A DNA stretch of 64,000 nucleotides from Neisseriaceae bacterium TC5R-5. GTDB taxonomy: Bacteria; Pseudomonadota; Gammaproteobacteria; Burkholderiales; Chromobacteriaceae. Shown piece after piece: positions 1 to 64,000 of this stretch. The stretch spans positions 189,500-253,499 of the forward strand of contig JACCFC020000001.1 in NCBI GenBank assembly GCA_020830965.2, given 5' to 3'. The notes below the pieces were generated by a model. That model worked only from the letters and a program-made list of their open reading frames with translations. It searched no databases and was not told the DNA's origin. Each line of letters begins with the position of its first letter. The stretch's first letter is position 1. Made by a program: the position numbers and the translations under genes.

Positions 1-269
1 GCGCTAGGCATGTGTAGGACAAAGCCACGATCGGGTTGTACCGGGCCGCCAAAGTAGACAGTGTCGGCCCGGTGTTCATCGTCCGGGAGAGGCAGGTCGA
101 TTTGTTCGAATAGCTGCACCATGGCGATACCGGAGGGTTTGTTGATGATAATGCCCATGGCGCCGTGTTCGCCGTGTTCACATAAGTACACTAGTGAGCG
201 AGCAAACATGGGGTCAGCCATATTGGGCATGGCGATGAGAAAGTGATTAGAAAGGGCTAATGATTCCAT
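1..269 (-). CDS. yqgE: YqgE/AlgH family protein, N-terminal part (cut by window edge)
   Basis: The minus-strand frame opens with ATG at 269 and reads to the window edge without a stop, giving 89 residues. The start [17 protein letters not shown], then [20 protein letters not shown] and the later YFGGPV stretch, are hallmarks of the YqgE/AlgH (UPF0301/DUF179) family. These are cytosolic proteins of about 185-190 residues and poorly defined function; AlgH was named for an effect on alginate regulation in Pseudomonas. The C-terminal half lies outside the window. It is read away from ylqF's 3' end in the same direction, about 100 bp downstream. Family call is confident; no function is claimed. 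Confidence 0.9.
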
Positions 270-368
270 GGCGGCATTATGGCATAACTGCTGTTTCTTA
301 TTGTAGATAGCGGTTTGGCATTATTTTGCATAATGAGTTAATTGCGACTTGATTTGCTTAGGTGCTAC

Positions 369-1301
369 TTAGTTACGCCCGGACTTTTTATTCTCTTGTT
401 GCAGTTTGGCTTCGCGTTCGGCAGCACGTATGGCAGCTTGCTCTTTGGCTTGTTTTTCCCAGCACAGCCATTCGTCAGGGCGTTCCAGCGTGATACGGCC
501 GATCTGTCCATCGCGAAAGTCGGTCAGCACTAGTTCGGCGGCTTTTTGCAGGTTGATTTTCCCGCCAGGCAGCATCGCTCCCCGTTTTTTACCTATCATT
601 TCCAGTGCTTGCCAGTCTTGTTGTCCATCCAGCTTGTCTAGCTTGTAGCGTGCGCCAAGTTCCGCGGTATAGTGTTGTAGCAGGTATTTTAGTAGTTCCA
701 GTGCGACTTCTTCTTCGTCCATCGCATTGCGCCCCACTGCACCGCTGGCGGCCAGGTTGTAGCCACCTTCTGGTACTTCAATTTTTGGCCAGAGCATGCC
801 GGGGGTGTCGAAAAGTTCGAAGTCGTCTTGCAGGATAATGCGTTGTTCGTTTTTGGTGATGCCAGGGGTGTTGCCCGTTTTGGCAATTTTGCGGCTGGAC
901 ATGCTGTTGATCAGCGTTGATTTGCCTACATTGGGGATGCCGCAAATGAGTACGCGTAGCGGTTTGTCTAAGCCTCCGCGCAGGGGGGCTAGTTCGCGGC
1001 AGGCGTTAATGAGTTTTTGTGCTGGGCTGCGTTCTCCGGCATCCATACCTAGCGCTTGGGTGTCTTTCTTGGCGCGGTACCATTCCAGCCATTGCTGGGT
1101 GGCGTTGGGGTCGGCCAGATCTTGCTTGTTGAGCAGCATCAGACGCGGTTTGCCTTTAGCCATGTAGGCAAGCATGGGGTTGGCGCTGGAAGCGGGGAGG
1201 CGTGCATCTAGCATTTCGATGACAACGTCGATGTCTTTGAGGCGCTCGCTGACTGCTTTGCGAGCCTTGTTCATGTGGCCGGGAAACCATTGGATTGCCA
1301 T
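369..1301 (-). CDS. ylqF: YlqF/RbgA-type ribosome biogenesis GTPase
   Basis: A 310-residue circularly permuted GTPase. The G4 motif NKQD (residues 58-61) precedes the P-loop GIPNVGKST (121-129), and the G3 motif DTPG follows at 165-168, which is the permuted order of the YlqF/YawG group. The N-terminus IQWFPGHM is the family signature. In Bacillus the homologue RbgA acts in late assembly of the 50S subunit; a ribosome-assembly role here is inferred from the family. The C-terminal ~30 residues are a charged helix rich in Lys, Glu and Gln, plausible for rRNA contact. It starts 8 bp downstream of the small DUF3820 gene and is probably co-transcribed with it. ATG start, normal length. Confidence 0.93.
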   Translation of the reverse strand: MAIQWFPGHMNKARKAVSERLKDIDVVIEMLDARLPASSANPMLAYMAKGKPRLMLLNKQDLADPNATQQWLEWYRAKKDTQALGMDAGERSPAQKLINACRELAPLRGGLDKPLRVLICGIPNVGKSTLINSMSSRKIAKTGNTPGITKNEQRIILQDDFELFDTPGMLWPKIEVPEGGYNLAASGAVGRNAMDEEEVALELLKYLLQHYTAELGARYKLDKLDGQQDWQALEMIGKKRGAMLPGGKINLQKAAELVLTDFRDGQIGRITLERPDEWLCWEKQAKEQAAIRAAEREAKLQQENKKSGRN

Positions 1302-1309
1302 GAGGTGTT

Positions 1310-1522
1310 TTAACGCTTTCTTAACGGGTCTAGTAAATAGCTTAGACCGTTGTGATCCAGCTCGTGCATGAGTTGTAGCAGGCGGCCAATTTCGCCCGGT
1401 GGGAAGCCTTCGCGGGCAAACCAGTTGAGATAGTTACCAGGCAGGTCGCAGATGAGCGCACCTTTGTGTTTGCCAAAAGGCATGATACGAGTAACTAGGT
1501 GTTGTAAATCGTCTGCTTGCAT
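1310..1522 (-). CDS. DUF3820 family small protein
   Basis: A 70-residue protein starting at the ATG at 1522 (MQADDLQHLVTRIMPFGKHK). The frame stays open for another 56 codons upstream, but those run through the neighbouring DUF4870 gene and have no family character, so I reject the longer form. The pattern MPFGKHKG...DLP..YL.W....GFP.GE.G.LL resembles DUF3820, sometimes called a putative quorum-sensing-regulated virulence factor family. No signal peptide or membrane segment is visible. It sits 20 bp after the DUF4870 gene and 8 bp before ylqF, so the three are probably one transcript. Biochemical function is unknown; the family call is from memory of the motif. Confidence 0.75.
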   Translation of the reverse strand: MQADDLQHLVTRIMPFGKHKGALICDLPGNYLNWFAREGFPPGEIGRLLQLMHELDHNGLSYLLDPLRKR

Positions 1523-1542
1523 ATTTAATGAGTCGGAGTGGC

Positions 1543-1890
1543 TTAGATGGGCATGCGTTTGCCATCGTTGAAGTTTAGGAATCCTCGTACCACGCGGTAC
1601 ACATACCACACCCATATGGCCCCCATGATGATAAATCCGACGAAGGCGACCATGAGCAGCGCACCAAGTGCCATGCCCAAGAGTGTCCACCAGAAGGTGC
1701 GTATTTGCCAGATAAAGTGGCTTTCGTAAAGAGTGCCGCGTGTATCGTCACGTTTTACATGGTTGATAATGACGGCAACTAAGCTGCCTAGGCCGCCGGT
1801 AAATAGGCCTAGAGCTTGCAGGATATAGACGACCAAGGTGAGGTTGTTGAGTCTGCGTTCGTCTTCTTTGCTGATAATGTCAATTTCCAT
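1543..1890 (-). CDS. DUF4870-like membrane protein
   Basis: A 115-residue inner-membrane protein. The N-terminal 15 residues are charged (MEIDIISKEDERRLNN), followed by hydrophobic segments at about 17-42, 66-85 and 84-100. Features such as GLGSLVAVIINHVKR and YESHFIWQIRTFWW match the DUF4870 family, small proteins with three predicted helices and no assigned reaction. It is probably the first gene of a three-gene minus-strand unit with the DUF3820 gene and ylqF. ATG start at 1890. Function unknown; the fold-type call is fairly safe, the family name moderately so. Confidence 0.7.
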   Translation of the reverse strand: MEIDIISKEDERRLNNLTLVVYILQALGLFTGGLGSLVAVIINHVKRDDTRGTLYESHFIWQIRTFWWTLLGMALGALLMVAFVGFIIMGAIWVWYVYRVVRGFLNFNDGKRMPI

Positions 1891-1940
1891 CTATCAACCC
1901 TTTTGTTTTGGTTGTTATCGATGCTGTACTGTGATTTAAA

Positions 1941-2552
1941 TTAAAACAGTCCAGTCAGTAAGTTCTGCAAGCTTTGCTGGCAGTGTGTTTGTAATTTGCG
2001 GTGCAGTGTCGCGGTGTCTTGCTGTTGCTTGATGAGTGTAGCTATCTTACTGTTCGTGCTGCTCCAGATTGGCAGTAATGTTATGGTGCCAGTTTTTGGA
2101 CGGTTGTGGTTGACTAGTACCGGCAAGGCAGGTGTAAAGACCAGGTTTAGCTTCTGAGACAAGTTGGCTGCACGTTGATTGGCTAGATCTAAATGGATTA
2201 GTTGCTGCAAGTCGATAGCGATATGGCTAATTTGTAGTAGCAGGATGCGGGCAGCCAGCCAGTCAGCTGGTTCGCTTAACTGTGCAGCGATGACGGTGTG
2301 GTCATAATGTTGTCGTTTGGCGGCTAGTAAGATTGCTAGGGTGCGTATCTGTGGCAGCATGGACTCCATGGTCAACGGGAGTGTTGCATTGACACAGTTT
2401 TGTTGCGTTGCCTTGAGCGATGCGCCATGAAGGGTGAGCTGATGAGAGAAGTACTCTACGTCTGTCAGCAGTAACCACGGCAGGGTAAGCGTATCCAATT
2501 CGGTGGAGTGTATGTTGGGGTCTAGCTGCATAGCAGCGCTGGCGGCATTCAT
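1941..2552 (-). CDS. Hypothetical protein, 203 residues
   Basis: I do not recognise this protein. It has no clear signal peptide, no transmembrane helix of usual length and no Cys/His cluster. It is rich in Leu, Gln, Thr and Ala, with a likely helical middle (ILLAAKRQHYDHTVIAAQL) and a Gln/His-rich C-terminus. The start used is the ATG at 2552, about 11 bases after an AGGA; the next Met (residue 8) is possible. The gene stands alone, between the DUF4870 gene 50 bp downstream and a terminator-bearing spacer upstream. The frame is long and uninterrupted, so a real gene is likely, but no role can be proposed. Confidence 0.6.
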   Translation of the reverse strand: MNAASAAMQLDPNIHSTELDTLTLPWLLLTDVEYFSHQLTLHGASLKATQQNCVNATLPLTMESMLPQIRTLAILLAAKRQHYDHTVIAAQLSEPADWLAARILLLQISHIAIDLQQLIHLDLANQRAANLSQKLNLVFTPALPVLVNHNRPKTGTITLLPIWSSTNSKIATLIKQQQDTATLHRKLQTHCQQSLQNLLTGLF

Positions 2553-2612
2553 GAGGTTCGTTTCCTAATTACTGTGCCTAGCTACCGGAGACTATTGTGT
2601 TTCGATGAGTAG

Positions 2613-2649
2613 AAAAACCAATGCCGCCGGATAAGCGGCGGCATTGGTT
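2613..2649 (-). terminator. Strong Rho-independent terminator
   Basis: A 13-bp perfect stem (2616-2628 with 2637-2649) around an 8-base loop. On the minus strand it is followed by a T-run, the complement of the A-run at 2613-2617. It would end a minus-strand transcript arriving from the rpoS side. Confidence 0.8.
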
Positions 2650-2673
2650 GAGAATTTTGGCTAGTTTGTATCG

Positions 2674-2757
2674 TCAAACCAGAACGGTCTCTTGATGCCG
2701 CCGTATATTGCGGAACCAATAAAAATAACTGTTCGGGAAGGCGTTAAATGTTTTCAT
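2674..2757 (-). CDS. Possible 27-residue small ORF before a terminator
   Basis: The frame reads MKTFNAFPNSYFYWFR followed by a basic segment and ends with TGA, 25 bp before the terminator stem at 2649. It is aromatic in the middle and basic afterwards (RNIRRHQ). There is no good Shine-Dalgarno sequence and an in-frame stop lies shortly upstream. It could be a small protein, part of a non-coding RNA, or chance. Listed because its position directly before a strong terminator is suggestive. Confidence 0.22.
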   Translation of the reverse strand: MKTFNAFPNSYFYWFRNIRRHQETVLV

Positions 2758-2864
2758 AGCTGCGGATGGTGACAAGTTTTAAGGACTCAGTCAACTGTTG
2801 TTGTGAATTTGAAATGAATGGTAGGGTTGTTGTGAGCGTTGATTGCTTTATTGCTTATATGTTT

Positions 2865-2901
2865 AAAACAGCCCCTTGGCGCGATTGTCGCAAGGGGCTG
2901 T
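2865..2901 (-). terminator. rpoS Rho-independent terminator
   Basis: An 11-bp stem (2868-2878 with 2891-2901) closing a 12-base loop. On the minus strand it is followed by TTTT. It begins 24 bp beyond the rpoS stop codon and is the expected end of the rpoS transcript. Confidence 0.8.
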
Positions 2902-2924
2902 GTGCCTAGCTGGCAGGCTGCGGA

Positions 2925-3866
2925 TTACAGCATGAAGTCTTTGGAGATGCCTTTGCGTCTTAAAATACGACGCAATTGTTCCAAACCTTCTATCTGTATT
3001 TGTCTCACTCGTTCTCTTGTGAGGCTGAGTGCGGCGGCTAGCTCTTCCAGTGTGCAAATTTCATAGCCATTGAGGCCGTAGCGACGTTCAATGACAAGTT
3101 TTTGTTTTTCGTTGAGCTGGCCCAGCCAGTCTTGAACAAATTGTTCTAGCTGACTGTTGTGTAGCTGGATTTCCGGCTCATCGTGCTGTTCATCGGGAAT
3201 GGATTCGCCTATTGATAGCATAGGGTCAATATCAAGAGGAGCATCCAGCGAGGCCATTCTTTCGTTGAGGTTCATAATTTTACGAACGTCTTCAACAGGT
3301 TTACCCACGGACTCTGCAATCTCTTCCAGTGAGGGTTCGCGGCCCATTTTGCTTTCCAAATGGCGCGAGGCACGTAAATAGACGTTCAGCTCTTTGATGA
3401 CGTGTACTGGTAGGCGTATGGTACGCGATTGGTTCATGATCGCGCGTTCTATGCTTTGTCGTATCCACCAAGTGGCATAGGTGGAGAAACGGAAACCGCG
3501 TTCCGGATCAAACTTTTCCAGTGCATGCATCAGACCTATATTGCCTTCTTCAATTAGATCAAGCAGAGCTAGGCCTCGGTTGATGTAGTGTTTGGCAATA
3601 TTAACGACCAAGCGAAGGTTATGCTCAATCATACGTTGACGGGCTTCAAATTCGCCAGCAACAACACGCCTAGCCAGTGCAAGTTCTTCAACTGGGGTGA
3701 GCAGGGCATTGTTACCAATGTCGTTGAGATATATCTGGGTGACATCAGCAACTTCTTCGTAGGCTGGTTGAGACTCGCTGGCCTCTTCTGTCTCGGCTAC
3801 AAGCTCTTCTGCATGCTCTTCGTCGAGAGTTTCGCTTTCGTCAAGTGTGTCTAGTTCGTTACTCAT
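2925..3866 (-). CDS. rpoS: RNA polymerase sigma factor RpoS
   Basis: A 313-residue sigma-70 family protein, the stationary-phase/general-stress sigma factor. After an acidic N-terminus (about 1-40) comes region 1.2 ([11 protein letters not shown]), region 2 with [12 protein letters not shown] and the -10 recognition helix ([19 protein letters not shown]), region 3 ([10 protein letters not shown]), and region 4 with the helix-turn-helix [10 protein letters not shown] near the C-terminus. It has no region 1.1, which separates RpoS from RpoD. It lies 50 bp downstream of nlpD, the usual arrangement; in enterobacteria the main rpoS promoter is inside nlpD, so a promoter within the upstream gene is likely here too. 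ATG start at 3866. Confidence 0.96.
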
Positions 3867-3916
3867 GATTATATCCCCGTCTATATTATTTATCCTGACG
3901 GAATTTTGCCTCCCGT

Positions 3917-4882
3917 TCAGGACTTATGGTCAAGATACTGCATCGGATCAACCGGTTTGCCAAAGCGGCGTATTTCAAAGTGCAGTTTCACTTGCTCAGC
4001 ATCAGTATTGCCCATTTCGGCAATCTTCTGCCCTTTCCTGACAGATTGACCCTCCTTTACAAGTAATTGGCTGTTATGTGCATAAGCGGATAAGAAAGTT
4101 TTATTATGCTTAATGATGATTAGCTTGCCATAACCACGTAGGCCGGTGCCGCTATAAACGACTTTACCTTCTCCGGCAGCTAGTATCGCTTGACCACTAC
4201 GTCCGCTAATATCTACTCCCTTACTGCTCTCCGAATAAGTCTTGAGGATTTTTCCATCGGTAGGCCAGATCCAAGGCACAGCATCTTCTTCGCTGTTTGT
4301 TGTTTGCTGTTTTGGTTTGTTTACCGTATTAGTGTCACTATTTTTATTACTTGCTTGCGTATTATTGTTTTTGGTTGCAGTGCCTTCACTCTGTGCAATT
4401 AGTGTATTTGCTGTTTCTGTACTGTACGGCAGCTTGAGTGCCTTTGGATAGGTCTTGATGTTGTTATCGACCGACCCCGCGATTGGTTGAGTTTTATTTG
4501 CACTTGGTTGCTTGCCGTTGTTAGGCGGTGTCAGACGTAACACCTGACCTACTTTAATGTTGTGATCTGGCAATTGATTCCAGCTTATCAAGTCTTGGTA
4601 CTTCAGACCATTATTCAGCGCGATACGAAATAAGTTTTCTCCTGCTTGAGCGACATGAGTTTTACTTTTACTCGTTGCGGGCAAGCTCTCATCTTTATAG
4701 GGGGTAGTTATTGCCCCACTTTTCGCTTGTCCGGTGCTGCTTGTTGTCGGCGTGTTTTGCGTTGGACTACCTCCGGCATTCTCAATTGGTGCCGACTTCT
4801 GTGCCATATTGCTGCATGCTGCCAGTAATAGGCAGAGCAAAGCAACGAATCTATAAACGCCTTTATAATACATTATTAGCAT
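3917..4882 (-). CDS. nlpD: NlpD-type lipoprotein, LysM plus LytM domains
   Basis: A 321-residue outer-membrane lipoprotein. A signal peptide ends in the lipobox LLAAC (Cys about residue 23). A LysM domain ([14 protein letters not shown]... to VLRLTPP, about 75-120) should bind peptidoglycan, a low-complexity Asn/Thr/Lys linker follows, and a C-terminal M23/LytM domain runs from about 205 to the end. The zinc site is broken: the first His of the H-x(n)-D motif is Lys (SKGVDISG) and HxH is KLH (VKLHFEIR). That matches NlpD/EnvC proteins, which activate amidases such as AmiC rather than cutting the wall themselves. It sits between pcm and rpoS in the standard order. Confidence 0.93.
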
Positions 4883-4962
4883 AATTTTGTTTATTAATAT
4901 GTTTTTTTAATTGAGAGGGTAGTTTATATGCTATTGGAGCTATTGTGTTTTTGCTAGTACGT

Positions 4963-5640
4963 TCAATCGTATCCACTGAGTAGGGGGACAAATTTTACCG
5001 GATCCAGACGGTTTTTTTGTAAGCCTTGAGGCGTTTTTTCCAGTAGCCACAGATGTTGTTCCTCTTCTCCGATCGGCATAATCATACGCCCTCCTTCAGC
5101 GAGTTGCTCGACTAATGCTTGTGGAATGTGGCGTGCGGCCGCTGTCATAATAATGCCATCAAATGGTGCTGCTGCAGCCAAACCAAAATGCCCGTCACCG
5201 TGTACCAGCCTAGCGTGTGTCAGTTTGGCGGCGCGTAGGTTTTGTCTAGCTTGGTCAAGGATATTGGCTAAACGTTCAATAGAAAATACTTCGGCGCCAG
5301 TTTTTAGTAGCACGGCAGTCTGATAACCACAGCCCGTTCCAATTTCCAGTATGCGTCCTGCTCCTGTTGTGCGGCCATCTAGCAGTGCTTCTGTCATGCG
5401 CGCCACTGTTAGTGGTTGTGAGATGGTTTGGCCATGTCCTATGGGGAGCGAAACATCGTCGTACGCGCGGGTCGCCAGAGCTTGATCAACAAAAAGATGG
5501 CGTGGTACTTCCCGCATTGCACGTAATACTCGCGGGTCGCTTATGCCTTTCTCGCGTAGGCGATCAACCATACGTTGCCGGGTACGTGCCGAAATCATGC
5601 CGTATGTGAGGTGCTCGTCTTGAGTCAGCTTTGCAGCCAT
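4963..5640 (-). CDS. pcm: Protein-L-isoaspartate O-methyltransferase
   Basis: A 225-residue SAM-dependent methyltransferase that repairs isoaspartyl residues in aged proteins by methylating their side-chain carboxyl. It shows the family's [12 protein letters not shown] motif, the SAM-binding glycine loop [10 protein letters not shown], then motif II (VFSIER) and motif III. The N-terminus carries about 14 more residues than E. coli Pcm, so Met15 could also be the start. Its start overlaps the end of surE by 16 bp, showing tight coupling, and nlpD follows 80 bp downstream. Cytosolic; normal length. Confidence 0.95.
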
Positions 5641-6368
5641 GTTCTGATTCCGTCCAGTTGTCCGTAGGCGGTGAGATCTAGCATGAGAGGAGTAATGGAG
5701 ACTTTATTATTGGCGATAGCGCCGAAGTCGGTATCGTCCGCAGCATCTTGCACCTTACCAACAGCTCCTACCCAGTAGATGGTTTCTCCCCGTGGGTTTT
5801 GAGCTTTAACGACAGGTTGTGAGCCATGTCTTCGTCCAAGGCGAGTAATAGCGATTTCTCCTAATGCATCCAATGGGATGTCAGGAATGTTGACATTTAA
5901 CAGCAAAGGTTCCCGCAAAGGGGCTTTCTTGTATTGCTCTATCAAATAATCAATAACAGGTTTGGCAGAGGCAAAGTGTTGTCCACTATGGCCTGCTAGT
6001 GAGATGGCAATAGAAGGAATGCCAAGCATAAAACCCTCCGTAGCTGCGGCTACTGTTCCAGAGTAGATTGTATCGTCTCCCATATTGGGTCCATGATTGA
6101 TGCCACTGAATACCATGTCAGGACGGAAATCGAGTAGCCCGGTTATCGCTAGGTGTACACAATCTGTTGGTGTGCCATTGACGTAGTGAAAACCGTTGGT
6201 AGTAGTGCGTACAGTGAGTGGCCTATCTAGTGTCAGGGAGTTACTGGCACCGCTGCGGTCTCGTTCTGGCGCGACAACGACAACTTCTCCATGATGCGAG
6301 AGGATCTGGGCGAGTGTTGTAATCCCCGGGGAGAAGTAACCGTCATCGTTGCTAATGAGAAACTTCAT
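5625..6368 (-). CDS. surE: 5'/3'-nucleotidase SurE
   Basis: A 247-residue metal-dependent nucleotidase acting on nucleoside monophosphates. I start it at the ATG at 6368 ([16 protein letters not shown]) because that is the family's N-terminus, with the metal-binding Asp pair NDDG; 19 further codons are open upstream but look non-conserved. Other family landmarks are [26 protein letters not shown] and [13 protein letters not shown]. An AAGAAAGA stretch precedes the chosen start. First gene of surE-pcm-nlpD-rpoS, associated with stationary-phase survival. Confidence 0.95.
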
Positions 6369-6442
6369 GCTGTCTTTCTTGTGTGGTGTTTGCCAAAGTG
6401 ATTGTTTAGTTTTAGTGTATGACACTGAGCTGTTTTTTGATG

Positions 6443-6466
6443 TAAAAAACCCGCCGGTGGCGGGTT
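6443..6466 (-). terminator. nadA Rho-independent terminator
   Basis: An 8-bp GC-rich stem (6448-6455 with 6459-6466) with a 3-base loop. On the minus strand it is followed by a T-run from the A-run at 6444-6449. It starts 12 bp past the nadA stop. Confidence 0.85.
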
Positions 6467-6478
6467 AGGTATACCAAT

Positions 6479-7396
6479 TCAGGCGTAATAGCGTTCGCTA
6501 AATTTGAGCATGCGTTCGATAGGTAGTCTGGCAGCGTCCATTTGAGTTGCAGATAAATAATCTATAGGTTCACCCTGTCCTTGCTGGGCAAGCTTGACAG
6601 CTTCTATGGTGTTCATCTTCATGTATGGGCAGGAGTTGCATTGACAGCCTGCATAAATGGGGGCTTGGCGCAGGTCAAGCTCTGGCCGGGCCAGACCCAT
6701 ATTATAAAGTATGCCATCTTCGGTAGCGACAAAGATAACGGCCTGCTGATTGCCATTGAACTGTTTAATCCAATTTAGCATGCCGGAGGTTGAGCCAACG
6801 TAGTCTGCCTTTTTCAAGACCGGCAACGGGCTTTCCGGGTGGGCGATTAGATATTTTTCCCCGTTAATCGCGACGAAGGCTTCGTTGAGTGCGGTTTCAT
6901 TGAACTTGTCATGGACCTCGCATACGGCTGACCACAATGGCATATCGTAATGGTATTGATAGTTCAAATAGCCACCCATATTGCGATCAGGGGAAAAAAT
7001 AACTTTTTTCCCTTCTGCATATAGATGCGCGATGATGTCATCGACATTACGGCTAGTAACGATCCAGTCAGATAAGGCTTTGTGTTCGGCGCTGGAATTA
7101 ATGTAGGAGACATGAATATGATCAGGGTAACTTTCCCGCCAGTTTTTTAGTGCTTTAATATCAGTCTGGGTAACCAGCGAACAAGTTGACCCCGCATTAG
7201 GTAGAATGACGGTGGCTTGTGGGTTGAGAATTTTAGCGGTTTCTGCCATGAAGCGAACACCAGCGAACACGATAATGTCGGCTTTGGCTTCTTTGGCATA
7301 GAGAGAAAGTTCTAAACTGTCGCCCACTTTGTCAGCCATGTGCTGGATTTCAGGCTGGGTATAGTAATGAGCCAGGGTGACGACATGCTTGGTCAT
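6479..7396 (-). CDS. nadA: Quinolinate synthase NadA
   Basis: A 305-residue [4Fe-4S] enzyme that condenses iminoaspartate with dihydroxyacetone phosphate to quinolinate, in de novo NAD synthesis. The three cluster ligands are visible: Cys72 in GSTCSL, Cys159 in SAVCEVH, and a Cys in CQCNSCPYM (residues 252-257). It begins at VVTLAHYYTQPEIQ, so it is shorter than the ~347-residue E. coli enzyme and resembles the compact NadA type. No nadB or nadC lies nearby. It is divergent from the acetyltransferase gene with a 322-bp spacer and ends at its own terminator. Cytosolic. Confidence 0.96.
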   Translation of the reverse strand: MTKHVVTLAHYYTQPEIQHMADKVGDSLELSLYAKEAKADIIVFAGVRFMAETAKILNPQATVILPNAGSTCSLVTQTDIKALKNWRESYPDHIHVSYINSSAEHKALSDWIVTSRNVDDIIAHLYAEGKKVIFSPDRNMGGYLNYQYHYDMPLWSAVCEVHDKFNETALNEAFVAINGEKYLIAHPESPLPVLKKADYVGSTSGMLNWIKQFNGNQQAVIFVATEDGILYNMGLARPELDLRQAPIYAGCQCNSCPYMKMNTIEAVKLAQQGQGEPIDYLSATQMDAARLPIERMLKFSERYYA

Positions 7397-7718
7397 GATA
7401 AATTAACTCCTACCTATTCCTCTTTGCAAAGTCAAATGCACTACATGTTTATGGCATCGTGCGGTGTTATCGTAGCAAGTACACCCATGAAAATTAGGGA
7501 TCCAAAGCTGGTCGTGAGGATGGGGTTTGTACGGTGCAGAACTATTACGCGTGCTGAAGATTAGCAATATTGTACAGTCAATGCTAGCTACTTTTGTGTT
7601 TCCTAGGGCTCTGTTGGCAATAACGGATCCAACTGATGTCACTTGCCGAGTATCAAAATCATCGGCCGCTACCAATGGCATGATTGCTTAAGGTTTTCTT
7701 TTTAAGGATTATCAGTTG
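7397..7718. other. Divergent promoter region between nadA and the acetyltransferase gene
   Basis: A 322-bp spacer between two divergent genes that must hold both promoters. A 92-codon minus-strand frame (7403-7681) crosses it, but its composition is unlike a protein and I reject it. An AAGGA at 7704-7708 serves the plus-strand gene. I see no hairpin terminator, tRNA or clear repeat here. Confidence 0.5.
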
Positions 7719-10394
7719 ATGAAGCCCCATTATCTTACTTCGCTGTTTTCTCCGCGCAATGTGGCTGTTATCGGCGCTAGTGATACGCCAGGCTCTATTG
7801 GTCAGGCGGTATTTGCTAACTTATTGGCCGCTAACTTTCAGGGCAAGCTGTTTCCGGTCAATCTTAGGCGCCAAGTTGTAGGTGGGGTTGCTGCAGTAGC
7901 GACGGTCAATCAGATTGAAGAGCCGATTGAGCTAGCGGTGGTGGTGACTGCGATACGTAGTTTGCCCTCCATCCTTAAGGAGTGCGGCAAAAAAGGGGTG
8001 AAAGCGGTGTTGTTGTCCAAGCAGTTTGCAGACAGTGAACGTTTGGAGTCCGAGGTCATGTACGAGGTACAGGCCATCGCTCGTCAGTTTGGGATTCGTA
8101 TTCTTGGCCCTAATACCCTCGGTTTAATGCGGCCTGCTATCGGTTTCAACGCTAGCAACTATGGTGGGAAGGTTCGCCCGGGCAATCTGGCCTTGGTGTC
8201 GCAGTCTTCGGCTTTGTGCACTGCAATGCTGGATTGGGCCGACAGTAAGGGCATCGGCTTTTCCAGTGTGATTTCAGTGGGTGAGGCGCTAGATATCAGT
8301 TTTGGAGAGGTACTTGATTATCTGGTGGCTGATAATTTTACCCAGGGGATCTTGCTGCATGTTCATCATATTCAGGATGCTCGGCGTTTTATGTCGGCTC
8401 TGCGTGCTGCGGCACGAACCAAGCCTGTAGTGGTGATCAAATCTGGTCGTTATGAGGATGCGGTTACCGGCGTAACCCATTCCAGTCATCTGGTGGCTAG
8501 TGGCGATGTGTTTGATGCGGCTTTGGCGCGTGCTGGTGTGCTGCGGGTGGCAACGATTGCACAGCTGTTTACTGCGGCTAAAGTGCTGGCGGCTAATTAT
8601 CGGGTAGAGGGTAAGCGGCTGGCTATTGTGACAAATGGTATCGGCCCCGGGGTTTTGACTGCGGATAGTGCTTATGATAACGGTGTTGAACTGGCGGTAC
8701 TGACTGAGCCTACTATGGCTTTGCTGGATGGTGTGCTGCCACGTAATTGGTCTCGTGGTAATCCTGTCGATATTATCGGTGATGCCAGCCCAGCACGTTT
8801 TCGGACGGCGGTTAAGGCCTGTCTTGATGATGCCCATGTTGATGGTGTGATGGTGATTTTTACGCCTCAGGCTGGTACCGATCATTTGTTGACCGCCCAG
8901 TTGATGATAGGTTTGCAGCGTGAATCGAGTAAGCCTTTGTTGTTGTCTTGGTTAGGGGATGCCAAGGTGTCGGCAAGCCGTGAGTTATTTTCCAAGGCTA
9001 AATGTGCTCACTTTCGTGCCCCAGAGTACGGAGTGGAAGTGTTTCGTAATCTGGCGGCTTATCAGCGCAATCAGCAGCTACTGTTGCAAACGCCGGGGCC
9101 TTTAGATGAGGGTAGGGCAGATCCTGATGTAGCGAGAGCCCGTAAAGTGATTGTTGCCGCGCTGGCAGCTGAACGTACCGTGCTGTCCGAGCGGGAATCC
9201 AAGGAAGTGTTGGCGGCGTTTCATATCCCGGTTAATCCTACTAAATTGGCCAGCAATGTCGAGGAAGCGGTGAGCTTGGCAAGTGAGATCACTTATCCGG
9301 TGGTGCTGAAAATTGACTCTCCTGACATTATCTACAAGTCAGATGTTGGAGGGGTGGAGTTGAATATTAGCAATGAGGCGACGCTGCGGACGGCGTTCGA
9401 TGCCATTATGCGCCGTACCCATCAGATGCGGCCAGATGCGCGTATTGATGGAATCTCGGTGCAGCCGATGCGCAAACGGCGTTTTGCCCGTGAGGTGATG
9501 GTTGGTGTCACCCATGATCAGGCCTTTGGGCCAGTGATTACATTTGGGGCGGGTGGTATTGCGGTAGAGGTGATGCAAGATAGAGCGTTGGCCTTACCCC
9601 CTTTAAATGATTATCTAGTCAACAGCATGATAGCCCAGACACGAATTGGCCGTTTATTGGGTCCGTTTAAGCATCTTCCTGCGGTCGACCTTGATGAGTT
9701 GGCCGGGGTGTTGTTGCATGTGTCAGAAATGGTATGCGAGCTGCCGGAACTGCTGGAGATGGACATTAACCCCTTGGTGGCGGATGAACAGGGGGTGATT
9801 GCATTGGATGCCCGCATCATCGTCAGGCCGATGCCGGCGGATTACCAGCGTTACGCGCATATGGCTATCATGCCGTACCCTAGTCATATGGTGGTCTGTG
9901 CAAAATTGACCGATGGCACTCCGGTGATGGTGCGGCCTATTCGGCCAGAAGATGCTGATATGCAGCAGGCGTTTGTGCGTAATCTGTCGGAAGAGAGTCG
10001 TTATAACCGTTATCTTTCCAGCATCAAGCAGCTCTCACAGAGTACCTTGGTGCGTTTTACACAGTTGGATTATGACCGGGAAATGGCGTTGGCAATGACT
10101 TGCCAAGTGGATTCCGGCAGCGAGATGCTGGCTGTAGCGCGTTTTGTCACAGACCCTGACAATGAGGCTTGTGAGTTTGCTTTGGAAGTGGCCGACCAAT
10201 GGCAGTCTAAGGGGGTTGGCGTTGTGCTGATGAGTGCTCTATTTGATGCTGCGCGTGAGCAAGGGCTCAAAGTGATGCATGGTGAAGTCTTGGCGGGCAA
10301 CAAGGGGATGTTAAAGCTAATGCGCAAGCTGAACTTTAAAGTAGAACCTCACCCAGAAGACCGGGCATTAATGATGGTTGCCAAGGTATTGTAA
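7719..10394 (+). CDS. Pat/PatZ-type protein lysine acetyltransferase with acyl-CoA synthetase-like domain
   Basis: An 891-residue two-part protein. The N-terminal ~700 residues resemble NDP-forming acyl-CoA synthetases: a CoA-binding domain (FSPRNVAVIGASDTPGSIG), two ligase-CoA domains, and an ATP-grasp domain (YPVVLKIDSPDIIYKSDVGG). The C-terminal ~150 residues are a GNAT acetyltransferase (VMVRPIRPEDADMQQAF to GKGVG-like QSKGVGVVLM). This is the layout of Salmonella Pat and E. coli PatZ/YfiQ, which acetylate lysines, for example in acetyl-CoA synthetase. A His in VTHSSHLVASG aligns with the phospho-His loop of true ADP-forming synthetases, so residual synthetase activity cannot be excluded. 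ATG at 7719 chosen; TTG at 7716 is better spaced from AAGGA and is also possible. Confidence 0.9.
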   Translation: MKPHYLTSLFSPRNVAVIGASDTPGSIGQAVFANLLAANFQGKLFPVNLRRQVVGGVAAVATVNQIEEPIELAVVVTAIRSLPSILKECGKKGVKAVLLSKQFADSERLESEVMYEVQAIARQFGIRILGPNTLGLMRPAIGFNASNYGGKVRPGNLALVSQSSALCTAMLDWADSKGIGFSSVISVGEALDISFGEVLDYLVADNFTQGILLHVHHIQDARRFMSALRAAARTKPVVVIKSGRYEDAVTGVTHSSHLVASGDVFDAALARAGVLRVATIAQLFTAAKVLAANYRVEGKRLAIVTNGIGPGVLTADSAYDNGVELAVLTEPTMALLDGVLPRNWSRGNPVDIIGDASPARFRTAVKACLDDAHVDGVMVIFTPQAGTDHLLTAQLMIGLQRESSKPLLLSWLGDAKVSASRELFSKAKCAHFRAPEYGVEVFRNLAAYQRNQQLLLQTPGPLDEGRADPDVARARKVIVAALAAERTVLSERESKEVLAAFHIPVNPTKLASNVEEAVSLASEITYPVVLKIDSPDIIYKSDVGGVELNISNEATLRTAFDAIMRRTHQMRPDARIDGISVQPMRKRRFAREVMVGVTHDQAFGPVITFGAGGIAVEVMQDRALALPPLNDYLVNSMIAQTRIGRLLGPFKHLPAVDLDELAGVLLHVSEMVCELPELLEMDINPLVADEQGVIALDARIIVRPMPADYQRYAHMAIMPYPSHMVVCAKLTDGTPVMVRPIRPEDADMQQAFVRNLSEESRYNRYLSSIKQLSQSTLVRFTQLDYDREMALAMTCQVDSGSEMLAVARFVTDPDNEACEFALEVADQWQSKGVGVVLMSALFDAAREQGLKVMHGEVLAGNKGMLKLMRKLNFKVEPHPEDRALMMVAKVL

Positions 10395-10436
10395 GGGGAT
10401 GGCATGATGACTTGGGCGCAAATTTTAATTAAGCGC

Positions 10437-10466
10437 TTGCATGCTAAGGGAAAATTGCCCTAGAAT
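10437..10466 (+). promoter_or_regulatory. Likely sigma-70 promoter of the rpsP operon
   Basis: TTGCAT at 10437-10442 and TAGAAT at 10461-10466 with an 18-base spacer, about 45 bp before the rpsP start codon. Placement and quality fit a ribosomal-protein operon promoter. Confidence 0.6.
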
Positions 10467-10510
10467 CTCCGGCTTTTCTACGTTCAGTATTTATTCAAGG
10501 ACAATCGACA

Positions 10511-10759
10511 ATGGTAGTGATTCGTCTGGCACGTGGCGGCTCCAAGAACCGTCCGTTCTACAACATCGTAGTGACCGACTCCCGTAACCGTCGTGACGGT
10601 CGCTTCATCGAGCGCGTTGGCTTCTATAACCCGGTAGCTAATGAAAAAGAAGAGCGAGTTCGCTTGACTATGGATCGTCTGAACCATTGGGTTGGTGTAG
10701 GCGCTCAACTATCTGACGCAGTGGCCAAGCTGTTAAAAGATCAGAAGGTTGCGGTTTAA
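10511..10759 (+). CDS. rpsP: 30S ribosomal protein S16
   Basis: An 82-residue ribosomal protein with the family N-terminus [17 protein letters not shown] and the [16 protein letters not shown] motif. S16 is a small-subunit assembly protein binding 16S rRNA. It is the first gene of rpsP-rimM-trmD-rplS, the standard order in proteobacteria, 42 bp before rimM. AAGGA lies just upstream of the ATG. Length is typical. Confidence 0.98.
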
Positions 10760-10801
10760 TCCGTTAACTGATGCTTAAGCTTAATCGAGCAGGCCAGTCA
10801 C

Positions 10802-11308
10802 ATGCAGAGTGACGATCTCGTCATGATGGGTTTTGTCCGTGGTGCTTTTGGTATCAAGGGCTGGCTGAAACTGCATGTCGATACCGAATATCCGGACAGC
10901 TTGTTTGATTATCCGGTGTGGTGGTTAGGTAAGAATGGTAGCTGGGCTCCTTATACATTTGAGAACGGGGCAGCGCAGACCAAGATAGTAACGGCCAAGT
11001 TTACCGGCATTGACGATCGTGATGCCGCAGAACGGCTGATTGGTATGCAAATTGCTGTGCCGCGTGAGGAGTTACCGGCAGCAGGTGAAGATGAATACTA
11101 CTGGAGCGATCTGATTGGTTTGGTGGTGTTTAATCAGCAGGGTGAAACCCTAGGTAAAGTTGCGGAGTTACTGGAAACAGGCGCTCATGATGTATTGGTG
11201 GTGGCAGGTGAGGACCGGCAGCATTTGATTCCTTTTGTTGGGAAGTATGTATTGCAAGTTCTGCTTGCCGAAGGTCGAATCCTGGTGGATTGGGGTTTGG
11301 ACTACTAG
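10802..11308 (+). CDS. rimM: 16S rRNA processing protein RimM
   Basis: A 168-residue maturation factor for the 30S head that binds S19. The N-terminal RimM domain begins MGFVRGAFGIKGWLKL; the C-terminal PRC-barrel part carries YYWSDLIGLVVFNQQGE, HDVLVV, LIPFV and ILVDWGLDY, which are family signatures. It follows rpsP and directly abuts trmD, whose ATG is the next base after its stop codon, so translation is probably coupled. Confidence 0.97.
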   Translation: MQSDDLVMMGFVRGAFGIKGWLKLHVDTEYPDSLFDYPVWWLGKNGSWAPYTFENGAAQTKIVTAKFTGIDDRDAAERLIGMQIAVPREELPAAGEDEYYWSDLIGLVVFNQQGETLGKVAELLETGAHDVLVVAGEDRQHLIPFVGKYVLQVLLAEGRILVDWGLDY

Positions 11309-12076
11309 ATGCAGATTGATGTAGTTTCTTTATTTCCCGAGATGTTTGACTCTATCGCCCGCTTTGGTGTTAGCCAGCGGGCGCTTGATTTAGGGATTTG
11401 GGGTTTTCAGGCCTGGAACCCTCGCGATTTCACTCACGATAATTACCGTCGTATTGATGACCGCCCTTATGGCGGTGGTCCTGGCATGGTGATGCAGATT
11501 GAACCATTGCAGCAGGCGCTTACTGCGGCACGCCAGCGGCAGCAGCAGTTGGGGGTGATGGAGAGCCATACGGTGTATTTGTCGCCACAAGGCTCTGCCC
11601 TAACACATAACAGGGTGCTTGCTCTGTCACAGCGGCCTGGTTTGGTATTGTTATGTGGCCGCTATGAGGGTGTTGATGAGCGTTTGATTGAGCGCGAGGT
11701 GGATGAAGAAATTTCCATCGGAGATTATGTCTTGTCTGGTGGAGAGTTACCGGCGATGGTGTTGATGGATGCCGTCGTGCGCTTATTGCCTGGTGTTCTC
11801 AACGATGCCCAGTCGGCGTATGAAGATTCTTTTGTGACGGGTTTGCTGGACTGTCCACACTATACCCGGCCGGAAGAGTATCAGGGTATGCCGGTACCGG
11901 AAGTATTATTATCTGGTAATCATGCCTTGATTGCACAATGGCGGTTACAGCAAGCACTGGGAAGGACGTGGCAACGTCGCCCGGATTTGTTGCAAAACCG
12001 TCTTTTGACAAAACAAGAATCTCGGCTGCTGGCTCAGTATCAGCAGGAACAAGATTCTCAGAAAAAACAGGAGTAG
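11309..12076 (+). CDS. trmD: tRNA (guanine37-N1)-methyltransferase TrmD
   Basis: A 255-residue SPOUT-class methyltransferase that makes m1G37 next to the anticodon and prevents frameshifting. Motifs visible are [13 protein letters not shown] at the start, [28 protein letters not shown], and the knot region [19 protein letters not shown]. The catalytic Asp lies in [16 protein letters not shown]. Its start abuts the rimM stop and rplS follows after 4 bp, so it is embedded in the ribosomal operon. Full length. Confidence 0.98.
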
Positions 12077-12080
12077 TTTT

Positions 12081-12452
12081 ATGGATTTGATTCAACAGCT
12101 TGAGCAAGAAGAAATCGCTCGCCTTAACAAAACTCTGCCCCCTTTTGCCCCCGGTGACACCATCGTGGTACAGGTAAAGGTCAAGGAAGGTACTCGTGAG
12201 CGGCTGCAGGCTTATGAAGGTGTGGTGATTGCCAAGAAAAATGCAGGCCTGAACAGTGCTTTTACCGTGCGCAAAATGTCCGCCGGTGAAGGTGTTGAGC
12301 GTACTTTCCAAACTTACTCACCACTGGTTGCTTCGGTGGAAGTAAAGCGTCGTGGTGACGTGCGTCGCGCCAAGTTGTACTACCTGCGTGGACGTACTGG
12401 TAAGTCTGCACGTATCAAGGAAAAACTGCCAGCTCGCAAGCAGCAGGCTTAG
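12081..12452 (+). CDS. rplS: 50S ribosomal protein L19
   Basis: A 123-residue large-subunit protein located at the 30S-50S interface. Family motifs: [55 protein letters not shown]. Last gene of the rpsP operon, 4 bp after trmD and followed after 34 bp by a strong terminator. A GGAG sequence at the end of trmD serves as ribosome-binding site. Confidence 0.98.
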
Positions 12453-12486
12453 TTTTATTGTTCTCAGGCTGCGGCCTGATGAGTTT

Positions 12487-12519
12487 AAAAAGCGCAAGAT
12501 TAAGGTCTTGCGCTTTTTT
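12487..12519 (+). terminator. rpsP operon terminator
   Basis: A stem of about 13 bp (12487-12499 with its complement ending near 12518) containing AGCGCAAGA, a 6-base loop, and a T-run at 12514-12519. Confidence 0.9.
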
Positions 12520-12639
12520 GCATTTGATGTCGAAGAACAGAGACGACGAAAAGTAATGGGAATTTTTATTGCAATAAAAATGCCATAAGATTAATTTGTG
12601 ATATTGTTTATGTCTATGCCTTGGACAGAAGAGGGTGTG

Positions 12640-12978
12640 ATGAAACAATGTCCACAGATTGAAGCGATTAAGTTTGACCAGAATAGCCTAGCAGCGATTG
12701 AAGAAATCAGACAAAAAGTAAAGGTGGCTAATCTAGGTGCTGCCATGACTGGGGTTGGTGTGATGACGACTATTTTTTACCGCAATGGGCCGTTAAGCGC
12801 TTCCTACAATATCTATGCTACTGATTGGAAACTGGTTCAGGAGTCAATGAATAGCTGGTCGGCCATACTAAAAAGGGTCGTACAAGATATAGCGTATAGG
12901 CAAGAGATGGATCACTTTGCGGATAGAAAGCAAAAGCTATTCTGGAAGGCGGTAGCAGATGGCTGTCAAATTCAGTAG
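12640..12978 (+). CDS. Hypothetical protein, 112 residues
   Basis: I do not recognise this family. I start it at the ATG at 12640 (MKQCPQIEAIKFDQNSL), which has GAGG 5 bases upstream; an earlier ATG at 12598 would add 14 non-descript residues. No signal peptide. Short hydrophobic patch ANLGAAMTGVGVMTTIFY around 37-54, otherwise mixed and probably helical. Its 3' end overlaps the next gene by 20 bp, which points to co-expression with that secreted protein. It begins about 120 bp after the rpsP operon terminator. No function proposed. Confidence 0.65.
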   Translation: MKQCPQIEAIKFDQNSLAAIEEIRQKVKVANLGAAMTGVGVMTTIFYRNGPLSASYNIYATDWKLVQESMNSWSAILKRVVQDIAYRQEMDHFADRKQKLFWKAVADGCQIQ

Positions 12979-13480
12979 GTTTGCCTGCTTGCTGCTAGTC
13001 TTGCCTTTGCTTGCACTGGCAGCTAAGGATGATGTTAAGGCTATCCATGCGATTGCCCAAGCGGGCTTACAGCAAGCGATCAGCTTAAGTGAAAAAAACT
13101 ATCAAGAATGTGATGATAGGCAGATCGTGTTGCCGAAGAATCTGTTTGACGGTATTGATTTAAGCGATGACGATAAAAGAACGGTACTGAGCTATTTCTC
13201 CATTAAGGCACAAAGCGCGTGCAATAGCCCTGCGATGATGACTTTGCTACGGGCCACCTTGTTTGCCAGGGAAGTTAAGCTGCCGGATTACTCTGCCGCA
13301 GATGACCCTGAAGCTTTAAGAGTATTGTTTGCCTTACACCCTTTGCCCTTGGAGTTAAGGTATGAGGCACGCTATCTGCAATTGCCTGAAAGCGAGAGAA
13401 AAGCATTGGAGAAATTAGTGCCTTTGCAGCAGGGTTTTAAATTGCGGGAATCGGCCAAAAACCTAGGCTTATACGAATAA
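12959..13480 (+). CDS. Hypothetical secreted protein, 173 residues
   Basis: A clear Sec signal peptide: positively charged start (MAVKFSR), hydrophobic core (FACLLLVLPLLALA) and a probable cut before AKDD at about residue 22. The mature part is about 150 residues with two Cys (YQECDD and SACNSP) that may form a disulfide, and a mostly helical look. I do not recognise a family. It overlaps the preceding unknown gene by 20 bp and ends 12 bp before the convergent queE stop. Periplasmic location is the only firm inference. Confidence 0.65.
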   Translation: MAVKFSRFACLLLVLPLLALAAKDDVKAIHAIAQAGLQQAISLSEKNYQECDDRQIVLPKNLFDGIDLSDDDKRTVLSYFSIKAQSACNSPAMMTLLRATLFAREVKLPDYSAADDPEALRVLFALHPLPLELRYEARYLQLPESERKALEKLVPLQQGFKLRESAKNLGLYE

Positions 13481-13492
13481 AAAACCTGTTGG

Positions 13493-14128
13493 CTAGCGGA
13501 TATGAACCACCTTGTGCGTCTGTACCGATAAGCGCCATTGTGGATGCGCCATACAGTAAGCAATCGCCGCTTGGGTATTGGCGGCTAATGCTGGGCCATC
13601 CATTGCTTGTAGATAAAAACGATCAAAATCCAGATGGGCGACGCTTTCTGGTAGTTGCCCTGCTTGTGGATAGACCAGTTTTAGTTCGTTGCCACGGCGC
13701 TGTACCAGCTCGCTACCGGCTTTGGGGCTGACACAAATCCAGTCCAAGCCGGCGGGTGCAGGTAACGTGCCATTGGTTTCTACGGCGACTTCAAAGCCAC
13801 GGGCATGTAGAGCATCAATCAAGGCGGTGTCCAGTTGCAGCAGCGGCTCCCCACCGGTACAAACTACATAAGGTTTGCCTGCCGTTTCTGCCGGCCATTT
13901 ATCGGCAATACATTGCGCTAGTGCATCTGCCGTTGCGAACTTGCCGCCATCCGGGCCGGTGCCGACAAAATCAGTATCGCAAAACTGGCAGATGGCCTGG
14001 CTGCGATCCTGTTCGCGGCCAGACCATAAATTACAGCCGGCAAAGCGGCAGAATACTGCGGCGCGTCCTGCTTGGCTGCCTTCTCCCTGCAAAGTATAAA
14101 AAATTTCTTTAACGGTGTAGTTGCTCAT
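13493..14128 (-). CDS. queE: 7-carboxy-7-deazaguanine synthase QueE
   Basis: A 211-residue radical SAM enzyme that contracts 6-carboxytetrahydropterin to 7-carboxy-7-deazaguanine, the third step to preQ0 and queuosine. The cluster motif is CX14CX2C (from CNLWSGREQ to CQFCDTDF), the expanded form described for the Burkholderia-type QueE rather than CX3CX2C. The substrate-site motif VVCTGGEPLLQLD and VETNGTLP follow. Start at the ATG at 14128 with GGAG about 9 bases upstream; the TTG before it is less likely. It lies 18 bp after queD and is last in queC-queD-queE. Confidence 0.95.
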   Translation of the reverse strand: MSNYTVKEIFYTLQGEGSQAGRAAVFCRFAGCNLWSGREQDRSQAICQFCDTDFVGTGPDGGKFATADALAQCIADKWPAETAGKPYVVCTGGEPLLQLDTALIDALHARGFEVAVETNGTLPAPAGLDWICVSPKAGSELVQRRGNELKLVYPQAGQLPESVAHLDFDRFYLQAMDGPALAANTQAAIAYCMAHPQWRLSVQTHKVVHIR

Positions 14129-14146
14129 CAAAGGTGTCTCCAGGCT

Positions 14147-15166
14147 TTAGAGCAAAGGCCAGCGCATATTGTCATGAAACATCAGTGATACGCCGCTGTG
14201 GGCGTATTCCAATAGATCAATGCGACTTAGCTCCGGCAGTTGTGGCGATAACTGGGCATGTACCCATTCGCTGACGGCTAGGCTATTGCCTTGACGGATA
14301 CCCCTGAGCTTATCCAGCGGATTGTGATCAAGCTGGCGGTAGATGGGTTTGAAACGGTCTTTGACATCACCAAAGTCCAGTAGCCAGCCCATGGTCTGGT
14401 CTAGCTGGCCGCTTAACATCAGTCGGATCAGATAGCTGTGGCCGCTATAGCGACCATCGCTATCAAACAGCAGCGCACTTTCAAAACGCTGCTCCTTCCA
14501 GATGCGGAAGCGTTGCCCGTCAAACTGACTGCCCGCGCTATGGGTTTCGCGTACCTCAACCCAGGCTAGAGCAGGTAGACGCTCTTGCAGTTGTTGGTAG
14601 AGCCAATGGGCCAGCACTTCGCTGGTCGGGTTCTCCAGGCCGGGAATCGCATTCAGATACTGATGGTGTAATTGCGCATGCAATGGTGCCCAGGCGGCTT
14701 CCAGCGCCAATTGGCTGCTATGTGTTGCATCAGCCACCAGACGCACCCCAAAGCCATGTCCGTGCAGGCGGCCACATTTATGACCGGCAGGCACTTTGGG
14801 TAGTTGGTGAGCGGCTTCAAATTGCACCTGAATCCATACCAAAGCCTGTGCGCCTTCCAGCATAATGCCACGTTGCGCGCTACTTTGTAGGCTCAGCGCA
14901 GTTTGGCAGGGCAGGGTGGTATGTAGATGTTGCGCCAGTGCCAGGTCATCACAACGTGTTAAGTGCTGATGAATAGCGGCATAGTTAAAGGGTTCTACTG
15001 CGCTGGCGATAGCCGCGTCCAGTTCGCTTTGTTCAATCAGATGCGTGGGCGCACGTACCGCCAGCTGAAAGCTGTGCCCATGTAGTTGGGCGGTACGATC
15101 TTGTGCGCCGTTCACTTGGCGCGCCGCTTCAAAGCGGCTGCCAGCCAGCCAGTAGGAGGCGTGCAT
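14147..15166 (-). CDS. queD: Three-domain 6-carboxytetrahydropterin synthase-like protein (QueD)
   Basis: A 339-residue protein, against about 120 for E. coli QueD, built from three T-fold (PTPS-like) units at about 1-110, 113-222 and 223-339. Unit 2 is the canonical one: FEAAH (His120), Cys131, LHGHGF (His135, His137), LNAIPGLENPTSE and VEVRET. Its catalytic Asp position is His (LHHQYLN). Unit 1 keeps LHGHSF but has FEAAR. Unit 3 lacks most zinc ligands (SGHSY only) but holds DFGDVK (264-269) and the LDH pair (279-281) that unit 2 has lost. The enzyme turns dihydroneopterin triphosphate into 6-carboxytetrahydropterin. Start at the ATG at 15166, chosen because upstream codons lie inside queC. 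Between queC and queE. Confidence 0.88.
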   Translation of the reverse strand: MHASYWLAGSRFEAARQVNGAQDRTAQLHGHSFQLAVRAPTHLIEQSELDAAIASAVEPFNYAAIHQHLTRCDDLALAQHLHTTLPCQTALSLQSSAQRGIMLEGAQALVWIQVQFEAAHQLPKVPAGHKCGRLHGHGFGVRLVADATHSSQLALEAAWAPLHAQLHHQYLNAIPGLENPTSEVLAHWLYQQLQERLPALAWVEVRETHSAGSQFDGQRFRIWKEQRFESALLFDSDGRYSGHSYLIRLMLSGQLDQTMGWLLDFGDVKDRFKPIYRQLDHNPLDKLRGIRQGNSLAVSEWVHAQLSPQLPELSRIDLLEYAHSGVSLMFHDNMRWPLL

Positions 15167-15168
15167 GC

Positions 15169-15861
15169 TTAAGCTCCTTGCTGGCAGCGCAGCACCAGCG
15201 GATCCGGCACGCCAGCATCGGCAAAGCCTTTGGCACGTAGCTGGCAAGAGGCACAGTGTCCACAGGGTGGCACGGCGCCGTTATAGCAAGTATGGCTCCA
15301 GGCCAATGCGGTCATTGCGCCGACTTGCTGTGCGAGGGTGATGGTTTCTGCCTTGGATAAATGCATGAGCGGGGCATGCAGCACGATTTCGCTATCCATG
15401 CCCAGGCGCAAGGCCAATTCTAGTGCTTTCAAGGTATTCTCGCGGCAATCGGGATAGCCGGAATAGTCGGTCTGTGCTACCCCGGTAATCAGATGGCGCG
15501 CGCCTAACTGGTAAGCCAGCGCGGCGGCAAAGCTTAGAAAAATCAGATTGCGGCCAGGCACAAAGGTATTAGGCAGCGTCTGGTCATCGCGCTGGCCGGT
15601 TTCCGGGGCGATAGTGCTATCGGTTAAGGCATTGCCGCCAATGGCTGCAAAGGTATTGATAGGCAGCACGATGTACGGCACGCCGGCCAGCCGGGCAATT
15701 TTGTCGGCACAGTCCAACTCGACACGGTGGCGCTGGCCATAGTCAAAAGTGACTGCGCTGACATGGCCCTCACCAAATTGCTGCAAAGCCCAGTACAGGC
15801 AGGTAGTGGAATCCTGGCCGCCGGAAAGGACGACCAAGGCTTTTTCTGTGGTTTTAGTCAT
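15169..15861 (-). CDS. queC: 7-cyano-7-deazaguanine synthase QueC
   Basis: A 230-residue ATP-dependent enzyme converting 7-carboxy-7-deazaguanine to preQ0. The PP-loop is VVLSGGQDSTTCLYW near the N-terminus; the zinc site is the Cys cluster CYNGAVPPCGHCASC near the C-terminus. PNTFVPGRNLIFLSFA and DYSGYPDCR are also family motifs. It leads the queC-queD-queE operon, with queD starting 2 bp after its stop. A CGCCCGG/CCGGGCG hairpin lies in its leader at about 15905-15929; I saw no convincing preQ1 riboswitch. Cytosolic, normal length. Confidence 0.97.
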   Translation of the reverse strand: MTKTTEKALVVLSGGQDSTTCLYWALQQFGEGHVSAVTFDYGQRHRVELDCADKIARLAGVPYIVLPINTFAAIGGNALTDSTIAPETGQRDDQTLPNTFVPGRNLIFLSFAAALAYQLGARHLITGVAQTDYSGYPDCRENTLKALELALRLGMDSEIVLHAPLMHLSKAETITLAQQVGAMTALAWSHTCYNGAVPPCGHCASCQLRAKGFADAGVPDPLVLRCQQGA

Positions 15862-15980
15862 GATTTTCTGCCGTCGATAAACAGTCGAGGGTGATAAATA
15901 GTGACGCCCGGATCGGTCTCACCGGGCGCAACGAGCCGGGCATTCTACCGCACTATAGTCAGTGTCAGTAGCTGCTGGCC

Positions 15981-16679
15981 TTAATTTTGCCGCTGGGTGG
16001 CAAGGAGATAGTTAACATCGGTATCGCTGCCCAGCGAATATTGCTGAGTCAGCGGCTGATAGCTCAGGCCCGTTAGATTGACGAGTGCTAGCCCGCTATG
16101 ACGTGTCATGCGAGAGAGTTCGGAGGGTTTGATAAAACGCTGATACTCATGGGTGCCGCGTGGCAGCATATTCAGCAAATACTCCGCGCCGATCACCGCT
16201 AACAGATAGGCTTTGGCATTACGGTTCAGGGTAGAAAAAAACACCCAGCCGCCAGGCTTGACCAGCGTGGCGCAACTGCGCACCACACTTTCCGGGTCGG
16301 GCACGTGTTCCAGCATTTCCATGCAACTGACCACGTCAAAACTGGCTGGGGCCTCGGCAGCTAAATCCTCTACTGAGATACAGCGGTAATTCACCGCCAC
16401 GCCGGATTCCAGGCTATGCAGCTGTGCGACTTTCAGTGACTTTTTAGCCAGATCAATGCCCTGTACTTCCGCCCCGCGCTGAGCGATGCTTTCCGCCAGA
16501 ATGCCACCGCCACAACCGACATCCAGCACGCGTTTACCGGCCAGATCAGCATAGTGGTCGATATAGTCGAGTCGCAGCGGGTTGAGATCGTGTAGCGGCT
16601 TGAATTCGCTGTTTTTATCCCACCATTTGTGGGCCAGCTGGCTGAATTTTTCCAGCTCCAGTTCGTCTACATTGCTCAT
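15981..16679 (-). CDS. ubiG: Ubiquinone biosynthesis O-methyltransferase UbiG
   Basis: A 232-residue SAM-dependent methyltransferase performing both O-methylations in ubiquinone synthesis. It shows [20 protein letters not shown] at the N-terminus, the SAM loop [13 protein letters not shown], and [12 protein letters not shown], all typical of UbiG. It lies 3 bp after mtaD on the same strand, so the two are co-transcribed; this pairing is common in beta- and gammaproteobacteria. Peripheral to the inner membrane. Confidence 0.97.
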
Positions 16680-16682
16680 GAT

Positions 16683-18002
16683 TTATTTAGCCAGAATGCG
16701 ATGGCGCCAGTCCTCGGCGCGGGTTTTCAGAGCGGACTCATCCAAGGTGCTCAACTGGCGGTCTTGCAGCAGGGTGCGACCATTTACCCAGGCATGGCTC
16801 ACTTGTTCGCGGCCAGCGGCGTAGACCACATGTGAGATAGGGTCAAATGTCGGTGCCGTCTCCAGCGCGGATAAATCAATGGCGATCAAATCGGCCTGCT
16901 TGCCCTTAGTGACCGAGCCCACCTTGTCCTCAATACCCAAAGCACGTGCCCCGTTGAGGGTAGCCATACGGATGGCGGTGGCGGCGGGGACGGCGGTTGG
17001 TTCCAGGCTGCCCACCTTGGCCAGCAAGGCCGCCAGACGCATATCGGATAACATATCCAGCTTGTTATTCGACGCGGCACCATCGGTACCTAGCCCGACA
17101 GTGATACCGGCTGCCAGCATTTTCGGAATAGGGGCAATGCCGGAAGCCAGCTTCATATTGGAAGCCGGATTGTGCGCAATTGAGATGCCATGCTTGGCCG
17201 CCAGCTCAATTTCCGCATCATTCAAATGCACCATGTGAGCGGCAATCAAGCGTGGTGATAACAGTCCTAGCTGCTGCAGGCGCGCCAGGGGCCGTTGATG
17301 GTGTTCTGTTACGCTATTGCTGACTTCCTCGGCGGTTTCGTGAATATGGCAGTGGATCAGCATGTCTTCCTGCTCTGCCAAGGTCACGATTTTGCTGAAA
17401 GTGGCGTCGGATACGGTGTAAGGTGCGTGTGGGGCTAGTGTGAAAGTAATCAGTTCCTCCCCCAGAAATTCACGCCGTTCAGCTAATGACTTACTGATGT
17501 AATCATCCGCATGGCTGGCGTAATTAGTGGGGAATTCCAGAATAGAACAGCCGACAAAAGTACGCATGCCGGAAGCCAGGCCGGCGCGTGCCATCGCTCC
17601 ATGATAAAAATACATATCGTTAATGGTCGTGGTGCCGCCGCGAATCATCTCCCCCATCGCCAGCAAGGCGCCATCAAATACAAAGCCATCCTGAACGTGC
17701 TTGCCCTCTGCTGGCCAGATATGATTGGTGAGCCAGTCCATCAGGGCTTTATCGTCGGCCAGGCCGCGTAGCAGGGTCATTGCCGAGTGGCCATGCAGAT
17801 TGATCAAACCGGGCATTAACACGTGGTTGGCCAGTTCAATATGTTCATCGGCCTGCCAGTTCACTGTCTGCGCGGTGGGGGCGATCTCGGCAATTCGCCC
17901 GTTTTTTAATGCAATAGTATGGTTTTCCAGCACTTCACCGTCGTTCTCAACCGTAATGATCCAGCGAGCACTAATGATTTTGTCGTAATGAGGGGTAGAC
18001 AT
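16683..18002 (-). CDS. mtaD: 5-methylthioadenosine/S-adenosylhomocysteine deaminase
   Basis: A 439-residue amidohydrolase of the TRZ/ATZ family. Metal-site motifs are visible: LMPGLINLHGHSAM (HxH), HCHIHET, AAHMVHLND and GTDGAASNN. The MtaD group deaminates methylthioadenosine and S-adenosylhomocysteine to the inosine forms, in SAM by-product salvage. Pairing with ubiG makes sense, since UbiG generates S-adenosylhomocysteine. Exact substrate preference cannot be read from sequence. ATG start at 18002. It marks the right-hand core boundary before the accessory segment. Confidence 0.9.
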   Translation of the reverse strand: MSTPHYDKIISARWIITVENDGEVLENHTIALKNGRIAEIAPTAQTVNWQADEHIELANHVLMPGLINLHGHSAMTLLRGLADDKALMDWLTNHIWPAEGKHVQDGFVFDGALLAMGEMIRGGTTTINDMYFYHGAMARAGLASGMRTFVGCSILEFPTNYASHADDYISKSLAERREFLGEELITFTLAPHAPYTVSDATFSKIVTLAEQEDMLIHCHIHETAEEVSNSVTEHHQRPLARLQQLGLLSPRLIAAHMVHLNDAEIELAAKHGISIAHNPASNMKLASGIAPIPKMLAAGITVGLGTDGAASNNKLDMLSDMRLAALLAKVGSLEPTAVPAATAIRMATLNGARALGIEDKVGSVTKGKQADLIAIDLSALETAPTFDPISHVVYAAGREQVSHAWVNGRTLLQDRQLSTLDESALKTRAEDWRHRILAK

Positions 18003-18563
18003 AAGGCAGTCCTGAGGGCGGATGTAAAATGCTGCTGATTGTAGGAGTTGATCAGAAAAGCAAGACGCAGCGCTAAAATCAACAGCTTAAATTCATGATT
18101 TTTTAAACCTACTCTAAAACCTGCGCTGAGGGTTTGATGAGCATTCCAACCCTAACTCCCTCGCCCACAGCGCGCCCAGCATAGCGTCAATCCCCGGTTT
18201 TGTCATCTTATCCTTCGCGAAGTCAAAATCCGAAAAAACTCTCCGCCACCACCAGATTTTCACCCCCTAGACTATATGAATCTCGCTTTTGTCAGAATGC
18301 CGGGTGCTCCAGGTTTCGGCAACTACTGACCAAAGTCAAAGGGACGCCCCCGGCAGGGATTCGCACCGCTGTACCCAAAGTGGAGCAGGTGCTGACAGAA
18401 AAACGCGGTGTGTTCAAAGTGGCGATTGTAGAAGTGCGAGCGTAAATAGCTATTTTGAATTATTAAGGTCTGAAAATTATCGCTTTTATCATAAAATCGA
18501 TGTTCGTTTCATTTTTCCATTGATAAAATAGGCCATTCGCTAAAGTCATGAAAAGAAAAAGCC
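18003..18563. other. Gene-poor junction with coding remnants
   Basis: A 561-bp stretch between mtaD and the DUF6904-like gene. It contains a frameshifted minus-strand coding remnant (18114-18290), and a plus-strand open frame ending at 18445 whose last ~35 residues (VKGTPPAGIRTAVPKVEQ onward) look protein-like but have no plausible start. From about 18450 to 18530 it is AT-rich and probably holds the promoter of the gene at 18564. It looks like decayed accessory DNA. Confidence 0.4.
18114..18290 (-). pseudogene. Frameshifted coding remnant, unknown family
   Basis: On the minus strand one frame reads SLGGENLVVAES and breaks. The next frame continues SDFDFAKDKMTKPGIDAM and ALWARELGLE to a TAG at 18114-18116. 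The two join smoothly if one base is removed from the homopolymer at 18233-18238, so a single frameshift is the simplest reading. I cannot name the family, and no start is visible before a stop about 20 codons upstream. A GTG at 18263 opens the downstream part as a 49-residue frame, so a real short gene is the alternative. Confidence 0.3.
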
Positions 18564-19235
18564 ATGCTGGAACTCCAACTGACGCCACGCCATGCGGGGC
18601 TCTATCTATGGGGAGATTTTGCGGCACTGGAAAGTCTGTATCGCTTTATCCATCACGTTCTCAGAGAAAGCAGCCATATCGAGGACAAGCGGGGCTTTGT
18701 GCTGAATCTGGCCGACGATATATGCAGAGCGCTTAATCATCAGGATGACGATAGATACCGTATCCGTTTTGATGACGACAACCATCCTACCCGCTTTAAA
18801 GATGAGCGTTCCCGCGTCTATGGCTTGCCTGCCCTGTGGCCGATGTTGCTGACCCAGCTTGGCTTACTACGTTATGGCATGGCTTTTATGCCCACGAACA
18901 AGCTTGACCAAGCCATCATGTTCGAACTGGAATATATCGTCGAGCGCGGCTTACGGGCAGCGATACCGATCATGGCTGACGAGGTGCTATACAGTGTAGG
19001 CTGCATTGGCGGCACCGCTTACACGCATATTGACTATGTGATTGACAGTCGCTGCCGGTATTTTGTCGGGTTATCCGCTGACGAACGTTTAAGAACCCTG
19101 CCCAGCCTGATGAAGACGTTTGACCCTGGCTATGTGTATGGGCCAGACACGCCGGAGGCCATCAGAACTGGGCGGTTTCCAGTCAATGCCTTTGCCTATG
19201 GCAAGCGGGTGACGTGGCCCGACTTTGAATGGTAG
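18564..19235 (+). CDS. DUF6904-like protein
   Basis: A 223-residue cytosolic protein without signal peptide or membrane segment. The opening MLELQLTPRHAGLYLWGDF and the spread of aromatic and acidic residues resemble the DUF6904 group as I remember it; this is not a firm assignment. Such proteins have no known reaction and tend to sit in accessory DNA. ATG start at 18564. The gene is alone, between decayed sequence and the terminator of the convergent ars operon. Immunity-like or house-keeping roles are both possible. Confidence 0.55.
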   Translation: MLELQLTPRHAGLYLWGDFAALESLYRFIHHVLRESSHIEDKRGFVLNLADDICRALNHQDDDRYRIRFDDDNHPTRFKDERSRVYGLPALWPMLLTQLGLLRYGMAFMPTNKLDQAIMFELEYIVERGLRAAIPIMADEVLYSVGCIGGTAYTHIDYVIDSRCRYFVGLSADERLRTLPSLMKTFDPGYVYGPDTPEAIRTGRFPVNAFAYGKRVTWPDFEW

Positions 19236-19254
19236 CGTGTTCCAGATTTAAATC

Positions 19255-19286
19255 AAAAAGAGGCAAATCTTTAGGAGATTTGCCTC
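19255..19286 (-). terminator. ars operon terminator
   Basis: An 11-bp perfect stem (19260-19270 with 19276-19286) and 5-base loop. On the minus strand it is followed by TTTTT from the A-run at 19255-19259. It lies about 70 bp beyond arsH. Confidence 0.8.
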
Positions 19287-19356
19287 GTATTGCAGAACAT
19301 TTCAGTGCACTCTAGATAATCTATGTGGTAACGAGAGACGATTTGAACGGTAGCAG

Positions 19357-20079
19357 TCAGGTGTTGCTTTGCTTCATTCTGGCGGATAAAGCCGCAGCGC
19401 TCTCTTTGCGCTCGCTGTAACGATCCGTCAAATAGTCCGAATTACCCCGGATAAGCAAGGTGAATTTCAGTAGTTCTTCCATCACATCAACGATGCGATC
19501 ATAGTAGGGCGAAGGTTTCATGCGCCCTGCTTCATCAAACTCCTGCCAGGCTTTTGCCACCGATGATTGATTGGGGATCGTCACCATCCTCATCCAACGC
19601 CCCAGAATGCGCATCTGGTTAACCGCATTGAAGGACTGAGAGCCGCCACTAACCTGCATAATGGCCAGTGTTTTACCTTGGGAAGGACGAAGTGCCCCTT
19701 CTGCTAAGGGTATCCAGTCAATCTGGGCCTTCATAATCCCCGTCATCGCTCCGTGGCGTTCCGGTGAGCACCACACCATCCCTTCCGACCATCGAACCAG
19801 CTCGCGTAAGGCTTGAACTTTGGGGTGAGTATCTGGAGCATCATCGGGTAGTGGTAAGCCAGATGGATTGAAGATACGCACCTCCGCTCCCATTGCCTGT
19901 AGCAGATAGCTCGCTTCTTCTGTCACCAGTCGGCTATAAGAACGCTCGCGTACCGAACCGTAAAGCATCAAAATTCTAGGTGGATGCGGGATGTTTGTAA
20001 CATTAAAACGGTGTGCTGAAATATCGGTATCGAAAAGGCTGACTTCCGCGAGATGCTTTTTATCATCATGATTATTCAT
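19357..20079 (-). CDS. arsH: Arsenical resistance protein ArsH
   Basis: A 240-residue NADPH-dependent FMN reductase-fold protein. The phosphate-binding loop [15 protein letters not shown] and the flavin-contact segment [20 protein letters not shown] are diagnostic. ArsH oxidises trivalent organoarsenicals, protecting the cell from methylarsenite-type compounds. It overlaps the end of arsC by 4 bp (20076-20079), so translation is coupled, and it is the last gene of the arsR-arsB-arsC-arsH operon. Cytosolic; full length. Confidence 0.95.
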
Positions 20080-20504
20080 TTTGCCACCCGTTGCCCTTTT
20101 TCATCGATCACCTTCTCGCCATCTTCCTTGGTAAAAGCGTGCCGCTGTGGATCGGGCAGGATATCCAACACCCACTCAGAGGGACGGCAAAGTCGTGTGC
20201 CCAGTGGGGTGATCACAATCGGTCGATTAATCAGAAGCGGCTGTGCCAGCATGGCATTGAGTAATACCTCATCACTCAAGCTCTCTTCTGCTAGCCCCAT
20301 CTGCTCATAAGGCTCAACATTTTTTCGTAACAATGCCCGTACGGAGATACCCATGTCTGTAATGAGTTTGATGAGTTCATCACGGGATGGAGGCGTTTCA
20401 AGATAAAGGATAATCGTCGGCTCTACTCCGCTATTACGGATTAACGCCAGCGTGTTACGCGATGTGCCACAGGTTGGGTTGTGATAAATAGTGATTGCCG
20501 TCAT
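20076..20504 (-). CDS. arsC: Glutaredoxin-type arsenate reductase ArsC
   Basis: A 142-residue enzyme that reduces arsenate to arsenite with glutathione and glutaredoxin. The catalytic Cys12 sits in [14 protein letters not shown], and the oxyanion-binding arginines are present around VRALLRKN and [16 protein letters not shown]. This is the E. coli plasmid R773 type, not the thioredoxin-coupled LMW-phosphatase type. It follows arsB by 28 bp and overlaps arsH. Arsenite produced here is the substrate of ArsB. Confidence 0.96.
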
Positions 20505-20532
20505 AACATTCTCTTTTCAGATGAAGGGGGAC

Positions 20533-21816
20533 TTAAACAGATAAGCGGATAGCCAAAGCGGCCAACGTGACCAATAACACCGGTATGGTCATCACCATGC
20601 CAACACGGAAGTAATACCCCCACGATATGGCAATGTTTTTCTGTGCCAACACATGAAGCCAAAGTAAAGTGGCTAGGCTGCCAATCGGCGTGATCTTGGG
20701 CCCCAGATCACAGCCAATAATGTTGGCATACACCATGGCCGTTTTAATCACGCCTGTTGCCGTACTACCATCAATCGATAGCGCGCCGATGAGCACCGTG
20801 GGCATATTATTCATTAGCGATGACAGAAACGCGGTCAGAAAGCCTGTTCCGAGAGCCGCTCCCCATATACCCATGCTGGCAAATTGATTCAGCATGATTG
20901 AAATGACTGCCGTCAGTCCGGCATTGTGCAGGCCATACACCACCAGATACATACCCAAAGAGAAGATAACAATCTGCCATGGCGCGCCTTTGAGCACCTT
21001 GCGGGTATCTATTACTCGACTACGACGGGCAACCGACCACAGAATGAATGCCGCCAGCGCGGCCACCAGACTGACCGGGACACCCAAAGGTTCAAGGGCA
21101 AAAAAACCTAGCAAGAGTAAAACCAATACCACCCACCCGGTTTGAAAGGTTTTCAGATCGCGGATGGCTTCACTTGGCACTTTTAATTTATTGACGTCAT
21201 AGCTGGCGGGAATGTCTTTGCGGAAAAATAAATGCAGCATTAGCAGTGAAGCGATGATGCTGGCGATATTCACGGGCACCATCACGGCGGCATAGTCATT
21301 GAAGCCCAGTTTGAAGAAGTCAGCGGAAACAATATTGACCAGATTAGACACGATCAAGGGCAAACTGGCCGCATCAGCGATAAAGCCCGCAGCCATAACA
21401 AATGCCAGTGTGGCACCACGGCTGAAACCTAAAGCCAACAGCATCGCTATTACGATAGGGGTTAAAATCAGTGCCGCGCCATCATTGGCAAACAGAGCAG
21501 AGACTGAAGCGCCTAACAATATAATCCAGGTAAATAGTAGTCGACCTTTACCATTGCCCCAACGCGAGACATGCAGGGCAACCCATTCAAAAAAGCCAGA
21601 CTCATCCAATAGCAGGCTGATGATGATCAGAGCGATAAAAGCAGCCGTCGCATTCCAGACGATCTGCCAGACTACAGCGATATCACCGATATGCACCACC
21701 CCGGTGAGCAATGCCAGAACGGCCCCGATAGACGCACTCCAGCCTATTCCCAAACCTTTGGGTTGCGTAATCACCAGTACAAGCGTTAAAAGAAAAATCA
21801 TCAAGGCTAGCCACAT
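20533..21816 (-). CDS. arsB: Arsenite efflux pump ArsB
   Basis: A 427-residue inner-membrane transporter with about 12 hydrophobic segments. It carries the ArsB signatures [36 protein letters not shown] and [13 protein letters not shown], and ends within a final helix. It exports arsenite or antimonite driven by membrane potential; no arsA ATPase gene is present, so it should work as a secondary carrier. It lies about 50 bp after arsR and 28 bp before arsC. Confidence 0.96.
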
Positions 21817-21867
21817 AAATGCTCCTGAATATAAATATGTTTTTTCATATGTGTTTATATAAATTTT

Positions 21868-22227
21868 TTAGAGGTCGCAACAACGGGCTTTGCCGTCAGA
21901 AGCTGTATTCATCTGTTGTAAGCGCTGCTTCAATTGCCGGATTTCTTCGTACTGACATAAGTAAGATTGTTCCAGGACATTAGCTGCCCAAACTGGCATC
22001 TGTGGGGAGAGGCGATAATAAATCCATTTTCCTTCACGGCGGTCTGAAAGCAATTCGACACCGCGTAACATGGCCAGATGGCGTGATGTTTTAGGCTGTG
22101 ACTCTTGGAGCGCGATGGAAATATCGCAGACACAAAGCTCGCCGACTTCGCGTAGCAAGAGCATGATGTTTAAACGGGTCTCATCTGATAGAGACTTGAA
22201 AAGTTGCAGCGGGCTAAGGTAAGCCAT
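21868..22227 (-). CDS. arsR: ArsR family arsenite-responsive repressor
   Basis: A 119-residue winged-helix repressor. The metal-sensing pair is in ELCVCDI, as in classic ArsR, and the recognition helix region is QPKTSRHLAMLRGVELL. A C-terminal RCCDL adds two more Cys that might also bind As(III). Start at the ATG at 22227, with GAGG 5 bases upstream; the TTG before it is less likely. First gene of arsRBCH, with the operator-promoter directly upstream, so it should repress its own operon until arsenite binds. Confidence 0.95.
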   Translation of the reverse strand: MAYLSPLQLFKSLSDETRLNIMLLLREVGELCVCDISIALQESQPKTSRHLAMLRGVELLSDRREGKWIYYRLSPQMPVWAANVLEQSYLCQYEEIRQLKQRLQQMNTASDGKARCCDL

Positions 22228-22254
22228 CAATACCTCAATTCATTTCGTTAAATC

Positions 22255-22312
22255 ATCATACTCACTAGACAAACTTTGTCAATAACACATGCATAAAAAC
22301 GAATGTGTTATT
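22255..22312 (-). promoter_or_regulatory. ars promoter with operator palindromes
   Basis: On the minus strand TTGACA (22277-22282) and TATGAT (22255-22260) are separated by 16 bases, a good sigma-70 promoter for arsR. A palindrome GACAAA-N-TTTGTC (22268-22280) overlaps the -35 box and spacer. Just upstream is a second inverted repeat, AATAACACAT with ATGTGTTATT (22281-22290 and 22303-22312). The first is well placed to be the ArsR operator; the second could be an activator or second operator site. Confidence 0.7.
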
Positions 22313-22494
22313 TAAAAACACTCGTACCTTTGTCATGTCTGACGCTGACCCTATTCGCGGTAAAGCCGAATTTCGATGGCTAATCCCGCCCGGGCACGAG
22401 CATGCGCCGCTGGAAGTTGGCTTTAAGGTTTTGAATAGGTGTCGGGCCGTCAAGAAAACTCAGTGTTTCACTGTCGCTCTTGCTGGCGGATGGG

Positions 22495-22523
22495 GTGACG
22501 CTGACAGGAGACAAGGCTACAAT
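22495..22523 (+). promoter_or_regulatory. Candidate thyA promoter
   Basis: GTGACG (22495-22500) and TACAAT (22518-22523) with a 17-base spacer, ending 31 bp before the thyA ATG. The preceding 180 bp of open-looking GC-rich sequence (22313-22494) contains no gene I can support. Confidence 0.45.
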
Positions 22524-22554
22524 CGGCGAACTTAAAATTTGCTGGGAAAACAAA

Positions 22555-23349
22555 ATGCAAGCGTATCTGGATTTGATGCAGCATGTGCTCAGTCACGGTC
22601 ACGATAAGGCGGATCGCACCGGTACCGGCACGCGCTCTGTCTTTGGCTATCAAATGCGTTTTGACCTGCAGCAGGGCTTTCCGCTGGTGACGACCAAGAA
22701 ATGTCATTTGCGTTCTATTGTGCATGAGCTGCTATGGTTTTTGTCCGGGGCGACCAATATTCGTGCTCTGCAACAGCAGGGAGTGTCGATCTGGGATGAG
22801 TGGGCGGATGAGAACGGCGAGTTGGGCCCGGTATATGGTTATCAGTGGCGTAGTTGGCCGGCCCCGGATGGCCGCCATATTGATCAGATCAGCCAAGTTG
22901 TCGAGATGATTAAACGCAATCCGGATTCGCGGCGGCTGATTGTGTCGGCGTGGAATCCGGCGCTAGTGGATGAAATGGCCTTGCCGCCCTGTCATTGCCT
23001 GTTCCAGTTTTATGTGGCCGACGGCAAGTTATCCTGTCAGTTGTATCAGCGTTCTGCTGACATCTTCCTAGGGGTGCCATTCAATATTGCCAGTTATGCC
23101 TTGCTGACGATGATGGTGGCGCAGGTGTGCCATCTGCAGCCGGGGGAGTTCGTTCATACACTGGGCGATGCTCATCTGTACAGCAATCATCTGGAGCAGG
23201 CCCGCTTGCAATTGACGCGCCAGCCCCGCGCTTTGCCCACCATGCAGATCAATCCTGAAGTGCAGGATATTTTCGCTTTCAAGTTTGAGGATTTCACGCT
23301 GCAAGCTTACGACCCGCATCCGCATATCAAGGCGGCGGTGGCGATATGA
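22555..23349 (+). CDS. thyA: Thymidylate synthase
   Basis: A 264-residue enzyme, the same length as E. coli ThyA, methylating dUMP to dTMP with methylene-tetrahydrofolate. The nucleophile Cys146 lies in [24 protein letters not shown] and the [20 protein letters not shown] segment are family signatures. Start at the ATG at 22555 with GGGA upstream; codons further upstream are open but not family-like. Its stop overlaps the folA start by 4 bp, which fits metabolic coupling, because ThyA produces the dihydrofolate that FolA recycles. Confidence 0.98.
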
Positions 23350-23831
23350 AACCCACTCTCACCCTGGTGGCAGCGCTGGCGGCTAATCGCATTATCGGTG
23401 TCAACAATCGTCTGCCTTGGCATTTGCCGGAAGACTTGCAGCATTTCAAGGCGCTTACGCTGGGTAAGCCTATCATCATGGGTCGTAAGACTTGGGACTC
23501 CATCGGCAAGCCCTTGCCCGGGCGGCGCAATATCGTGGTGACACGTCAGCAAGACTGGCAGGCTCTCGGGGCTGAGGTTGCGCACTCTCTGCCGCAAGCC
23601 TTAAGCCTGGCCGGGGTGGTGGAGGAGGTGTGCCTGATTGGTGGGGCCGATTTATACCGTCAGGCACTGGCCATGGCCGATGTTTTACAACTGACCGAAT
23701 TGGCTGCTGCCTATGAGGGCGATGCTTATTTTCCTGAATGGCGTGCCAGTGAGTGGCGTGAAGTGGCGCGTGTGCCTCATATCAGCGCTACCGGCCTGGC
23801 TTATGCCTTTGTCCAATATCAGCGGGTGTGA
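23346..23831 (+). CDS. folA: Dihydrofolate reductase
   Basis: A 161-residue enzyme reducing dihydrofolate with NADPH; the target of trimethoprim. Features: [25 protein letters not shown] (substrate and Met20-loop region, in which the acidic residue after LPE is present), [12 protein letters not shown], and the glycine pair in [10 protein letters not shown]. It overlaps thyA by 4 bp and is followed 7 bp later by the ACT-domain gene, so this is one operon. Normal length. Confidence 0.97.
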
Positions 23832-23838
23832 CAAGACG

Positions 23839-24258
23839 ATGAGCGGGATAAGCGATTTAAATCAATTGCTGGCTAGCATGGAACCGCAACTGGCTAGTAC
23901 GCCTTATGTATTTTGTTCCTTATCAGAGCAACAACTGGCGGCTTATAGCGATTTACAGCCGCTGGCGAGTTTTCGCGAGCGTGAGGGCATGAGCTTGATT
24001 GTGTCGCAAGCAGAGGCGCAACGTTGTCGTATTGCGTTTGCGGCGGTGTTTCAGGCGATTACGCTCAGTGTGCATTCGAGCCTGGAGGCCGTGGGCCTGA
24101 CGGCTGCAGTGGCCAGCAAGCTGGCTGAGTATCAGGTCAGTGCCAATGTGGTAGCCGCTTACTATCACGACCATATTTTTGTACCGCAGGCCAAGGCAAC
24201 GCTGGCGATGCAGGCCTTGCGTGAATTGCAGCAGCAAGCGCGCGAGGCACTCGCATGA
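23839..24258 (+). CDS. ACT-domain protein of the DUF2241/COG3602 type
   Basis: A 139-residue protein starting at the ATG at 23839 (MSGISDLNQLLASMEPQL); earlier in-frame codons lie inside folA. The pattern TPYVFCSL..., REREGMSLIV and a C-terminal ACT-like half (VGLTAAVASKLAEYQVSANVVAAYYHDH) matches the small family annotated as ACT domain-containing, DUF2241. ACT domains usually bind amino acids or small ligands; the ligand here is unknown. It overlaps the selB start by 4 bp. Cytosolic. Confidence 0.8.
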   Translation: MSGISDLNQLLASMEPQLASTPYVFCSLSEQQLAAYSDLQPLASFREREGMSLIVSQAEAQRCRIAFAAVFQAITLSVHSSLEAVGLTAAVASKLAEYQVSANVVAAYYHDHIFVPQAKATLAMQALRELQQQAREALA

Positions 24259-26132
24259 TTATTGCCACTGCTGGCCATGTTGATCACGGCAAAACGTCCT
24301 TATTACGCGCACTGACTGGGATCGATGCTGACCGGCTACCGGAAGAAAAAAAGCGTGGCATGACGATTGATCTGGGCTACGCCTACTTGTCGCTGACAGA
24401 TGGTCGAACGCTGGGCTTTATTGATGTACCCGGGCACGAACGGTTTTTGAGCAATATGCTGGCCGGCGTGGGTGGTGTGCGTCATGCGCTGCTGGTGGTG
24501 GCCGCCGACGATGGCATCATGCCGCAAACGCGGGAACATCTGGCCATCCTGCAATTGCTGGGCATGCACAGCATAACGGTGGCTATTAGCAAGGCTGATC
24601 TGGTTGATGGAGAGCACCTGGCGCAGTTGGAGGCTGATTTGCAAGCCGAATTGGCGCGTTATGCTTTGCCCGCCAGTGCCTGCTTTGCGGTGTCCAGCTT
24701 CAGCGGGCAGGGAGTGCCGGCTTTACGTGAGCATTTGCAGCAACTGGCTAGTCAGCCAGCTAAGTTGCAACGTTTTCGTCTGTCGATTGATCGTGCTTTT
24801 ACCCTTAGCGGTGCCGGGCTGGTGGTGACGGGTACGGCCTTAGGCGGTGAAGTCAAGTTGGGCGATATGCTGTGGTTGACCGGAAAGAACTGTGTGATGC
24901 GGGTGCGTGGTCTGCATGTGCAGAATCAGGCGGCAGAATCCGGTCAGGCCGGGCAGCGCATTGCCTTGAATCTGGTGGGCGAGGCGGGTAAGGCGGATAT
25001 CCGGCGTGGAGACTGGTTGTTACAGCAGGCACCGCCAGCGCTTGGCACACGTATCAGTATACAACTGCAGTTAAGCCCGACGCTGGCTGGCAAGGTGCAC
25101 CATTGGCAAGCGGTGCATATTCATCATGCGGCCAGCCATAGTACCGGTCACTTGGTGTTGCTGAGCAAATCAGAGCTGTCGGCTGGGGAAAGCACTGTGG
25201 CGGAGTTGAGCCTGGATCAGCCCTTATACCTGGCAGAAGGAGATCGCTTGATTCTACGCGATGCCAGTGCTCGCCAGACATTAGGGGCCGCCAGCGTGCT
25301 AGAGCTACAGCCACCAACACGCGCCAAACGCCAGCCTGAGCGGCTACATTATCTGCAAGCACTCGCCACACTGAGCGATGCGGCCGCCAGTTTGCGCTGG
25401 CGTGCGCAACGACAAGCGGTGCATTTGCCTGCTTTTGCCTGGGCACAGCAGTTATTGGCTGAACCATTGGCGGTGCTGACAGCGGAGTGTGAGTTGATTG
25501 TCGCCGGTGAATTTGCCTATCTACCCGCACAATGGCAGCGCCTGAAACAGCAGGTGTTGGAGCGCTTAAGCCTTTTGCATCAACAGCAGCCGGATCAACT
25601 GGGTGCCAGTCGTGGCCGCTTGCAACGGCTGGCATTGCCTACGGAAAGCGAGGCGGCGGTAGCGCGTTTGCTGGATGAGCTGCTGGCCGCTGGTTTGCTA
25701 GTGAATAGTCGTGGTTGGCTACATCTGCCGGAACATGTGCTGGCTTTTGCACCGGATGAGCAAGCGCTATGGCAGCGATTACAAGTGTTTTTTCAGGACA
25801 GTATGCAGCCACAATGGGTACGTGAGCTGGCTGGCGGTTTAGCTGCGTCGGAAGATGAGGTGCGTGCTGTATTGCGTAAGGCGGTGCGCCTGGGGCATGT
25901 ACAGGCAGTGGTGCCGGATCGTTACTATAGCCATCATGCAGTGCAGGCAATGGCGGCGATGGTGCGGGAGCTGTGCCAGCAGCAGGGTTATGCCGAGGTG
26001 GCGGCTTTTCGTAATCAGATGGCTTGTGGGCGTAAGCTGGCGGTGCAAATTCTGGAGTATTTTGACCGTAGCGGTTTTACACGTCGCCTGGGTGATAAGC
26101 ACTTTATCCGTGATGGTCAGTTGTTTTCTTAG
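24255..26132 (+). CDS. selB: Selenocysteine-specific elongation factor SelB
   Basis: A 625-residue translational GTPase that carries Sec-tRNA to UGA codons marked by a SECIS element. The G domain has AGHVDHGKTSLLRALTG (G1), DVPGHERF (G3) and SKADL (G4); EF-Tu-like domains 2 and 3 follow, then four winged-helix modules in about the last 260 residues that bind the SECIS hairpin. The short start MIIATAGHVDHGKT is typical. It overlaps the ACT gene by 4 bp, placing it at the end of a thyA-folA operon, an unusual location. I see no selA, selC or selD in the window, so those must lie elsewhere. Confidence 0.95.
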   Translation: MIIATAGHVDHGKTSLLRALTGIDADRLPEEKKRGMTIDLGYAYLSLTDGRTLGFIDVPGHERFLSNMLAGVGGVRHALLVVAADDGIMPQTREHLAILQLLGMHSITVAISKADLVDGEHLAQLEADLQAELARYALPASACFAVSSFSGQGVPALREHLQQLASQPAKLQRFRLSIDRAFTLSGAGLVVTGTALGGEVKLGDMLWLTGKNCVMRVRGLHVQNQAAESGQAGQRIALNLVGEAGKADIRRGDWLLQQAPPALGTRISIQLQLSPTLAGKVHHWQAVHIHHAASHSTGHLVLLSKSELSAGESTVAELSLDQPLYLAEGDRLILRDASARQTLGAASVLELQPPTRAKRQPERLHYLQALATLSDAAASLRWRAQRQAVHLPAFAWAQQLLAEPLAVLTAECELIVAGEFAYLPAQWQRLKQQVLERLSLLHQQQPDQLGASRGRLQRLALPTESEAAVARLLDELLAAGLLVNSRGWLHLPEHVLAFAPDEQALWQRLQVFFQDSMQPQWVRELAGGLAASEDEVRAVLRKAVRLGHVQAVVPDRYYSHHAVQAMAAMVRELCQQQGYAEVAAFRNQMACGRKLAVQILEYFDRSGFTRRLGDKHFIRDGQLFS

Positions 26133-26206
26133 CTCATGTATGTGTACGCAGTTATCTTGTGGTAGCTTTGAGGTCGTGCTGGGAGTCTGTGTTGCGGAAT
26201 TAGGGG

Positions 26207-26974
26207 ATGGGGAAAATGATTAAAAGCGTATCTATCGCACTATATTTTGCTGGCATGCTGTGTGCTAATTTGATATCTGCCGCAACGCTAGAGGCAGTGA
26301 AAATTAATATAGATGCTAATAATCCACCATTTATGTTTGCTGCGTCACATCAGGCTGCTGGCTTATATCCGGCTTTAACCACCGCTATATTTCAGAAGCT
26401 TGGGGTGCCAGTTGAACTGACGGCTTTACCATGGAAGCAGGTTTTAGCACAAGCCGATCGGGCACAGGCGGGTATCGCTGGAATTTATAAGACACAACAG
26501 CGTGCTGCTAAATATGATTACAGTAAATTATTGTTCGTTGAAAAAATAGGGGTATATTTTAATATCGCCCAGCCAGTTAAATTTAATAATATTGCCGATT
26601 TGTCTCATCTGAAACTGGGGGTGGTGTCTGGCTGGAGTTATGGTGATGCTTTTGACAAAGCACGTAAAGAAGGTTTGTTTACGGTTGAAGAGGCAGCATC
26701 GGATCAGCAGAATCTAATAAAATTACAAAATAAAAAAATTGATGTGGCATTGATGATTGTGGATGCCGCTGATTTGCTGATAGATACTGAGAATGCTAAG
26801 ACAATAAAATTTTCCAGAAAATTATTTCAAGAAAATCCGACCTATATTATTTTTAATAAACAGGCCAATAAAAAAGAATTGTTAAATAAAATCAATGTGG
26901 TGTTGCACGATATGATTAGTAGTGGCGAGTATTATCGCATTGTTAAAAAATCGTTATCGATAGCAGGTAAATAG
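26207..26974 (+). CDS. Periplasmic solute-binding protein, family 3
   Basis: A 255-residue secreted protein: signal peptide MGKMIKSVSIALYFAGMLC... with cleavage near ISAA, then a two-lobed SBP_bac_3-type domain (GLYPALTTAIFQKLGV, ELTALPWKQVLAQADRAQAGIAGI, DLSHLKLGVVSGWSYGDAF). Such proteins bind amino acids or related solutes. No ABC permease or ATPase lies beside it, so it may be an orphan receptor or serve a distant transporter. The gene is more AT-rich than selB before it, hinting at a different history. ATG at 26207 or 26216 could start it. A terminator follows. Confidence 0.8.
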   Translation: MGKMIKSVSIALYFAGMLCANLISAATLEAVKINIDANNPPFMFAASHQAAGLYPALTTAIFQKLGVPVELTALPWKQVLAQADRAQAGIAGIYKTQQRAAKYDYSKLLFVEKIGVYFNIAQPVKFNNIADLSHLKLGVVSGWSYGDAFDKARKEGLFTVEEAASDQQNLIKLQNKKIDVALMIVDAADLLIDTENAKTIKFSRKLFQENPTYIIFNKQANKKELLNKINVVLHDMISSGEYYRIVKKSLSIAGK

Positions 26975-27010
26975 TGCACCTTGTTGACAGCAAAGTGTGG
27001 ATTTTTTATG

Positions 27011-27038
27011 GCGGGCTCCTTAGTGAGCCGCTTTTTTT
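27011..27038 (+). terminator. Terminator between the binding protein and the pseudouridine synthase genes
   Basis: GCGGGCTC (27011-27018) pairs imperfectly with GAGCCGC (27025-27031), followed by seven T's. A TTGACA at 26984-26989 with TATGGC 17 bases later lies just upstream, so this may also be a leader/attenuator hairpin for the next gene, whose ATG is only 4 bp past the T-run. Confidence 0.75.
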
Positions 27039-27041
27039 ATT

Positions 27042-27782
27042 ATGAAAGTCAATATGGAAGCAGTACGCCTGTCAAAACGCATGGCTGAGTTAGGTTTGTG
27101 CTCGCGGCGCGAGGCTGATAGTTATATCGAGCAAGGTTGGGTAAAAGTAGATGGAGAAGTGGCGGTATTAGGGCAGAAGGTATTGCCGCAGCAGCAGATT
27201 GATGTCGATAAAAAAGCGCAGGATGCTCAGGCTGCGCGGGTAACGATTTTATTGAATAAGCCCATGGGCTATGTGTCGGGTCAGGCTGAGGATGGTTATG
27301 AGCCGGCGGTGGTCTTGGTAAAACCGGAAAACCACTGGAGTGAGGATACGAGTCGCAGACGCTTTATCCCTGCGCATTTGCGTGGTCTGGCGCCGGCTGG
27401 TCGGCTGGATATTGATTCGGTGGGTTTGCTGGTGCTCACCCAGGATGGCCGAATGGCCAAGCATTTGATCGGTGAGCATTCCACCGTGGATAAGGAGTAC
27501 CTGGTACGGGTGGCAGGTAAATTGTCTGAACAGGGTTTGCGCTTATTGAATCATGGTCTGGAACTGGATGGTAAGGCTTTGTTGCCAGCTACGGTGAGTT
27601 GGCAGAATGAGGATCAGCTGCGTTTTATTTTACGTGAGGGTAAGAAGCGGCAGATTCGGCGTATGTGTGAGCTAGTTGGTTTAAGAGTGGTCGGGCTTAA
27701 GCGTATTCGTATCGGCAAAATAGCACTGGGTAATTTACCGACTGGCCAGTGGCGCTATTTGCGTGCCGATGAGATGTTTTGA
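27042..27782 (+). CDS. RsuA/RluF-family pseudouridine synthase
   Basis: A 246-residue enzyme with an N-terminal S4 RNA-binding domain ([31 protein letters not shown]) and a catalytic domain carrying the family motif [18 protein letters not shown], where the Asp attacks uridine. [16 protein letters not shown] is the conserved C-terminal motif. Closest in layout to RluF, which modifies 23S rRNA; RluB/RluE/RsuA relatives cannot be excluded. Met5 (MEAVRL) is an alternative start. Possibly co-transcribed with the two membrane-protein genes downstream. Confidence 0.9.
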
Positions 27783-27806
27783 TGAAGCATCAGGAATGGG
27801 GTTGAA

Positions 27807-28493
27807 ATGGATTTACCAGCAGATGTGTTCAGCGCTCCCTGGCTGTGGCTGAGTAATGCGCTTATGCTGCTGTGTCTGGTGCTGGCGGGTATGCGGGTGC
27901 AGTGGCGCTCGCTGAGTCTGGGGACGGTGCATGTCTGCTTGCTGGCTTGCGCACTGTTGCTGCTATTGCGTTTGATCAAAGCCGGGCTGTTACCCGGCTT
28001 ATCCTTTCACTTACTAGGCGCGGCCTTGTTTACCCTGCTGATGGGCCCGTGGCTGGCCTTGTTGGCACTGGCATTGGTGATGCTGTGCCTGAATATGGCT
28101 GGTCTGGGTGAGATGCAGGCGATGGGCCTGAATTATATGGTGGCCGTGCTGTTACCAGTCGCTTGGGTAAGCTTGTTGTTACGTGTGGTACAGCGTTATT
28201 TACCTGCCCATTTCTTCATCTATGTGTTCATCAACGGATTTTTGGCCGCGGGAAGCAGTCTGTTGCTGGCTAGTTTGGCTGGTTTATTACTGCTGGGTTG
28301 GCAGGCTGCTTATTCTTGGAGTTTTTTGCTGGAAGAGAGTTTGCCGTTTTATTTTTTATTGTCGTGGTCTGAGGCATTTACCACCGGCTTGCTGCTGGCT
28401 TTATTGACGGTTTATCGCCCGCAGTGGGTGCTGAGCTTTGATGATGAGCGTTATTTGGCCAAGCCTGCGGCACCTGGTGAGAAGTCTTGTTAA
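27807..28493 (+). CDS. Integral membrane protein, ECF-type permease-like
   Basis: A 228-residue, strongly hydrophobic protein with six or seven membrane segments. The pattern MDLPADVFSAPWLWLSNALML... and HLLGAALFTLLMGPWLALL resembles the CbiM-related 'energy-coupling factor ABC transporter permease' family common as stand-alone genes in betaproteobacteria. The CbiM N-terminal His needed for Ni/Co binding is not evident, so substrate is unknown. It starts 24 bp after the pseudouridine synthase and is followed 20 bp later by the MAPEG gene. Confidence 0.65.
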   Translation: MDLPADVFSAPWLWLSNALMLLCLVLAGMRVQWRSLSLGTVHVCLLACALLLLLRLIKAGLLPGLSFHLLGAALFTLLMGPWLALLALALVMLCLNMAGLGEMQAMGLNYMVAVLLPVAWVSLLLRVVQRYLPAHFFIYVFINGFLAAGSSLLLASLAGLLLLGWQAAYSWSFLLEESLPFYFLLSWSEAFTTGLLLALLTVYRPQWVLSFDDERYLAKPAAPGEKSC

Positions 28494-28513
28494 CTTGAGG
28501 TGAGGGGAAGATT

Positions 28514-28894
28514 ATGCCTTTTGCGTTATGGAGTATTTTGGTAGTGAGCTTGCTGCCCTTGTTGTGGACGGGCATCGCTAAAGCAGGTGCTAAATACGAT
28601 AACCATCGTCCGCGCGAAGTACTGGCTCAAGCCAGTGGCTATCGTCAGCGTGCTAACTGGGCACAGCAGAATGCCTGGGAAGCTTTGCCGGTTTATGCTG
28701 CGGCGATGTTGGTGGCTTGGGTGATGGCTGTGCCGGTGGCGTTGCTTAATCTATTGGCGTGGGTTTATGTCTGTGCCCGTCTCGCGCATGGTTTGTGCTA
28801 TCTAGCCGATAAAGCACTTTTGCGTTCACTAGCATGGTTGGTGGCGATTGCCGTGGTGGTTGTTTTATTCTGTAAGGCCGGCGGAGTGTTGTAA
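28514..28894 (+). CDS. MAPEG family membrane protein
   Basis: A 126-residue protein with four hydrophobic segments. The motif KYDNHRPRE..., RANWAQQNAWEALPVYAAAMLVAW is the MAPEG signature (RxNxxENxP-like) of the group that includes eukaryotic membrane glutathione transferases and eicosanoid enzymes. Bacterial members of this size are largely uncharacterised. It follows the ECF-like permease gene after 20 bp. Family confident, function unknown. Confidence 0.85.
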   Translation: MPFALWSILVVSLLPLLWTGIAKAGAKYDNHRPREVLAQASGYRQRANWAQQNAWEALPVYAAAMLVAWVMAVPVALLNLLAWVYVCARLAHGLCYLADKALLRSLAWLVAIAVVVVLFCKAGGVL

Positions 28895-28902
28895 ATAGAA
28901 AG

Positions 28903-28933
28903 AGAACACTTTAGTAAAGTACTAAAGTGTTCT
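28903..28933. repeat. 14-bp perfect hairpin after the MAPEG gene
   Basis: AGAACACTTTAGTA (28903-28916) is perfectly complementary to 28920-28933 with a 3-base loop. It has no T-run on either strand, so it is not a usual terminator. It could be an operator, an mRNA-stabilising 3' end or the 5' hairpin of the small unit that follows. A second small hairpin CGTGC/GCACG occupies 28937-28951. Confidence 0.7.
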
Positions 28934-28966
28934 AAACGTGCGATTAGCACGATAGGAGGTGTTTCG

Positions 28967-28996
28967 ATGAAGCGCATTAATATTAACAATGGATGA
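28967..28996 (+). CDS. Tiny ORF 1 (9 codons) with a consensus ribosome-binding site
   Basis: ATG at 28967 preceded by AGGAGGT (28954-28960) at 6 bases' distance, the best Shine-Dalgarno in this region. It reads MKRININNG then TGA. The stop overlaps the ATG of the next tiny ORF (ATGA), as in translationally coupled genes. Too short to assign; it may be a leader peptide. Confidence 0.35.
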   Translation: MKRININNG

Positions 28997-29040
28997 TGTG
29001 TTTCGCAAGATTGTTTTTGATTTTTTTGATATCCGCATAA
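28993..29040 (+). CDS. Tiny ORF 2 (15 codons), hydrophobic peptide
   Basis: Starts in the ATGA overlap with the 9-codon ORF and reads MMCFARLFLIFLISA then TAA, ending 4 bp before a terminator stem. The peptide is almost wholly hydrophobic and would insert in the membrane if made. Coupling, strong upstream RBS and immediate terminator suggest design rather than chance, but length prevents a firm call. Confidence 0.3.
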   Translation: MMCFARLFLIFLISA

Positions 29041-29044
29041 AAAC

Positions 29045-29077
29045 AAAACGCCATCATATTAAATGATGGCGTTTTTT
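29045..29077. terminator. Bidirectional terminator between the MAPEG side and pit
   Basis: A 13-bp stem (29045-29057 with 29063-29075), 5-base loop, T-run at 29072-29077 on the plus strand and A-run upstream giving T's on the minus strand. It can end both the plus-strand unit and pit from the right. Confidence 0.88.
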
Positions 29078-29138
29078 ATTGCTGGAGCAAGCTTACGTTT
29101 GCCGTTGTTGTCGTTCAGATATTTACATCTGGCTAGTA

Positions 29139-30596
29139 TTAAAACCAGAAGGAGGCCAGATAGTACAGGCCGCCGGCAATCAGCATGGCAATCGGTAGGG
29201 TGAACAGCCAGGCCAGAGCAATAGAACGCACAGTCGATAGCTGTAAGCCGGCTTTATCCGCCAGCATGGTGCCGGCTACGGCGCTGGATAGTACCTGTGT
29301 GGTGGAAACCGGAAAGCCAAATTGGCTGGCTAGGCCAATTGAGACGGCTGCTGTCATTTGAGCCGAGACACCCTGGGCGTAAGTCATATCCTTCTTGCCA
29401 ATTCCTTCCCCCACCGTTTTGACGACCCGACGCCAACCCACCATGGTACCGGTACCCAGTGATAGCGCAACGGCGATAATGACCCAGGTTGGCGCATATT
29501 CGGTGGTTGCGGTGAGGTCTTTGCGCAGATTCTGTAATAACTGCTTTTCGCTAGAAGGTAAGGTAGGCAAAGACATTGCCCGTTTGGCTGTTTCATCCAG
29601 GCAGAGCAGATGGCTGCGTACCTGCCAGCGTTGCGTAGCATTGAGCGCGCTATAAGCGGTGCGTTCGCCCATTAACTGCTGTAGCTGTGCAACGGTGGCT
29701 ACGATTGCTTGTGGCTGACAATTGTTGGATTTGCCGGGCTTAGCGCTACTGAGCAGGATTTTTTCCAACTCAGGCTGATGACGCTGATAAAACTGCTCCA
29801 GATGTCGTGCGGCATCGCGGGTACGGTCTAGCTGATAAGGTGTGCTGCTAAGATCAAGAACAAATTTTGCGGGAACAATGCCTATCAGTACCAGCATGAC
29901 CAGACCCACACCTTTTTGACCATCATTGGAGCCGTGGGCAAAGCTTACACCCATTGCAGACATGATCAGCAGGAAGCGTGTCCAGAAGGGGGGATGTTTG
30001 CGACCTTCTATCTCTTGGCGTTGGTGGGGGGTTTTATGGATATTGCTGTTTGCGCGATAACGACGCAGCAGTATCACTAATAAACCAGCTAGTAAAGCTC
30101 CTACCAGTGGAGATAGTAGCAAAGAGGTGCCAACATCCAGCGCCTTACCCCAGTTGATGCCTTGTGAAATGGGACTATGGTTAATCAGGCTATTGGCAAC
30201 ACCCACTCCGAGAATGGCGCCGATCAGTGTATGGCTGCTGGAGGCAGGCAAACCGAAATACCAGGTGCCCAGATTCCAGGCGATGGCGGCGGTAAGCAGC
30301 GAAAACACCATAGCCATGCCACGAGTGCTATTGACTGAAATCAGCAGATCCACTGGCAGCAGATGCACGATGGCATAGGCTACCGCCAGGCCGCCGGCAA
30401 TCACCCCTAAGAAATTAAAAATACCGGAGTAAAACACGGCCAGTCTGGGCTTCATCGATTGCGTGTAAATGACAGTCGCGACCGCATTGGCGGTGTCGTG
30501 AAAGCCATTGATGAATTCAAAGGCCAGGACAAAGGCCAGTGAGAGGAACAGGGTAATGGCGATATGGGTTTCTAAACCAACGAACAAGTCTGGCAT
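29139..30596 (-). CDS. PiT-family inorganic phosphate transporter
   Basis: A 485-residue inner-membrane carrier. The two PiT signature repeats are visible: AFEFINGFHDTANAVATVIYT near the N-terminus and GTGTMVGWRRVVKTVGEGIG with SAQMTAAVSIGLASQFGFPVSTTQ near the C-terminus, plus FGLPASSSHTLIGAILG. A long cytosolic loop (about 270-370) separates the halves. It would take up phosphate, probably as metal-phosphate, with protons. No phoU-like gene lies next to it. ATG start at 30596; a bidirectional terminator follows its stop. Confidence 0.93.
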   Translation of the reverse strand: MPDLFVGLETHIAITLFLSLAFVLAFEFINGFHDTANAVATVIYTQSMKPRLAVFYSGIFNFLGVIAGGLAVAYAIVHLLPVDLLISVNSTRGMAMVFSLLTAAIAWNLGTWYFGLPASSSHTLIGAILGVGVANSLINHSPISQGINWGKALDVGTSLLLSPLVGALLAGLLVILLRRYRANSNIHKTPHQRQEIEGRKHPPFWTRFLLIMSAMGVSFAHGSNDGQKGVGLVMLVLIGIVPAKFVLDLSSTPYQLDRTRDAARHLEQFYQRHQPELEKILLSSAKPGKSNNCQPQAIVATVAQLQQLMGERTAYSALNATQRWQVRSHLLCLDETAKRAMSLPTLPSSEKQLLQNLRKDLTATTEYAPTWVIIAVALSLGTGTMVGWRRVVKTVGEGIGKKDMTYAQGVSAQMTAAVSIGLASQFGFPVSTTQVLSSAVAGTMLADKAGLQLSTVRSIALAWLFTLPIAMLIAGGLYYLASFWF

Positions 30597-30987
30597 GGTG
30601 GCTGCACGAGCGTGAGAAAGGCGAGATTGTTCTAGCCAGCGCCTTTGGCGTCAAGGTATTTAAAAAAATAAAGTAAGCACCTTCTGGCCGCCTTAATGTG
30701 CTTTTGCCCGTGCTTACTCGCTAAGCCGTGTTTGTTCACTCTAGTTGGTTCATTTTCCCTGGTATCTATTTCCGGCTTATTTACAGATTGAACTTGAATA
30801 GCGTGCCATTTTGACTGATCAATGATTAGTACATTACCAAAAATAATGATTGATCAAACTATGACATGGACAGTTTCAGATGATGGTGACTAGCGGTGCT
30901 GACTGTTTTCAGTCGGGTAATTTGCTCTGCTTAGTTTGATAGTGGCGTGTTGAGTTTGTTTGAGAACGAGAATGCAATGGGAAAGTC
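30597..30987. other. Divergent control region between pit and the che operon
   Basis: A 391-bp spacer holding promoters for both directions. The notable element is an inverted repeat TGATCAAT (30816-30823) with ATTGATCA (30849-30856), with flanking partial symmetry (AATGATT). I could not find a clean sigma-70 or sigma-28 promoter for cheY by eye. No small gene or terminator is evident. Confidence 0.5.
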
Positions 30988-31353
30988 ATGTCAAAAAAGA
31001 TACTGACTGTCGACGATTCTGCCTCCATTCGCCAGATGGTGGCCTTTACGCTTAAGAGTGCTGGTTATGAAGTGGCGGAAGCGGTCGATGGGAATGCTGG
31101 ATTGTCCAAGGCACAGGGCGCACATTTTGATCTGGTATTGACTGATCAGAATATGCCCGGCATGGATGGCTTGACCTTGATTCGTTCATTGCGCAAGCAG
31201 AACGAATATCTTGCGACGCCTATTCTGATGTTGACGACAGAGTCCAGCGATCAAATGAAGGCGCTGGGACGTGCGGCCGGGGCATCTGGCTGGTTGGTCA
31301 AGCCGTTTGATCCACAGCGTTTGCTGGATGTGGTCAAGCGCTTGGTTGGTTAG
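30988..31353 (+). CDS. cheY: Chemotaxis response regulator CheY
   Basis: A 121-residue single-domain receiver. Acidic pocket Asp9-Asp10 (ILTVDDSAS), phospho-acceptor Asp53 (VLTDQNMPGMDG), the switch Thr in MLTTESS and the invariant Lys in LVKPFD are all present. Phospho-CheY would bind the flagellar motor switch or another output. It opens the cluster cheY-cheA-cheW-mcp-cheR-cheB-cheD; cheA follows after 26 bp. With no output domain, CheY is the best call over another receiver. Confidence 0.93.
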   Translation: MSKKILTVDDSASIRQMVAFTLKSAGYEVAEAVDGNAGLSKAQGAHFDLVLTDQNMPGMDGLTLIRSLRKQNEYLATPILMLTTESSDQMKALGRAAGASGWLVKPFDPQRLLDVVKRLVG

Positions 31354-31379
31354 CAGCTTTGCTGCGGTGAGGAGGCTTT

Positions 31380-33533
31380 GTGGCGATTGATATGTCGCAG
31401 TTTCATCAAGTGTTTTTTGATGAAACAACCGAGCACCTGAGTGCGATGGAGTCTCTGTTGTTGGCGATCAATGTTGCCAACCCGGAGTCGGAGGAGCTGC
31501 ACGCGATCTTCCGTGCTGCCCACTCTATCAAGGGTGGGGCTGCGACGTTTGGTTTCAGCGATATGGCGGAGCTGACTCATGTGCTAGAGAGCCTGTTGGA
31601 TCGGATACGCAAAGGCAGTATGGCGCTGACTGTCAAGATGATCGACCTATTCTTGCGCTCCAAGGATTTGCTATACGGCATGCTGGCGGCCCATAAAAAT
31701 GGCGCAGTGTTTGATAACACTAAAGTTGTGGTGAATAAGCGTGAGCTGGAGGCGCTTGCCAATACTGCCCAGCCAGTCGCGAGCTCAGCCATATCCGCTG
31801 TCAGCAAAGTCGAACGGCTATTGACCGTGTATCTAGAGCTCGATGCATTGGAAGGGGTAAATATTGAGGCCTTGCTGGAATCACTGGCAGAGCATGGTGA
31901 TTTAAGTATTGTGCAGCAAGGGGAGGTAGCCGATCACTTACCCTGGGTGGTGGTGTTCACTTCTTTGTTGAGCCCGGATGAAGTGGCCGAGTCCCTCGCT
32001 TTTACATTGGAGCCCGGGCAATTTCGTATCAATGTCGATCAGAGCTTGCCAGGCAGAGAGGAGAGCCGGGTTCAAGCCCTCGCGACGGCAAGTGATTCCG
32101 AACTCGTGCCAGAGGACGTTCAGTCATCACGTCAGGAGGCTTTGGGTATTGCATTTGAAGAAGATGGCTTTGGTCTGTTTGAACCGCTGCCATCCACCCA
32201 GGGGCTTGAGCCGGTGGTCGTTGAGGATGAAGTTAAGCGGGAAGCACCAGCAGTAGAGATTGACAGTGTTGTCGAGCAGGAAGATCGCACGATCAATTCG
32301 AACAGAAACGATAAGGTGCCTGCTGCTGTGGAGAGCTCAATACGGGTCAGCATAGAGAAAGTGGATTTGTTGCTGAATCTGGTCGGTGAACTGGTGATTA
32401 CCCAATCCATGTTGCTGCAATCCAGTAGCTGCTTGGACCCGGTAGAGCATGAGCGGCTGCTTAATGGTGTCGGTGCTTTGCAGCGCAATTCACGCGAGTT
32501 ACAGGACGCGGTGATGTCTATCCGCATGATGCCGATTGCCTTTGTCTTTAACCGTTTTCCACGTGTGGTGCATGATCTGGCGAGCAAGCTTGGCAAGCAG
32601 GTGGAATTGAAAATGGTGGGTGAGAATACCGAACTGGATAAGGGTTTCATTGAAAAACTGGCTGATCCTTTAACTCACTTAGTACGTAATTGTCTGGGGC
32701 ATGGCATTGAAGCGCCGGAAGTGCGGCGTGCGAAAGGCAAGTCACCCAATGGTCGTCTGACGCTACGGGCATTTCATCAGGGCGGCAGTATTGTGATTGA
32801 GGTTTGTGATGATGGCGCCGGTCTGAATCGTGAGCGGATATTGACTACCGCACGCGAGCGCGGGCTGCCGGTACACGACAATATGGCCGATAGCGAGGTG
32901 TGGGCGCTGATTTTTGATGCTGGTTTCTCCACGGCCAGCGAGGTGACGGATGTCTCCGGTCGCGGGGTGGGCATGGATGTGGTCAAGCGCAATATTGAGG
33001 GCATGGGCGGACGGGTGGAAATTGACTCCATGGCGGATATCGGCACAACCATGAGCATACGCCTGCCATTGACGCTGGCGATTATGGACGGCATGTCGGT
33101 GCGTATCGGGCACGAAGTCTATGTGCTGCCGCTGGGGTTCATTCTGGAGTCGATGCAAGCGCTGCCACAAGAGGTGAAGAGTGTGGCCGGTTGTGGCCAA
33201 GTGGTGAACATTCGTGGTGAATATCTGCCGATTATCTCTTTAGCACAGTTTTTTACCATCACCGAGGCCAAGCAGACTGCTGCTGAAGGCATTCTGATTA
33301 TTGTTGAAGCAGCAGAAACCCGGGTCGCTTTGCTAGTAGATGAGTTGATCGGGCAACAGCAGTTTGTCGTTAAAAATCTGGAAACGCACTATCGCAAGGT
33401 AGATGGCATTTCCGGAGCCACTATTCTGGGTGATGGTCAAGTGGCGTTGATTCTGGATATTTCCACTATCGTGCGTCAGCAGCAGCGTCTTTCTCATGCC
33501 CTGATGGTACAGACGGCGCCGATAGCGGAATGA
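31380..33533 (+). CDS. cheA: Chemotaxis histidine kinase CheA
   Basis: A 717-residue kinase starting with GTG at 31380, 5 bases after GAGGAGG. Domains: HPt with His48 in [16 protein letters not shown] (1-110); a variable region with a P2-like part and acidic linker (130-310); dimerisation domain from about 318 ([18 protein letters not shown]); ATPase domain with N box [14 protein letters not shown] (432-444), G1 CDDGAG (476-481) and G2 [11 protein letters not shown]-terminal CheW-like domain (about 580-710). The N box has Gly440 where the family nearly always has Asp (DHGIE). It autophosphorylates and passes phosphate to CheY and CheB. Confidence 0.95.
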
Positions 33534-33546
33534 AAGGAGTGAACTG

Positions 33547-34044
33547 ATGGCCACCTTTGGCAATAGCGTTTTAGCAAGCCGGGCCTCTAATGCACGTGAG
33601 CTCTTGGTGTTTACGCTGGGTAGCGAGGAGTATGGCATTGATATTCTGAAGGTGCAGGAGATCCGTGGCTATGACACGGTGACCCGCATTGCCAATGCTC
33701 CCGAGTTCATCAAGGGGGTGATTAATCTGCGTGGCAGCATTGTGCCGATTGTCGATTTGCGCATGAAGTTTGGGCTGCGCGAACTCATTTACAACGAATT
33801 CACGGTGGTGATTATTTTGAATATTACCAGCCGCACAATGGGCATTGTGGTGGATGGAGTCTCTGATGTTATTCAGCTCAGTCAGGAAGAAATGCGTGCA
33901 GCACCGGAGTTTGGGGCTGCGGTGGATACCGCCTATATCGAAGGCCTAGGCACCGTGGGCGAGCAGATGATTATTGTGGTGGATATTGAGCGTTTGATGA
34001 GCAGCGATGAAATGGCTCTGACGGATGCGGTTGCCAGAGTGTGA
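33547..34044 (+). CDS. cheW: Chemotaxis coupling protein CheW
   Basis: A 165-residue adaptor of two SH3-like subdomains linking receptors to CheA. It has the family features [43 protein letters not shown] and [11 protein letters not shown]. It sits 13 bp after cheA and 19 bp before the first receptor gene. Cytosolic, normal length. Confidence 0.96.
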
Positions 34045-34063
34045 GTAATACGGGAGAGAGCGC

Positions 34064-36832
34064 ATGAATAGAATGAAGGTATTGCACCGGCTGATTATTG
34101 GCTTTGGCCTGCAAGTGTTGCTGATCGTGGTGGTGGTGCTGTTGACCGTGGGTCAATTTCAGCGCTTGGGCGAGGGCTTGTCCAGAATGTCTTCATCCTA
34201 TGTGCCACAAACCATTACCGCACACCAACTGGTTGACAATATCAACGCGATATCGCGCAAGTTGCGCAATCTGTTGCTGACACATGATGTGGCGATGCAG
34301 AAAGAGCTGCAACAGCAGATAAGCGTGTCATTGGATAGCGTGGCGCAGAACATGTTGACGCTATCGCCACGTATCAGCGATGAAAGCCGACCTTTGTTCG
34401 ATGCGGTGCGTAGCAGCGAAGTCGCTTTTCGTGGTCAGTTGATCACGTTTCGCGAATATGTACTGAATGGGCAAACGGATAAAGCACAAAACTATCTGTT
34501 TTCTACCCTGCGCGATACCCAACTGCGCTATCTGGATAATGCAGGACGTTACTTGAAATATGAAGAAAACCGATTGCAGGCACACTCTGTAGCCAGCTTG
34601 ACCCAGCTTAGACAAGCAAGTGACCAACTCCTTGTATTAACCATTTTTATTGTGATTTTAGCGCTGCTGATTGGCTGGTGGTTGATCCGTCGCTTGATGC
34701 GTGAGTTGGGCGGCGAGCCAACTGAACTGGCCAGACTGATGCAGGGTTTGATTGCGGGGGAGGCTAACCTGGAAATCAAAGTGGCGGCCGGTGATAACAG
34801 CAGTCTGTTTGCCTATATGGGGCAGTTTGCTGCCAAGGCACTGGAAAATATCCGGATACGCAATGCACTGGATGCCTGTACCACCAATGTGATGATTGCT
34901 GATAGCCATAACCGTATCGTCTATACCAATGCCGCGGTGCTGGATATGTTCTCGCAAGCCGAGGCCGACATCCGTCAAGACCTACCGCAGTTTTCTGCTC
35001 GTGCGTTGATTGGTACCAGCATCGATGCTTTTCATAAAAACCCTTCTTACCAACACAATCTGATCCAGCAACAGCATGCGGTGCATCGTGCCGAAATCAA
35101 AGTAGGAGGGCGTTGTTTTGGGCTGATTCTGACCCCGATTTTCAGTGCCGCAGGCAGTAAGCTTGGCTCGGTGGTGGAATGGTTGGATAACACCAAAGAA
35201 CGCGCCCTCAAAGCGCAGATGGAAGAGCAAGTGGCGAAAGAGCGCAGCGTTGCCGCCGAGAATGCGCGTATTCGCAGTGCACTGGATAACGTCACGACCA
35301 ATGTGATGATTGCCGATAATGATCGCAATATCATTTATATGAACCATAGTGTTACCGAGATGATGCGCCGTGCAGAGTCGGACTTGCGCAAAGTGCTGAC
35401 CAATTTTGATGTGCGTACCTTGCTAGGTTCAAATATGGATGGTTTTCATCGTAACCCGGCTCATCAGCGTGACCTGCTTGCCAATCTGCGCACCACTTAC
35501 CGTACACAAATAGAAATTGGCCGACGTGTGCTGGGCCTGGTGGTCAACCCGGTGTTTGCCACCGATGGCGCGCGCCTGGGTTCGGTGGTCGAGTGGCAGG
35601 ATAGAACAGCAGAGGTGGAAATCGAGAAAGAGGTTGCTGATATTGTCAATGCCGCTGCGGCCGGTGATTTTGGCAAGCGAATTTCCCTGGAAGGCAAAGA
35701 GGGCTTCTTTAAACCATTGAGTGAAGCGGTGAATCAGCTGCTCACGGTTACTAATCAAGGGTTGGTGGATATTGCCAATGTGCTGGCAGCCTTGGCTAAA
35801 GGCGATTTAACCCACTCTATCAAGAGTGACTATCAGGGCCTGTTTGGGCAACTGAAAAACGATACCAATACTACAGTCGAGCGGCTCAAGGAAATTATCA
35901 CCAATATTAAAGAGTCCACCGACATGATTAATACCGCGTCCAAAGAAATTGCGATGGGTAATGGCAATCTGTCGGGGCGTACCGAGCAGCAGGCGGCCAG
36001 TCTGGAAGAAACCGCCTCCAGCATGGAGGAAATTACCAGTACGGTACGTCTCAATGCCGAGAATGCCAAGAAGGCCAATTCGCTGGCCACTGGCGCATCG
36101 GAAATTGCTTCACGTGGTGGCAAAGTAGTCGGTGAGGTGGTGTCGACGATGAACGAGATCAACGACAGTGCTAAGAAAATCGTCGACATCATCAGCGTAA
36201 TTGATGGTATTGCCTTCCAGACCAATATTCTGGCGCTGAATGCCGCGGTGGAAGCAGCCCGGGCCGGGGAGCAGGGGCGTGGTTTTGCCGTGGTCGCCAG
36301 CGAGGTGAGAAATTTAGCGCAACGTTCTGCCGCTGCTGCCAAGGAAATTAAATCGCTGATTGGCAACTCGGTAGACAAAGTGGAGTCCGGTAGTCGACTG
36401 GTGAATGAAGCTGGCCGCACCATGGAAGAAATTGTGGTGTCGATTCGTCGGGTAGCCGAGATCATGACCGATATTTCAGCCGCCTCCATTGAGCAGAGTT
36501 CCGGTATTGAGCAGGTTAATCTGGCCGTTACACAGATGGACGAAAACACACAAAAGAACGCGGCCTTGGTGGAGGAGGCTGCTGCCGCCGCCGAGTCACT
36601 GGAAGAGCAGGCACGTTATCTGTCTGAGGCGGTGCAGGTGTTTAAACTGAGTGAACGATCATTACAGGAACGCGTAATCGGCACAACGGGCACGGTACGA
36701 AATCAACAAGCGGCCACATTAACCTTACCGTCAGGCGTGATGTCTCCTCAAGACAAAACAGCGGGCAAAGCCAGACTCAAAAAAGTTAAACCAGCGGCAG
36801 AGGGCGCTGATGGGGATTGGGAAGAGTTTTAA
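34064..36832 (+). CDS. Methyl-accepting chemotaxis protein with two PAS-like repeats
   Basis: A 922-residue receptor. TM1 at about 9-29, a periplasmic four-helix-type sensor (30-187), TM2 about 188-209, then two tandem repeats of ~115 residues (262-377 and 402-517), each opening with TTNVMIAD and ending LGSVVEW, which look like PAS sensor domains. A HAMP-like region and the signalling hairpin follow, with the tip [21 protein letters not shown] (about 724-745). The last residues DWEEF fit the C-terminal pentapeptide that tethers CheR and CheB. It lies between cheW and cheR, so it is the cluster's resident receptor. PAS domains suggest redox or small-ligand sensing in the cytosol. Confidence 0.93.
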
Positions 36833-36868
36833 AGTTGTTATGTCTGGCTGCGCAGGAGGGATAACGCT

Positions 36869-37711
36869 ATGTACAGTGACGAGCAAGCGACAATTAAGTT
36901 TACTCGTACTGACTTTAGGCGAGTGTGTGCGCTGATTTATCAACGTGTCGGCATCTCCTTGAATGACAGTAAAATACATATGGCGTATGCCCGTCTGGCC
37001 AAGAGGGTGAAATTATGGGGCGGTAGCAGTTTTACCGAATACCTTGATTTCTTGGAGAGTGATGCCGAGGCGGCAGAATGGCAGAATTTTATCAATGCGC
37101 TGACGACTAATCTGACCTTTTTTTTTCGAGAATCCCATCATTTCGAGGCTTTGCAGCAGCATGCTCAGTTGCACCAGACAGCGGATCATCTTTATCGGGT
37201 ATGGAGCTCGGCAACATCAACGGGAGAAGAAGCTTATTCCATTGCGATGACATTATTGGCAGTGCGTAGCAGCAGCAAGACATTTTGTTTTGAATTACTG
37301 GCCTCAGATATTGATACGTCTGTTTTGCAGCAGGCCAGCCGCGGTGTTTATGACTTCGAGCGTACTGAAGCCATGTCCTTGCAACAAGTTCATCGGTTTT
37401 TTGATAAAGGGGTCGCCGCCAATGCCGGTAAGGTACGTCTTAAGCAGGAAGTGCGCGATTGCATCAGTTTTTTTCAGCTTAATTTGGTGGCCTCATCCTG
37501 GCCCTCGCTGGGGATGTTCGATGTGATTTTTTGTCGCAATGTGTTGATCTACTTTGATAAGCCCACCCAGGCAGTCTTGCTGAGCAGAATGGCTCAATTA
37601 TTAAGACAGGGTGGGCTGCTATTTTTAGGCCACTCTGAGAATATCTTGCACTTGAGTGATGCTTTTACCGCTTGTGGCAAAACCTGTTATCGCTTGATCG
37701 GGGCAAGGTAG
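36869..37711 (+). CDS. cheR: Chemotaxis methyltransferase CheR
   Basis: A 280-residue SAM-dependent methyltransferase that methylates receptor glutamates. An N-terminal helical domain (to about 75) is followed by [16 protein letters not shown], the SAM loop [18 protein letters not shown] and [17 protein letters not shown]. The loop normally reads ...CSTGEEPYS; here Cys is Thr and Pro is Ala, a mild deviation. GGAGG lies upstream of the ATG. It follows the receptor by 36 bp and precedes cheB by 10 bp. Confidence 0.95.
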
Positions 37712-37721
37712 GGGGTATGGA

Positions 37722-38795
37722 ATGGGGCTGAATAGAAAAATCAGAGTCGTGGTGGTAGATGACTCCGCCTTAATCCGGCGGGTGCTGACCACGATTATCA
37801 ACGATGCCAAAGATATGGAAGTCGTGGCGACGGCCGCTGATCCGCTGATTGCACGTGAGCGCATCCGGGATACGGATCCGGATGTGATTACGCTGGATGT
37901 TGAAATGCCACGTATGGATGGCCTGGAGTTTTTAAAGCGCTTAATGCGTTTACGGCCAATACCGGTATTGATGGTTTCCTCCCGTACTCAGCAAGGATCG
38001 GAAATTACCTTAGCCGCGCTGGAATTAGGGGCGGTAGATTTTTTAGCCAAGCCAGAATATGACGCTCACCATGGCATGGAAGCTTATGCAGAAGAAATCC
38101 GTGACAAAATCCGCATGGTGGCCAAAGCACGTTTGAAGCCTGCTAAAACGCTGGCGGCAAAAGCGATCAAGACGATGGTTCCGATCATAAAAGGGACATA
38201 TCGCAAAAATGCGCTGATTTTTATTGGCGCATCTACCGGTGGCACTGAGGCTATCAAAGAATTTCTCTGCGGCTTACCTGCAGATTGCCCACCCATTTTA
38301 ATCGTGCAGCACATGCCGGAAAAATTTACCTATACCTTTGCCGAGCGCCTCAACAGCACTTGCCCGATGCGCGTCAAGGAGGCCGAGGATGGAGAGATAG
38401 TGCAGTCGGGTATGGCCTATATTGCCCCCGGTAACTATCACATGCAGATAAAGCCGGGTGGTAGCGGCTATCGTATCGCGCTCAGTCAGCTTGAGCCGGT
38501 AAACCGCCACCGGCCGTCGGTGGATGTGTTGTTTGACTCCGCAGCGAAGTATCTGCGTCAGCATGCAGTTGCCGTCATTCTTACCGGCATGGGGCAGGAC
38601 GGCGCCGCTGGCATGCTCAGAATGCGTACGGCCGGGGCGTGGACGCTGGGGCAGGATGAAGCCAGCTGCGTGGTGTATGGCATGCCGCGAGAAGCGTTTC
38701 ATCTGGGTGCTGTGGCACGGGAATACCCCTTAAACAGGCTGGCAGGCAAAGTGCTCGAATACCTGTACGGCAAGACCGAGAAGGCCGTTCAGTGA
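37722..38795 (+). CDS. cheB: Chemotaxis methylesterase/deamidase CheB
   Basis: A 357-residue enzyme with an N-terminal receiver ([14 protein letters not shown]; phospho-Asp in [11 protein letters not shown]) and a C-terminal esterase. The catalytic triad is recognisable: Ser in [10 protein letters not shown], His in [10 protein letters not shown] and Asp in [12 protein letters not shown]. It removes receptor methyl groups when phosphorylated by CheA. GGGGGT precedes the ATG. Its stop overlaps the GTG start of cheD. Confidence 0.96.
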
Positions 38796-39394
38796 ACAGT
38801 CCCATTCAGATGAGTGATCACCACTATTTTGATCGGCAATTTCAGTTGGCGGCGGTCAAGATATTTCCCGGAGAGTTTCATGCTACCAATCAATCCAGAT
38901 TATTGGTGACCCTGCTCGGTTCCTGTGTGGCGGTATGTCTATGCGATAAGGTGGCCAAAGTAGCGGGTATGAATCACTTTTTGCTGCCCGAAGGGACCAT
39001 CGATTTACAAGATGCATCTGCTGCACGTTTTGGTGTGCATGCGATGGAGCTGCTGATTACGGATATGCAAAAACTGGGGGCTATGCGTCATCGCTTGGAA
39101 GCCAAAGTATTTGGTGCGGGCAATGTGCTGGCAGGGATGTCTATGCTCAATATCGGAGAACGTAATGTAGCGTTTATTCACCGTTATCTGAGTGATGAGC
39201 ATATTCCGGTATTGGCCGAAGATTTATTGGGTAACTATGCGCGTAAAGTCTGTTTTTTTACTGAGTCAGGCAAAGTGTTGATTAAAAAACTGAAACGCAC
39301 TCGCACCGCAGTGAGCGAAGAAACGCACTATCGTCAAAAATTGCAAAATTCTGGTGGCAAAGACCACGGCGGAGAAATTGAGTTGTTTTTGTAA
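38792..39394 (+). CDS. cheD: Chemoreceptor glutamine deamidase CheD
   Basis: A 200-residue enzyme that deamidates receptor glutamines to glutamates. The Cys-His pair of the active site is in [14 protein letters not shown] and [10 protein letters not shown], followed by [10 protein letters not shown] and [13 protein letters not shown] start it at the GTG at 38792, which overlaps the cheB stop (GTGA); the ATG at 38810 is an alternative. It completes the adaptation set of the cluster. The C-terminal ~30 residues are basic and variable. Confidence 0.94.
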
Positions 39395-39532
39395 AAGTGA
39401 AGGCTTTGTTATACAACTTAAGTAATACGACATCATTGTGTTATTTGCAGAGAGTTGATTAACTTTTTAGATTAAGCCTGGCAAATAGGTAGCTCACAAG
39501 CGCTTTGCGCCTTGTAAAATAAGGGAAACGGT

Positions 39533-41539
39533 ATGAAGCAACTGTCGATTAGGCAATTAATGGTAATAAGCGCTCTGCTGGTTGTTATACCGCTTTCCAT
39601 CGGTAGCGTAGTTGTCATTTTGGGCGACTCAGCTTTGCGTGAAGCCGAATCTCAGCAACAAAGTCTGGAAGAGGCTAACCGAGCCTTTAAAGATGTTCGT
39701 TACAATCTGGTGCAAATTCAGCAGTTTTTGACCGATGCGGCAGCGACAGGCAATACGGCAGAGGATTATAAAGAGGCAGATGCCAACAGGCTTGAGGCCT
39801 ATGGGCATCTGGATAGGCTGGCAGTATTGCTGCCCAAGGAAGCCGAGTTTATTCAAGCAGTCAAAGCCCAGATTAATCAGATGTATCAAATTGGGCAAAA
39901 AATGGTTGAGGTCTACATACATCAGGGACGTGATGCAGGTAATCTCATCATGCAGTCCCCTAATGGGGGCTTCGATAGTATTACCGAGGCGCTTGATAAA
40001 AAGTTGAATACTATTGCCGGTACATTAGCAAAGAGCTCGAATGATGCGAGCCTTGAACAGCGGGCAATGTTACGCAATACCTTTATTATCAATATCACTG
40101 TGGTTATGGTTGCTATTTTGCTGGTGTTATTTGGTAATTTTTATGTGTATCGTCAATTGGTACGTATCCTGGGTGGGGAGCCTGGCTATGCCAAGGATGT
40201 TGCCAGCAGCATTGCCGATGGCGATTTATCGTTGACGGTGCAGAATCGCTCATCGGATGGTAGTAATAGCCTGCTGGGGGTCATGCGGATAATGTCTGAT
40301 AAGCTCGCCGGCTATTTACGGCAGATTGATGCTGAGACCAAGCAGATGGCGCAGTCTTCCTATCAGATTTCTGATATCTCGCAAAATATCGCTTCCAGAT
40401 CACAGCGTGAGCAAGATCATTCCAATGAAGTAAGACAAGCGACATCAGATCTGTCACACACTGCAGAATCAGTACGTAGTATTGCTCAGAAGGTGAGTGA
40501 GCATGCTGACCAGGCACGTAACAGCGCACAGTTGAGTATGGTCACCATGCGTAGCAATATCGAGGAAATGGGCCATGCGGTTACTGAGGCACTCAGTGCA
40601 GAAGCCAAGATTATTTCCTTGGGCGAAGCTAATCAGAAAATCCAGGTAATTACCCAAACTATCGCCACTATTACCGAACAAACCAATTTGTTGGCACTGA
40701 ATGCTGCGATTGAAGCGGCTAGGGCCGGTGAACACGGGCGTGGTTTTGCTGTGGTCGCCGATGAAGTGCGCAAACTGGCGCAGCATGCCGGGAAAGCGAC
40801 TGATGAAATTACCAGCATTATTGGTAACCTCAACAAGTTGGTACAAGAAAATACCCAAGCGGTACAAGGTATTATCCGACGGACGCGAGCTGGCATGGAT
40901 ACTGCCGGACAGGCGAATGAATCCATCGCTACATTAGTGACCGATATCGATAATAATGTGGCCGCTGCGCATCAGATCAGCGAGGTCAGTGGGCAGCAAA
41001 TGGAAAAACTGGCCAATCTACAGGCCCAGTTGGAAACACTGCTGACAACGCTGGAAGATAATGCTCTAAAAGTACACACGACAGGCGCGATCAGCCAAGA
41101 TCTTTACCGTGTCACTGAGCAATTACGCGGCATCATGAAGCAGTTTAAGTTTGACCCTAATTGGGAAGTGGATGTCAGTGATAACGAGTTGCGCAAAGCG
41201 CCAAGGGTGAAGAAGAATCTGCTGGTACAGGTGGTGGAAGGCTTGAAAGTGCGTGATACCATTACGGTAGACTTCAGCATGACAGGTTTGCAACTACGTG
41301 TGCCGATGGCCTTACAGGCTAAGGATAATGGCTCTATGTCGCTGCGCTTACAAGTGCCTCATGACTCAATCGAAGCGTACACTCAGCAGGTGCCGCTTGA
41401 AATCGGCGGTAAGGTGCTCTGGCTACGTGAAACTGATGAGGGTGTACTGTATGGTGTCGAGTTTAATGCGATGAACACCAAGCAGCGTGAGCAGTTAGAA
41501 CAATGCTTTGCCTTTTATAGTCAGAGTCCAAAATATTAA
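39533..41539 (+). CDS. Chemoreceptor with C-terminal PilZ domain
   Basis: A 668-residue receptor. TM1 about 9-31, periplasmic helical region 32-180, TM2 about 183-205, HAMP-like segment, then the signalling hairpin with tip [23 protein letters not shown] (about 386-408). From about 541 to the end is a PilZ domain: RKAPR (Arg554, Arg558) gives the RxxxR motif and DFSMTG (580-585) the D/NxSxxG motif, the two c-di-GMP-binding elements. It would let c-di-GMP act directly on receptor signalling. There is no CheR/CheB tether at its end. It follows cheD by 138 bp, so it may have its own promoter. Confidence 0.92.
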
Positions 41540-41567
41540 CGGCAGATTTTGTTTTGGCCCTAATCAC

Positions 41568-41601
41568 AACAGGCCGCCAGTGAAGTTACTGGCGGCCTGT
41601 T
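41568..41601. terminator. Hairpin between convergent genes
   Basis: A 13-bp perfect GC-rich stem (41568-41580 with 41589-41601), loop of 8. T-content after it is modest (TTAGTTTAT) on the plus strand. Probably ends the PilZ-receptor transcript. Confidence 0.6.
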
Positions 41602-41625
41602 AGTTTATCCGTAGCAGCGTGCTTA

Positions 41626-43218
41626 TTATTTGCTACTGACTGGTGCACTGCTTTGGCTTGGCGAGATAGCTTCTATCTCCTCTTCCTCCCAAGGCAGGGT
41701 GACTCTTTTCCTGTTGACCTGCAAAATGCCGGCGCGGTAGAGCAGCGAAGTACGCAGTTGGCCCTGCTCCTCTTCGATGTATTGCTCGTCTTTCCACTGA
41801 GATAGTTGACTATCTAGTAAGCTTTTAATCAAGCTTTCTACCTCGCGCATATTGGGTTGCTCTTCTGCGCTTTCATCAACTGCAAACAGACTCCGCGCCT
41901 GCATCACGACCAAGTTTTCCAGTGTCTGACGCGGCAAGCTAACCTTGGCATCAATCTCCAGACGTTTTGAGAGTGCCGAGATATTGTTCAGATCACTAGG
42001 TATTAGCCCCTTGATTCCCAAGCTACCTTGCAAGGTGATATCCCCGCTCGGTGTTTTCAGGAAAAAATCATTGATTAATAATTTAGGGTTGTTCTCTAGA
42101 AGAGGAACAATATTCTTTTTGATCGTATCAATATATTGTTTGCGTAATACGACTGGATCGACCCCTTCGAAGGGAATCTGGTTAATCGCATTTTTCAGTT
42201 TGATAAACGACGGACTGTGGATATGACTGGCGGAAACATCCAGGCGCATCGGGCCGTAGCGGTTGTCGTTAAGCGTGAACTCAGCAAAGTTAATCTTGCC
42301 ACGAGCATTGCTAAACTCATCTTGTTCGCTGGTGACCGTCTGATAACTGAATTTTTTGAGTGTTACTGTTGATGGTTTCAATTCGCCAGATGGATTGATG
42401 AATTCACCAATGCGTACTCGGGTCATCAGATAAATCAATTCACTGAGCTTGATGCTATAGGGAATGTGCTCGCGTGAGCTCAGTTGGATATTGTCGATGG
42501 AGAGTTCGGACGTACCCAAGCCGATACCGCTATTACCAGGGCGGATATCAGAAATATAACGTACGCCATTGAAGGTAACACTGCCCTTGCTGGCGGCTTC
42601 CAGTAGAAAGCCGGGTGATAGCGCTTCGCTTTTATACTCTTTGTAACCTTTGGCGTAATCCAGATTAAAGCTAAAGCCCTGCCATTTCATCTTTACGCCA
42701 GACAAGGCCTCCTCGTAATCAAAAGCAGGAACATTAACATTAAGAACGCCGCCCCCCCCAAACCCTAAATGGTTAGTAATAGTAATGGGTTCTTTATCGC
42801 CAAAAAAACTGCTGAGTGTTTTACGAGTGCTATCACTCATACTGAACTCAGTGCGTACCAAGGCGCGTCCTGGACGGAAGTTAAAGCTGGTAATGCCAGG
42901 TAAAGGACCGTGCTGAATGTGATTAGTGAACTTGATGGTGTTATTGAGCAGCGGCTTGACGTTGTCTGGCAACATATTCTCATAGGGGCCAGAAAGCTTG
43001 CGGTTAAAAACCAGCTCAGTCGTTTCTGTTGAGGAGAGCCAGCCCCGTTCATAAGTGTGCGATTTCACCTTAAATAAGGGCAGCTCTGCCAGCATCTTGT
43101 GCTGTTCCTGCAGGGTTTCTTCTGTTTTGATGCCAGCCCATAGGGTGGCACATCCATAGAGTATAAAGAGACCACCCAAGGTGGCGCTGGCAATGATTAG
43201 GCGGCGATTTGGCAACAC
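41626..43218 (-). CDS. DUF945/YdgA-family protein
   Basis: A 530-residue envelope protein with one N-terminal hydrophobic segment (RRLIIASATLGGLFILYGCATLW, about 5-27) and a large, probably periplasmic, beta-rich body. The YERGWLSSTETTEL stretch near residue 57 and overall plan fit the DUF945 family (E. coli YdgA), found in the envelope and of unclear role. A Cys in ILYGCA sits near the end of the hydrophobic stretch but it is not a standard lipobox. The start is GTG at 43218. It stands alone, with a hairpin beyond its 3' end. Confidence 0.75.
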   Translation of the reverse strand: MLPNRRLIIASATLGGLFILYGCATLWAGIKTEETLQEQHKMLAELPLFKVKSHTYERGWLSSTETTELVFNRKLSGPYENMLPDNVKPLLNNTIKFTNHIQHGPLPGITSFNFRPGRALVRTEFSMSDSTRKTLSSFFGDKEPITITNHLGFGGGGVLNVNVPAFDYEEALSGVKMKWQGFSFNLDYAKGYKEYKSEALSPGFLLEAASKGSVTFNGVRYISDIRPGNSGIGLGTSELSIDNIQLSSREHIPYSIKLSELIYLMTRVRIGEFINPSGELKPSTVTLKKFSYQTVTSEQDEFSNARGKINFAEFTLNDNRYGPMRLDVSASHIHSPSFIKLKNAINQIPFEGVDPVVLRKQYIDTIKKNIVPLLENNPKLLINDFFLKTPSGDITLQGSLGIKGLIPSDLNNISALSKRLEIDAKVSLPRQTLENLVVMQARSLFAVDESAEEQPNMREVESLIKSLLDSQLSQWKDEQYIEEEQGQLRTSLLYRAGILQVNRKRVTLPWEEEEIEAISPSQSSAPVSSK

Positions 43219-43325
43219 GAGCGCTTTTTCTTAACTGGATAGGAAATGGGGTCTATAGTACACCAAGCCTAAGAGAATGCGTTACTTAGCCTTTTGCGAT
43301 CAAACAAGTATCGTATCAAATCGGC

Positions 43326-43355
43326 CTGACATTCAGTTCGGGGCTTGTATATAAT
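43326..43355 (+). promoter_or_regulatory. Candidate promoter of the desaturase gene
   Basis: CTGACA (43326-43331) and TATAAT (43350-43355) with an 18-base spacer, 37 bp before the ATG. Confidence 0.55.
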
Positions 43356-43392
43356 CCCGCTTTCTTTCAGTTTTATGAGGTGCAGTTAGTAC

Positions 43393-44574
43393 ATGGAATG
43401 GCTAAACGGTGTGCTTAATCTCCCTTGGTGGGGCAATATTGTAGCGGCTTTGATTTTGACCCATATCACCATTGCGGCAGTGACTATCTATTTGCATCGG
43501 CACCAGGCGCATCGCGCTTTAGATCTACATCCCCTTCCCAGTCATTTTTTCCGCTTCTGGCTTTGGTTGACTACCGGCATGGTGACTAAGGAATGGGCCG
43601 CCATCCATCGTAAGCACCATGCCCGTTGTGAAACACTGGAAGACCCGCATAGCCCGCAAGTTTTGGGAATTCGCAAAGTATTGTGGCAGGGCGCAGAGCT
43701 ATACCGTAGCGCATGTAAAGATCAGTCCATCATGGATAAGTTTGGTCACGGTACACCGGATGACTGGCTGGAACGCAATATTTACTCCCGACACAATGCC
43801 AAAGGTATTGTGCTGATGCTGATCATTGATTTGATACTGTTCGGGCCGATTGGGCTAACTATCTGGGCGGTACAAATGGTCTGGATTCCGTTTTGGGCCG
43901 CCGGCGTGATCAATGGTTTGGGCCATTTCTGGGGCTATCGTAATTTTGAGAATGAAGACGCCTCCACCAATCTTGTGCCTTGGGGGATATTGGTGGGTGG
44001 TGAAGAGCTGCATAACAATCACCATACTTTTGGTACCTCGGCCAAGTTATCTTATAAATGGTATGAATTTGATATTGGCTGGATGTATATCCGCATTCTG
44101 GAAATAATCGGCTTAGCCAAGGTACGTAGAGTGGCACCGCGTTTAGCGGCCGATGCATCACGGCAACAGTTGGATTTAGAGCACTTGCAGGCCATTATTT
44201 CCAACCGCTATGCCATTGCCGCACGTTATGCGCGTGAGTTGAAAGAGGTCTATCGGAGTGAGCTGGATAAAGTTCAGCTGGCTAATTTTGCTAGCAATAG
44301 GCTCAGTTACAAAATGAAAATATGGCTGAAGCAGGATGCTAAAGACACCCCGGCCACCGAGCGAGAGCAATTAGCGACCTTACTGGAACAAAGTCAGGTG
44401 CTGGCGACCATTTATAGAATGCGTCAGGAACTTACTCGGCTATGGGAGCGTTCTAGTCTGAGTCGCGAACAGTTGCTGCGCGAGTTGCAAGACTGGTGTA
44501 ACCGGGCAGAGACCTCAGGTATTGCCGCCTTGCAGCGCTTCTCACAAAGCTTACGGCACACGGCCATTGTTTAA
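43393..44574 (+). CDS. Membrane fatty acid (acyl) desaturase
   Basis: A 393-residue integral membrane di-iron enzyme. The three histidine boxes are present: LHRHQAHRAL (about 34-43), HRKHHARC (about 73-80) and EELHNNHHTFG (about 203-213). Hydrophobic segments lie around 12-35, 50-65, 138-160 and 163-180. The ~150 residues after the last box form a long charged helical extension (LWERSSLSREQLLREL...WCNRAETSGI) which recalls the C-terminus of ISL3-type transposases; I believe this extension is usual in proteobacterial relatives. It probably introduces a cis double bond into acyl chains, helping cold adaptation. A terminator follows. Confidence 0.9.
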   Translation: MEWLNGVLNLPWWGNIVAALILTHITIAAVTIYLHRHQAHRALDLHPLPSHFFRFWLWLTTGMVTKEWAAIHRKHHARCETLEDPHSPQVLGIRKVLWQGAELYRSACKDQSIMDKFGHGTPDDWLERNIYSRHNAKGIVLMLIIDLILFGPIGLTIWAVQMVWIPFWAAGVINGLGHFWGYRNFENEDASTNLVPWGILVGGEELHNNHHTFGTSAKLSYKWYEFDIGWMYIRILEIIGLAKVRRVAPRLAADASRQQLDLEHLQAIISNRYAIAARYARELKEVYRSELDKVQLANFASNRLSYKMKIWLKQDAKDTPATEREQLATLLEQSQVLATIYRMRQELTRLWERSSLSREQLLRELQDWCNRAETSGIAALQRFSQSLRHTAIV

Positions 44575-44596
44575 GCACAACAGGTGAAGTTTGATT

Positions 44597-44626
44597 AAAA
44601 AGCCCGCTAATGATTGCGGGCTTTTT
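44597..44626 (+). terminator. Desaturase gene terminator
   Basis: An 11-bp stem (44597-44607 with 44616-44626) including AGCCCGC, ending in a T-run. Confidence 0.88.
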
Positions 44627-44741
44627 AATTCGTTATATGTCCGTAGATATTCTTACGGGTTTTTCTTAATGTGGCGCTGGGCGTTTAACGGTAAAATTAA
44701 CCGCTTTTTTGACACAGAATTTATTTTTAGGAGTCACCTGA

Positions 44742-45089
44742 ATGAGTATTTATCGCCACAAGCAGGGCGCTCGCATGGCTGAGGCAGTTGTCGCTAACGG
44801 TTTGATTTTCTTGGCCGGCCAAGTCGCTAATAATCCTGCTGCGGATGCCAAGGCGCAAACAGAAGATGTGTTGGCGCAAATTGATAGCTTACTGGCCGAG
44901 CTAGATTCGGATAAGACCAAAATTGTAGACGTCACCGTATTTTTGGCCAACCTGGCTGATTTTGATGCGATGAATGCGGCGTGGGATGCCTGGGTGCCCG
45001 CAGGTCATGTACCAGCACGGGCAACAGTAGAGGCGAAACTAGCTAAGCCTGAATGGAAAGTTGAAATCAAGCTGATAGCCAGTCATTAG
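44742..45089 (+). CDS. RidA/YjgF-family protein
   Basis: A 115-residue protein of the Rid family. It has NGLIFLAGQVANNP, QTEDVLAQIDSLLAELDSDK, VTVFLANLADFDAMN, VPARATVEAKLAKPEWKVEI; the Arg in PARAT is the residue that in RidA holds the imine substrate's carboxylate. RidA hydrolyses reactive enamine/imine intermediates from PLP enzymes. It resembles a subgroup (Rid2/3-like or YoaB-like) rather than strict RidA, so I leave the symbol blank. AGGAG precedes its ATG and a terminator follows. Confidence 0.88.
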   Translation: MSIYRHKQGARMAEAVVANGLIFLAGQVANNPAADAKAQTEDVLAQIDSLLAELDSDKTKIVDVTVFLANLADFDAMNAAWDAWVPAGHVPARATVEAKLAKPEWKVEIKLIASH

Positions 45090-45116
45090 TTGAATGGTGA
45101 AGTTGCCATGCCAACC

Positions 45117-45148
45117 GCCCCTGCCCTTGAAACGGCGTGGGGCTTTTT
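45117..45148 (+). terminator. Terminator after the RidA-like gene
   Basis: GCCCC (45117-45121) pairs with GGGGC (45139-45143) with an inner GCC/GGC pairing, followed by TTTTT. It overlaps the miaA stop region on the other strand. Confidence 0.7.
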
Positions 45149-46124
45149 AATAATTACCCTCAAAGCGTAGCCCCGCCGGGAATGGTTTGCCTGCCAGATA
45201 GCTATCAACAGCCTGACAGAGCTGCTCGGCTAACCCAGTTTGCTGCGCATTAATTGTGATCAAATCCAAGCTACGCATCCAGGTGAGTTGCCGCTTGGCC
45301 AGTTGGCGGGTAGCCGCCAGACCTTTGGCGATAAATTCGTCATAACTGCACTGCCCGTTTTGAAACTCCCAAGCCTGACGGTAACCAACGCAGCGCATAG
45401 AAGGTAAGTGGGGATTGAGTGTCGAGTAAAGCTTGCGTAATTGGCTAAGCTCGTCTAAAAAACCTTGCTGGAGCATGCTGTCAAAGCGTTGTGCAATGCG
45501 TTGATGCAACCAAGGGCGTTCGGCAGGGACCAAGCCTAGCGCCAGTAACTGAAAGTGCTTGCCAGTGGGCTTTTTGTGGGCAATGAGCTCAGACATAGGC
45601 TTGCCACTGAGTAGGCATATCTCTAAGGCTCGGTGAATACGTTGTGAGTCGTTTGGATTAAGCCGTGCTGCTGTAGCAGGGTCTAACTCGACTAATTTGG
45701 CATGCATGGCTGGCCAACCATGCAGCTGGGCTTCCTCGTCGAGCTGAATACGCAGAGTTGCGTCAGCTTGCGGTAGCTCAGATAGCCCTTCTAGTAGCGC
45801 TTTGTAGTACAGCATGGTACCGCCGACCAGCAAAGGAATACGATTTCGGGCATGAATTTCGTCAATGAGTCGATTGGCATCGTGCTGGAACTGTGCGGCG
45901 GAGTAAGTTTGTAGTGGATTAATAATATTGATCAGATGATGGGGGCACGCGGCCATTTCTGTTGCTGTTGGTTTCGCTGTACCAATATCCATCTGTTGGT
46001 AAACCAAAGCAGAGTCGACACTAATAATTTCAAGCGGAAAATGCTTAGCCAGTTGCAGGGCTAAGCCAGTTTTGCCGGAGGCGGTGGGGCCAAGCAGCGC
46101 AATCACATCAGGGCAGGGATTCAT
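45147..46124 (-). CDS. miaA: tRNA dimethylallyltransferase MiaA
   Basis: A 325-residue enzyme adding a dimethylallyl group to A37 of tRNAs reading UNN codons. The P-loop is [13 protein letters not shown] (about 10-22), followed by [42 protein letters not shown] and the [10 protein letters not shown] motif. Full length. Adjacent and convergent to the RidA-like gene; divergent from rppH. Cytosolic. Confidence 0.97.
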
Positions 46125-46211
46125 GCTTAATGGGTTTGAAAATTGGTGTGAGATTGTCTCATAGTCGTTGTGGAAGGGGTATGCCTACTTGGGTCACTAG
46201 GCAAGCTAGGG

Positions 46212-46247
46212 CTACTTGTGATCATTGTTTGATCACATGGCAAGTAG
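46212..46247 (+). promoter_or_regulatory. Two-step hairpin upstream of rppH
   Basis: An outer pairing CTACTT (46212-46217) with AAGTAG (46242-46247) encloses an inner perfect stem GTGATCA/TGATCAC (46218-46224 and 46230-46236). It lies 50 bp before the rppH ATG. It could be an operator or an RNA leader structure; no ligand is suggested. Confidence 0.45.
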
Positions 46248-46296
46248 GGGGGAAATGTGCAAAAATTCGTGTAACTAGACGAAATGTAGGTTTACC

Positions 46297-46818
46297 ATGC
46301 TGGATCGGGACGGATACCGCCCCAATGTTGGGATCATCCTCATCAATAGCAAAAATGAGGTGTTCTGGGGCAAACGGGTGCGAGAACATTCATGGCAGTT
46401 TCCACAAGGGGGCATCAAACCTGGCGAAAGCCCAGAGGCTGCCATGTACCGTGAATTATTGGAGGAGGTGGGTTTGCTGCCGCAACATGTCAAAATCTTG
46501 GGTCGAACCCGTGACTGGATGCGGTACGAAGTGCCTAGCCACTGGGTACGCCGTGAGTGGCGAGGTAGTTATAAAGGGCAGAAACAAATCTGGTTCTTGT
46601 TAAAGCTGGTAGGACGGGAATGTGATGTTTGTCTGCGGGCTAGCACTCACCCAGAGTTTGACGGTTGGCGCTGGAACAATTACTGGGCACCTATTGACGC
46701 GGTTATTGAATTTAAGCGCGAGGTGTATGAGCGTGCCTTAGCTGAGCTGTCGCGTTTTTTGCGGGGAGTAGAATCACGCGAGGTGTATTTGGCCCGTCAG
46801 CAGGATGAGTCCGAGTGA
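46297..46818 (+). CDS. rppH: RNA pyrophosphohydrolase
   Basis: A 173-residue Nudix enzyme that removes pyrophosphate from mRNA 5' ends, starting decay. It begins [15 protein letters not shown] and carries the Nudix box [20 protein letters not shown] with following VGL, plus [21 protein letters not shown], typical of RppH/NudH. Start at the ATG at 46297. The MITE-like repeat begins 14 bp after its stop. Normal length. Confidence 0.95.
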
Positions 46819-46831
46819 AGTTGTGTTACTG

Positions 46832-46950
46832 CTAAGAGCCGCTAACAAAACCTCTGATCCAGCGTTGCGCCTCCTTCCCGTACTCCTTGTACTGTCTGCG
46901 TCGGCGCGCCTCGGCTCAGGTATTCTTCGAGGTTTTGTTAGCGGCGCTAA
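46832..46950. repeat. MITE-like palindromic element with CTAA flanks
   Basis: Inverted ends GCCGCTAACAAAACCTC (46838-46854) and its exact complement (46929-46945) enclose about 74 bp of GC-rich non-coding sequence. The unit is flanked by direct CTAA repeats (46832-46835 and 46947-46950). CTAA fits the YTAR target duplication made by IS5-group transposases, so this may be a non-autonomous relative of such an element. It lies between rppH and parE and could fold as a long hairpin in either transcript. No transposase is present. Confidence 0.7.
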
Positions 46951-47038
46951 GTAGCCATTTCAAATTTAACAGCGGGCACCAGTCCGCTGTCCTTTTTTCA
47001 GGCATCAGCCTAGAGCGGTCAGTGAGCTAAAACTAAAC

Positions 47039-49003
47039 ATGACTCAGCAATACAATGAATCCTCAGTTCGGGTACTTAAAGGTTTGGAGCCTGTTAAAGA
47101 GCGCCCGGGTATGTATACCCGAACCACAGACCCTACCCATATTTGCCAAGAAGTTATCGATAATGCAGCCGACGAGGCGTTGGGCGGATTTGCCCGCAAA
47201 ATCGCCGTGACAGTACACCAGGATGGTTCGCTCAGCGTAGAAGACGATGGTCGCGGCATACCGGTAGGTCTGCATCCGCAAGAAGGCGTGCCAGTGGTGG
47301 AGCTGGTGTTTACCCGCCTGCATGCTGGGGGCAAATTTAATAAAAAGGATGGTGGTGCTTATGCTTTCTCTGGGGGCCTGCATGGAGTAGGGGTCTCTGT
47401 GACCAATGCTCTGTCAACCCGTCTGGAGGTTGAGGTGAAGCGGGATGGTGGTGTCTACACATTGGCATTTGCTGCCGGCGACGTGTTGGAGCCGCTTAGC
47501 CGAGTAGGTAATTGTGGTGCGCGCACTAGTGGTACGCGGGTAAGGGTATGGCCAGATGGTAAGTATTTTGAAAGCCCACGCTACTCCCTCGCGGAGCTAG
47601 AGCGCTTATTGCGTGCCAAAGCCGTTTTACTCCCAGGGGTGGCGGTGAGTTTGACGATAGAGCGGCCTGGTGGTGACGAAATCAAAGCCTGGCAATACCC
47701 GGAGGGCTTGAAAGGCTATCTGGCTGAGTTGTGTAATGGTGAGGAGCCGGTGGCCCCCCTGTTTTCCGGGGAGGCATTTATTGGTGACGATGATGAGCAG
47801 TTTGCCAAAGGTGAAGGCGTGCAATGGGCAATGGCCTGGTTTGAAGATGGTGCCAGTGGCGAGAGCTACGTTAATCTGATTCCTACTGCTTTGGGTGGCA
47901 CCCACGAGGCTGGCTTGCGCTCTGGTGTTTTTGATGCGGTCAAAAGCTTTGTGGATCATCACAATTTATTGCCACGTGGTGTCAAGCTCATGGCTGAGGA
48001 CGTGTGGAGCCGGGTGCGTTTTGTCTTGTCTGCCAGAGTATTGGATCCACAGTTTCAGGGGCAAACCAAGGATAAGCTTACTAGCCGTGATGCACTGAAG
48101 TTGATTGCCGGCTTGGCACGAGACCCCACCGAGCTTTGGCTGAATCAGCATGTTGAGGCGGGTAAGAAAATTGCCGAACTGGCGATTCGGCAAGCGCAAT
48201 CACGTCTTAAGTCCGTAAAGAAAGTGGAAAAGAAAAAGGGCTCCGGCGTCGCTGTGTTACCAGGTAAGCTCACCGATTGTGAAAGTGAAGATATACAGCG
48301 TAATGAACTTTTCCTGGTAGAAGGGGACTCCGCAGGAGGTTCTGCCAAACTGGCGCGGGATAAAGAGTATCAAGCTATTTTGCCGCTACGTGGCAAAGTA
48401 TTAAACAGCTGGGAAACCGATAAAGATCAGTTGTTTTCCAATGCTGAAATTCATGATATCTCCGTCGCTATAGGGGTCGATCCACATGGGGCGGAGGATA
48501 GTCCAGACTTATCCGGACAGCGCTACGGCAAGATCGCCATTCTGTCTGATGCCGATGTAGACGGCTCTCATATCCAAGTATTGTTATTAACCCTGTTCTT
48601 CCGGCATTTTCCTGCCTTGATTAAAAATGGCAGTATTTATATCGCGCAGCCACCGCTGTTTCGAGTCGACGTTCCTGGTCAGGGAAAGAATAAGCCTCCT
48701 CGCAAGATATATGCTTTGGACGAAGGTGAGTTGGAAGCGATTTTAGATCGTTTGCGTAGTGAGGGGGTGCGTGAAAATGCTTGGAGTTTGTCGCGCTTTA
48801 AAGGCTTGGGTGAAATGAACCCTGAGCAATTGAAAGACACCACCATGAATCCGGATACGCGTCGTTTATCCCAGGTGCGTGTACGTGTTGGTGAGTTGGC
48901 GCACACCTTGTCAACATTTTTGATGTTGATGGGCAAGGGAGAGGCGGCCAGTCGCCGTAGTTGGATGGAGGCTAAGGGTAATGAGGTTGAGGCAGATATT
49001 TAA
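47039..49003 (+). CDS. parE: DNA topoisomerase IV subunit B ParE
   Basis: A 654-residue type IIA ATPase subunit for chromosome decatenation. It shows VLKGLEPVKERPGMYT, the ATP-site EVIDNAADEALGGF and GGGKF-type loop (HAGGKFNKKDGGAYAFSGGLHGVG), and the TOPRIM motifs ELFLVEGDSAGGSAK and ILSDADVDGSHI. The length and the KERPGMYTRT start favour ParE over GyrB (about 800 residues). No parC in the window. A DUF2788 gene follows after 59 bp. Confidence 0.95.
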   Translation: MTQQYNESSVRVLKGLEPVKERPGMYTRTTDPTHICQEVIDNAADEALGGFARKIAVTVHQDGSLSVEDDGRGIPVGLHPQEGVPVVELVFTRLHAGGKFNKKDGGAYAFSGGLHGVGVSVTNALSTRLEVEVKRDGGVYTLAFAAGDVLEPLSRVGNCGARTSGTRVRVWPDGKYFESPRYSLAELERLLRAKAVLLPGVAVSLTIERPGGDEIKAWQYPEGLKGYLAELCNGEEPVAPLFSGEAFIGDDDEQFAKGEGVQWAMAWFEDGASGESYVNLIPTALGGTHEAGLRSGVFDAVKSFVDHHNLLPRGVKLMAEDVWSRVRFVLSARVLDPQFQGQTKDKLTSRDALKLIAGLARDPTELWLNQHVEAGKKIAELAIRQAQSRLKSVKKVEKKKGSGVAVLPGKLTDCESEDIQRNELFLVEGDSAGGSAKLARDKEYQAILPLRGKVLNSWETDKDQLFSNAEIHDISVAIGVDPHGAEDSPDLSGQRYGKIAILSDADVDGSHIQVLLLTLFFRHFPALIKNGSIYIAQPPLFRVDVPGQGKNKPPRKIYALDEGELEAILDRLRSEGVRENAWSLSRFKGLGEMNPEQLKDTTMNPDTRRLSQVRVRVGELAHTLSTFLMLMGKGEAASRRSWMEAKGNEVEADI

Positions 49004-49062
49004 AGTAAGAAATTGCTTGGCCAATAGAATTGAGGGCTGCTATTTGATGAAGGAGGAGGTGC

Positions 49063-49266
49063 ATGTCTGAAGAGTTGTTTTCCAAAATATCATTGGTTGT
49101 TTGTCTCTCTATTCTGATTATTTTTATGGGATTTATCGTTTGGGATCTGGGCAAAAAATCTAAAGCGGGGAAAACAGGTATGGCCATTCTTTTCTTGGTG
49201 CTGGGTATGGGCGTGTTTGGCTTCGTGTTTAAAGACTTGTTAGTTCAGTTTCTTGTACTCAAATAA
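49063..49266 (+). CDS. DUF2788 small membrane protein
   Basis: A 67-residue protein with two membrane helices (about 8-28 and 41-65) joined by a basic loop KKSKAGKTG. This plan and the FMGFIVWDLGKKSKAGK motif match DUF2788. An excellent ribosome-binding site AGGAGGAGGT lies just before the ATG. It stands between parE and the rpsF operon. Function unknown. Confidence 0.8.
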   Translation: MSEELFSKISLVVCLSILIIFMGFIVWDLGKKSKAGKTGMAILFLVLGMGVFGFVFKDLLVQFLVLK

Positions 49267-49319
49267 AAATATTAGTGGGTTGTCAGTTGTGAGGTTATTC
49301 GCAAAATCAGGGGTTACAT

Positions 49320-49349
49320 TTGCGTCGATCCTCGGTGTAGGCGTACAAT
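49320..49349 (+). promoter_or_regulatory. Promoter of the rpsF operon
   Basis: TTGCGT (49320-49325) and TACAAT (49344-49349) with an 18-base spacer, leaving a leader of about 60 bases before rpsF. The leader is where ribosomal S6:S18 binding would act in other bacteria; I did not resolve that structure here. Confidence 0.55.
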
Positions 49350-49416
49350 AGCGCCCTTTCCAACCTTGCCTTTTGTAATTGCATGGCAAAAGGCTTAATA
49401 GCCACAAGGAGTTAAC

Positions 49417-49800
49417 ATGCGTCATTATGAAATCGTGTTCATCGTCCATCCGGATCAGAGTGAACAGGTTCCCGCCATGATCGAACGTTACAAAGGCATG
49501 GTATTAGCTGCCGAAGGTAAAGTTCATCGTTTAGAGGACTGGGGTCGTCGCCAACTGGCTTATCCGATTCAGAAGCTACACAAAGCTCACTATGTACTAA
49601 TGAATATTGAGTGCAAATCGGAAACCATGGCTGAAATTGAACACGCCTTCAAGTTCAACGATGCTGTTCTGCGTCATCTTACAATCAAATTGGACCGCGC
49701 GATTGTTGACGCGTCTCCGATGATGAAGGACGAAAAGGCTAAAAATCTGCTGGATACTCAGCAGCCTGTAGCTGAGGCCGATGCTGAGGTTTCTGCCTAA
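49417..49800 (+). CDS. rpsF: 30S ribosomal protein S6
   Basis: A 127-residue small-subunit protein that pairs with S18. Signature start [19 protein letters not shown], then [18 protein letters not shown] and [10 protein letters not shown]. The C-terminal ~25 residues are an acidic/alanine tail. AAGGAG precedes the ATG. First gene of rpsF-priB-rpsR-rplI. Confidence 0.98.
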
Positions 49801-49819
49801 TTATTGGCAGGCAAAGGTC

Positions 49820-50119
49820 TTGCTGAATCATCTGGTACTAACCGCTACGGTTGAGCGTGAAGATGCTCTAAGATATACCCCGGCTGGTTTACCCGTTCTG
49901 GAAATATGGCTTAAACATCAATCTAAGCAAACAGCTTATGGCTACCAGCGTGATGTGACTTGTGATGTACAAGCTATTCTGATTGGTGATGATGCTCAGA
50001 AATTTTCCGGTAAGTTAGCTGGCTGCTTGGTAAGTGTGCAGGGTTTCTTGTCGCAGCGTAGTTTAAAAAACTCTCGGTTAGTGCTTAATATTGAATTAGT
50101 TGAATTTGTAAAAGGTTAG
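49820..50119 (+). CDS. priB: Primosomal replication protein PriB, non-ATG start
   Basis: A single-stranded DNA-binding OB-fold protein for restart of stalled replication forks. The family start ..[27 protein letters not shown] is preceded by TTG (49820) and CTG (49823), so a TTG start giving 99 residues is most likely, with CAGG about 8 bases upstream. The only in-frame ATG (49781) lies inside rpsF and adds 13 residues that do not fit the family. It ends at the base before the rpsR region and keeps the standard order. Confidence 0.88.
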
Positions 50120-50124
50120 TGAAC

Positions 50125-50352
50125 ATGGCTCGTCAGCTTTTTAAACGTAAAAAGTTCTGCCGCTTTACGGCAGAAGGTATCAAAGAAGTCGATTACAAAT
50201 CGGTTGATCTGTTAAAAGATTTTATCGGTGAGAACGGTAAAATTATTCCGGCACGCATTACCGGTACTAAAGCTCGTTATCAGCGTCAGCTGGGTACTGC
50301 TATCAAACGTGCTCGTTTCTTGGCTTTTTTGCCATATACCGATCAACACTAA
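50125..50352 (+). CDS. rpsR: 30S ribosomal protein S18
   Basis: A 75-residue basic protein with the family segments [20 protein letters not shown] and [17 protein letters not shown] use the ATG at 50125 ([10 protein letters not shown]); a GTG six bases earlier overlaps the priB stop. It binds S6 in the platform of the 30S subunit. Located 20 bp before rplI. Confidence 0.98.
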
Positions 50353-50372
50353 ACTGGGAAAGGACTTAGAAG

Positions 50373-50822
50373 ATGCAAATTATTCTGCTCGAAAAAGTTG
50401 CCAATCTCGGTCAACTGGGTGATGTGGTAAAGGTTAAGCATGGCTATGGTCGTAATTACCTGATACCACAAGGCAAAGCCAAGCGTGCCACTGAAAAGAA
50501 TCTGCAGGAATTTGAAGTTCGTCGTGCTGAGTTAGAGGCTAAGCAGGCTGAAATTCTAGCGGATGCCAAGACTCGTGCTGAGAAGCTGGTTGATGCCGTG
50601 GTTACTATTGCGCAAAAAGCCGGTGTTGATGGACGTCTGTTTGGTTCGGTGACTAATATGGATGTTGCCGAAGCGGTAAGCGCCTTTGGTGTGCCGGTTA
50701 AGCGCTTCGAAATTCGTTTGCCGAATGGCCCGTTTAAAGCTATTGGTGAATATGAGATTGAAGTAGCTCTGCACCATGATGTTGTGACGCCAATCAAGAT
50801 TGTGGTTGTCGCTGAGTCTTAA
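50373..50822 (+). CDS. rplI: 50S ribosomal protein L9
   Basis: A 149-residue two-domain protein: the N-terminal rRNA-binding part MQIILLEKVANLGQLGDVVKVK with YGRNYLIPQGKA, a long connecting helix, and the C-terminal domain (DGRLFGSVTNMDVAEAV). Last gene of the operon, followed by a terminator. Typical length. Confidence 0.98.
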   Translation: MQIILLEKVANLGQLGDVVKVKHGYGRNYLIPQGKAKRATEKNLQEFEVRRAELEAKQAEILADAKTRAEKLVDAVVTIAQKAGVDGRLFGSVTNMDVAEAVSAFGVPVKRFEIRLPNGPFKAIGEYEIEVALHHDVVTPIKIVVVAES

Positions 50823-50844
50823 AAAAGAGATTGTTTAGTCAGAC

Positions 50845-50878
50845 AAATCCGGGAAGCCCTTGTTGGGATCCCGGATTT
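50845..50878 (+). terminator. rpsF operon terminator
   Basis: A 10-bp stem (50845-50854 with 50869-50878) containing ATCCGGGA, with a final T-run. The following 190 bp up to the tRNA promoter hold no gene I can support. Confidence 0.88.
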
Positions 50879-51068
50879 TTCATTTTGACTTTGTTGGAGG
50901 GAGTGGGGAAGAGCTTGCGTGTAATCTCAACTCAATGTGAGTGAGGTAATTAAGTGTGGGTGGCCGTGAGCTTTGAGTGGTCAGGGCTATATTTGCTCAG
51001 GCGGGTTGTTGATTTTGCTGGTTTTCGGTTATTTGCTCGGTTTTGCTAGATTTTTATTGATAAAGCTA

Positions 51069-51098
51069 TTGACGGGTAATTTTATAAAGGCATATAAT
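51069..51098 (+). promoter_or_regulatory. Promoter of the first tRNA-Asn gene
   Basis: TTGACG (51069-51074) and a perfect TATAAT (51093-51098) with an 18-base spacer, 30 bp before the tRNA. Confidence 0.75.
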
Positions 51099-51128
51099 GC
51101 CGTCCTCTCAAGTGATTTACGAGACTAT

Positions 51129-51204
51129 TCCCTGATAGCTCAGTTGGTAGAGCGACGGACTGTTAATCCGCAGGTCGCAGGTTCGAGCCCTGCTCGGGGA
51201 GCCA
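51129..51204 (+). tRNA. tRNA-Asn (GTT), copy 1
   Basis: A 76-base tRNA including encoded CCA. Acceptor stem TCCCTGA pairs with TCGGGGA, the D-loop has AGCTCAGTTGGTAGAGC, the anticodon GTT is at 51162-51164 (position 34-36), and the T-arm has GGTTCGAGCCC. Identical to the copy at 55817. Own promoter upstream and terminator downstream. Confidence 0.98.
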
Positions 51205-51210
51205 AAATAT

Positions 51211-51245
51211 AGCGCCATGAACATATATGTTCATGGCGCTTTTTG
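51211..51245 (+). terminator. tRNA-Asn copy 1 terminator
   Basis: A perfect 30-bp palindrome at 51211-51240 (AGCGCCATGAACATA and its complement) followed by TTTTG. Confidence 0.88.
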
Positions 51246-51345
51246 TTTTTCTGAGGCTTATTTTCAATAAATATCGCGATGAGCTATAGCTGTATTTGTT
51301 TTGATTCTGTAAATGGTTTGAATTTTTTCTTCGTGCGAGGCTTTC

Positions 51346-52635
51346 ATGCTCCAAGTTGCTCGTCATCCTCATATTCCTTCTTATTATTTGGCTACAGCTA
51401 ATCGCTGGGAGTCGTGTCCCGTATTGCAAGCAAGTATTGACTGTGATGTTTGTGTGGTGGGGGGCGGATTAGCAGGGGTTTCTGCGGCCCTAAATTTGCG
51501 GGAAAAAGGCTTTTCTGTAGCCTTGCTCGAAGGCGCGCAAATAGGCTTCGGTGCTTCCGGGCGTAATGGTGGTCAGGTAATTGCGGGCTTTGCTTGTGAC
51601 ATCAATACGGTACGTCAACAGTTGGGAACTGAGCCCAGTAAATTGTTATGGGATATGTCTGTAGAAGCGGTGGCGATGATTGAGCAACGCATTACGCAGC
51701 ATGACATCTCTTGTGATTGGCGACGGGGTTTTCTGAGTGTCGCGGTCAAGCCGCGCCATTTGCGTGAGTTACAGGCCTGGCAGCATGAATTGGAGACTGA
51801 ATACGGCTATATGGGGACGCTATTGCTGGATCGTTTGCAACTGGCGGAGCAGTTGGCAAGTGAGCGTTATCAAGGTGCTCTTCTTGATCCATATTCTGGG
51901 CATTTGCATCCGCTCAATTATTTATTGGGTTTAGCTAAAGCTGCACAGGATGCTGGTGTATCTATCTATGAACAAACCCAGGCGATCAAACTAGAACAGG
52001 GTTCTCGTGCCAGAGTGATCACTGAGCAGGGTGTAATGAGTTGTGATCATGTTGTGCTGGCGTGTAATGCCTATATTGGTCGTTTGGTGCCAGAGTTGGG
52101 GCGCACTATTATGTCCGCAGGAACTTATATGATTGCTACCGAGCCTTTAGGGGCAAAGCGTGCAGAGCAGCTGATTACCAATAACTTGGCAATCTGTGAT
52201 ACTAATTTTGTGCTGGACTATTATCGCTTATCGGCAGATCACCGCTTATTGTTTGGCGGTAAGGTAAGTTACTCGGGACGGCAGCCTCGTCATTTAGCGA
52301 TGGCAATGCGTAAAGATATGTTGAAAGTTTTTCCACAATTAGCAGATGTAAAGATTGACTATGCTTGGGGTGGGCTTTGCGATATTACCGTGAATCGAGC
52401 GCCGGATTTTGGTCGTTTTGCCGATAATATTTATTACCTGCAGGGCTTTTCCGGGCATGGGATTAATATTACTGGGCTTGCAGGCAAGGTGGTGGCAGAA
52501 GCGATTGCAGGTACTGCCTCACGGTTTGATGTATTTAGCAAAATTAAACATAAGTCATTTCCTGGTGGTAAATGGTTGAGAATGCCCGCCTTAGTGTTGG
52601 CTATGGCTTATTTCAGAATGCTGGATTACTTATAA
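51346..52635 (+). CDS. FAD-dependent amine/amino-acid oxidoreductase (PuuB/DAO type)
   Basis: A 429-residue flavoprotein. The dinucleotide-binding motif VCVVGGGLAGVSAALNL lies near residue 35, then GFGASGRNGGQV, and the C-terminal flavin contacts LFGGKVSYSG and YLQGFSGHGINITGLAG. These match the D-amino-acid-oxidase superfamily, closest in style to gamma-glutamylputrescine oxidase PuuB and related enzymes. The substrate cannot be read; no other putrescine genes are near. It is followed 30 bp later by the DUF1289 gene. ATG at 51346. Confidence 0.85.
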   Translation: MLQVARHPHIPSYYLATANRWESCPVLQASIDCDVCVVGGGLAGVSAALNLREKGFSVALLEGAQIGFGASGRNGGQVIAGFACDINTVRQQLGTEPSKLLWDMSVEAVAMIEQRITQHDISCDWRRGFLSVAVKPRHLRELQAWQHELETEYGYMGTLLLDRLQLAEQLASERYQGALLDPYSGHLHPLNYLLGLAKAAQDAGVSIYEQTQAIKLEQGSRARVITEQGVMSCDHVVLACNAYIGRLVPELGRTIMSAGTYMIATEPLGAKRAEQLITNNLAICDTNFVLDYYRLSADHRLLFGGKVSYSGRQPRHLAMAMRKDMLKVFPQLADVKIDYAWGGLCDITVNRAPDFGRFADNIYYLQGFSGHGINITGLAGKVVAEAIAGTASRFDVFSKIKHKSFPGGKWLRMPALVLAMAYFRMLDYL

Positions 52636-52665
52636 CCATATGGTTTTGTTTAAATAGGATAAGTG

Positions 52666-53046
52666 ATGAATATTTCTAGACCAGACTCACCTTGTGTTGC
52701 GCATTGTTCAACGGCTCTGGGTGATAATTTGTGCCGAGGTTGTGCGCGCCGGTTTGAAGAAATTGCTCAATGGTGTTTTATGAGTGAGGAGGAGCGCGAG
52801 TTGGTTTGGTTAGCGCTACCAATGCGTCGGCGTGGAATAAAGGTGGCTGCAGTGTTGGGGGTTTTGCCGGAAATTGAGTTGCAAGATCAGCAGGAGTGGA
52901 TGGTATTGCCAGATAGCTTATTGCGTTATCGGCTGGATAGTGATGTGCTGTGGTGGCAATCTAGGGGTGGTCGCATACACTCGAAAAACTGTGGCGGCAT
53001 GAAACCAGTAGAAGTTGCTGATTATATAAAAACGCAATGTTTGTAG
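52666..53046 (+). CDS. DUF1289-domain protein
   Basis: A 126-residue protein. The first ~55 residues are the DUF1289 motif: SPCVAHC...DNLCRGCARRFEEIAQW...S.EER, with four Cys likely binding an Fe-S cluster or zinc. The remaining ~70 residues are of unknown type and include WWQSRGGR. I use the ATG at 52666, six bases after AGGA; GTG at 52663 is an alternative. Probably co-transcribed with the oxidoreductase upstream. Function unknown. Confidence 0.82.
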   Translation: MNISRPDSPCVAHCSTALGDNLCRGCARRFEEIAQWCFMSEEERELVWLALPMRRRGIKVAAVLGVLPEIELQDQQEWMVLPDSLLRYRLDSDVLWWQSRGGRIHSKNCGGMKPVEVADYIKTQCL

Positions 53047-53067
53047 CGTGTTTAGGATAAATGGCTT

Positions 53068-53094
53068 GGCCGAGGCTGTTTGATAAGCCTCAGC
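53068..53094. terminator. Possible bidirectional hairpin between convergent genes
   Basis: GGC-N-GAGGCT (53068-53077) pairs with AGCCTC-N-GCC (53085-53094). No T-run; placed between the converging DUF1289 gene and the Mn exporter gene. Confidence 0.4.
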
Positions 53095-53114
53095 CAGCTT
53101 GCTGATTGAGAGTG

Positions 53115-53684
53115 TTATAAAGAAAGTGGCGTGATTAAGGTGAAAATACCTAAGCCTATAAATAAAAGAGCGGCTACAGAATGTACCAGTTTTTGGGGTA
53201 ATTTTTTGGCAGCCACTTCACCAAGCAATACTGCGGGAACATTGGCTAACATCATGCCTAGAGTGGTGCCTGCCACAACAGCGATTAATGCTTCCGGGAA
53301 GCGAGCAGATAAAGCTACTGTAGCAATTTGAGTTTTGTCTCCCATTTCTGCTAAGAAGAAGGCAATGCAGGTGGTGCCAAACACGCCAAATCGCTCTAGT
53401 AAACGATTATTGTCATCCAGCTTGTCTGGAATCATCATCCAAATCGCCATGATGATAAAAGAGCCGCCTAGTATCCAACGCATGATATCCACACCAACTT
53501 GATTCATTAGCCACTGCCCAACCATGGCGGCAGCGAAGTGGTTTAGTAGTGTTGCAGCAAAAATACCCATAATAATCGGAATGGGCTTTTTGTAACGGCT
53601 GGCGAGTAAAAGGGCTAGTAGCTGAGTTTTGTCACCAATTTCAGCTAAGGCAACAATACCGGTAGAAACGAGGAAGGCTTCCAT
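53115..53684 (-). CDS. Manganese exporter of the TMEM165/UPF0016 (MneA) family
   Basis: A 189-residue inner-membrane protein with six helices in two related halves. Each half carries the E-x-G-D-K-T motif: LAEIGDKTQLLAL near the N-terminus and LAEMGDKTQIATVAL in the middle. This is the UPF0016/GDT1 family; the bacterial homologue MneA exports Mn2+. I start at the ATG at 53684 (MEAFLVSTGIV) because it is the family start; ATG at 53714 would add ten residues and falls within the riboswitch expression hairpin. Control by the Mn2+ riboswitch directly upstream strongly supports the manganese role. Confidence 0.92.
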   Translation of the reverse strand: MEAFLVSTGIVALAEIGDKTQLLALLLASRYKKPIPIIMGIFAATLLNHFAAAMVGQWLMNQVGVDIMRWILGGSFIIMAIWMMIPDKLDDNNRLLERFGVFGTTCIAFFLAEMGDKTQIATVALSARFPEALIAVVAGTTLGMMLANVPAVLLGEVAAKKLPQKLVHSVAALLFIGLGIFTLITPLSL

Positions 53685-53693
53685 GGAATTTCT

Positions 53694-53862
53694 CGGGGGT
53701 TGCGTATGAGCCATGGCTTAAGCTGTGCCGCAACCCCGCGAAACACAGATAAGTCATGGGTCTTGCCAAACAAGTATTTTGTTGTATGTACCATGGCTGC
53801 TGCCAAGTGTGTTGATACATACCAGCGCTATTATGCGCCGAGGCTACTCCCCCAAAACGGAA
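53694..53862 (-). ncRNA. yybP-ykoY manganese riboswitch
   Basis: Read on the minus strand, the leader contains GGGGGAGTAGCC near 53860, the internal stem GTATGTA/TACATAC with TCAACACACTTGG between, and then GGCAAGACCCATGACTT near 53755, the conserved pieces of the yybP-ykoY (RF00080) aptamer that binds Mn2+. Downstream, CGGGGTTGCG (complement of 53729-53738) can pair with CGCAACCCCCG (complement of 53694-53704) right before the start codon, forming a hairpin near the ribosome-binding site. Mn2+ binding would be expected to free translation of the exporter. Recognised by eye; no covariance search was possible. Confidence 0.85.
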
Positions 53863-53866
53863 TCGG

Positions 53867-53896
53867 ATTCTAAATCACTTGTAGTTTGACTGGCAA
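53867..53896 (-). promoter_or_regulatory. Promoter of the Mn riboswitch-exporter transcript
   Basis: On the minus strand TTGCCA (53891-53896) and TAGAAT (53867-53872) with an 18-base spacer; transcription would start right at the 5' edge of the riboswitch. The ~240 bp between here and the H-NS-like gene is AT-rich and holds no gene I can support. Confidence 0.6.
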
Positions 53897-54135
53897 TGCT
53901 TTTTATAAAAATTTTCTTACTGACAGCTTGAGTAGCTTTTAATTGAACAGTGATTGGTTTCGCTTATAAAGACGCGCGATAGACATCATCTTTATAAGTG
54001 AAACCTTATTTATTGATAAGCCAGTAAAAGTTGGAAAGTCAATATTTTTAGATAATTGCTCTGTTGTAGATTGTCAAAACAGATGGAAATTAAATCAAAG
54101 TTAAGACTTCACAACTTCGGGAAAAACAGTTCGGC

Positions 54136-54441
54136 TTAAACTTCCAAGGCACCTAAAGTCTTGCCATTGTTTACCCATTCTTGAATCCAGAGCGGCTTGC
54201 GGCCGCGGCCTGTCCAAGTTAATTCGGGATTGCTTGGGTGGCGATATTTTACTTCTACCGGCTTACGCGTGCTGCTGATTTTTCCTAGTACTTCTTCCAT
54301 GCTCAAACCATGGGTGCGAGCAAGCTCGATAATCTGTTTTTTTGCCTTAGATTTTTCTTCAAACTCTCGACGTTTAATTTCAGCTTCAACTTCACTTTTC
54401 AATGCTAGTAACTGAGTAAACTCTAAATTGGATAATTCCAT
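54136..54441 (-). CDS. H-NS-like nucleoid-associated protein
   Basis: A 101-residue protein with an N-terminal coiled-coil oligomerisation region (about 1-50, LLALKSEVEAEIKRREFEEK) and a C-terminal DNA-binding domain with YRHPSNPELTWTGRGRKPLW, the H-NS family core with its TWTGRGRKP loop. This short form is common in betaproteobacteria, often in several copies. It would bind AT-rich DNA and silence foreign genes. The AT-rich sequence on both sides would suit self-regulation. ATG at 54441. Confidence 0.93.
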   Translation of the reverse strand: MELSNLEFTQLLALKSEVEAEIKRREFEEKSKAKKQIIELARTHGLSMEEVLGKISSTRKPVEVKYRHPSNPELTWTGRGRKPLWIQEWVNNGKTLGALEV

Positions 54442-54533
54442 AATTTTACGTACCTTAAGTTATTCTAAATATGTGCTACAGATTATAATGTAGTCAAATG
54501 ACTAACGGCAAGTCAAGAAAAGAAAACTGCAGT

Positions 54534-55571
54534 TTAATTAAGTGGCTCGCTTGTTAGTGAATAGGGTAATTCTAGGCAATGTAGTGGAATAGTTAATTGC
54601 TCATCTGCGTATATACCATTTTCCCAAGCCAGTGATTGTACAACAGCCAAGCCTGTATAGGATTCAGGGCTAATTTGGCAAATTGCTACCAGCATACCAA
54701 TCGATTGACCAGCTACTTCGTGGCCGAATAGTTTTGTGCCAACTGGCATTTCTTTTGCTAAGGCTATTTTGAATAAACGTCGCTTTATTTTTCCCAAGTA
54801 TTGGGTTCTCGCAACAATTTCTTGTCCGGGATAGCAACCTTTTTTGAAACTAACCGCTCCTAGCAAGTCCATATTTGCCATTTGAGCGACAAATTGTTCT
54901 TGAGTTGCTTGGCAAATCCAGGGAATACCTGCATCGATATCTCGTAAAGACCAAGCATTCTGTGAGATAAAATTTATTGATTCAGAGAGTTGCAGTTTAG
55001 ATGGCAATGAAGCGTTGTTGCCTGCGGCTAGTAAGTAACCTTGCCCGGGGAGAGAAATGAGTACTTGCCCCTCTGATTGCTGCACTTCCAGAGATTTTTT
55101 TTCTTTGGCGCTAAGAAATTCGGTGCTAATCACTTTCTCAATCACTTGGCCGCTTAAGCCAAGAATTTGCCATTCATGATCCACGGCTCTAAGTTTTACT
55201 TTAGCTCTTAGGACAAACATAGATAAGCGTTTGAGAATGCTTTCGGCGAGGTCTGCTGCAATTAGCAGATAATAGTCCTGCTGGTATGCCCAGATCAGGA
55301 AACTCGCCAGCATTCGGCCTTTTGCGTTCGAATAGGTGCTGTACTGTGCTCTGTCGGTCTGAACCTCGCGAATGTCACTGGATAGCTGGTTTTGAAGAAA
55401 AATTTGTGCGTCTTCACCGCTGACCTGAATAACTTTAAAGCCGGATTGAACTGCAATGACTGAATGATGCTGGAAAGCATCAATTTGTTCCAAGTGCTTG
55501 GTACTGTGCTGTGCCTGCTCTTCGGCTATTTCAGCTTGTTCTCGTAACCAGTTGTTCCAGTTTGTGTCCAT
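54534..55571 (-). CDS. ygfZ: YgfZ/GcvT-like folate-binding Fe-S cluster protein
   Basis: A 345-residue tetrahydrofolate-binding protein. The signature KGCYPGQEIVARTQYLGK is present (K-G-C-Y-x-G-Q-E), as is RDIDAGIPWI. YgfZ supports assembly or repair of certain Fe-S enzymes, including tRNA thiolation enzyme MiaB. Start at the ATG at 55571, with AAGGT 7 bases upstream; an earlier TTG is unlikely. It stands alone between the H-NS gene and tRNA-Asn copy 2. Normal length. Confidence 0.93.
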   Translation of the reverse strand: MDTNWNNWLREQAEIAEEQAQHSTKHLEQIDAFQHHSVIAVQSGFKVIQVSGEDAQIFLQNQLSSDIREVQTDRAQYSTYSNAKGRMLASFLIWAYQQDYYLLIAADLAESILKRLSMFVLRAKVKLRAVDHEWQILGLSGQVIEKVISTEFLSAKEKKSLEVQQSEGQVLISLPGQGYLLAAGNNASLPSKLQLSESINFISQNAWSLRDIDAGIPWICQATQEQFVAQMANMDLLGAVSFKKGCYPGQEIVARTQYLGKIKRRLFKIALAKEMPVGTKLFGHEVAGQSIGMLVAICQISPESYTGLAVVQSLAWENGIYADEQLTIPLHCLELPYSLTSEPLN

Positions 55572-55772
55572 ATTGTTTACCTTGTTGGGTGTCAATGCTA
55601 GGTTTTGATATTAGAGCAATGGGGAATTTTACAGTCTGTAGGTGTTTGCCGCTAATAGTTAATGGTTTTTATTTGTGATTCTTTGCTAATACTTTCTTTT
55701 GATGTCAGTGACTTAGTGAGTTTTCTCTGGTTTTAAAATGGGCTTGGTAGGAAGGAATTTTATTGCGGCTTA

Positions 55773-55801
55773 TTGACAAGGTCTGCTGATCTCGATAAAG
55801 T
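55773..55801 (+). promoter_or_regulatory. Promoter of the second tRNA-Asn gene
   Basis: A perfect TTGACA (55773-55778) and TAAAGT (55796-55801) with a 17-base spacer, 15 bp before the tRNA. Confidence 0.6.
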
Positions 55802-55816
55802 TCGCCTTCACTATAT

Positions 55817-55892
55817 TCCCTGATAGCTCAGTTGGTAGAGCGACGGACTGTTAATCCGCAGGTCGCAGGTTCGAGCCCTGCTCGGGGAGCCA
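55817..55892 (+). tRNA. tRNA-Asn (GTT), copy 2
   Basis: A 76-base tRNA with encoded CCA, identical base for base to the copy at 51129. Promoters and terminators of the two copies are not identical, so this is not a recent long duplication. The 270 bp after its terminator up to cysM hold no gene I can support. Confidence 0.98.
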
Positions 55893-55901
55893 GAGTATTT
55901 T

Positions 55902-55938
55902 AAGCGCCATAAACCATATCGGTTTTTGGCGCTTTTGT
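55902..55938 (+). terminator. tRNA-Asn copy 2 terminator
   Basis: A 14-bp stem with one mismatch (55902-55915 with 55921-55934) containing AAGCGCCA, followed by TTTG. Confidence 0.85.
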
Positions 55939-56120
55939 TTTGTTGCACTGAATTTCCCTACTTGGATTTTAGCCGTTATCTGGTTTAATGATTTTGTTTG
56001 TTGATACTTAATTCTGCCATTCGTTTTTAATTTCTGTTTTGATTATTTTGAATTGAAAAATAGAAGTGCTTGAGTGCGTATTGCCAGTTATTTTGATAGA
56101 AATAACTGGTCAATAATAAT

Positions 56121-56140
56121 GAATGATCATTCCGTATAAT
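56121..56140 (+). promoter_or_regulatory. cysM promoter -10 with overlapping palindrome
   Basis: A TATAAT at 56135-56140 is 27 bp before the cysM start. A perfect 12-bp palindrome GAATGATCATTC (56121-56132) overlaps the spacer region and may be an operator. The -35 is weak, which would fit an activated promoter. Confidence 0.4.
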
Positions 56141-56166
56141 GAAATTTCTTTTGTGGAGAGTATTCT

Positions 56167-57060
56167 GTGTACAAATACGTAGAAGATTTTATTGGAGCGA
56201 CACCATTGGTGAAGCTTAAGCGCGTACCTGGGACGACTAGTAATATTGTTTTGCTCAAACTGGAAGGCAATAACCCTGCAGGCTCTGTAAAAGATCGCCC
56301 AGCCTTGTCGATGATTCGTCGTGCTGAAGCACGCGGTGAAATTAGGCCTGGTGATACTTTGATTGAACCGACAAGTGGTAATACCGGTATCGCCTTAGCT
56401 ATGGCTGCAGCGATGATGGGGTATCGGATGATTTTGATCATGCCGGAAAATTCCAGCGCTGAACGAGTGCAGAGCATGCAGGCTTATGGTGCTGAGGTGA
56501 TTCTTACTCCGCAGGCGCTATCCATGCCAGGATCTATTGATTTGGCGCGTAAGATGGAAGCGGCTGGGGAAGGGCGTATTCTTGATCAGTTTGCTAATCC
56601 GGATAACCCACAGGCTCATTTTGAAGGTACTGGTCCTGAGATTTGGGTGGATACCGAAGGAAGCATTACCCATTTTGTTTCCAGTATGGGGACAACCGGC
56701 ACCGTGATGGGAACCGGGCAATATTTAAAGCAGTGCAATCCGGATATTCGTATTGTCGGTGTTCAGCCGGAACCGGGTAGTCAGATTGCGGGTATTCGTA
56801 AATGGGAAGAACCTTATATTCCCAAGATTTGTGATTTTTCGCAGTTAGATGAAATTCAGTATGTCAGCCAGCAAGAAGCAGAAGAGATGGCGCGCCGCCT
56901 AGCTCGTGAGGAGGGGATTCTGGCTGGCCCCTCATCCGGTGGCGCGTTGGCGGTGGCTTTACGCATTTCACAGCGGGTGGAAGATGCGGTGATTGTTTCA
57001 ATCGTGTGTGATCGGGGTGATCGCTATTTGTCGACCGGACTTTTTTCGGCAAGTACTTAG
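56167..57060 (+). CDS. cysM: Cysteine synthase B
   Basis: A 297-residue PLP enzyme making cysteine from O-acetylserine and sulfide or thiosulfate. The PLP lysine is Lys42 in GNNPAGSVKDRPAL; EPTSGNTGIALAMAAA and the C-terminal GPSSGGALA are the other PLP-site motifs. The NPAGSVKDRPA form and length indicate CysM rather than CysK. The start is GTG at 56167, with GGAGAG 7 bases upstream. Its last codons overlap the convergent SDR gene by 4 bp. Confidence 0.95.
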   Translation: MYKYVEDFIGATPLVKLKRVPGTTSNIVLLKLEGNNPAGSVKDRPALSMIRRAEARGEIRPGDTLIEPTSGNTGIALAMAAAMMGYRMILIMPENSSAERVQSMQAYGAEVILTPQALSMPGSIDLARKMEAAGEGRILDQFANPDNPQAHFEGTGPEIWVDTEGSITHFVSSMGTTGTVMGTGQYLKQCNPDIRIVGVQPEPGSQIAGIRKWEEPYIPKICDFSQLDEIQYVSQQEAEEMARRLAREEGILAGPSSGGALAVALRISQRVEDAVIVSIVCDRGDRYLSTGLFSAST

Positions 57061-57812
57061 CTGAGTTGGCGGATATCCACGACGGCAACTTGACCAAATG
57101 CTGGTGATAACAAGTAGTCGATAATCTGGCGTGCGGCTTTCTCTGGGCTATTTAGCCCTCCCTCTGCTTTGAGTGTGTCAAAGCGTTCCTTGGATGGAAA
57201 TTGCTGAGTATCACTGGCGCGAATGGCGGTTTGCATATCCGTGTCGATCACGCCTGGATACAGGGCTACTATCTGTGCCGGCTTAAGGTGTTGTTGTTGC
57301 TCCAGAGCAATGCTACGGCTGAAGTGATCTAGTCCAGCCTTGGTGGCGCAATAAACGCCCCAGCCCGGATAGGGGTGAGCGGCGGCGCCAGAAGAAATAT
57401 TCAGAATGCGAACATCCAGAGTGTGATGTGCGCTGGCTTTTAGCAAGGCATCAGTTGTGAGCATGGGGGCGGTTAAATTGAGGGTGATGGCTTGGATAAG
57501 CTCCTTGTCTGAATAATGACCTGCCTGCGCGATTGGTGTGACTACGCCGGCATTATTAATCAAGGTAAGGCTGCTGCATTCTGTTAGTGGCAGTTGCTCC
57601 AGCACATGCTCAATGCAGTGGCTGATGTCTGTTGCCTGGCTGAGATCTGCGTCCATTGTCATTAGCTGTTCCGGATAGCGTTGCAGTAGTGGGGCTAAAG
57701 CGCTGCTGGTGTGGCGTGCGATGGCTGCAACAAAGTGACCATCAGCCAGCAGCGTCTCGCTTAAGGCGCGCCCCAACCCGCGTGAGGCACCGGTGATAAT
57801 AAAAGCATGCAT
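57057..57812 (-). CDS. Short-chain dehydrogenase/reductase
   Basis: A 251-residue SDR. Cofactor motif FIITGASRGLGRAL at the N-terminus, LINNAGVVTPI, catalytic Ser in NISSGAAAHPYPGW and the YCATK (Tyr-x3-Lys) pair. The overall pattern resembles sepiapterin reductase/benzil reductase-like SDRs (YueD group), usually NADPH-linked. Substrate unknown. Its ATG directly abuts the rpe stop, so the two are co-transcribed. It converges on cysM with a 4-bp overlap. Confidence 0.88.
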   Translation of the reverse strand: MHAFIITGASRGLGRALSETLLADGHFVAAIARHTSSALAPLLQRYPEQLMTMDADLSQATDISHCIEHVLEQLPLTECSSLTLINNAGVVTPIAQAGHYSDKELIQAITLNLTAPMLTTDALLKASAHHTLDVRILNISSGAAAHPYPGWGVYCATKAGLDHFSRSIALEQQQHLKPAQIVALYPGVIDTDMQTAIRASDTQQFPSKERFDTLKAEGGLNSPEKAARQIIDYLLSPAFGQVAVVDIRQLS

Positions 57813-58493
57813 TTAGTTTTCCTTGGCTAGTTCGGCACGCATCGCCGCAATCACTTGCTGGTAGTCAGCCTGGCCGTAGATGGCTGAGCCTGCCACAAAG
57901 GTATCTGCCCCTGCTGCAGCGACAGCCCGAATATTGTCTATCTTGATGCCACCATCGACCTCCAGCCAGATTTCGCCGCCATGTTTAGCTGTATGCTCAT
58001 TGATCAGTTGGCGAGCTGCGGCTATTTTTTTAAATGTGTGGGGAATGAATTGCTGGCCACCGAACCCCGGATTGACCGACATGATCAAAATCATATCGAT
58101 TTTATCCATGACGTGGTCGAGATAGGAAAGTGAGGTTGCGGGGTTGAAAACCAGGCCAGCTTTGCAGCCTGCATCTTTGATTAGTCCTAGCGTGCGGTCG
58201 ATATGTTCGGATGCCTCTGGGTGGAAAGTAATGATATCTGCACCTGCCTTGGCAAACATCTGCGCTAGGCTGTCCACCGGTTTGACCATTAGATGCACGT
58301 CGATTGGGACGCTGGCGTGTGCGCGGATGGCTTCACAAATCATTGGGCCCATCGTGAGATTGGGTACATAGTGATTGTCCATCACATCGAAGTGAATCAG
58401 ATCCGCTCCGGCGTGAATGACATCACGAACTTCCTGACCAAGGCAGGCAAAATCGGCGGAGAGCAGGCTGGGGGCAAGTCGAAAAGGGCGCAT
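57813..58493 (-). CDS. rpe: Ribulose-phosphate 3-epimerase
   Basis: A 226-residue TIM-barrel enzyme interconverting ribulose-5-P and xylulose-5-P in the pentose phosphate pathway. It has [38 protein letters not shown]-type [23 protein letters not shown] and [12 protein letters not shown], with the metal-binding His and catalytic Asp residues present. First gene of a pair with the SDR. Normal length. Confidence 0.97.
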
Positions 58494-58627
58494 AAGGTTT
58501 TTGTAAGGGATGGTTAAAAGAGAAAGGTGCTGTATTCTAGCGCGCTAAAAGTGTGATGGCGGGATAAAATGAAACAGTGCACTTATTTATTTAAATAGAG
58601 CCTGAGCTGGCTTGGGAGAGTAAAAGC

Positions 58628-59008
58628 ATGGCCGAGAAAGTTTATAGCGTGATGGTGGTGGCTGAGCCACATTATATTGAAGAGCAATCCAGTATTGAGA
58701 ATGATGTATATGTTTTTTCTTACCATATCCGCATTACCAATACGGGAACTGAGTCGGCAAAGCTGGTTAGTCGTCACTGGTTGATAATAGATGCCAACCA
58801 GCAGGTACAGGAAGTACGGGGTATGGGGGTGGTTGGGGAGCAACCCCATCTTAAGCCCGGGGAGTTTTTTGAGTACTCTAGCGCGACACATCTGAAAACG
58901 CCTTATGGATCTATGAAGGGTAGTTATCAGATGTTGGCAGACGATGGTGAGCGCTTTGAAGTGGACATACCGGAAATGACTTTAGTCGCTCCAAGGGTGC
59001 TCCATTAG
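58628..59008 (+). CDS. apaG: ApaG protein
   Basis: A 126-residue protein of immunoglobulin-like fold. Family features: YVFSYHIRITNTGTESAKLVSRHW, VQEVRGMGVVGEQPHLKPGEFFEYSS and MKGSYQML. ApaG is linked to Co2+ resistance and diadenosine tetraphosphate in enterobacteria; its reaction is uncertain. Start at the ATG at 58628 after GGGAG. It is divergent from rpe and ends in a terminator that overlaps the stop of a small convergent gene. Confidence 0.95.
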   Translation: MAEKVYSVMVVAEPHYIEEQSSIENDVYVFSYHIRITNTGTESAKLVSRHWLIIDANQQVQEVRGMGVVGEQPHLKPGEFFEYSSATHLKTPYGSMKGSYQMLADDGERFEVDIPEMTLVAPRVLH

Positions 59009-59032
59009 TACCGCTTGAGGGTCGCTTGTAAC

Positions 59033-59060
59033 AGGCAGTCTGTGGCTGCCTTTATTTTTT
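59033..59060 (+). terminator. apaG terminator
   Basis: Stem AGGCAG (59033-59038) with CTGCCT (59046-59051), 7-base loop, then TTTATTTTTT. The T-run overlaps the stop codon of the small minus-strand ORF. Confidence 0.75.
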
Positions 59061-59135
59061 GCGTGGCCAAGTCCACCACACGATAAAAACAGCCAGCGCA
59101 CAGACTAAGGCAATTTCCAATAATAGTATCCACAT
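59052..59135 (-). CDS. 27-residue single-pass membrane peptide
   Basis: The frame reads MWILLLEIALVCALAVFIVW then WTWPRKK and TAA. It is a textbook single transmembrane helix of about 20 residues with a Trp-rich boundary and a positive C-terminus, so an N-out/C-in orientation is likely. AGGA lies 8 bases before the ATG. It sits between apaG and the ABC exporter, on the opposite strand to both. I do not recognise it; small proteins of this type often attach to larger membrane complexes. Too short for routine gene finders. Confidence 0.55.
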   Translation of the reverse strand: MWILLLEIALVCALAVFIVWWTWPRKK

Positions 59136-59207
59136 GCGGTTTTTCCTGGCGGCAAAGTAGGGGGTTTCTACTGTGCCGCAGACCACTCAAATAGGCAATC
59201 ATCATTT

Positions 59208-61025
59208 ATGCGCTTCAGTCACACTGGCCCGGCTCCGGGCAACCGTCATGATTTGCAAACCATCAAGACTTTATTACCTTATTTGTGGTTGTTCAAAGGG
59301 CGAGTGTTCTTGGCATTGTCCTGCCTGATTCTGGCCAAGGTGGCAGCGGTAGTGGTGCCCTTGTATTTGAAAGAGATTGTCGACAAGTTGTCATTGCCCG
59401 CCACCTTATTGGCCATTCCGGTGCTGGCGTTAGTGGGCTATGGTTGTGCGCGGTTATTGGCCAGTATTTTGGGTGAGCTGCGCGATGCGATTTTTGCCAG
59501 GGTAACGCAGGGGGCTGTGCGTAGCGTTGCACGAGGCGTATTTGAGCATTTGTTACGCTTGTCTTTGCGTTTTCATCTGGAACGGCAAACCGGTGGGGTA
59601 AGTCGTGATATTGAGCGCGGCACCAAGGGTATTGGCTTCTTGCTGAATTTCACCGTGTTCAATATTTTGCCGACCTTGCTGGAAATTGTGATGGTGGCGG
59701 CGATTTTATTTCATCGCTACAGCTGGGAGTTTGCTGTGGTCACACTGACCACCATTAGCCTGTATATCGTTTTTACACTGACGGTAACCGAGTGGCGTAC
59801 AGTGTATCGCCGCAGCATGAATGATCTGGATTCCAAGGCCAATGCCAAAGCGATTGATGCCTTGATCAATTACGAAACCGTCAAGTATTTCAATAATGAG
59901 AGCTACGAGGTGGCACGCTACGATAAAAATCTGATGGCCTGGGAGGCTTCGGCGATTAAAAATCAGGTTTCGCTATCGATGTTGAATGCGGGTCAGGGTG
60001 TCATCATCGCCGTGGGTGTGACCCTGATTATGGTGCTGGCAGCACGCGGGGTAGTAAGTGGGGAAATGACCGTAGGCGATGTGGTATTGGTTGCCACTTT
60101 TATTACACAGCTGTACGCGCCATTAAATTTTCTGGGTTTTGTATATCGCGAAATTAAGCATTCTTTGGCAGATATTGAGCGCATGTTTGGTTTATTGGGT
60201 GCCAATCAGGAAGTCGCCGATGCAGCCGATGCTGTAGTGCTGAACACGCGCTCGGCCAGTATCAGCTTTGAGCAGGTCGACTTTGCTTACGATAGTAAGC
60301 GGAAGATTTTGCATGGCGTGAGTTTTGTCATTCCTGCTGGAACCATGTTGGCGGTGGTGGGGGCTAGCGGTGCGGGTAAGTCCACTTTATCGCGTTTGCT
60401 GTTTCGTCATTATGATGTGAACCGGGGGCGTATCTGCATCAATGGCCATGATATTCGCCAGCTTAGCCAGGATTCCTTACGTGCCCATATCGGTATCGTG
60501 CCGCAGGATACCGTGCTGTTCAATGACACTGTTTATTACAATATCGCCTACGGTCGGCCACAGGCTACTTATGAGCAGGTGATTGAAGCGGCGCGGGCAG
60601 CGCACATTCACGACTTTGTTAGTGGCTTGCCCGATGGTTACGACACCATGGTCGGTGAACGTGGTTTGAAACTATCTGGTGGCGAAAAGCAGCGGGTAGC
60701 GATTGCGCGCACCTTGCTGAAAAATCCGCCGATTCTGATTTTTGATGAAGCGACCAGCGCTTTGGATTCAAAAACCGAGAAAGCGATTCAGCATGAATTG
60801 CTGACTATCTCGGCCAATCGTACAACGCTAATCATTGCTCACCGTTTGTCCACAATTGTTGATGCGAATCAGATTGTCGTGATGGATGCCGGCAGGGTAG
60901 TGGAGCAGGGCACCCACCGGCAATTGATAGAGCAGAATGGGCGTTATGCTGAGATGTGGCGTTTACAGCAGGAAAGCGAGTTGCTGGTGATTAATTTACT
61001 GCCAGGCTTTAAGCGCCCGTCTTGA
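59208..61025 (+). CDS. Atm1-type ABC exporter (half transporter)
   Basis: A 605-residue protein with a six-helix membrane domain (about 20-320) and a nucleotide-binding domain: Walker A VGASGAGKSTLSR, Q-loop VPQDTVLF, signature KLSGGEKQRVAIAR, Walker B PILIFDEATSALD, and H-loop IAHRLS. The membrane segment LDSKANAKAIDALINYETVKYFNNE is diagnostic of the Atm1/HMT1/ABCB7 group, exporting glutathione-linked compounds or heavy-metal complexes. It should work as a homodimer. ATG at 59208. Its 3' end overlaps the convergent hypothetical gene by 17 bp. Confidence 0.93.
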   Translation: MRFSHTGPAPGNRHDLQTIKTLLPYLWLFKGRVFLALSCLILAKVAAVVVPLYLKEIVDKLSLPATLLAIPVLALVGYGCARLLASILGELRDAIFARVTQGAVRSVARGVFEHLLRLSLRFHLERQTGGVSRDIERGTKGIGFLLNFTVFNILPTLLEIVMVAAILFHRYSWEFAVVTLTTISLYIVFTLTVTEWRTVYRRSMNDLDSKANAKAIDALINYETVKYFNNESYEVARYDKNLMAWEASAIKNQVSLSMLNAGQGVIIAVGVTLIMVLAARGVVSGEMTVGDVVLVATFITQLYAPLNFLGFVYREIKHSLADIERMFGLLGANQEVADAADAVVLNTRSASISFEQVDFAYDSKRKILHGVSFVIPAGTMLAVVGASGAGKSTLSRLLFRHYDVNRGRICINGHDIRQLSQDSLRAHIGIVPQDTVLFNDTVYYNIAYGRPQATYEQVIEAARAAHIHDFVSGLPDGYDTMVGERGLKLSGGEKQRVAIARTLLKNPPILIFDEATSALDSKTEKAIQHELLTISANRTTLIIAHRLSTIVDANQIVVMDAGRVVEQGTHRQLIEQNGRYAEMWRLQQESELLVINLLPGFKRPS

Positions 61026-61410
61026 GCTGCTGCATATCAGCCAAGATGCTCTCGGCCTCTATCATCACTTGTTCCAAGGAGGCTAGCTGTAAGGAACTGG
61101 CCGCGCTGTTGGCCAGATCCAGGCTCAGTAGCGCTTTACGGACACAGTTGGCAACATCGGCTGCCAAATTGAAGTCGCCCGCATTGATGACCTTGCCATT
61201 ACGGACTTTTTTGTAGTACACCGCAGCCATTTGGAGATATTGGCTGGCGATCTCATGTTGTTCCCATAGTGGTGCCAGTTCAGTCTGGCTGATGGTATTC
61301 ATGATCACAGAACAAGCATGTTCTGCCCGGTTCCAGCGTTTTTCCTGAACACGACGTGCCTGTTGTTGGGGGTGGGCTTTCTTTTTATTTTTATGATTGT
61401 TTGTCGACAT
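61009..61410 (-). CDS. Hypothetical protein, 133 residues
   Basis: I do not recognise this protein. The first ~30 residues are very basic (NNHKNKKKAHPQQQARRVQ), which suggests nucleic-acid or membrane-surface contact; the rest looks helical (DLANSAASSLQLASLEQVMIEAESILADMQQL). No signal peptide or membrane helix. It overlaps the end of the ABC exporter by 17 bp on the opposite strand. ATG at 61410. The triple TTACAC repeat lies about 80 bp upstream and could control it. Confidence 0.6.
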   Translation of the reverse strand: MSTNNHKNKKKAHPQQQARRVQEKRWNRAEHACSVIMNTISQTELAPLWEQHEIASQYLQMAAVYYKKVRNGKVINAGDFNLAADVANCVRKALLSLDLANSAASSLQLASLEQVMIEAESILADMQQLKTGA

Positions 61411-61487
61411 GATGACCTTATTTTGAGTTGAGCAACGATTGTAACGGTAAATTTCGGCAGTGCTTGAGCTGGATGAAAGTTGTTTAT

Positions 61488-61513
61488 TTACACAGAGTTA
61501 CATCTGCTTACAC
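61488..61513 (+). promoter_or_regulatory. Triple direct repeat resembling an OmpR/RstA-type binding site
   Basis: TTACAC (61488-61493), TTACAT (61498-61503) and TTACAC (61508-61513) recur exactly every 10 bases, about one helical turn. OmpR-family regulators such as RstA and CpxR bind such direct hexamer repeats; the site resembles the RstA pattern TACAT-N-T-N-GTTACA apart from one base. It is placed between two divergent genes, macA and the 133-residue gene. Confidence 0.5.
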
Positions 61514-61688
61514 CTGACAAATAGAACAGTTTTTGGGCTTAAACTACCATTTAAGTAGGGTTTAATGCGTAAGTGTGGGATAAAACTATGCAAATCAGAG
61601 TTTTATCTGCTAAACAGTAAACTGTAGTGTTAGTCGTAGGGCCCATTATACAAAAAGGCAAAGTCCAAACGGGGATGTGTGGTTGAGA

Positions 61689-61709
61689 GGGGGGCTTCGG
61701 CCCCCTTTT
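61689..61709 (+). terminator. UUCG-capped terminator hairpin
   Basis: GGGGGC (61690-61695), TTCG loop, GCCCCC (61700-61705), then TTTT. It ends a plus-strand transcript of unknown origin, about 280 bp before macA; the weak T-run keeps confidence modest. Confidence 0.55.
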
Positions 61710-61992
61710 CCCATTACTGGGTTTACTAGTCTTTTGTTTTCCTTTGAGTTTATTCCTTACCGTCCACAAGCTTCCGTATTTTCTCAAACACTTGGGTCAT
61801 CGTGTGAGTATCGCTCCAGATACACGGTAATATTCTATCGAGATGATCGTCTCGCCATAAAATGCGCTGACCGCTCAATAAATTCTGGCGCGAGTGTTAG
61901 CCGCTTCGTCATACTTGCGTTGCTTATCTATTTGATTCACGCTTATGCCCCGTTCCGCTGATTACAGCAATAAACTGGAAAATTAAGACAAT

Positions 61993-63138
61993 ATGAAACT
62001 TGGAAAGCACCCAGTGCGCAATGGTGTACTGTTGCTTATGCTGCTTGCGGGCATAGTTTGGGCAGCGAAAGCCTGGTTGAGTGAAAAACCGGTTCCGCAA
62101 GTATTGACGGCATTCGTAACGCAGGGCGATCTGGAAAATGTCGTATTAGCGAGCGGTATCGTACAGGCACTGCGGCAAGTGGATGTAGGCGCGCAAGCAT
62201 CTGGTCAATTAAAGTTGATTACCGTTGAAGCTGGCGATAGGGTGGCGAAGGGGCAGTTGTTAGCCGAGATCGATCCGGAATTAATCCAGAACGAATTAAA
62301 GGCGTCACTGGCATCACTGGATGGAAATCTGGCACAAAAGCAGGCTAAAGAGGCGCAACTGAAGCAGGCTGGTTTAGAGCTAGAACGGCAGCGGCGCATG
62401 TGGCGTGAGCAATCTACCTCACAGAAAGAGTTGCTGGCCGCAGAAACCAGTTATCAAACGCTGCAGGCCGAATTGGCGGCGCTATTGGCACAGATACGCC
62501 AGAGTCAGTTTCAAGTAGATAAAAATCGTACCACCCTAGCTTATACCCGGATTGTCGCGCCGATGGCGGGCGAAGTTCTGGAAATCGTTACCCAGCAAGG
62601 ACAAACCGTGATTGCCACACAACAGGCTCCGGTGATTCTGAAATTGGCGGACTTGTCACAAGTGACGATCAGAGCACAGGTGTCGGAAGCGGATATTATC
62701 CGTATCAAACCAGGCCTGCCAGTATATTTCACCGTGCTGGGTGCCCCTGATAAACGCTTCAGCGGCAAACTACGTACCATCTTGCCTACTCCTGAAAAAA
62801 TCAATGGCGCTGTGTTCTATAAGGCTTTGTTTGATGTGCCGAACCCGGAAGGCCTGTTACGGGTGGAGATGACTGCCGAAGTTGGGATTGTGCTGGCGCA
62901 AGTCAAGCAGGCCCTGAGTATTCCGCTGGCCGCCTTGGGCGTACCAGGTAAAGATGGTCGTTATACCGTTCAGGTTCAGGCTGCTGATGGCAAGCTTAGT
63001 TCGCGGACAATACGTGTCGGTTTAAAAACCACTACCCGAGCGCAGGTGCTGGTCGGTTTAAAGCCGGGTGAAAAAGTGGTCACCAGCAGTGCTCTGACTA
63101 ATCCCGCGGAGTCGGTTGGGGTGGTAATGGCACCATGA
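61993..63138 (+). CDS. macA: MacA-type periplasmic adaptor (membrane fusion protein)
   Basis: A 381-residue adaptor of a tripartite efflux pump. One N-terminal membrane anchor ([17 protein letters not shown], about 12-28), a biotinyl-lipoyl part ([32 protein letters not shown]), a long alpha-hairpin (about 100-180), then beta-barrel and membrane-proximal domains. MacA stimulates MacB and links it to TolC. Its stop overlaps the macB ATG (ATGA), so they are coupled. PvdR-type siderophore exporters have the same plan, so macrolide export is an inference. Confidence 0.88.
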
Positions 63139-64000
63139 GCGAATTCCTGCTAGAGCTTAACGATGTCTGGCGACGTTTTCCGTCAGGCGACGAAGAAGTG
63201 GCGGTGTTGACCAGTGTGTCCCTGCAGATACGCGCAGGAGAGATGTTGGCGATTATGGGGGCTTCCGGCTCTGGCAAGTCTACCTTGATGAATATCTTGG
63301 GAGCGCTGGATCAGGCATCGCAAGGCAACTATCGTGTTGCTGGGCGCGAGGTCAGCCATTTGAGTAAGGATGAACTCGCCACCTTGCGACGTGAGCACTT
63401 TGGTTTCATCTTTCAGCGTTATCACCTATTACCGCATCTTAGCGCTTTGGATAATGTTGCTATGCCGGCTGTTTATGCCGGTATGCCATTGGGAGAACGA
63501 CGAGAGCGTGCCAGCTATTTGCTAGCGCGCTTAGGTTTGGCAGGCAAGGAGCTATTTCGTCCCAGTCAATTATCCGGTGGTCAGCAGCAAAGGGTTTCGA
63601 TAGCCCGTGCCTTGATGAATGGCGGTGCTATTATCCTGGCCGATGAACCGACCGGCGCACTCGACAGTCACAGTGGTGCCGAGGTGATGCGTATTCTCAA
63701 AGAACTGCATGCTGCCGGCCATACCATCATTATTGTTACTCATGACCCGGCGATTGCTGCTCAGACGGAGCGGGTGATCGAAATTCGTGACGGCGCCATT
63801 TTGCACGACCATCAAACAACTTCAGCCGCGGTATTGCCGACCTATCAGGAGCCTCCAGCAGTCAGGCGTTCTGGTGTGGCCACCTGGGCGCGTTTTATGG
63901 AAGCATTCAAAATGGCTTTGCTGGCCATGCTGTCCAACCGCCTGCGCACCTTGCTGACCATGCTTGGCATCATTATCGGTATTACTTCGGTGGTCTCCAT
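63135..64000 (+). CDS. macB: MacB-type ABC efflux ATPase/permease, N-terminal part (cut by window edge)
   Basis: Open from the ATG at 63135 to the window end, 288 codons, no stop. The nucleotide-binding domain comes first: Walker [16 protein letters not shown]-loop FIFQRYHLL, signature [15 protein letters not shown], Walker [14 protein letters not shown]-loop IVTHD. It is followed by a linker and the first membrane helix ([16 protein letters not shown]), the MacB arrangement. The rest of the ~640-residue protein is outside. Overlaps macA by 4 bp. It exports macrolides, peptides or toxins in characterised members. Confidence 0.92.

Follow-up and report, generated by a model that had tools for sequence, protein, structure and literature searches.

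The window, the whole 64,000-nucleotide stretch of Neisseriaceae bacterium TC5R-5 DNA that was analyzed, carries queC, queD, and queE in tandem on the reverse strand. The queC gene (15169..15861) matches PF06508 with 248.2 bits and TIGR00364 with 238.4 bits, and the queE gene (13493..14131) matches TIGR04508 with 365.5 bits at a cut-off of 240. Between them, translation gives a single open frame of 339 amino acids plus stop (14147..15166, also on the reverse strand). From its profile matches, its open reading frame, and three predicted T-folds, it is assigned as a trimodular QueD (6-carboxytetrahydropterin synthase). The preliminary description of this DNA had called the queC-D-E operon intact, and with queC upstream and queE downstream the genes are indeed tightly packed. 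Two bases separate the end of queC from the start of queD, and the queD stop codon is followed by the start of queE after 15 bases (TTG) or 18 bases (ATG). The list of open reading frames also holds a longer alternative queD frame of 366 amino acids, which begins at a TTG and overlaps queC. The ATG at 15166 was chosen as the queD start, since close homologues match from residue 1 onward.

A profile search of the TC5R-5 genome (148 contigs, completeness 100) identifies this as the sole PF01242 locus. A separate canonical queD would have cast doubt on this protein as the working enzyme, but the search gave no PF01242 match anywhere else. FolE, QueF, QueA, and TGT are encoded elsewhere in the genome. 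Together with the neighboring queC and queE, they lend contextual support to a role of this QueD in the preQ0/queuosine pathway, which leads to the tRNA base queuosine. The QueF (L189, G000:C127:59074-59631) matches its own family twice within a single frame of 287 amino acids, the second time below the curated cut-off; given these two matches, TC5R-5 appears to have two T-fold enzymes of one pathway that are each in a fused form. In another part of the window, a manganese riboswitch (yybP-ykoY) is matched on the reverse strand at 53732-53866 (49.4 bits, gathering score 45). Two equal-scoring tRNA matches lie 4.7 kb apart on the forward strand (51129-51201 and 55817-55889) and may be copies of one gene bordering an inserted stretch.

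Three T-fold units in the QueD chain

Three stretches of the TC5R-5 QueD match the Pfam family PF01242 (PTPS; 125.8 bits, cut-off 22.4). Three stretches also match the NCBIfam QueD equivalog TIGR03367, whose score of 112.9 bits is above the cut-off of 89.25. The broader subfamily model TIGR00039 gives 102.2 bits, below its own cut-off of 125.5, and no match to the QueF family was obtained in Pfam or NCBIfam at E values up to 1. The AlphaFold2 model (pLDDT 94.4, pTM 0.91) contains three T-folds, each of the three units being predicted as β-β-α-α-β-β. The three T-fold units claimed at the outset are therefore seen in the profile matches as well as in the predicted structure, and a prediction with fewer than three T-folds did not appear.

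The borders of the units were placed by hand from the strands of the predicted model, and all coordinates below refer to the reverse strand. Unit 1 (residues 1–106; 14849..15166) is a degenerate T-fold that contains H29-G-H31, with Arg16 at the first-ligand position and Asn61-Tyr62 at the Asp-His position. Unit 2 (residues 107–219; 14510..14848) contains H120, C131 (codon 14774..14776), H135, H137, the sequence NPTSE at 179–183, and E207. Its Asp-His position is degenerate and is occupied by His167-His168 (codons 14663..14668). Unit 3 (residues 220–339; 14150..14509) contains H243, GWLLDFGDVK at 260–269, and Asp280-His281 (codons 14324..14329), and the first zinc ligand and the Cys are absent. 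Every residue that had been named from the sequence beforehand is present, namely H120, C131, H135, H137, and H167 in unit 2, DFGDVK (264–269) and D280-H281 in unit 3, and H29-G-H31 in unit 1.

With the roles that these residues are taken to have, unit 2 bears the QueD/PTPS-I signature C131-GRL-H135-G-H137 together with H120 and E207. The Asp-His pair is also present in the chain, but in unit 3 (D280-H281) and not in the zinc-bearing unit 2 (H167-H168). Members of QueD/PTPS-I make 6-carboxytetrahydropterin from dihydroneopterin triphosphate, have one T-fold per chain, and assemble as homo-oligomers. The three T-folds found here mark the TC5R-5 QueD as a variant, and the family profiles impose no unit count. 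According to a passage of PMC5041015, COG0720 comprises several readily confused functions, and CxxxHGH is the signature of PTPS-I (QueD) as opposed to the ExxHGH motif. Unit 2 has CxxxHGH, without the Glu of ExxHGH.

Distribution and residue conservation of three-unit QueD

Within the family, 60 of 61 genomes have a match, and in 59 of the 61 the three-unit QueD is encoded as one frame. One genome (G046, 84% complete) has no match, and another (G044, 80% complete) has the three-unit gene as two adjacent pieces. There, the frame is split at the junction of units 2 and 3, near position 3151 of locus L044 (G044:C3:682147-682156). A natural two-gene form was rejected, as the second part has no visible start codon near the junction, and the split is probably a sequencing error or a frameshift. 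A second match in G037 lies in a frame that reads as old-yellow-enzyme-like from its sequence alone, and it was taken as a chance match.

At the level of the order, matches with an E value of 0.001 occur in 73 of 300 genomes. Of these, 46 have a frame of 332 amino acids or more with an E value below 3e-56; they were counted as three-unit by reading the rows of matches, the unit 1 match being partial in some. In the class, 201 of 369 genomes match at 0.001, and 19 of the matches are full length (1.9e-108 or less). Below these 19 there is a gap, followed by matches of about 1e-42 that cover unit 2 alone, and the class contains single-unit as well as three-unit QueD. In the phylum, 14 of 398 genomes match at 1e-60, and 11 of these are listed outside the class. 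One protein from outside the class (L195) is identical to that of a Magnetococcales metagenome-assembled genome (MAG; L179). A scan of named genomes gave at least 592 pattern matches, at least 560 of which are relatives, and the best 80 were kept. All of these 80 proteins have 324 amino acids or more. They come from Chromatiales (20), Burkholderiales (20), Neisseriales (14), Nitrosomonadales (2), Methylococcales (2), Thiotrichales (1), Magnetococcales (1), and Nitrospinales (1), and 19 are without an assigned order. A binning error may account for the Nitrospinales case, which comes from a MAG. The preliminary description had proposed a survey of the fusion in other Neisseriales; the same form is found there, and it reaches much wider than that. 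Three-unit QueD is an old, widespread form.

The gene surroundings were compared at 100 loci, consisting of 20 loci, L044 among them, and the 80 kept from the scan of named genomes, with some genes taken twice. At 71 loci, queC precedes and queE follows the gene on the same strand. The others have queE downstream only (21), queC upstream only (2), queC downstream only (1), or neither (5), in counts that are affected by contig ends cutting some flanks and by diverged queC or queE genes that may be missed. In 50 genomes that were selected for carrying the three-unit form and counted by reading the rows, PTPS matches fall only within one three-unit frame in 47. Two genomes (G075 and G678) have an extra PTPS match, which lies in a 180- or 190-amino-acid frame. 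A further genome (G160) carries two three-unit QueD genes (C1:2377977-2379002 and C1:2324983-2326065), and one copy could be free to change.

A quick tree was calculated from 26 proteins cut into units and 12 single-domain proteins, for which the program warns of few columns and one long branch. Units 1, 2, and 3 form one group each, with support of 100, 80, and 99, and the single-domain proteins form a group with support of 73. This grouping is as expected if a single fusion had preceded the spread.

The alignment used for residue counts contains 153 distinct three-unit proteins of 173; L001, L002, L044, and L079 were set aside, and 11 single-domain proteins were kept apart. Invariant residues (153/153) in unit 2 are H120, C131, H135, H137, P180-T-S-E183, E207, and T208. 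Those in unit 3 are W261, D264, K269, D280, and H281, and those in unit 1 are F12, H29, G30, and H31. Position 167, the Asp position of unit 2, is occupied by His (55), Asn (48), Asp (39), Gln (9), or Glu (2), and position 168 is His in 107 proteins. Both Asp and His are kept in unit 2 of 29 proteins. The first-ligand position is never His in unit 1 (Arg 120, Cys 30, Val 2, Leu 1) or in unit 3 (Val 64, Leu 53, Met 12, Arg 8, Thr 8, Ile 6, Lys 1, Gln 1). The preliminary description stated that unit 3 lacks zinc ligands. This goes too far, since only the first ligand is missing in every protein; His occupies the third position in 152 proteins (H243 in TC5R-5) and the second in 91 (Ser241 in TC5R-5). 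With the catalytic spacing, a Cys precedes HGH in unit 1 of five proteins, TC5R-5 QueD not being one of them, and in unit 3 of none. Positions 61 and 62 in unit 1 are Asp in 120 and Tyr in 140 proteins, respectively. At the anchor Glu position, compared in 52 proteins cut into units, unit 1 has Ser (47), Gly (4), or Ala (1), and unit 3 has Glu in 33.

In 11 of 11 single-domain controls, one chain carries the three zinc His, the Cys, the Glu, and the Asp-His pair. The pattern of the three-unit proteins recurs at nine same-phylum loci outside the class, of which eight are new and the ninth is identical to L179, and none of the nine keeps the Asp-His pair in unit 2. The corresponding residues are also invariant in a 32-protein alignment headed by a Thiorhodococcus protein and taken from the same loci. 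Because it is invariant in 153 distinct homologues, the residue pattern is far beyond chance. Decay to a pseudogene was rejected because of the invariant key residues and the open frame in 59 of the 61 family genomes. As a separate observation, residue 16 (codon 15119-15121 of the window) and residue 33 have the highest co-variation score of all pairs that are six or more residues apart. Forms with a Cys at position 16 could bind a second metal together with H29 and H31.

A putative composite active site

The protein had been suggested to be a single-chain pseudo-trimer with shared, asymmetric sites, and the presence of three units and the complementary invariance of units 2 and 3 support this. 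As the complementarity lies between unit 2 and unit 3, it suggests one complete site per chain and not several shared ones. We assign a probability of roughly 0.8 to a single composite site, in which the zinc ligands, the Cys, and the Glu come from unit 2 and the Asp-His pair from unit 3, either within one chain or between chains. TC5R-5 queD would then encode the working QueD of the bacterium in the form of a covalent pseudo-trimer. Its three T-fold units would replace the three separate subunits that jointly contribute the strands of one barrel in the canonical enzyme, and three equivalent active sites would have become one after the fusion. Unit 2 would give the zinc ion site (H120, H135, and H137), the catalytic C131, and the pterin anchor (E207 and NPTSE). 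Unit 3 would give Asp280-His281, the pair that is thought to come from the neighboring subunit in the canonical enzyme, and the half-sites of the two units would lie close together. Unit 1 would chiefly close the barrel. A head-to-head stack of two chains is probable and would give two sites, compared with six in the canonical hexamer.

In rat PTPS, the zinc ligands, Cys42, and Glu133 are reported to come from one subunit and His89 from the adjacent subunit of the same trimer. The split of the invariant residues in three-unit QueD equals this reported split between subunits. A passage of PMC7546909 describes canonical PTPS as two trimers joined head to head, with zinc sites between three adjacent monomers, and Burgisser 1995 has the phrase "intersubunit catalytic triad" in its title.

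The direction of pairing was analyzed by pooled co-variation between the site region of unit i and the α1/Asp-His region of unit i+1 or i−1 in the 153 proteins (Neff about 91). Single residue pairs seemed to be dominated by ancestry and were left out of this question. The i/i+1 pairs score 0.86, 0.98, and 0.85 and the i/i−1 pairs 0.73, 0.67, and 0.70 (means of 0.90 and 0.70), and pairs within a unit score 0.80, 0.88, and 1.15. Of 529 overlapping window pairs, 7 attain the difference of 0.198 between i+1 and i−1, and 26 attain it in absolute value. The top-ranking windows cover the same two regions; among the windows listed, the six with the most negative differences combine these regions with their roles exchanged. 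The difference is positive in 12 of 12 subsamples and drops to 0.10 in the shorter and the longer halves of the proteins alike. In the 63 shorter proteins, which include TC5R-5 QueD, the unit 2–unit 3 score is below that of unit 2–unit 1 (0.50 versus 0.84). In the 90 longer ones, unit 1–unit 2 is below unit 1–unit 3 (0.91 versus 0.96). Control windows at the bottom of the barrel give a smaller difference (0.763 versus 0.735), and no signal was detected in a barrel-closure control that paired β4 of unit 3 with β1 of unit 1. Taken together, pooled co-variation hints at a pairing of unit i with unit i+1.

Two counts speak against the composite site: the 29 of 153 proteins that keep Asp-His in unit 2 could use that pair, and an additional PTPS gene occurs in 2 of the 50 three-unit genomes. 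The site could also be completed in trans, the Asp-His pair of unit 3 reaching across the interface between trimers to serve the unit 2 zinc site of the partner chain; a lone chain would then be inactive and only the dimer would work. The co-variation over the 153 proteins, although weak, is cyclic (1–2, 2–3, 3–1), as for neighbors in one barrel, and His89 of rat PTPS is said to come from within the same trimer. These points count against the trans arrangement, but residue conservation is equally compatible with it, and it would agree with a dimer of trimers that has its sites between three adjacent monomers (PMC7546909). We consider the trans arrangement unlikely, and it is included in the estimate for the composite site. 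Unit 2 might instead work alone, with the Asp-His position of its own or of a neighboring chain's unit 2, so that the fusion would be only structural. The full residue set in unit 2 of the 29 proteins and the frequent His at position 168 (107/153) fit this explanation. However, the Asp is lost in 114 of the 153 proteins, including TC5R-5 QueD, and D280-H281 is kept in all of them, which makes it quite improbable.

Another explanation pairs the zinc site of unit 2 with Asp/Asn61-Tyr62 of unit 1. Tyr would replace His, and D280-H281 would have another purpose beside the HGH of unit 1. The conservation of Tyr62 and Asp61 (140 and 120 of 153) is in line with this, as is the stronger co-variation of the unit 2 site with unit 1 in the 63 shorter proteins. 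Yet no complete site would exist anywhere in the chain, the invariance of D280-H281 would go unexplained, and the means over all 153 proteins (0.70 for i/i−1, 0.90 for i/i+1) point the other way, so we regard this pairing as highly improbable. Least probable of all is that the gene encodes another pterin enzyme of COG0720, from the folate or biopterin branch, or a decayed copy, and not QueD. The functions in COG0720 are easily confused (PMC5041015), but unit 2 has the CxxxHGH of PTPS-I without the Glu of ExxHGH, the gene lies between queC and queE, and the open frames in 59 of 61 family genomes argue against decay. The composite site of units 2 and 3 is thus the most likely arrangement in the trimodular chain. 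A rather unlikely addition to it is that the two sites without catalysis were retained for another function. The HGH of unit 1 (153/153, with a Cys at the first-ligand position in 30) would then combine with the GH of unit 3 into a second pocket, for a metal or a pterin, that regulates the single catalytic site. If so, the second pocket would make this an allosteric single-chain QueD and not merely a simplified one.

Comparison with known T-fold enzymes

The solved chains of single-unit QueD (TIGR03367; 4ntk from E. coli and 2oba from P. aeruginosa) have about 115–140 amino acids, compared with 339 here. Single-domain QueD has all catalytic residues in one chain, whereas in trimodular QueD they are shared among three units, and two of the three sites are incomplete. 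A search of solved-chain sequences matched only single-unit relatives of TC5R-5 QueD, although a missing match proves nothing in such a search. To our knowledge, none of the 50 entries listed in the comparison has three T-folds. No description of a multi-unit QueD was found in the literature searched, a search outside which most subscription papers lie. Trimodular QueD is a real, conserved QueD variant.

The protein looks like a clean natural case in which a homo-oligomer with inter-subunit sites becomes one chain, and the sites can divide labor and lose symmetry. The three units can still be told apart, and one class contains both forms of QueD, so the path from a symmetric trimer to one composite site is traceable and testable. 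The 29 proteins with Asp-His still in unit 2 are possible intermediates. There is also a warning for annotation, since a best-single-domain approach can hide a composite site.

Tandem T-folds are also present in urate oxidase and GTP cyclohydrolase IB, which have two units and not three, catalyze other chemistry, and share 6–11% identity with trimodular QueD. Bimodular QueF of the Vibrio cholerae type resembles trimodular QueD in that it belongs to the same pathway, has tandem T-folds in one chain, and divides its catalytic elements. A passage of PMC5372742 describes these elements as split between two T-folds and joined in one interdomain site. It differs in having two units, in carrying out nitrile reduction, and in having no central tunnel, the latter as stated in the same passage (PMC5372742). 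Bimodular QueF is another family with a parallel outcome. With this precedent and the tandem T-folds of uricase, a composite site in trimodular QueD would be understandable rather than shocking.
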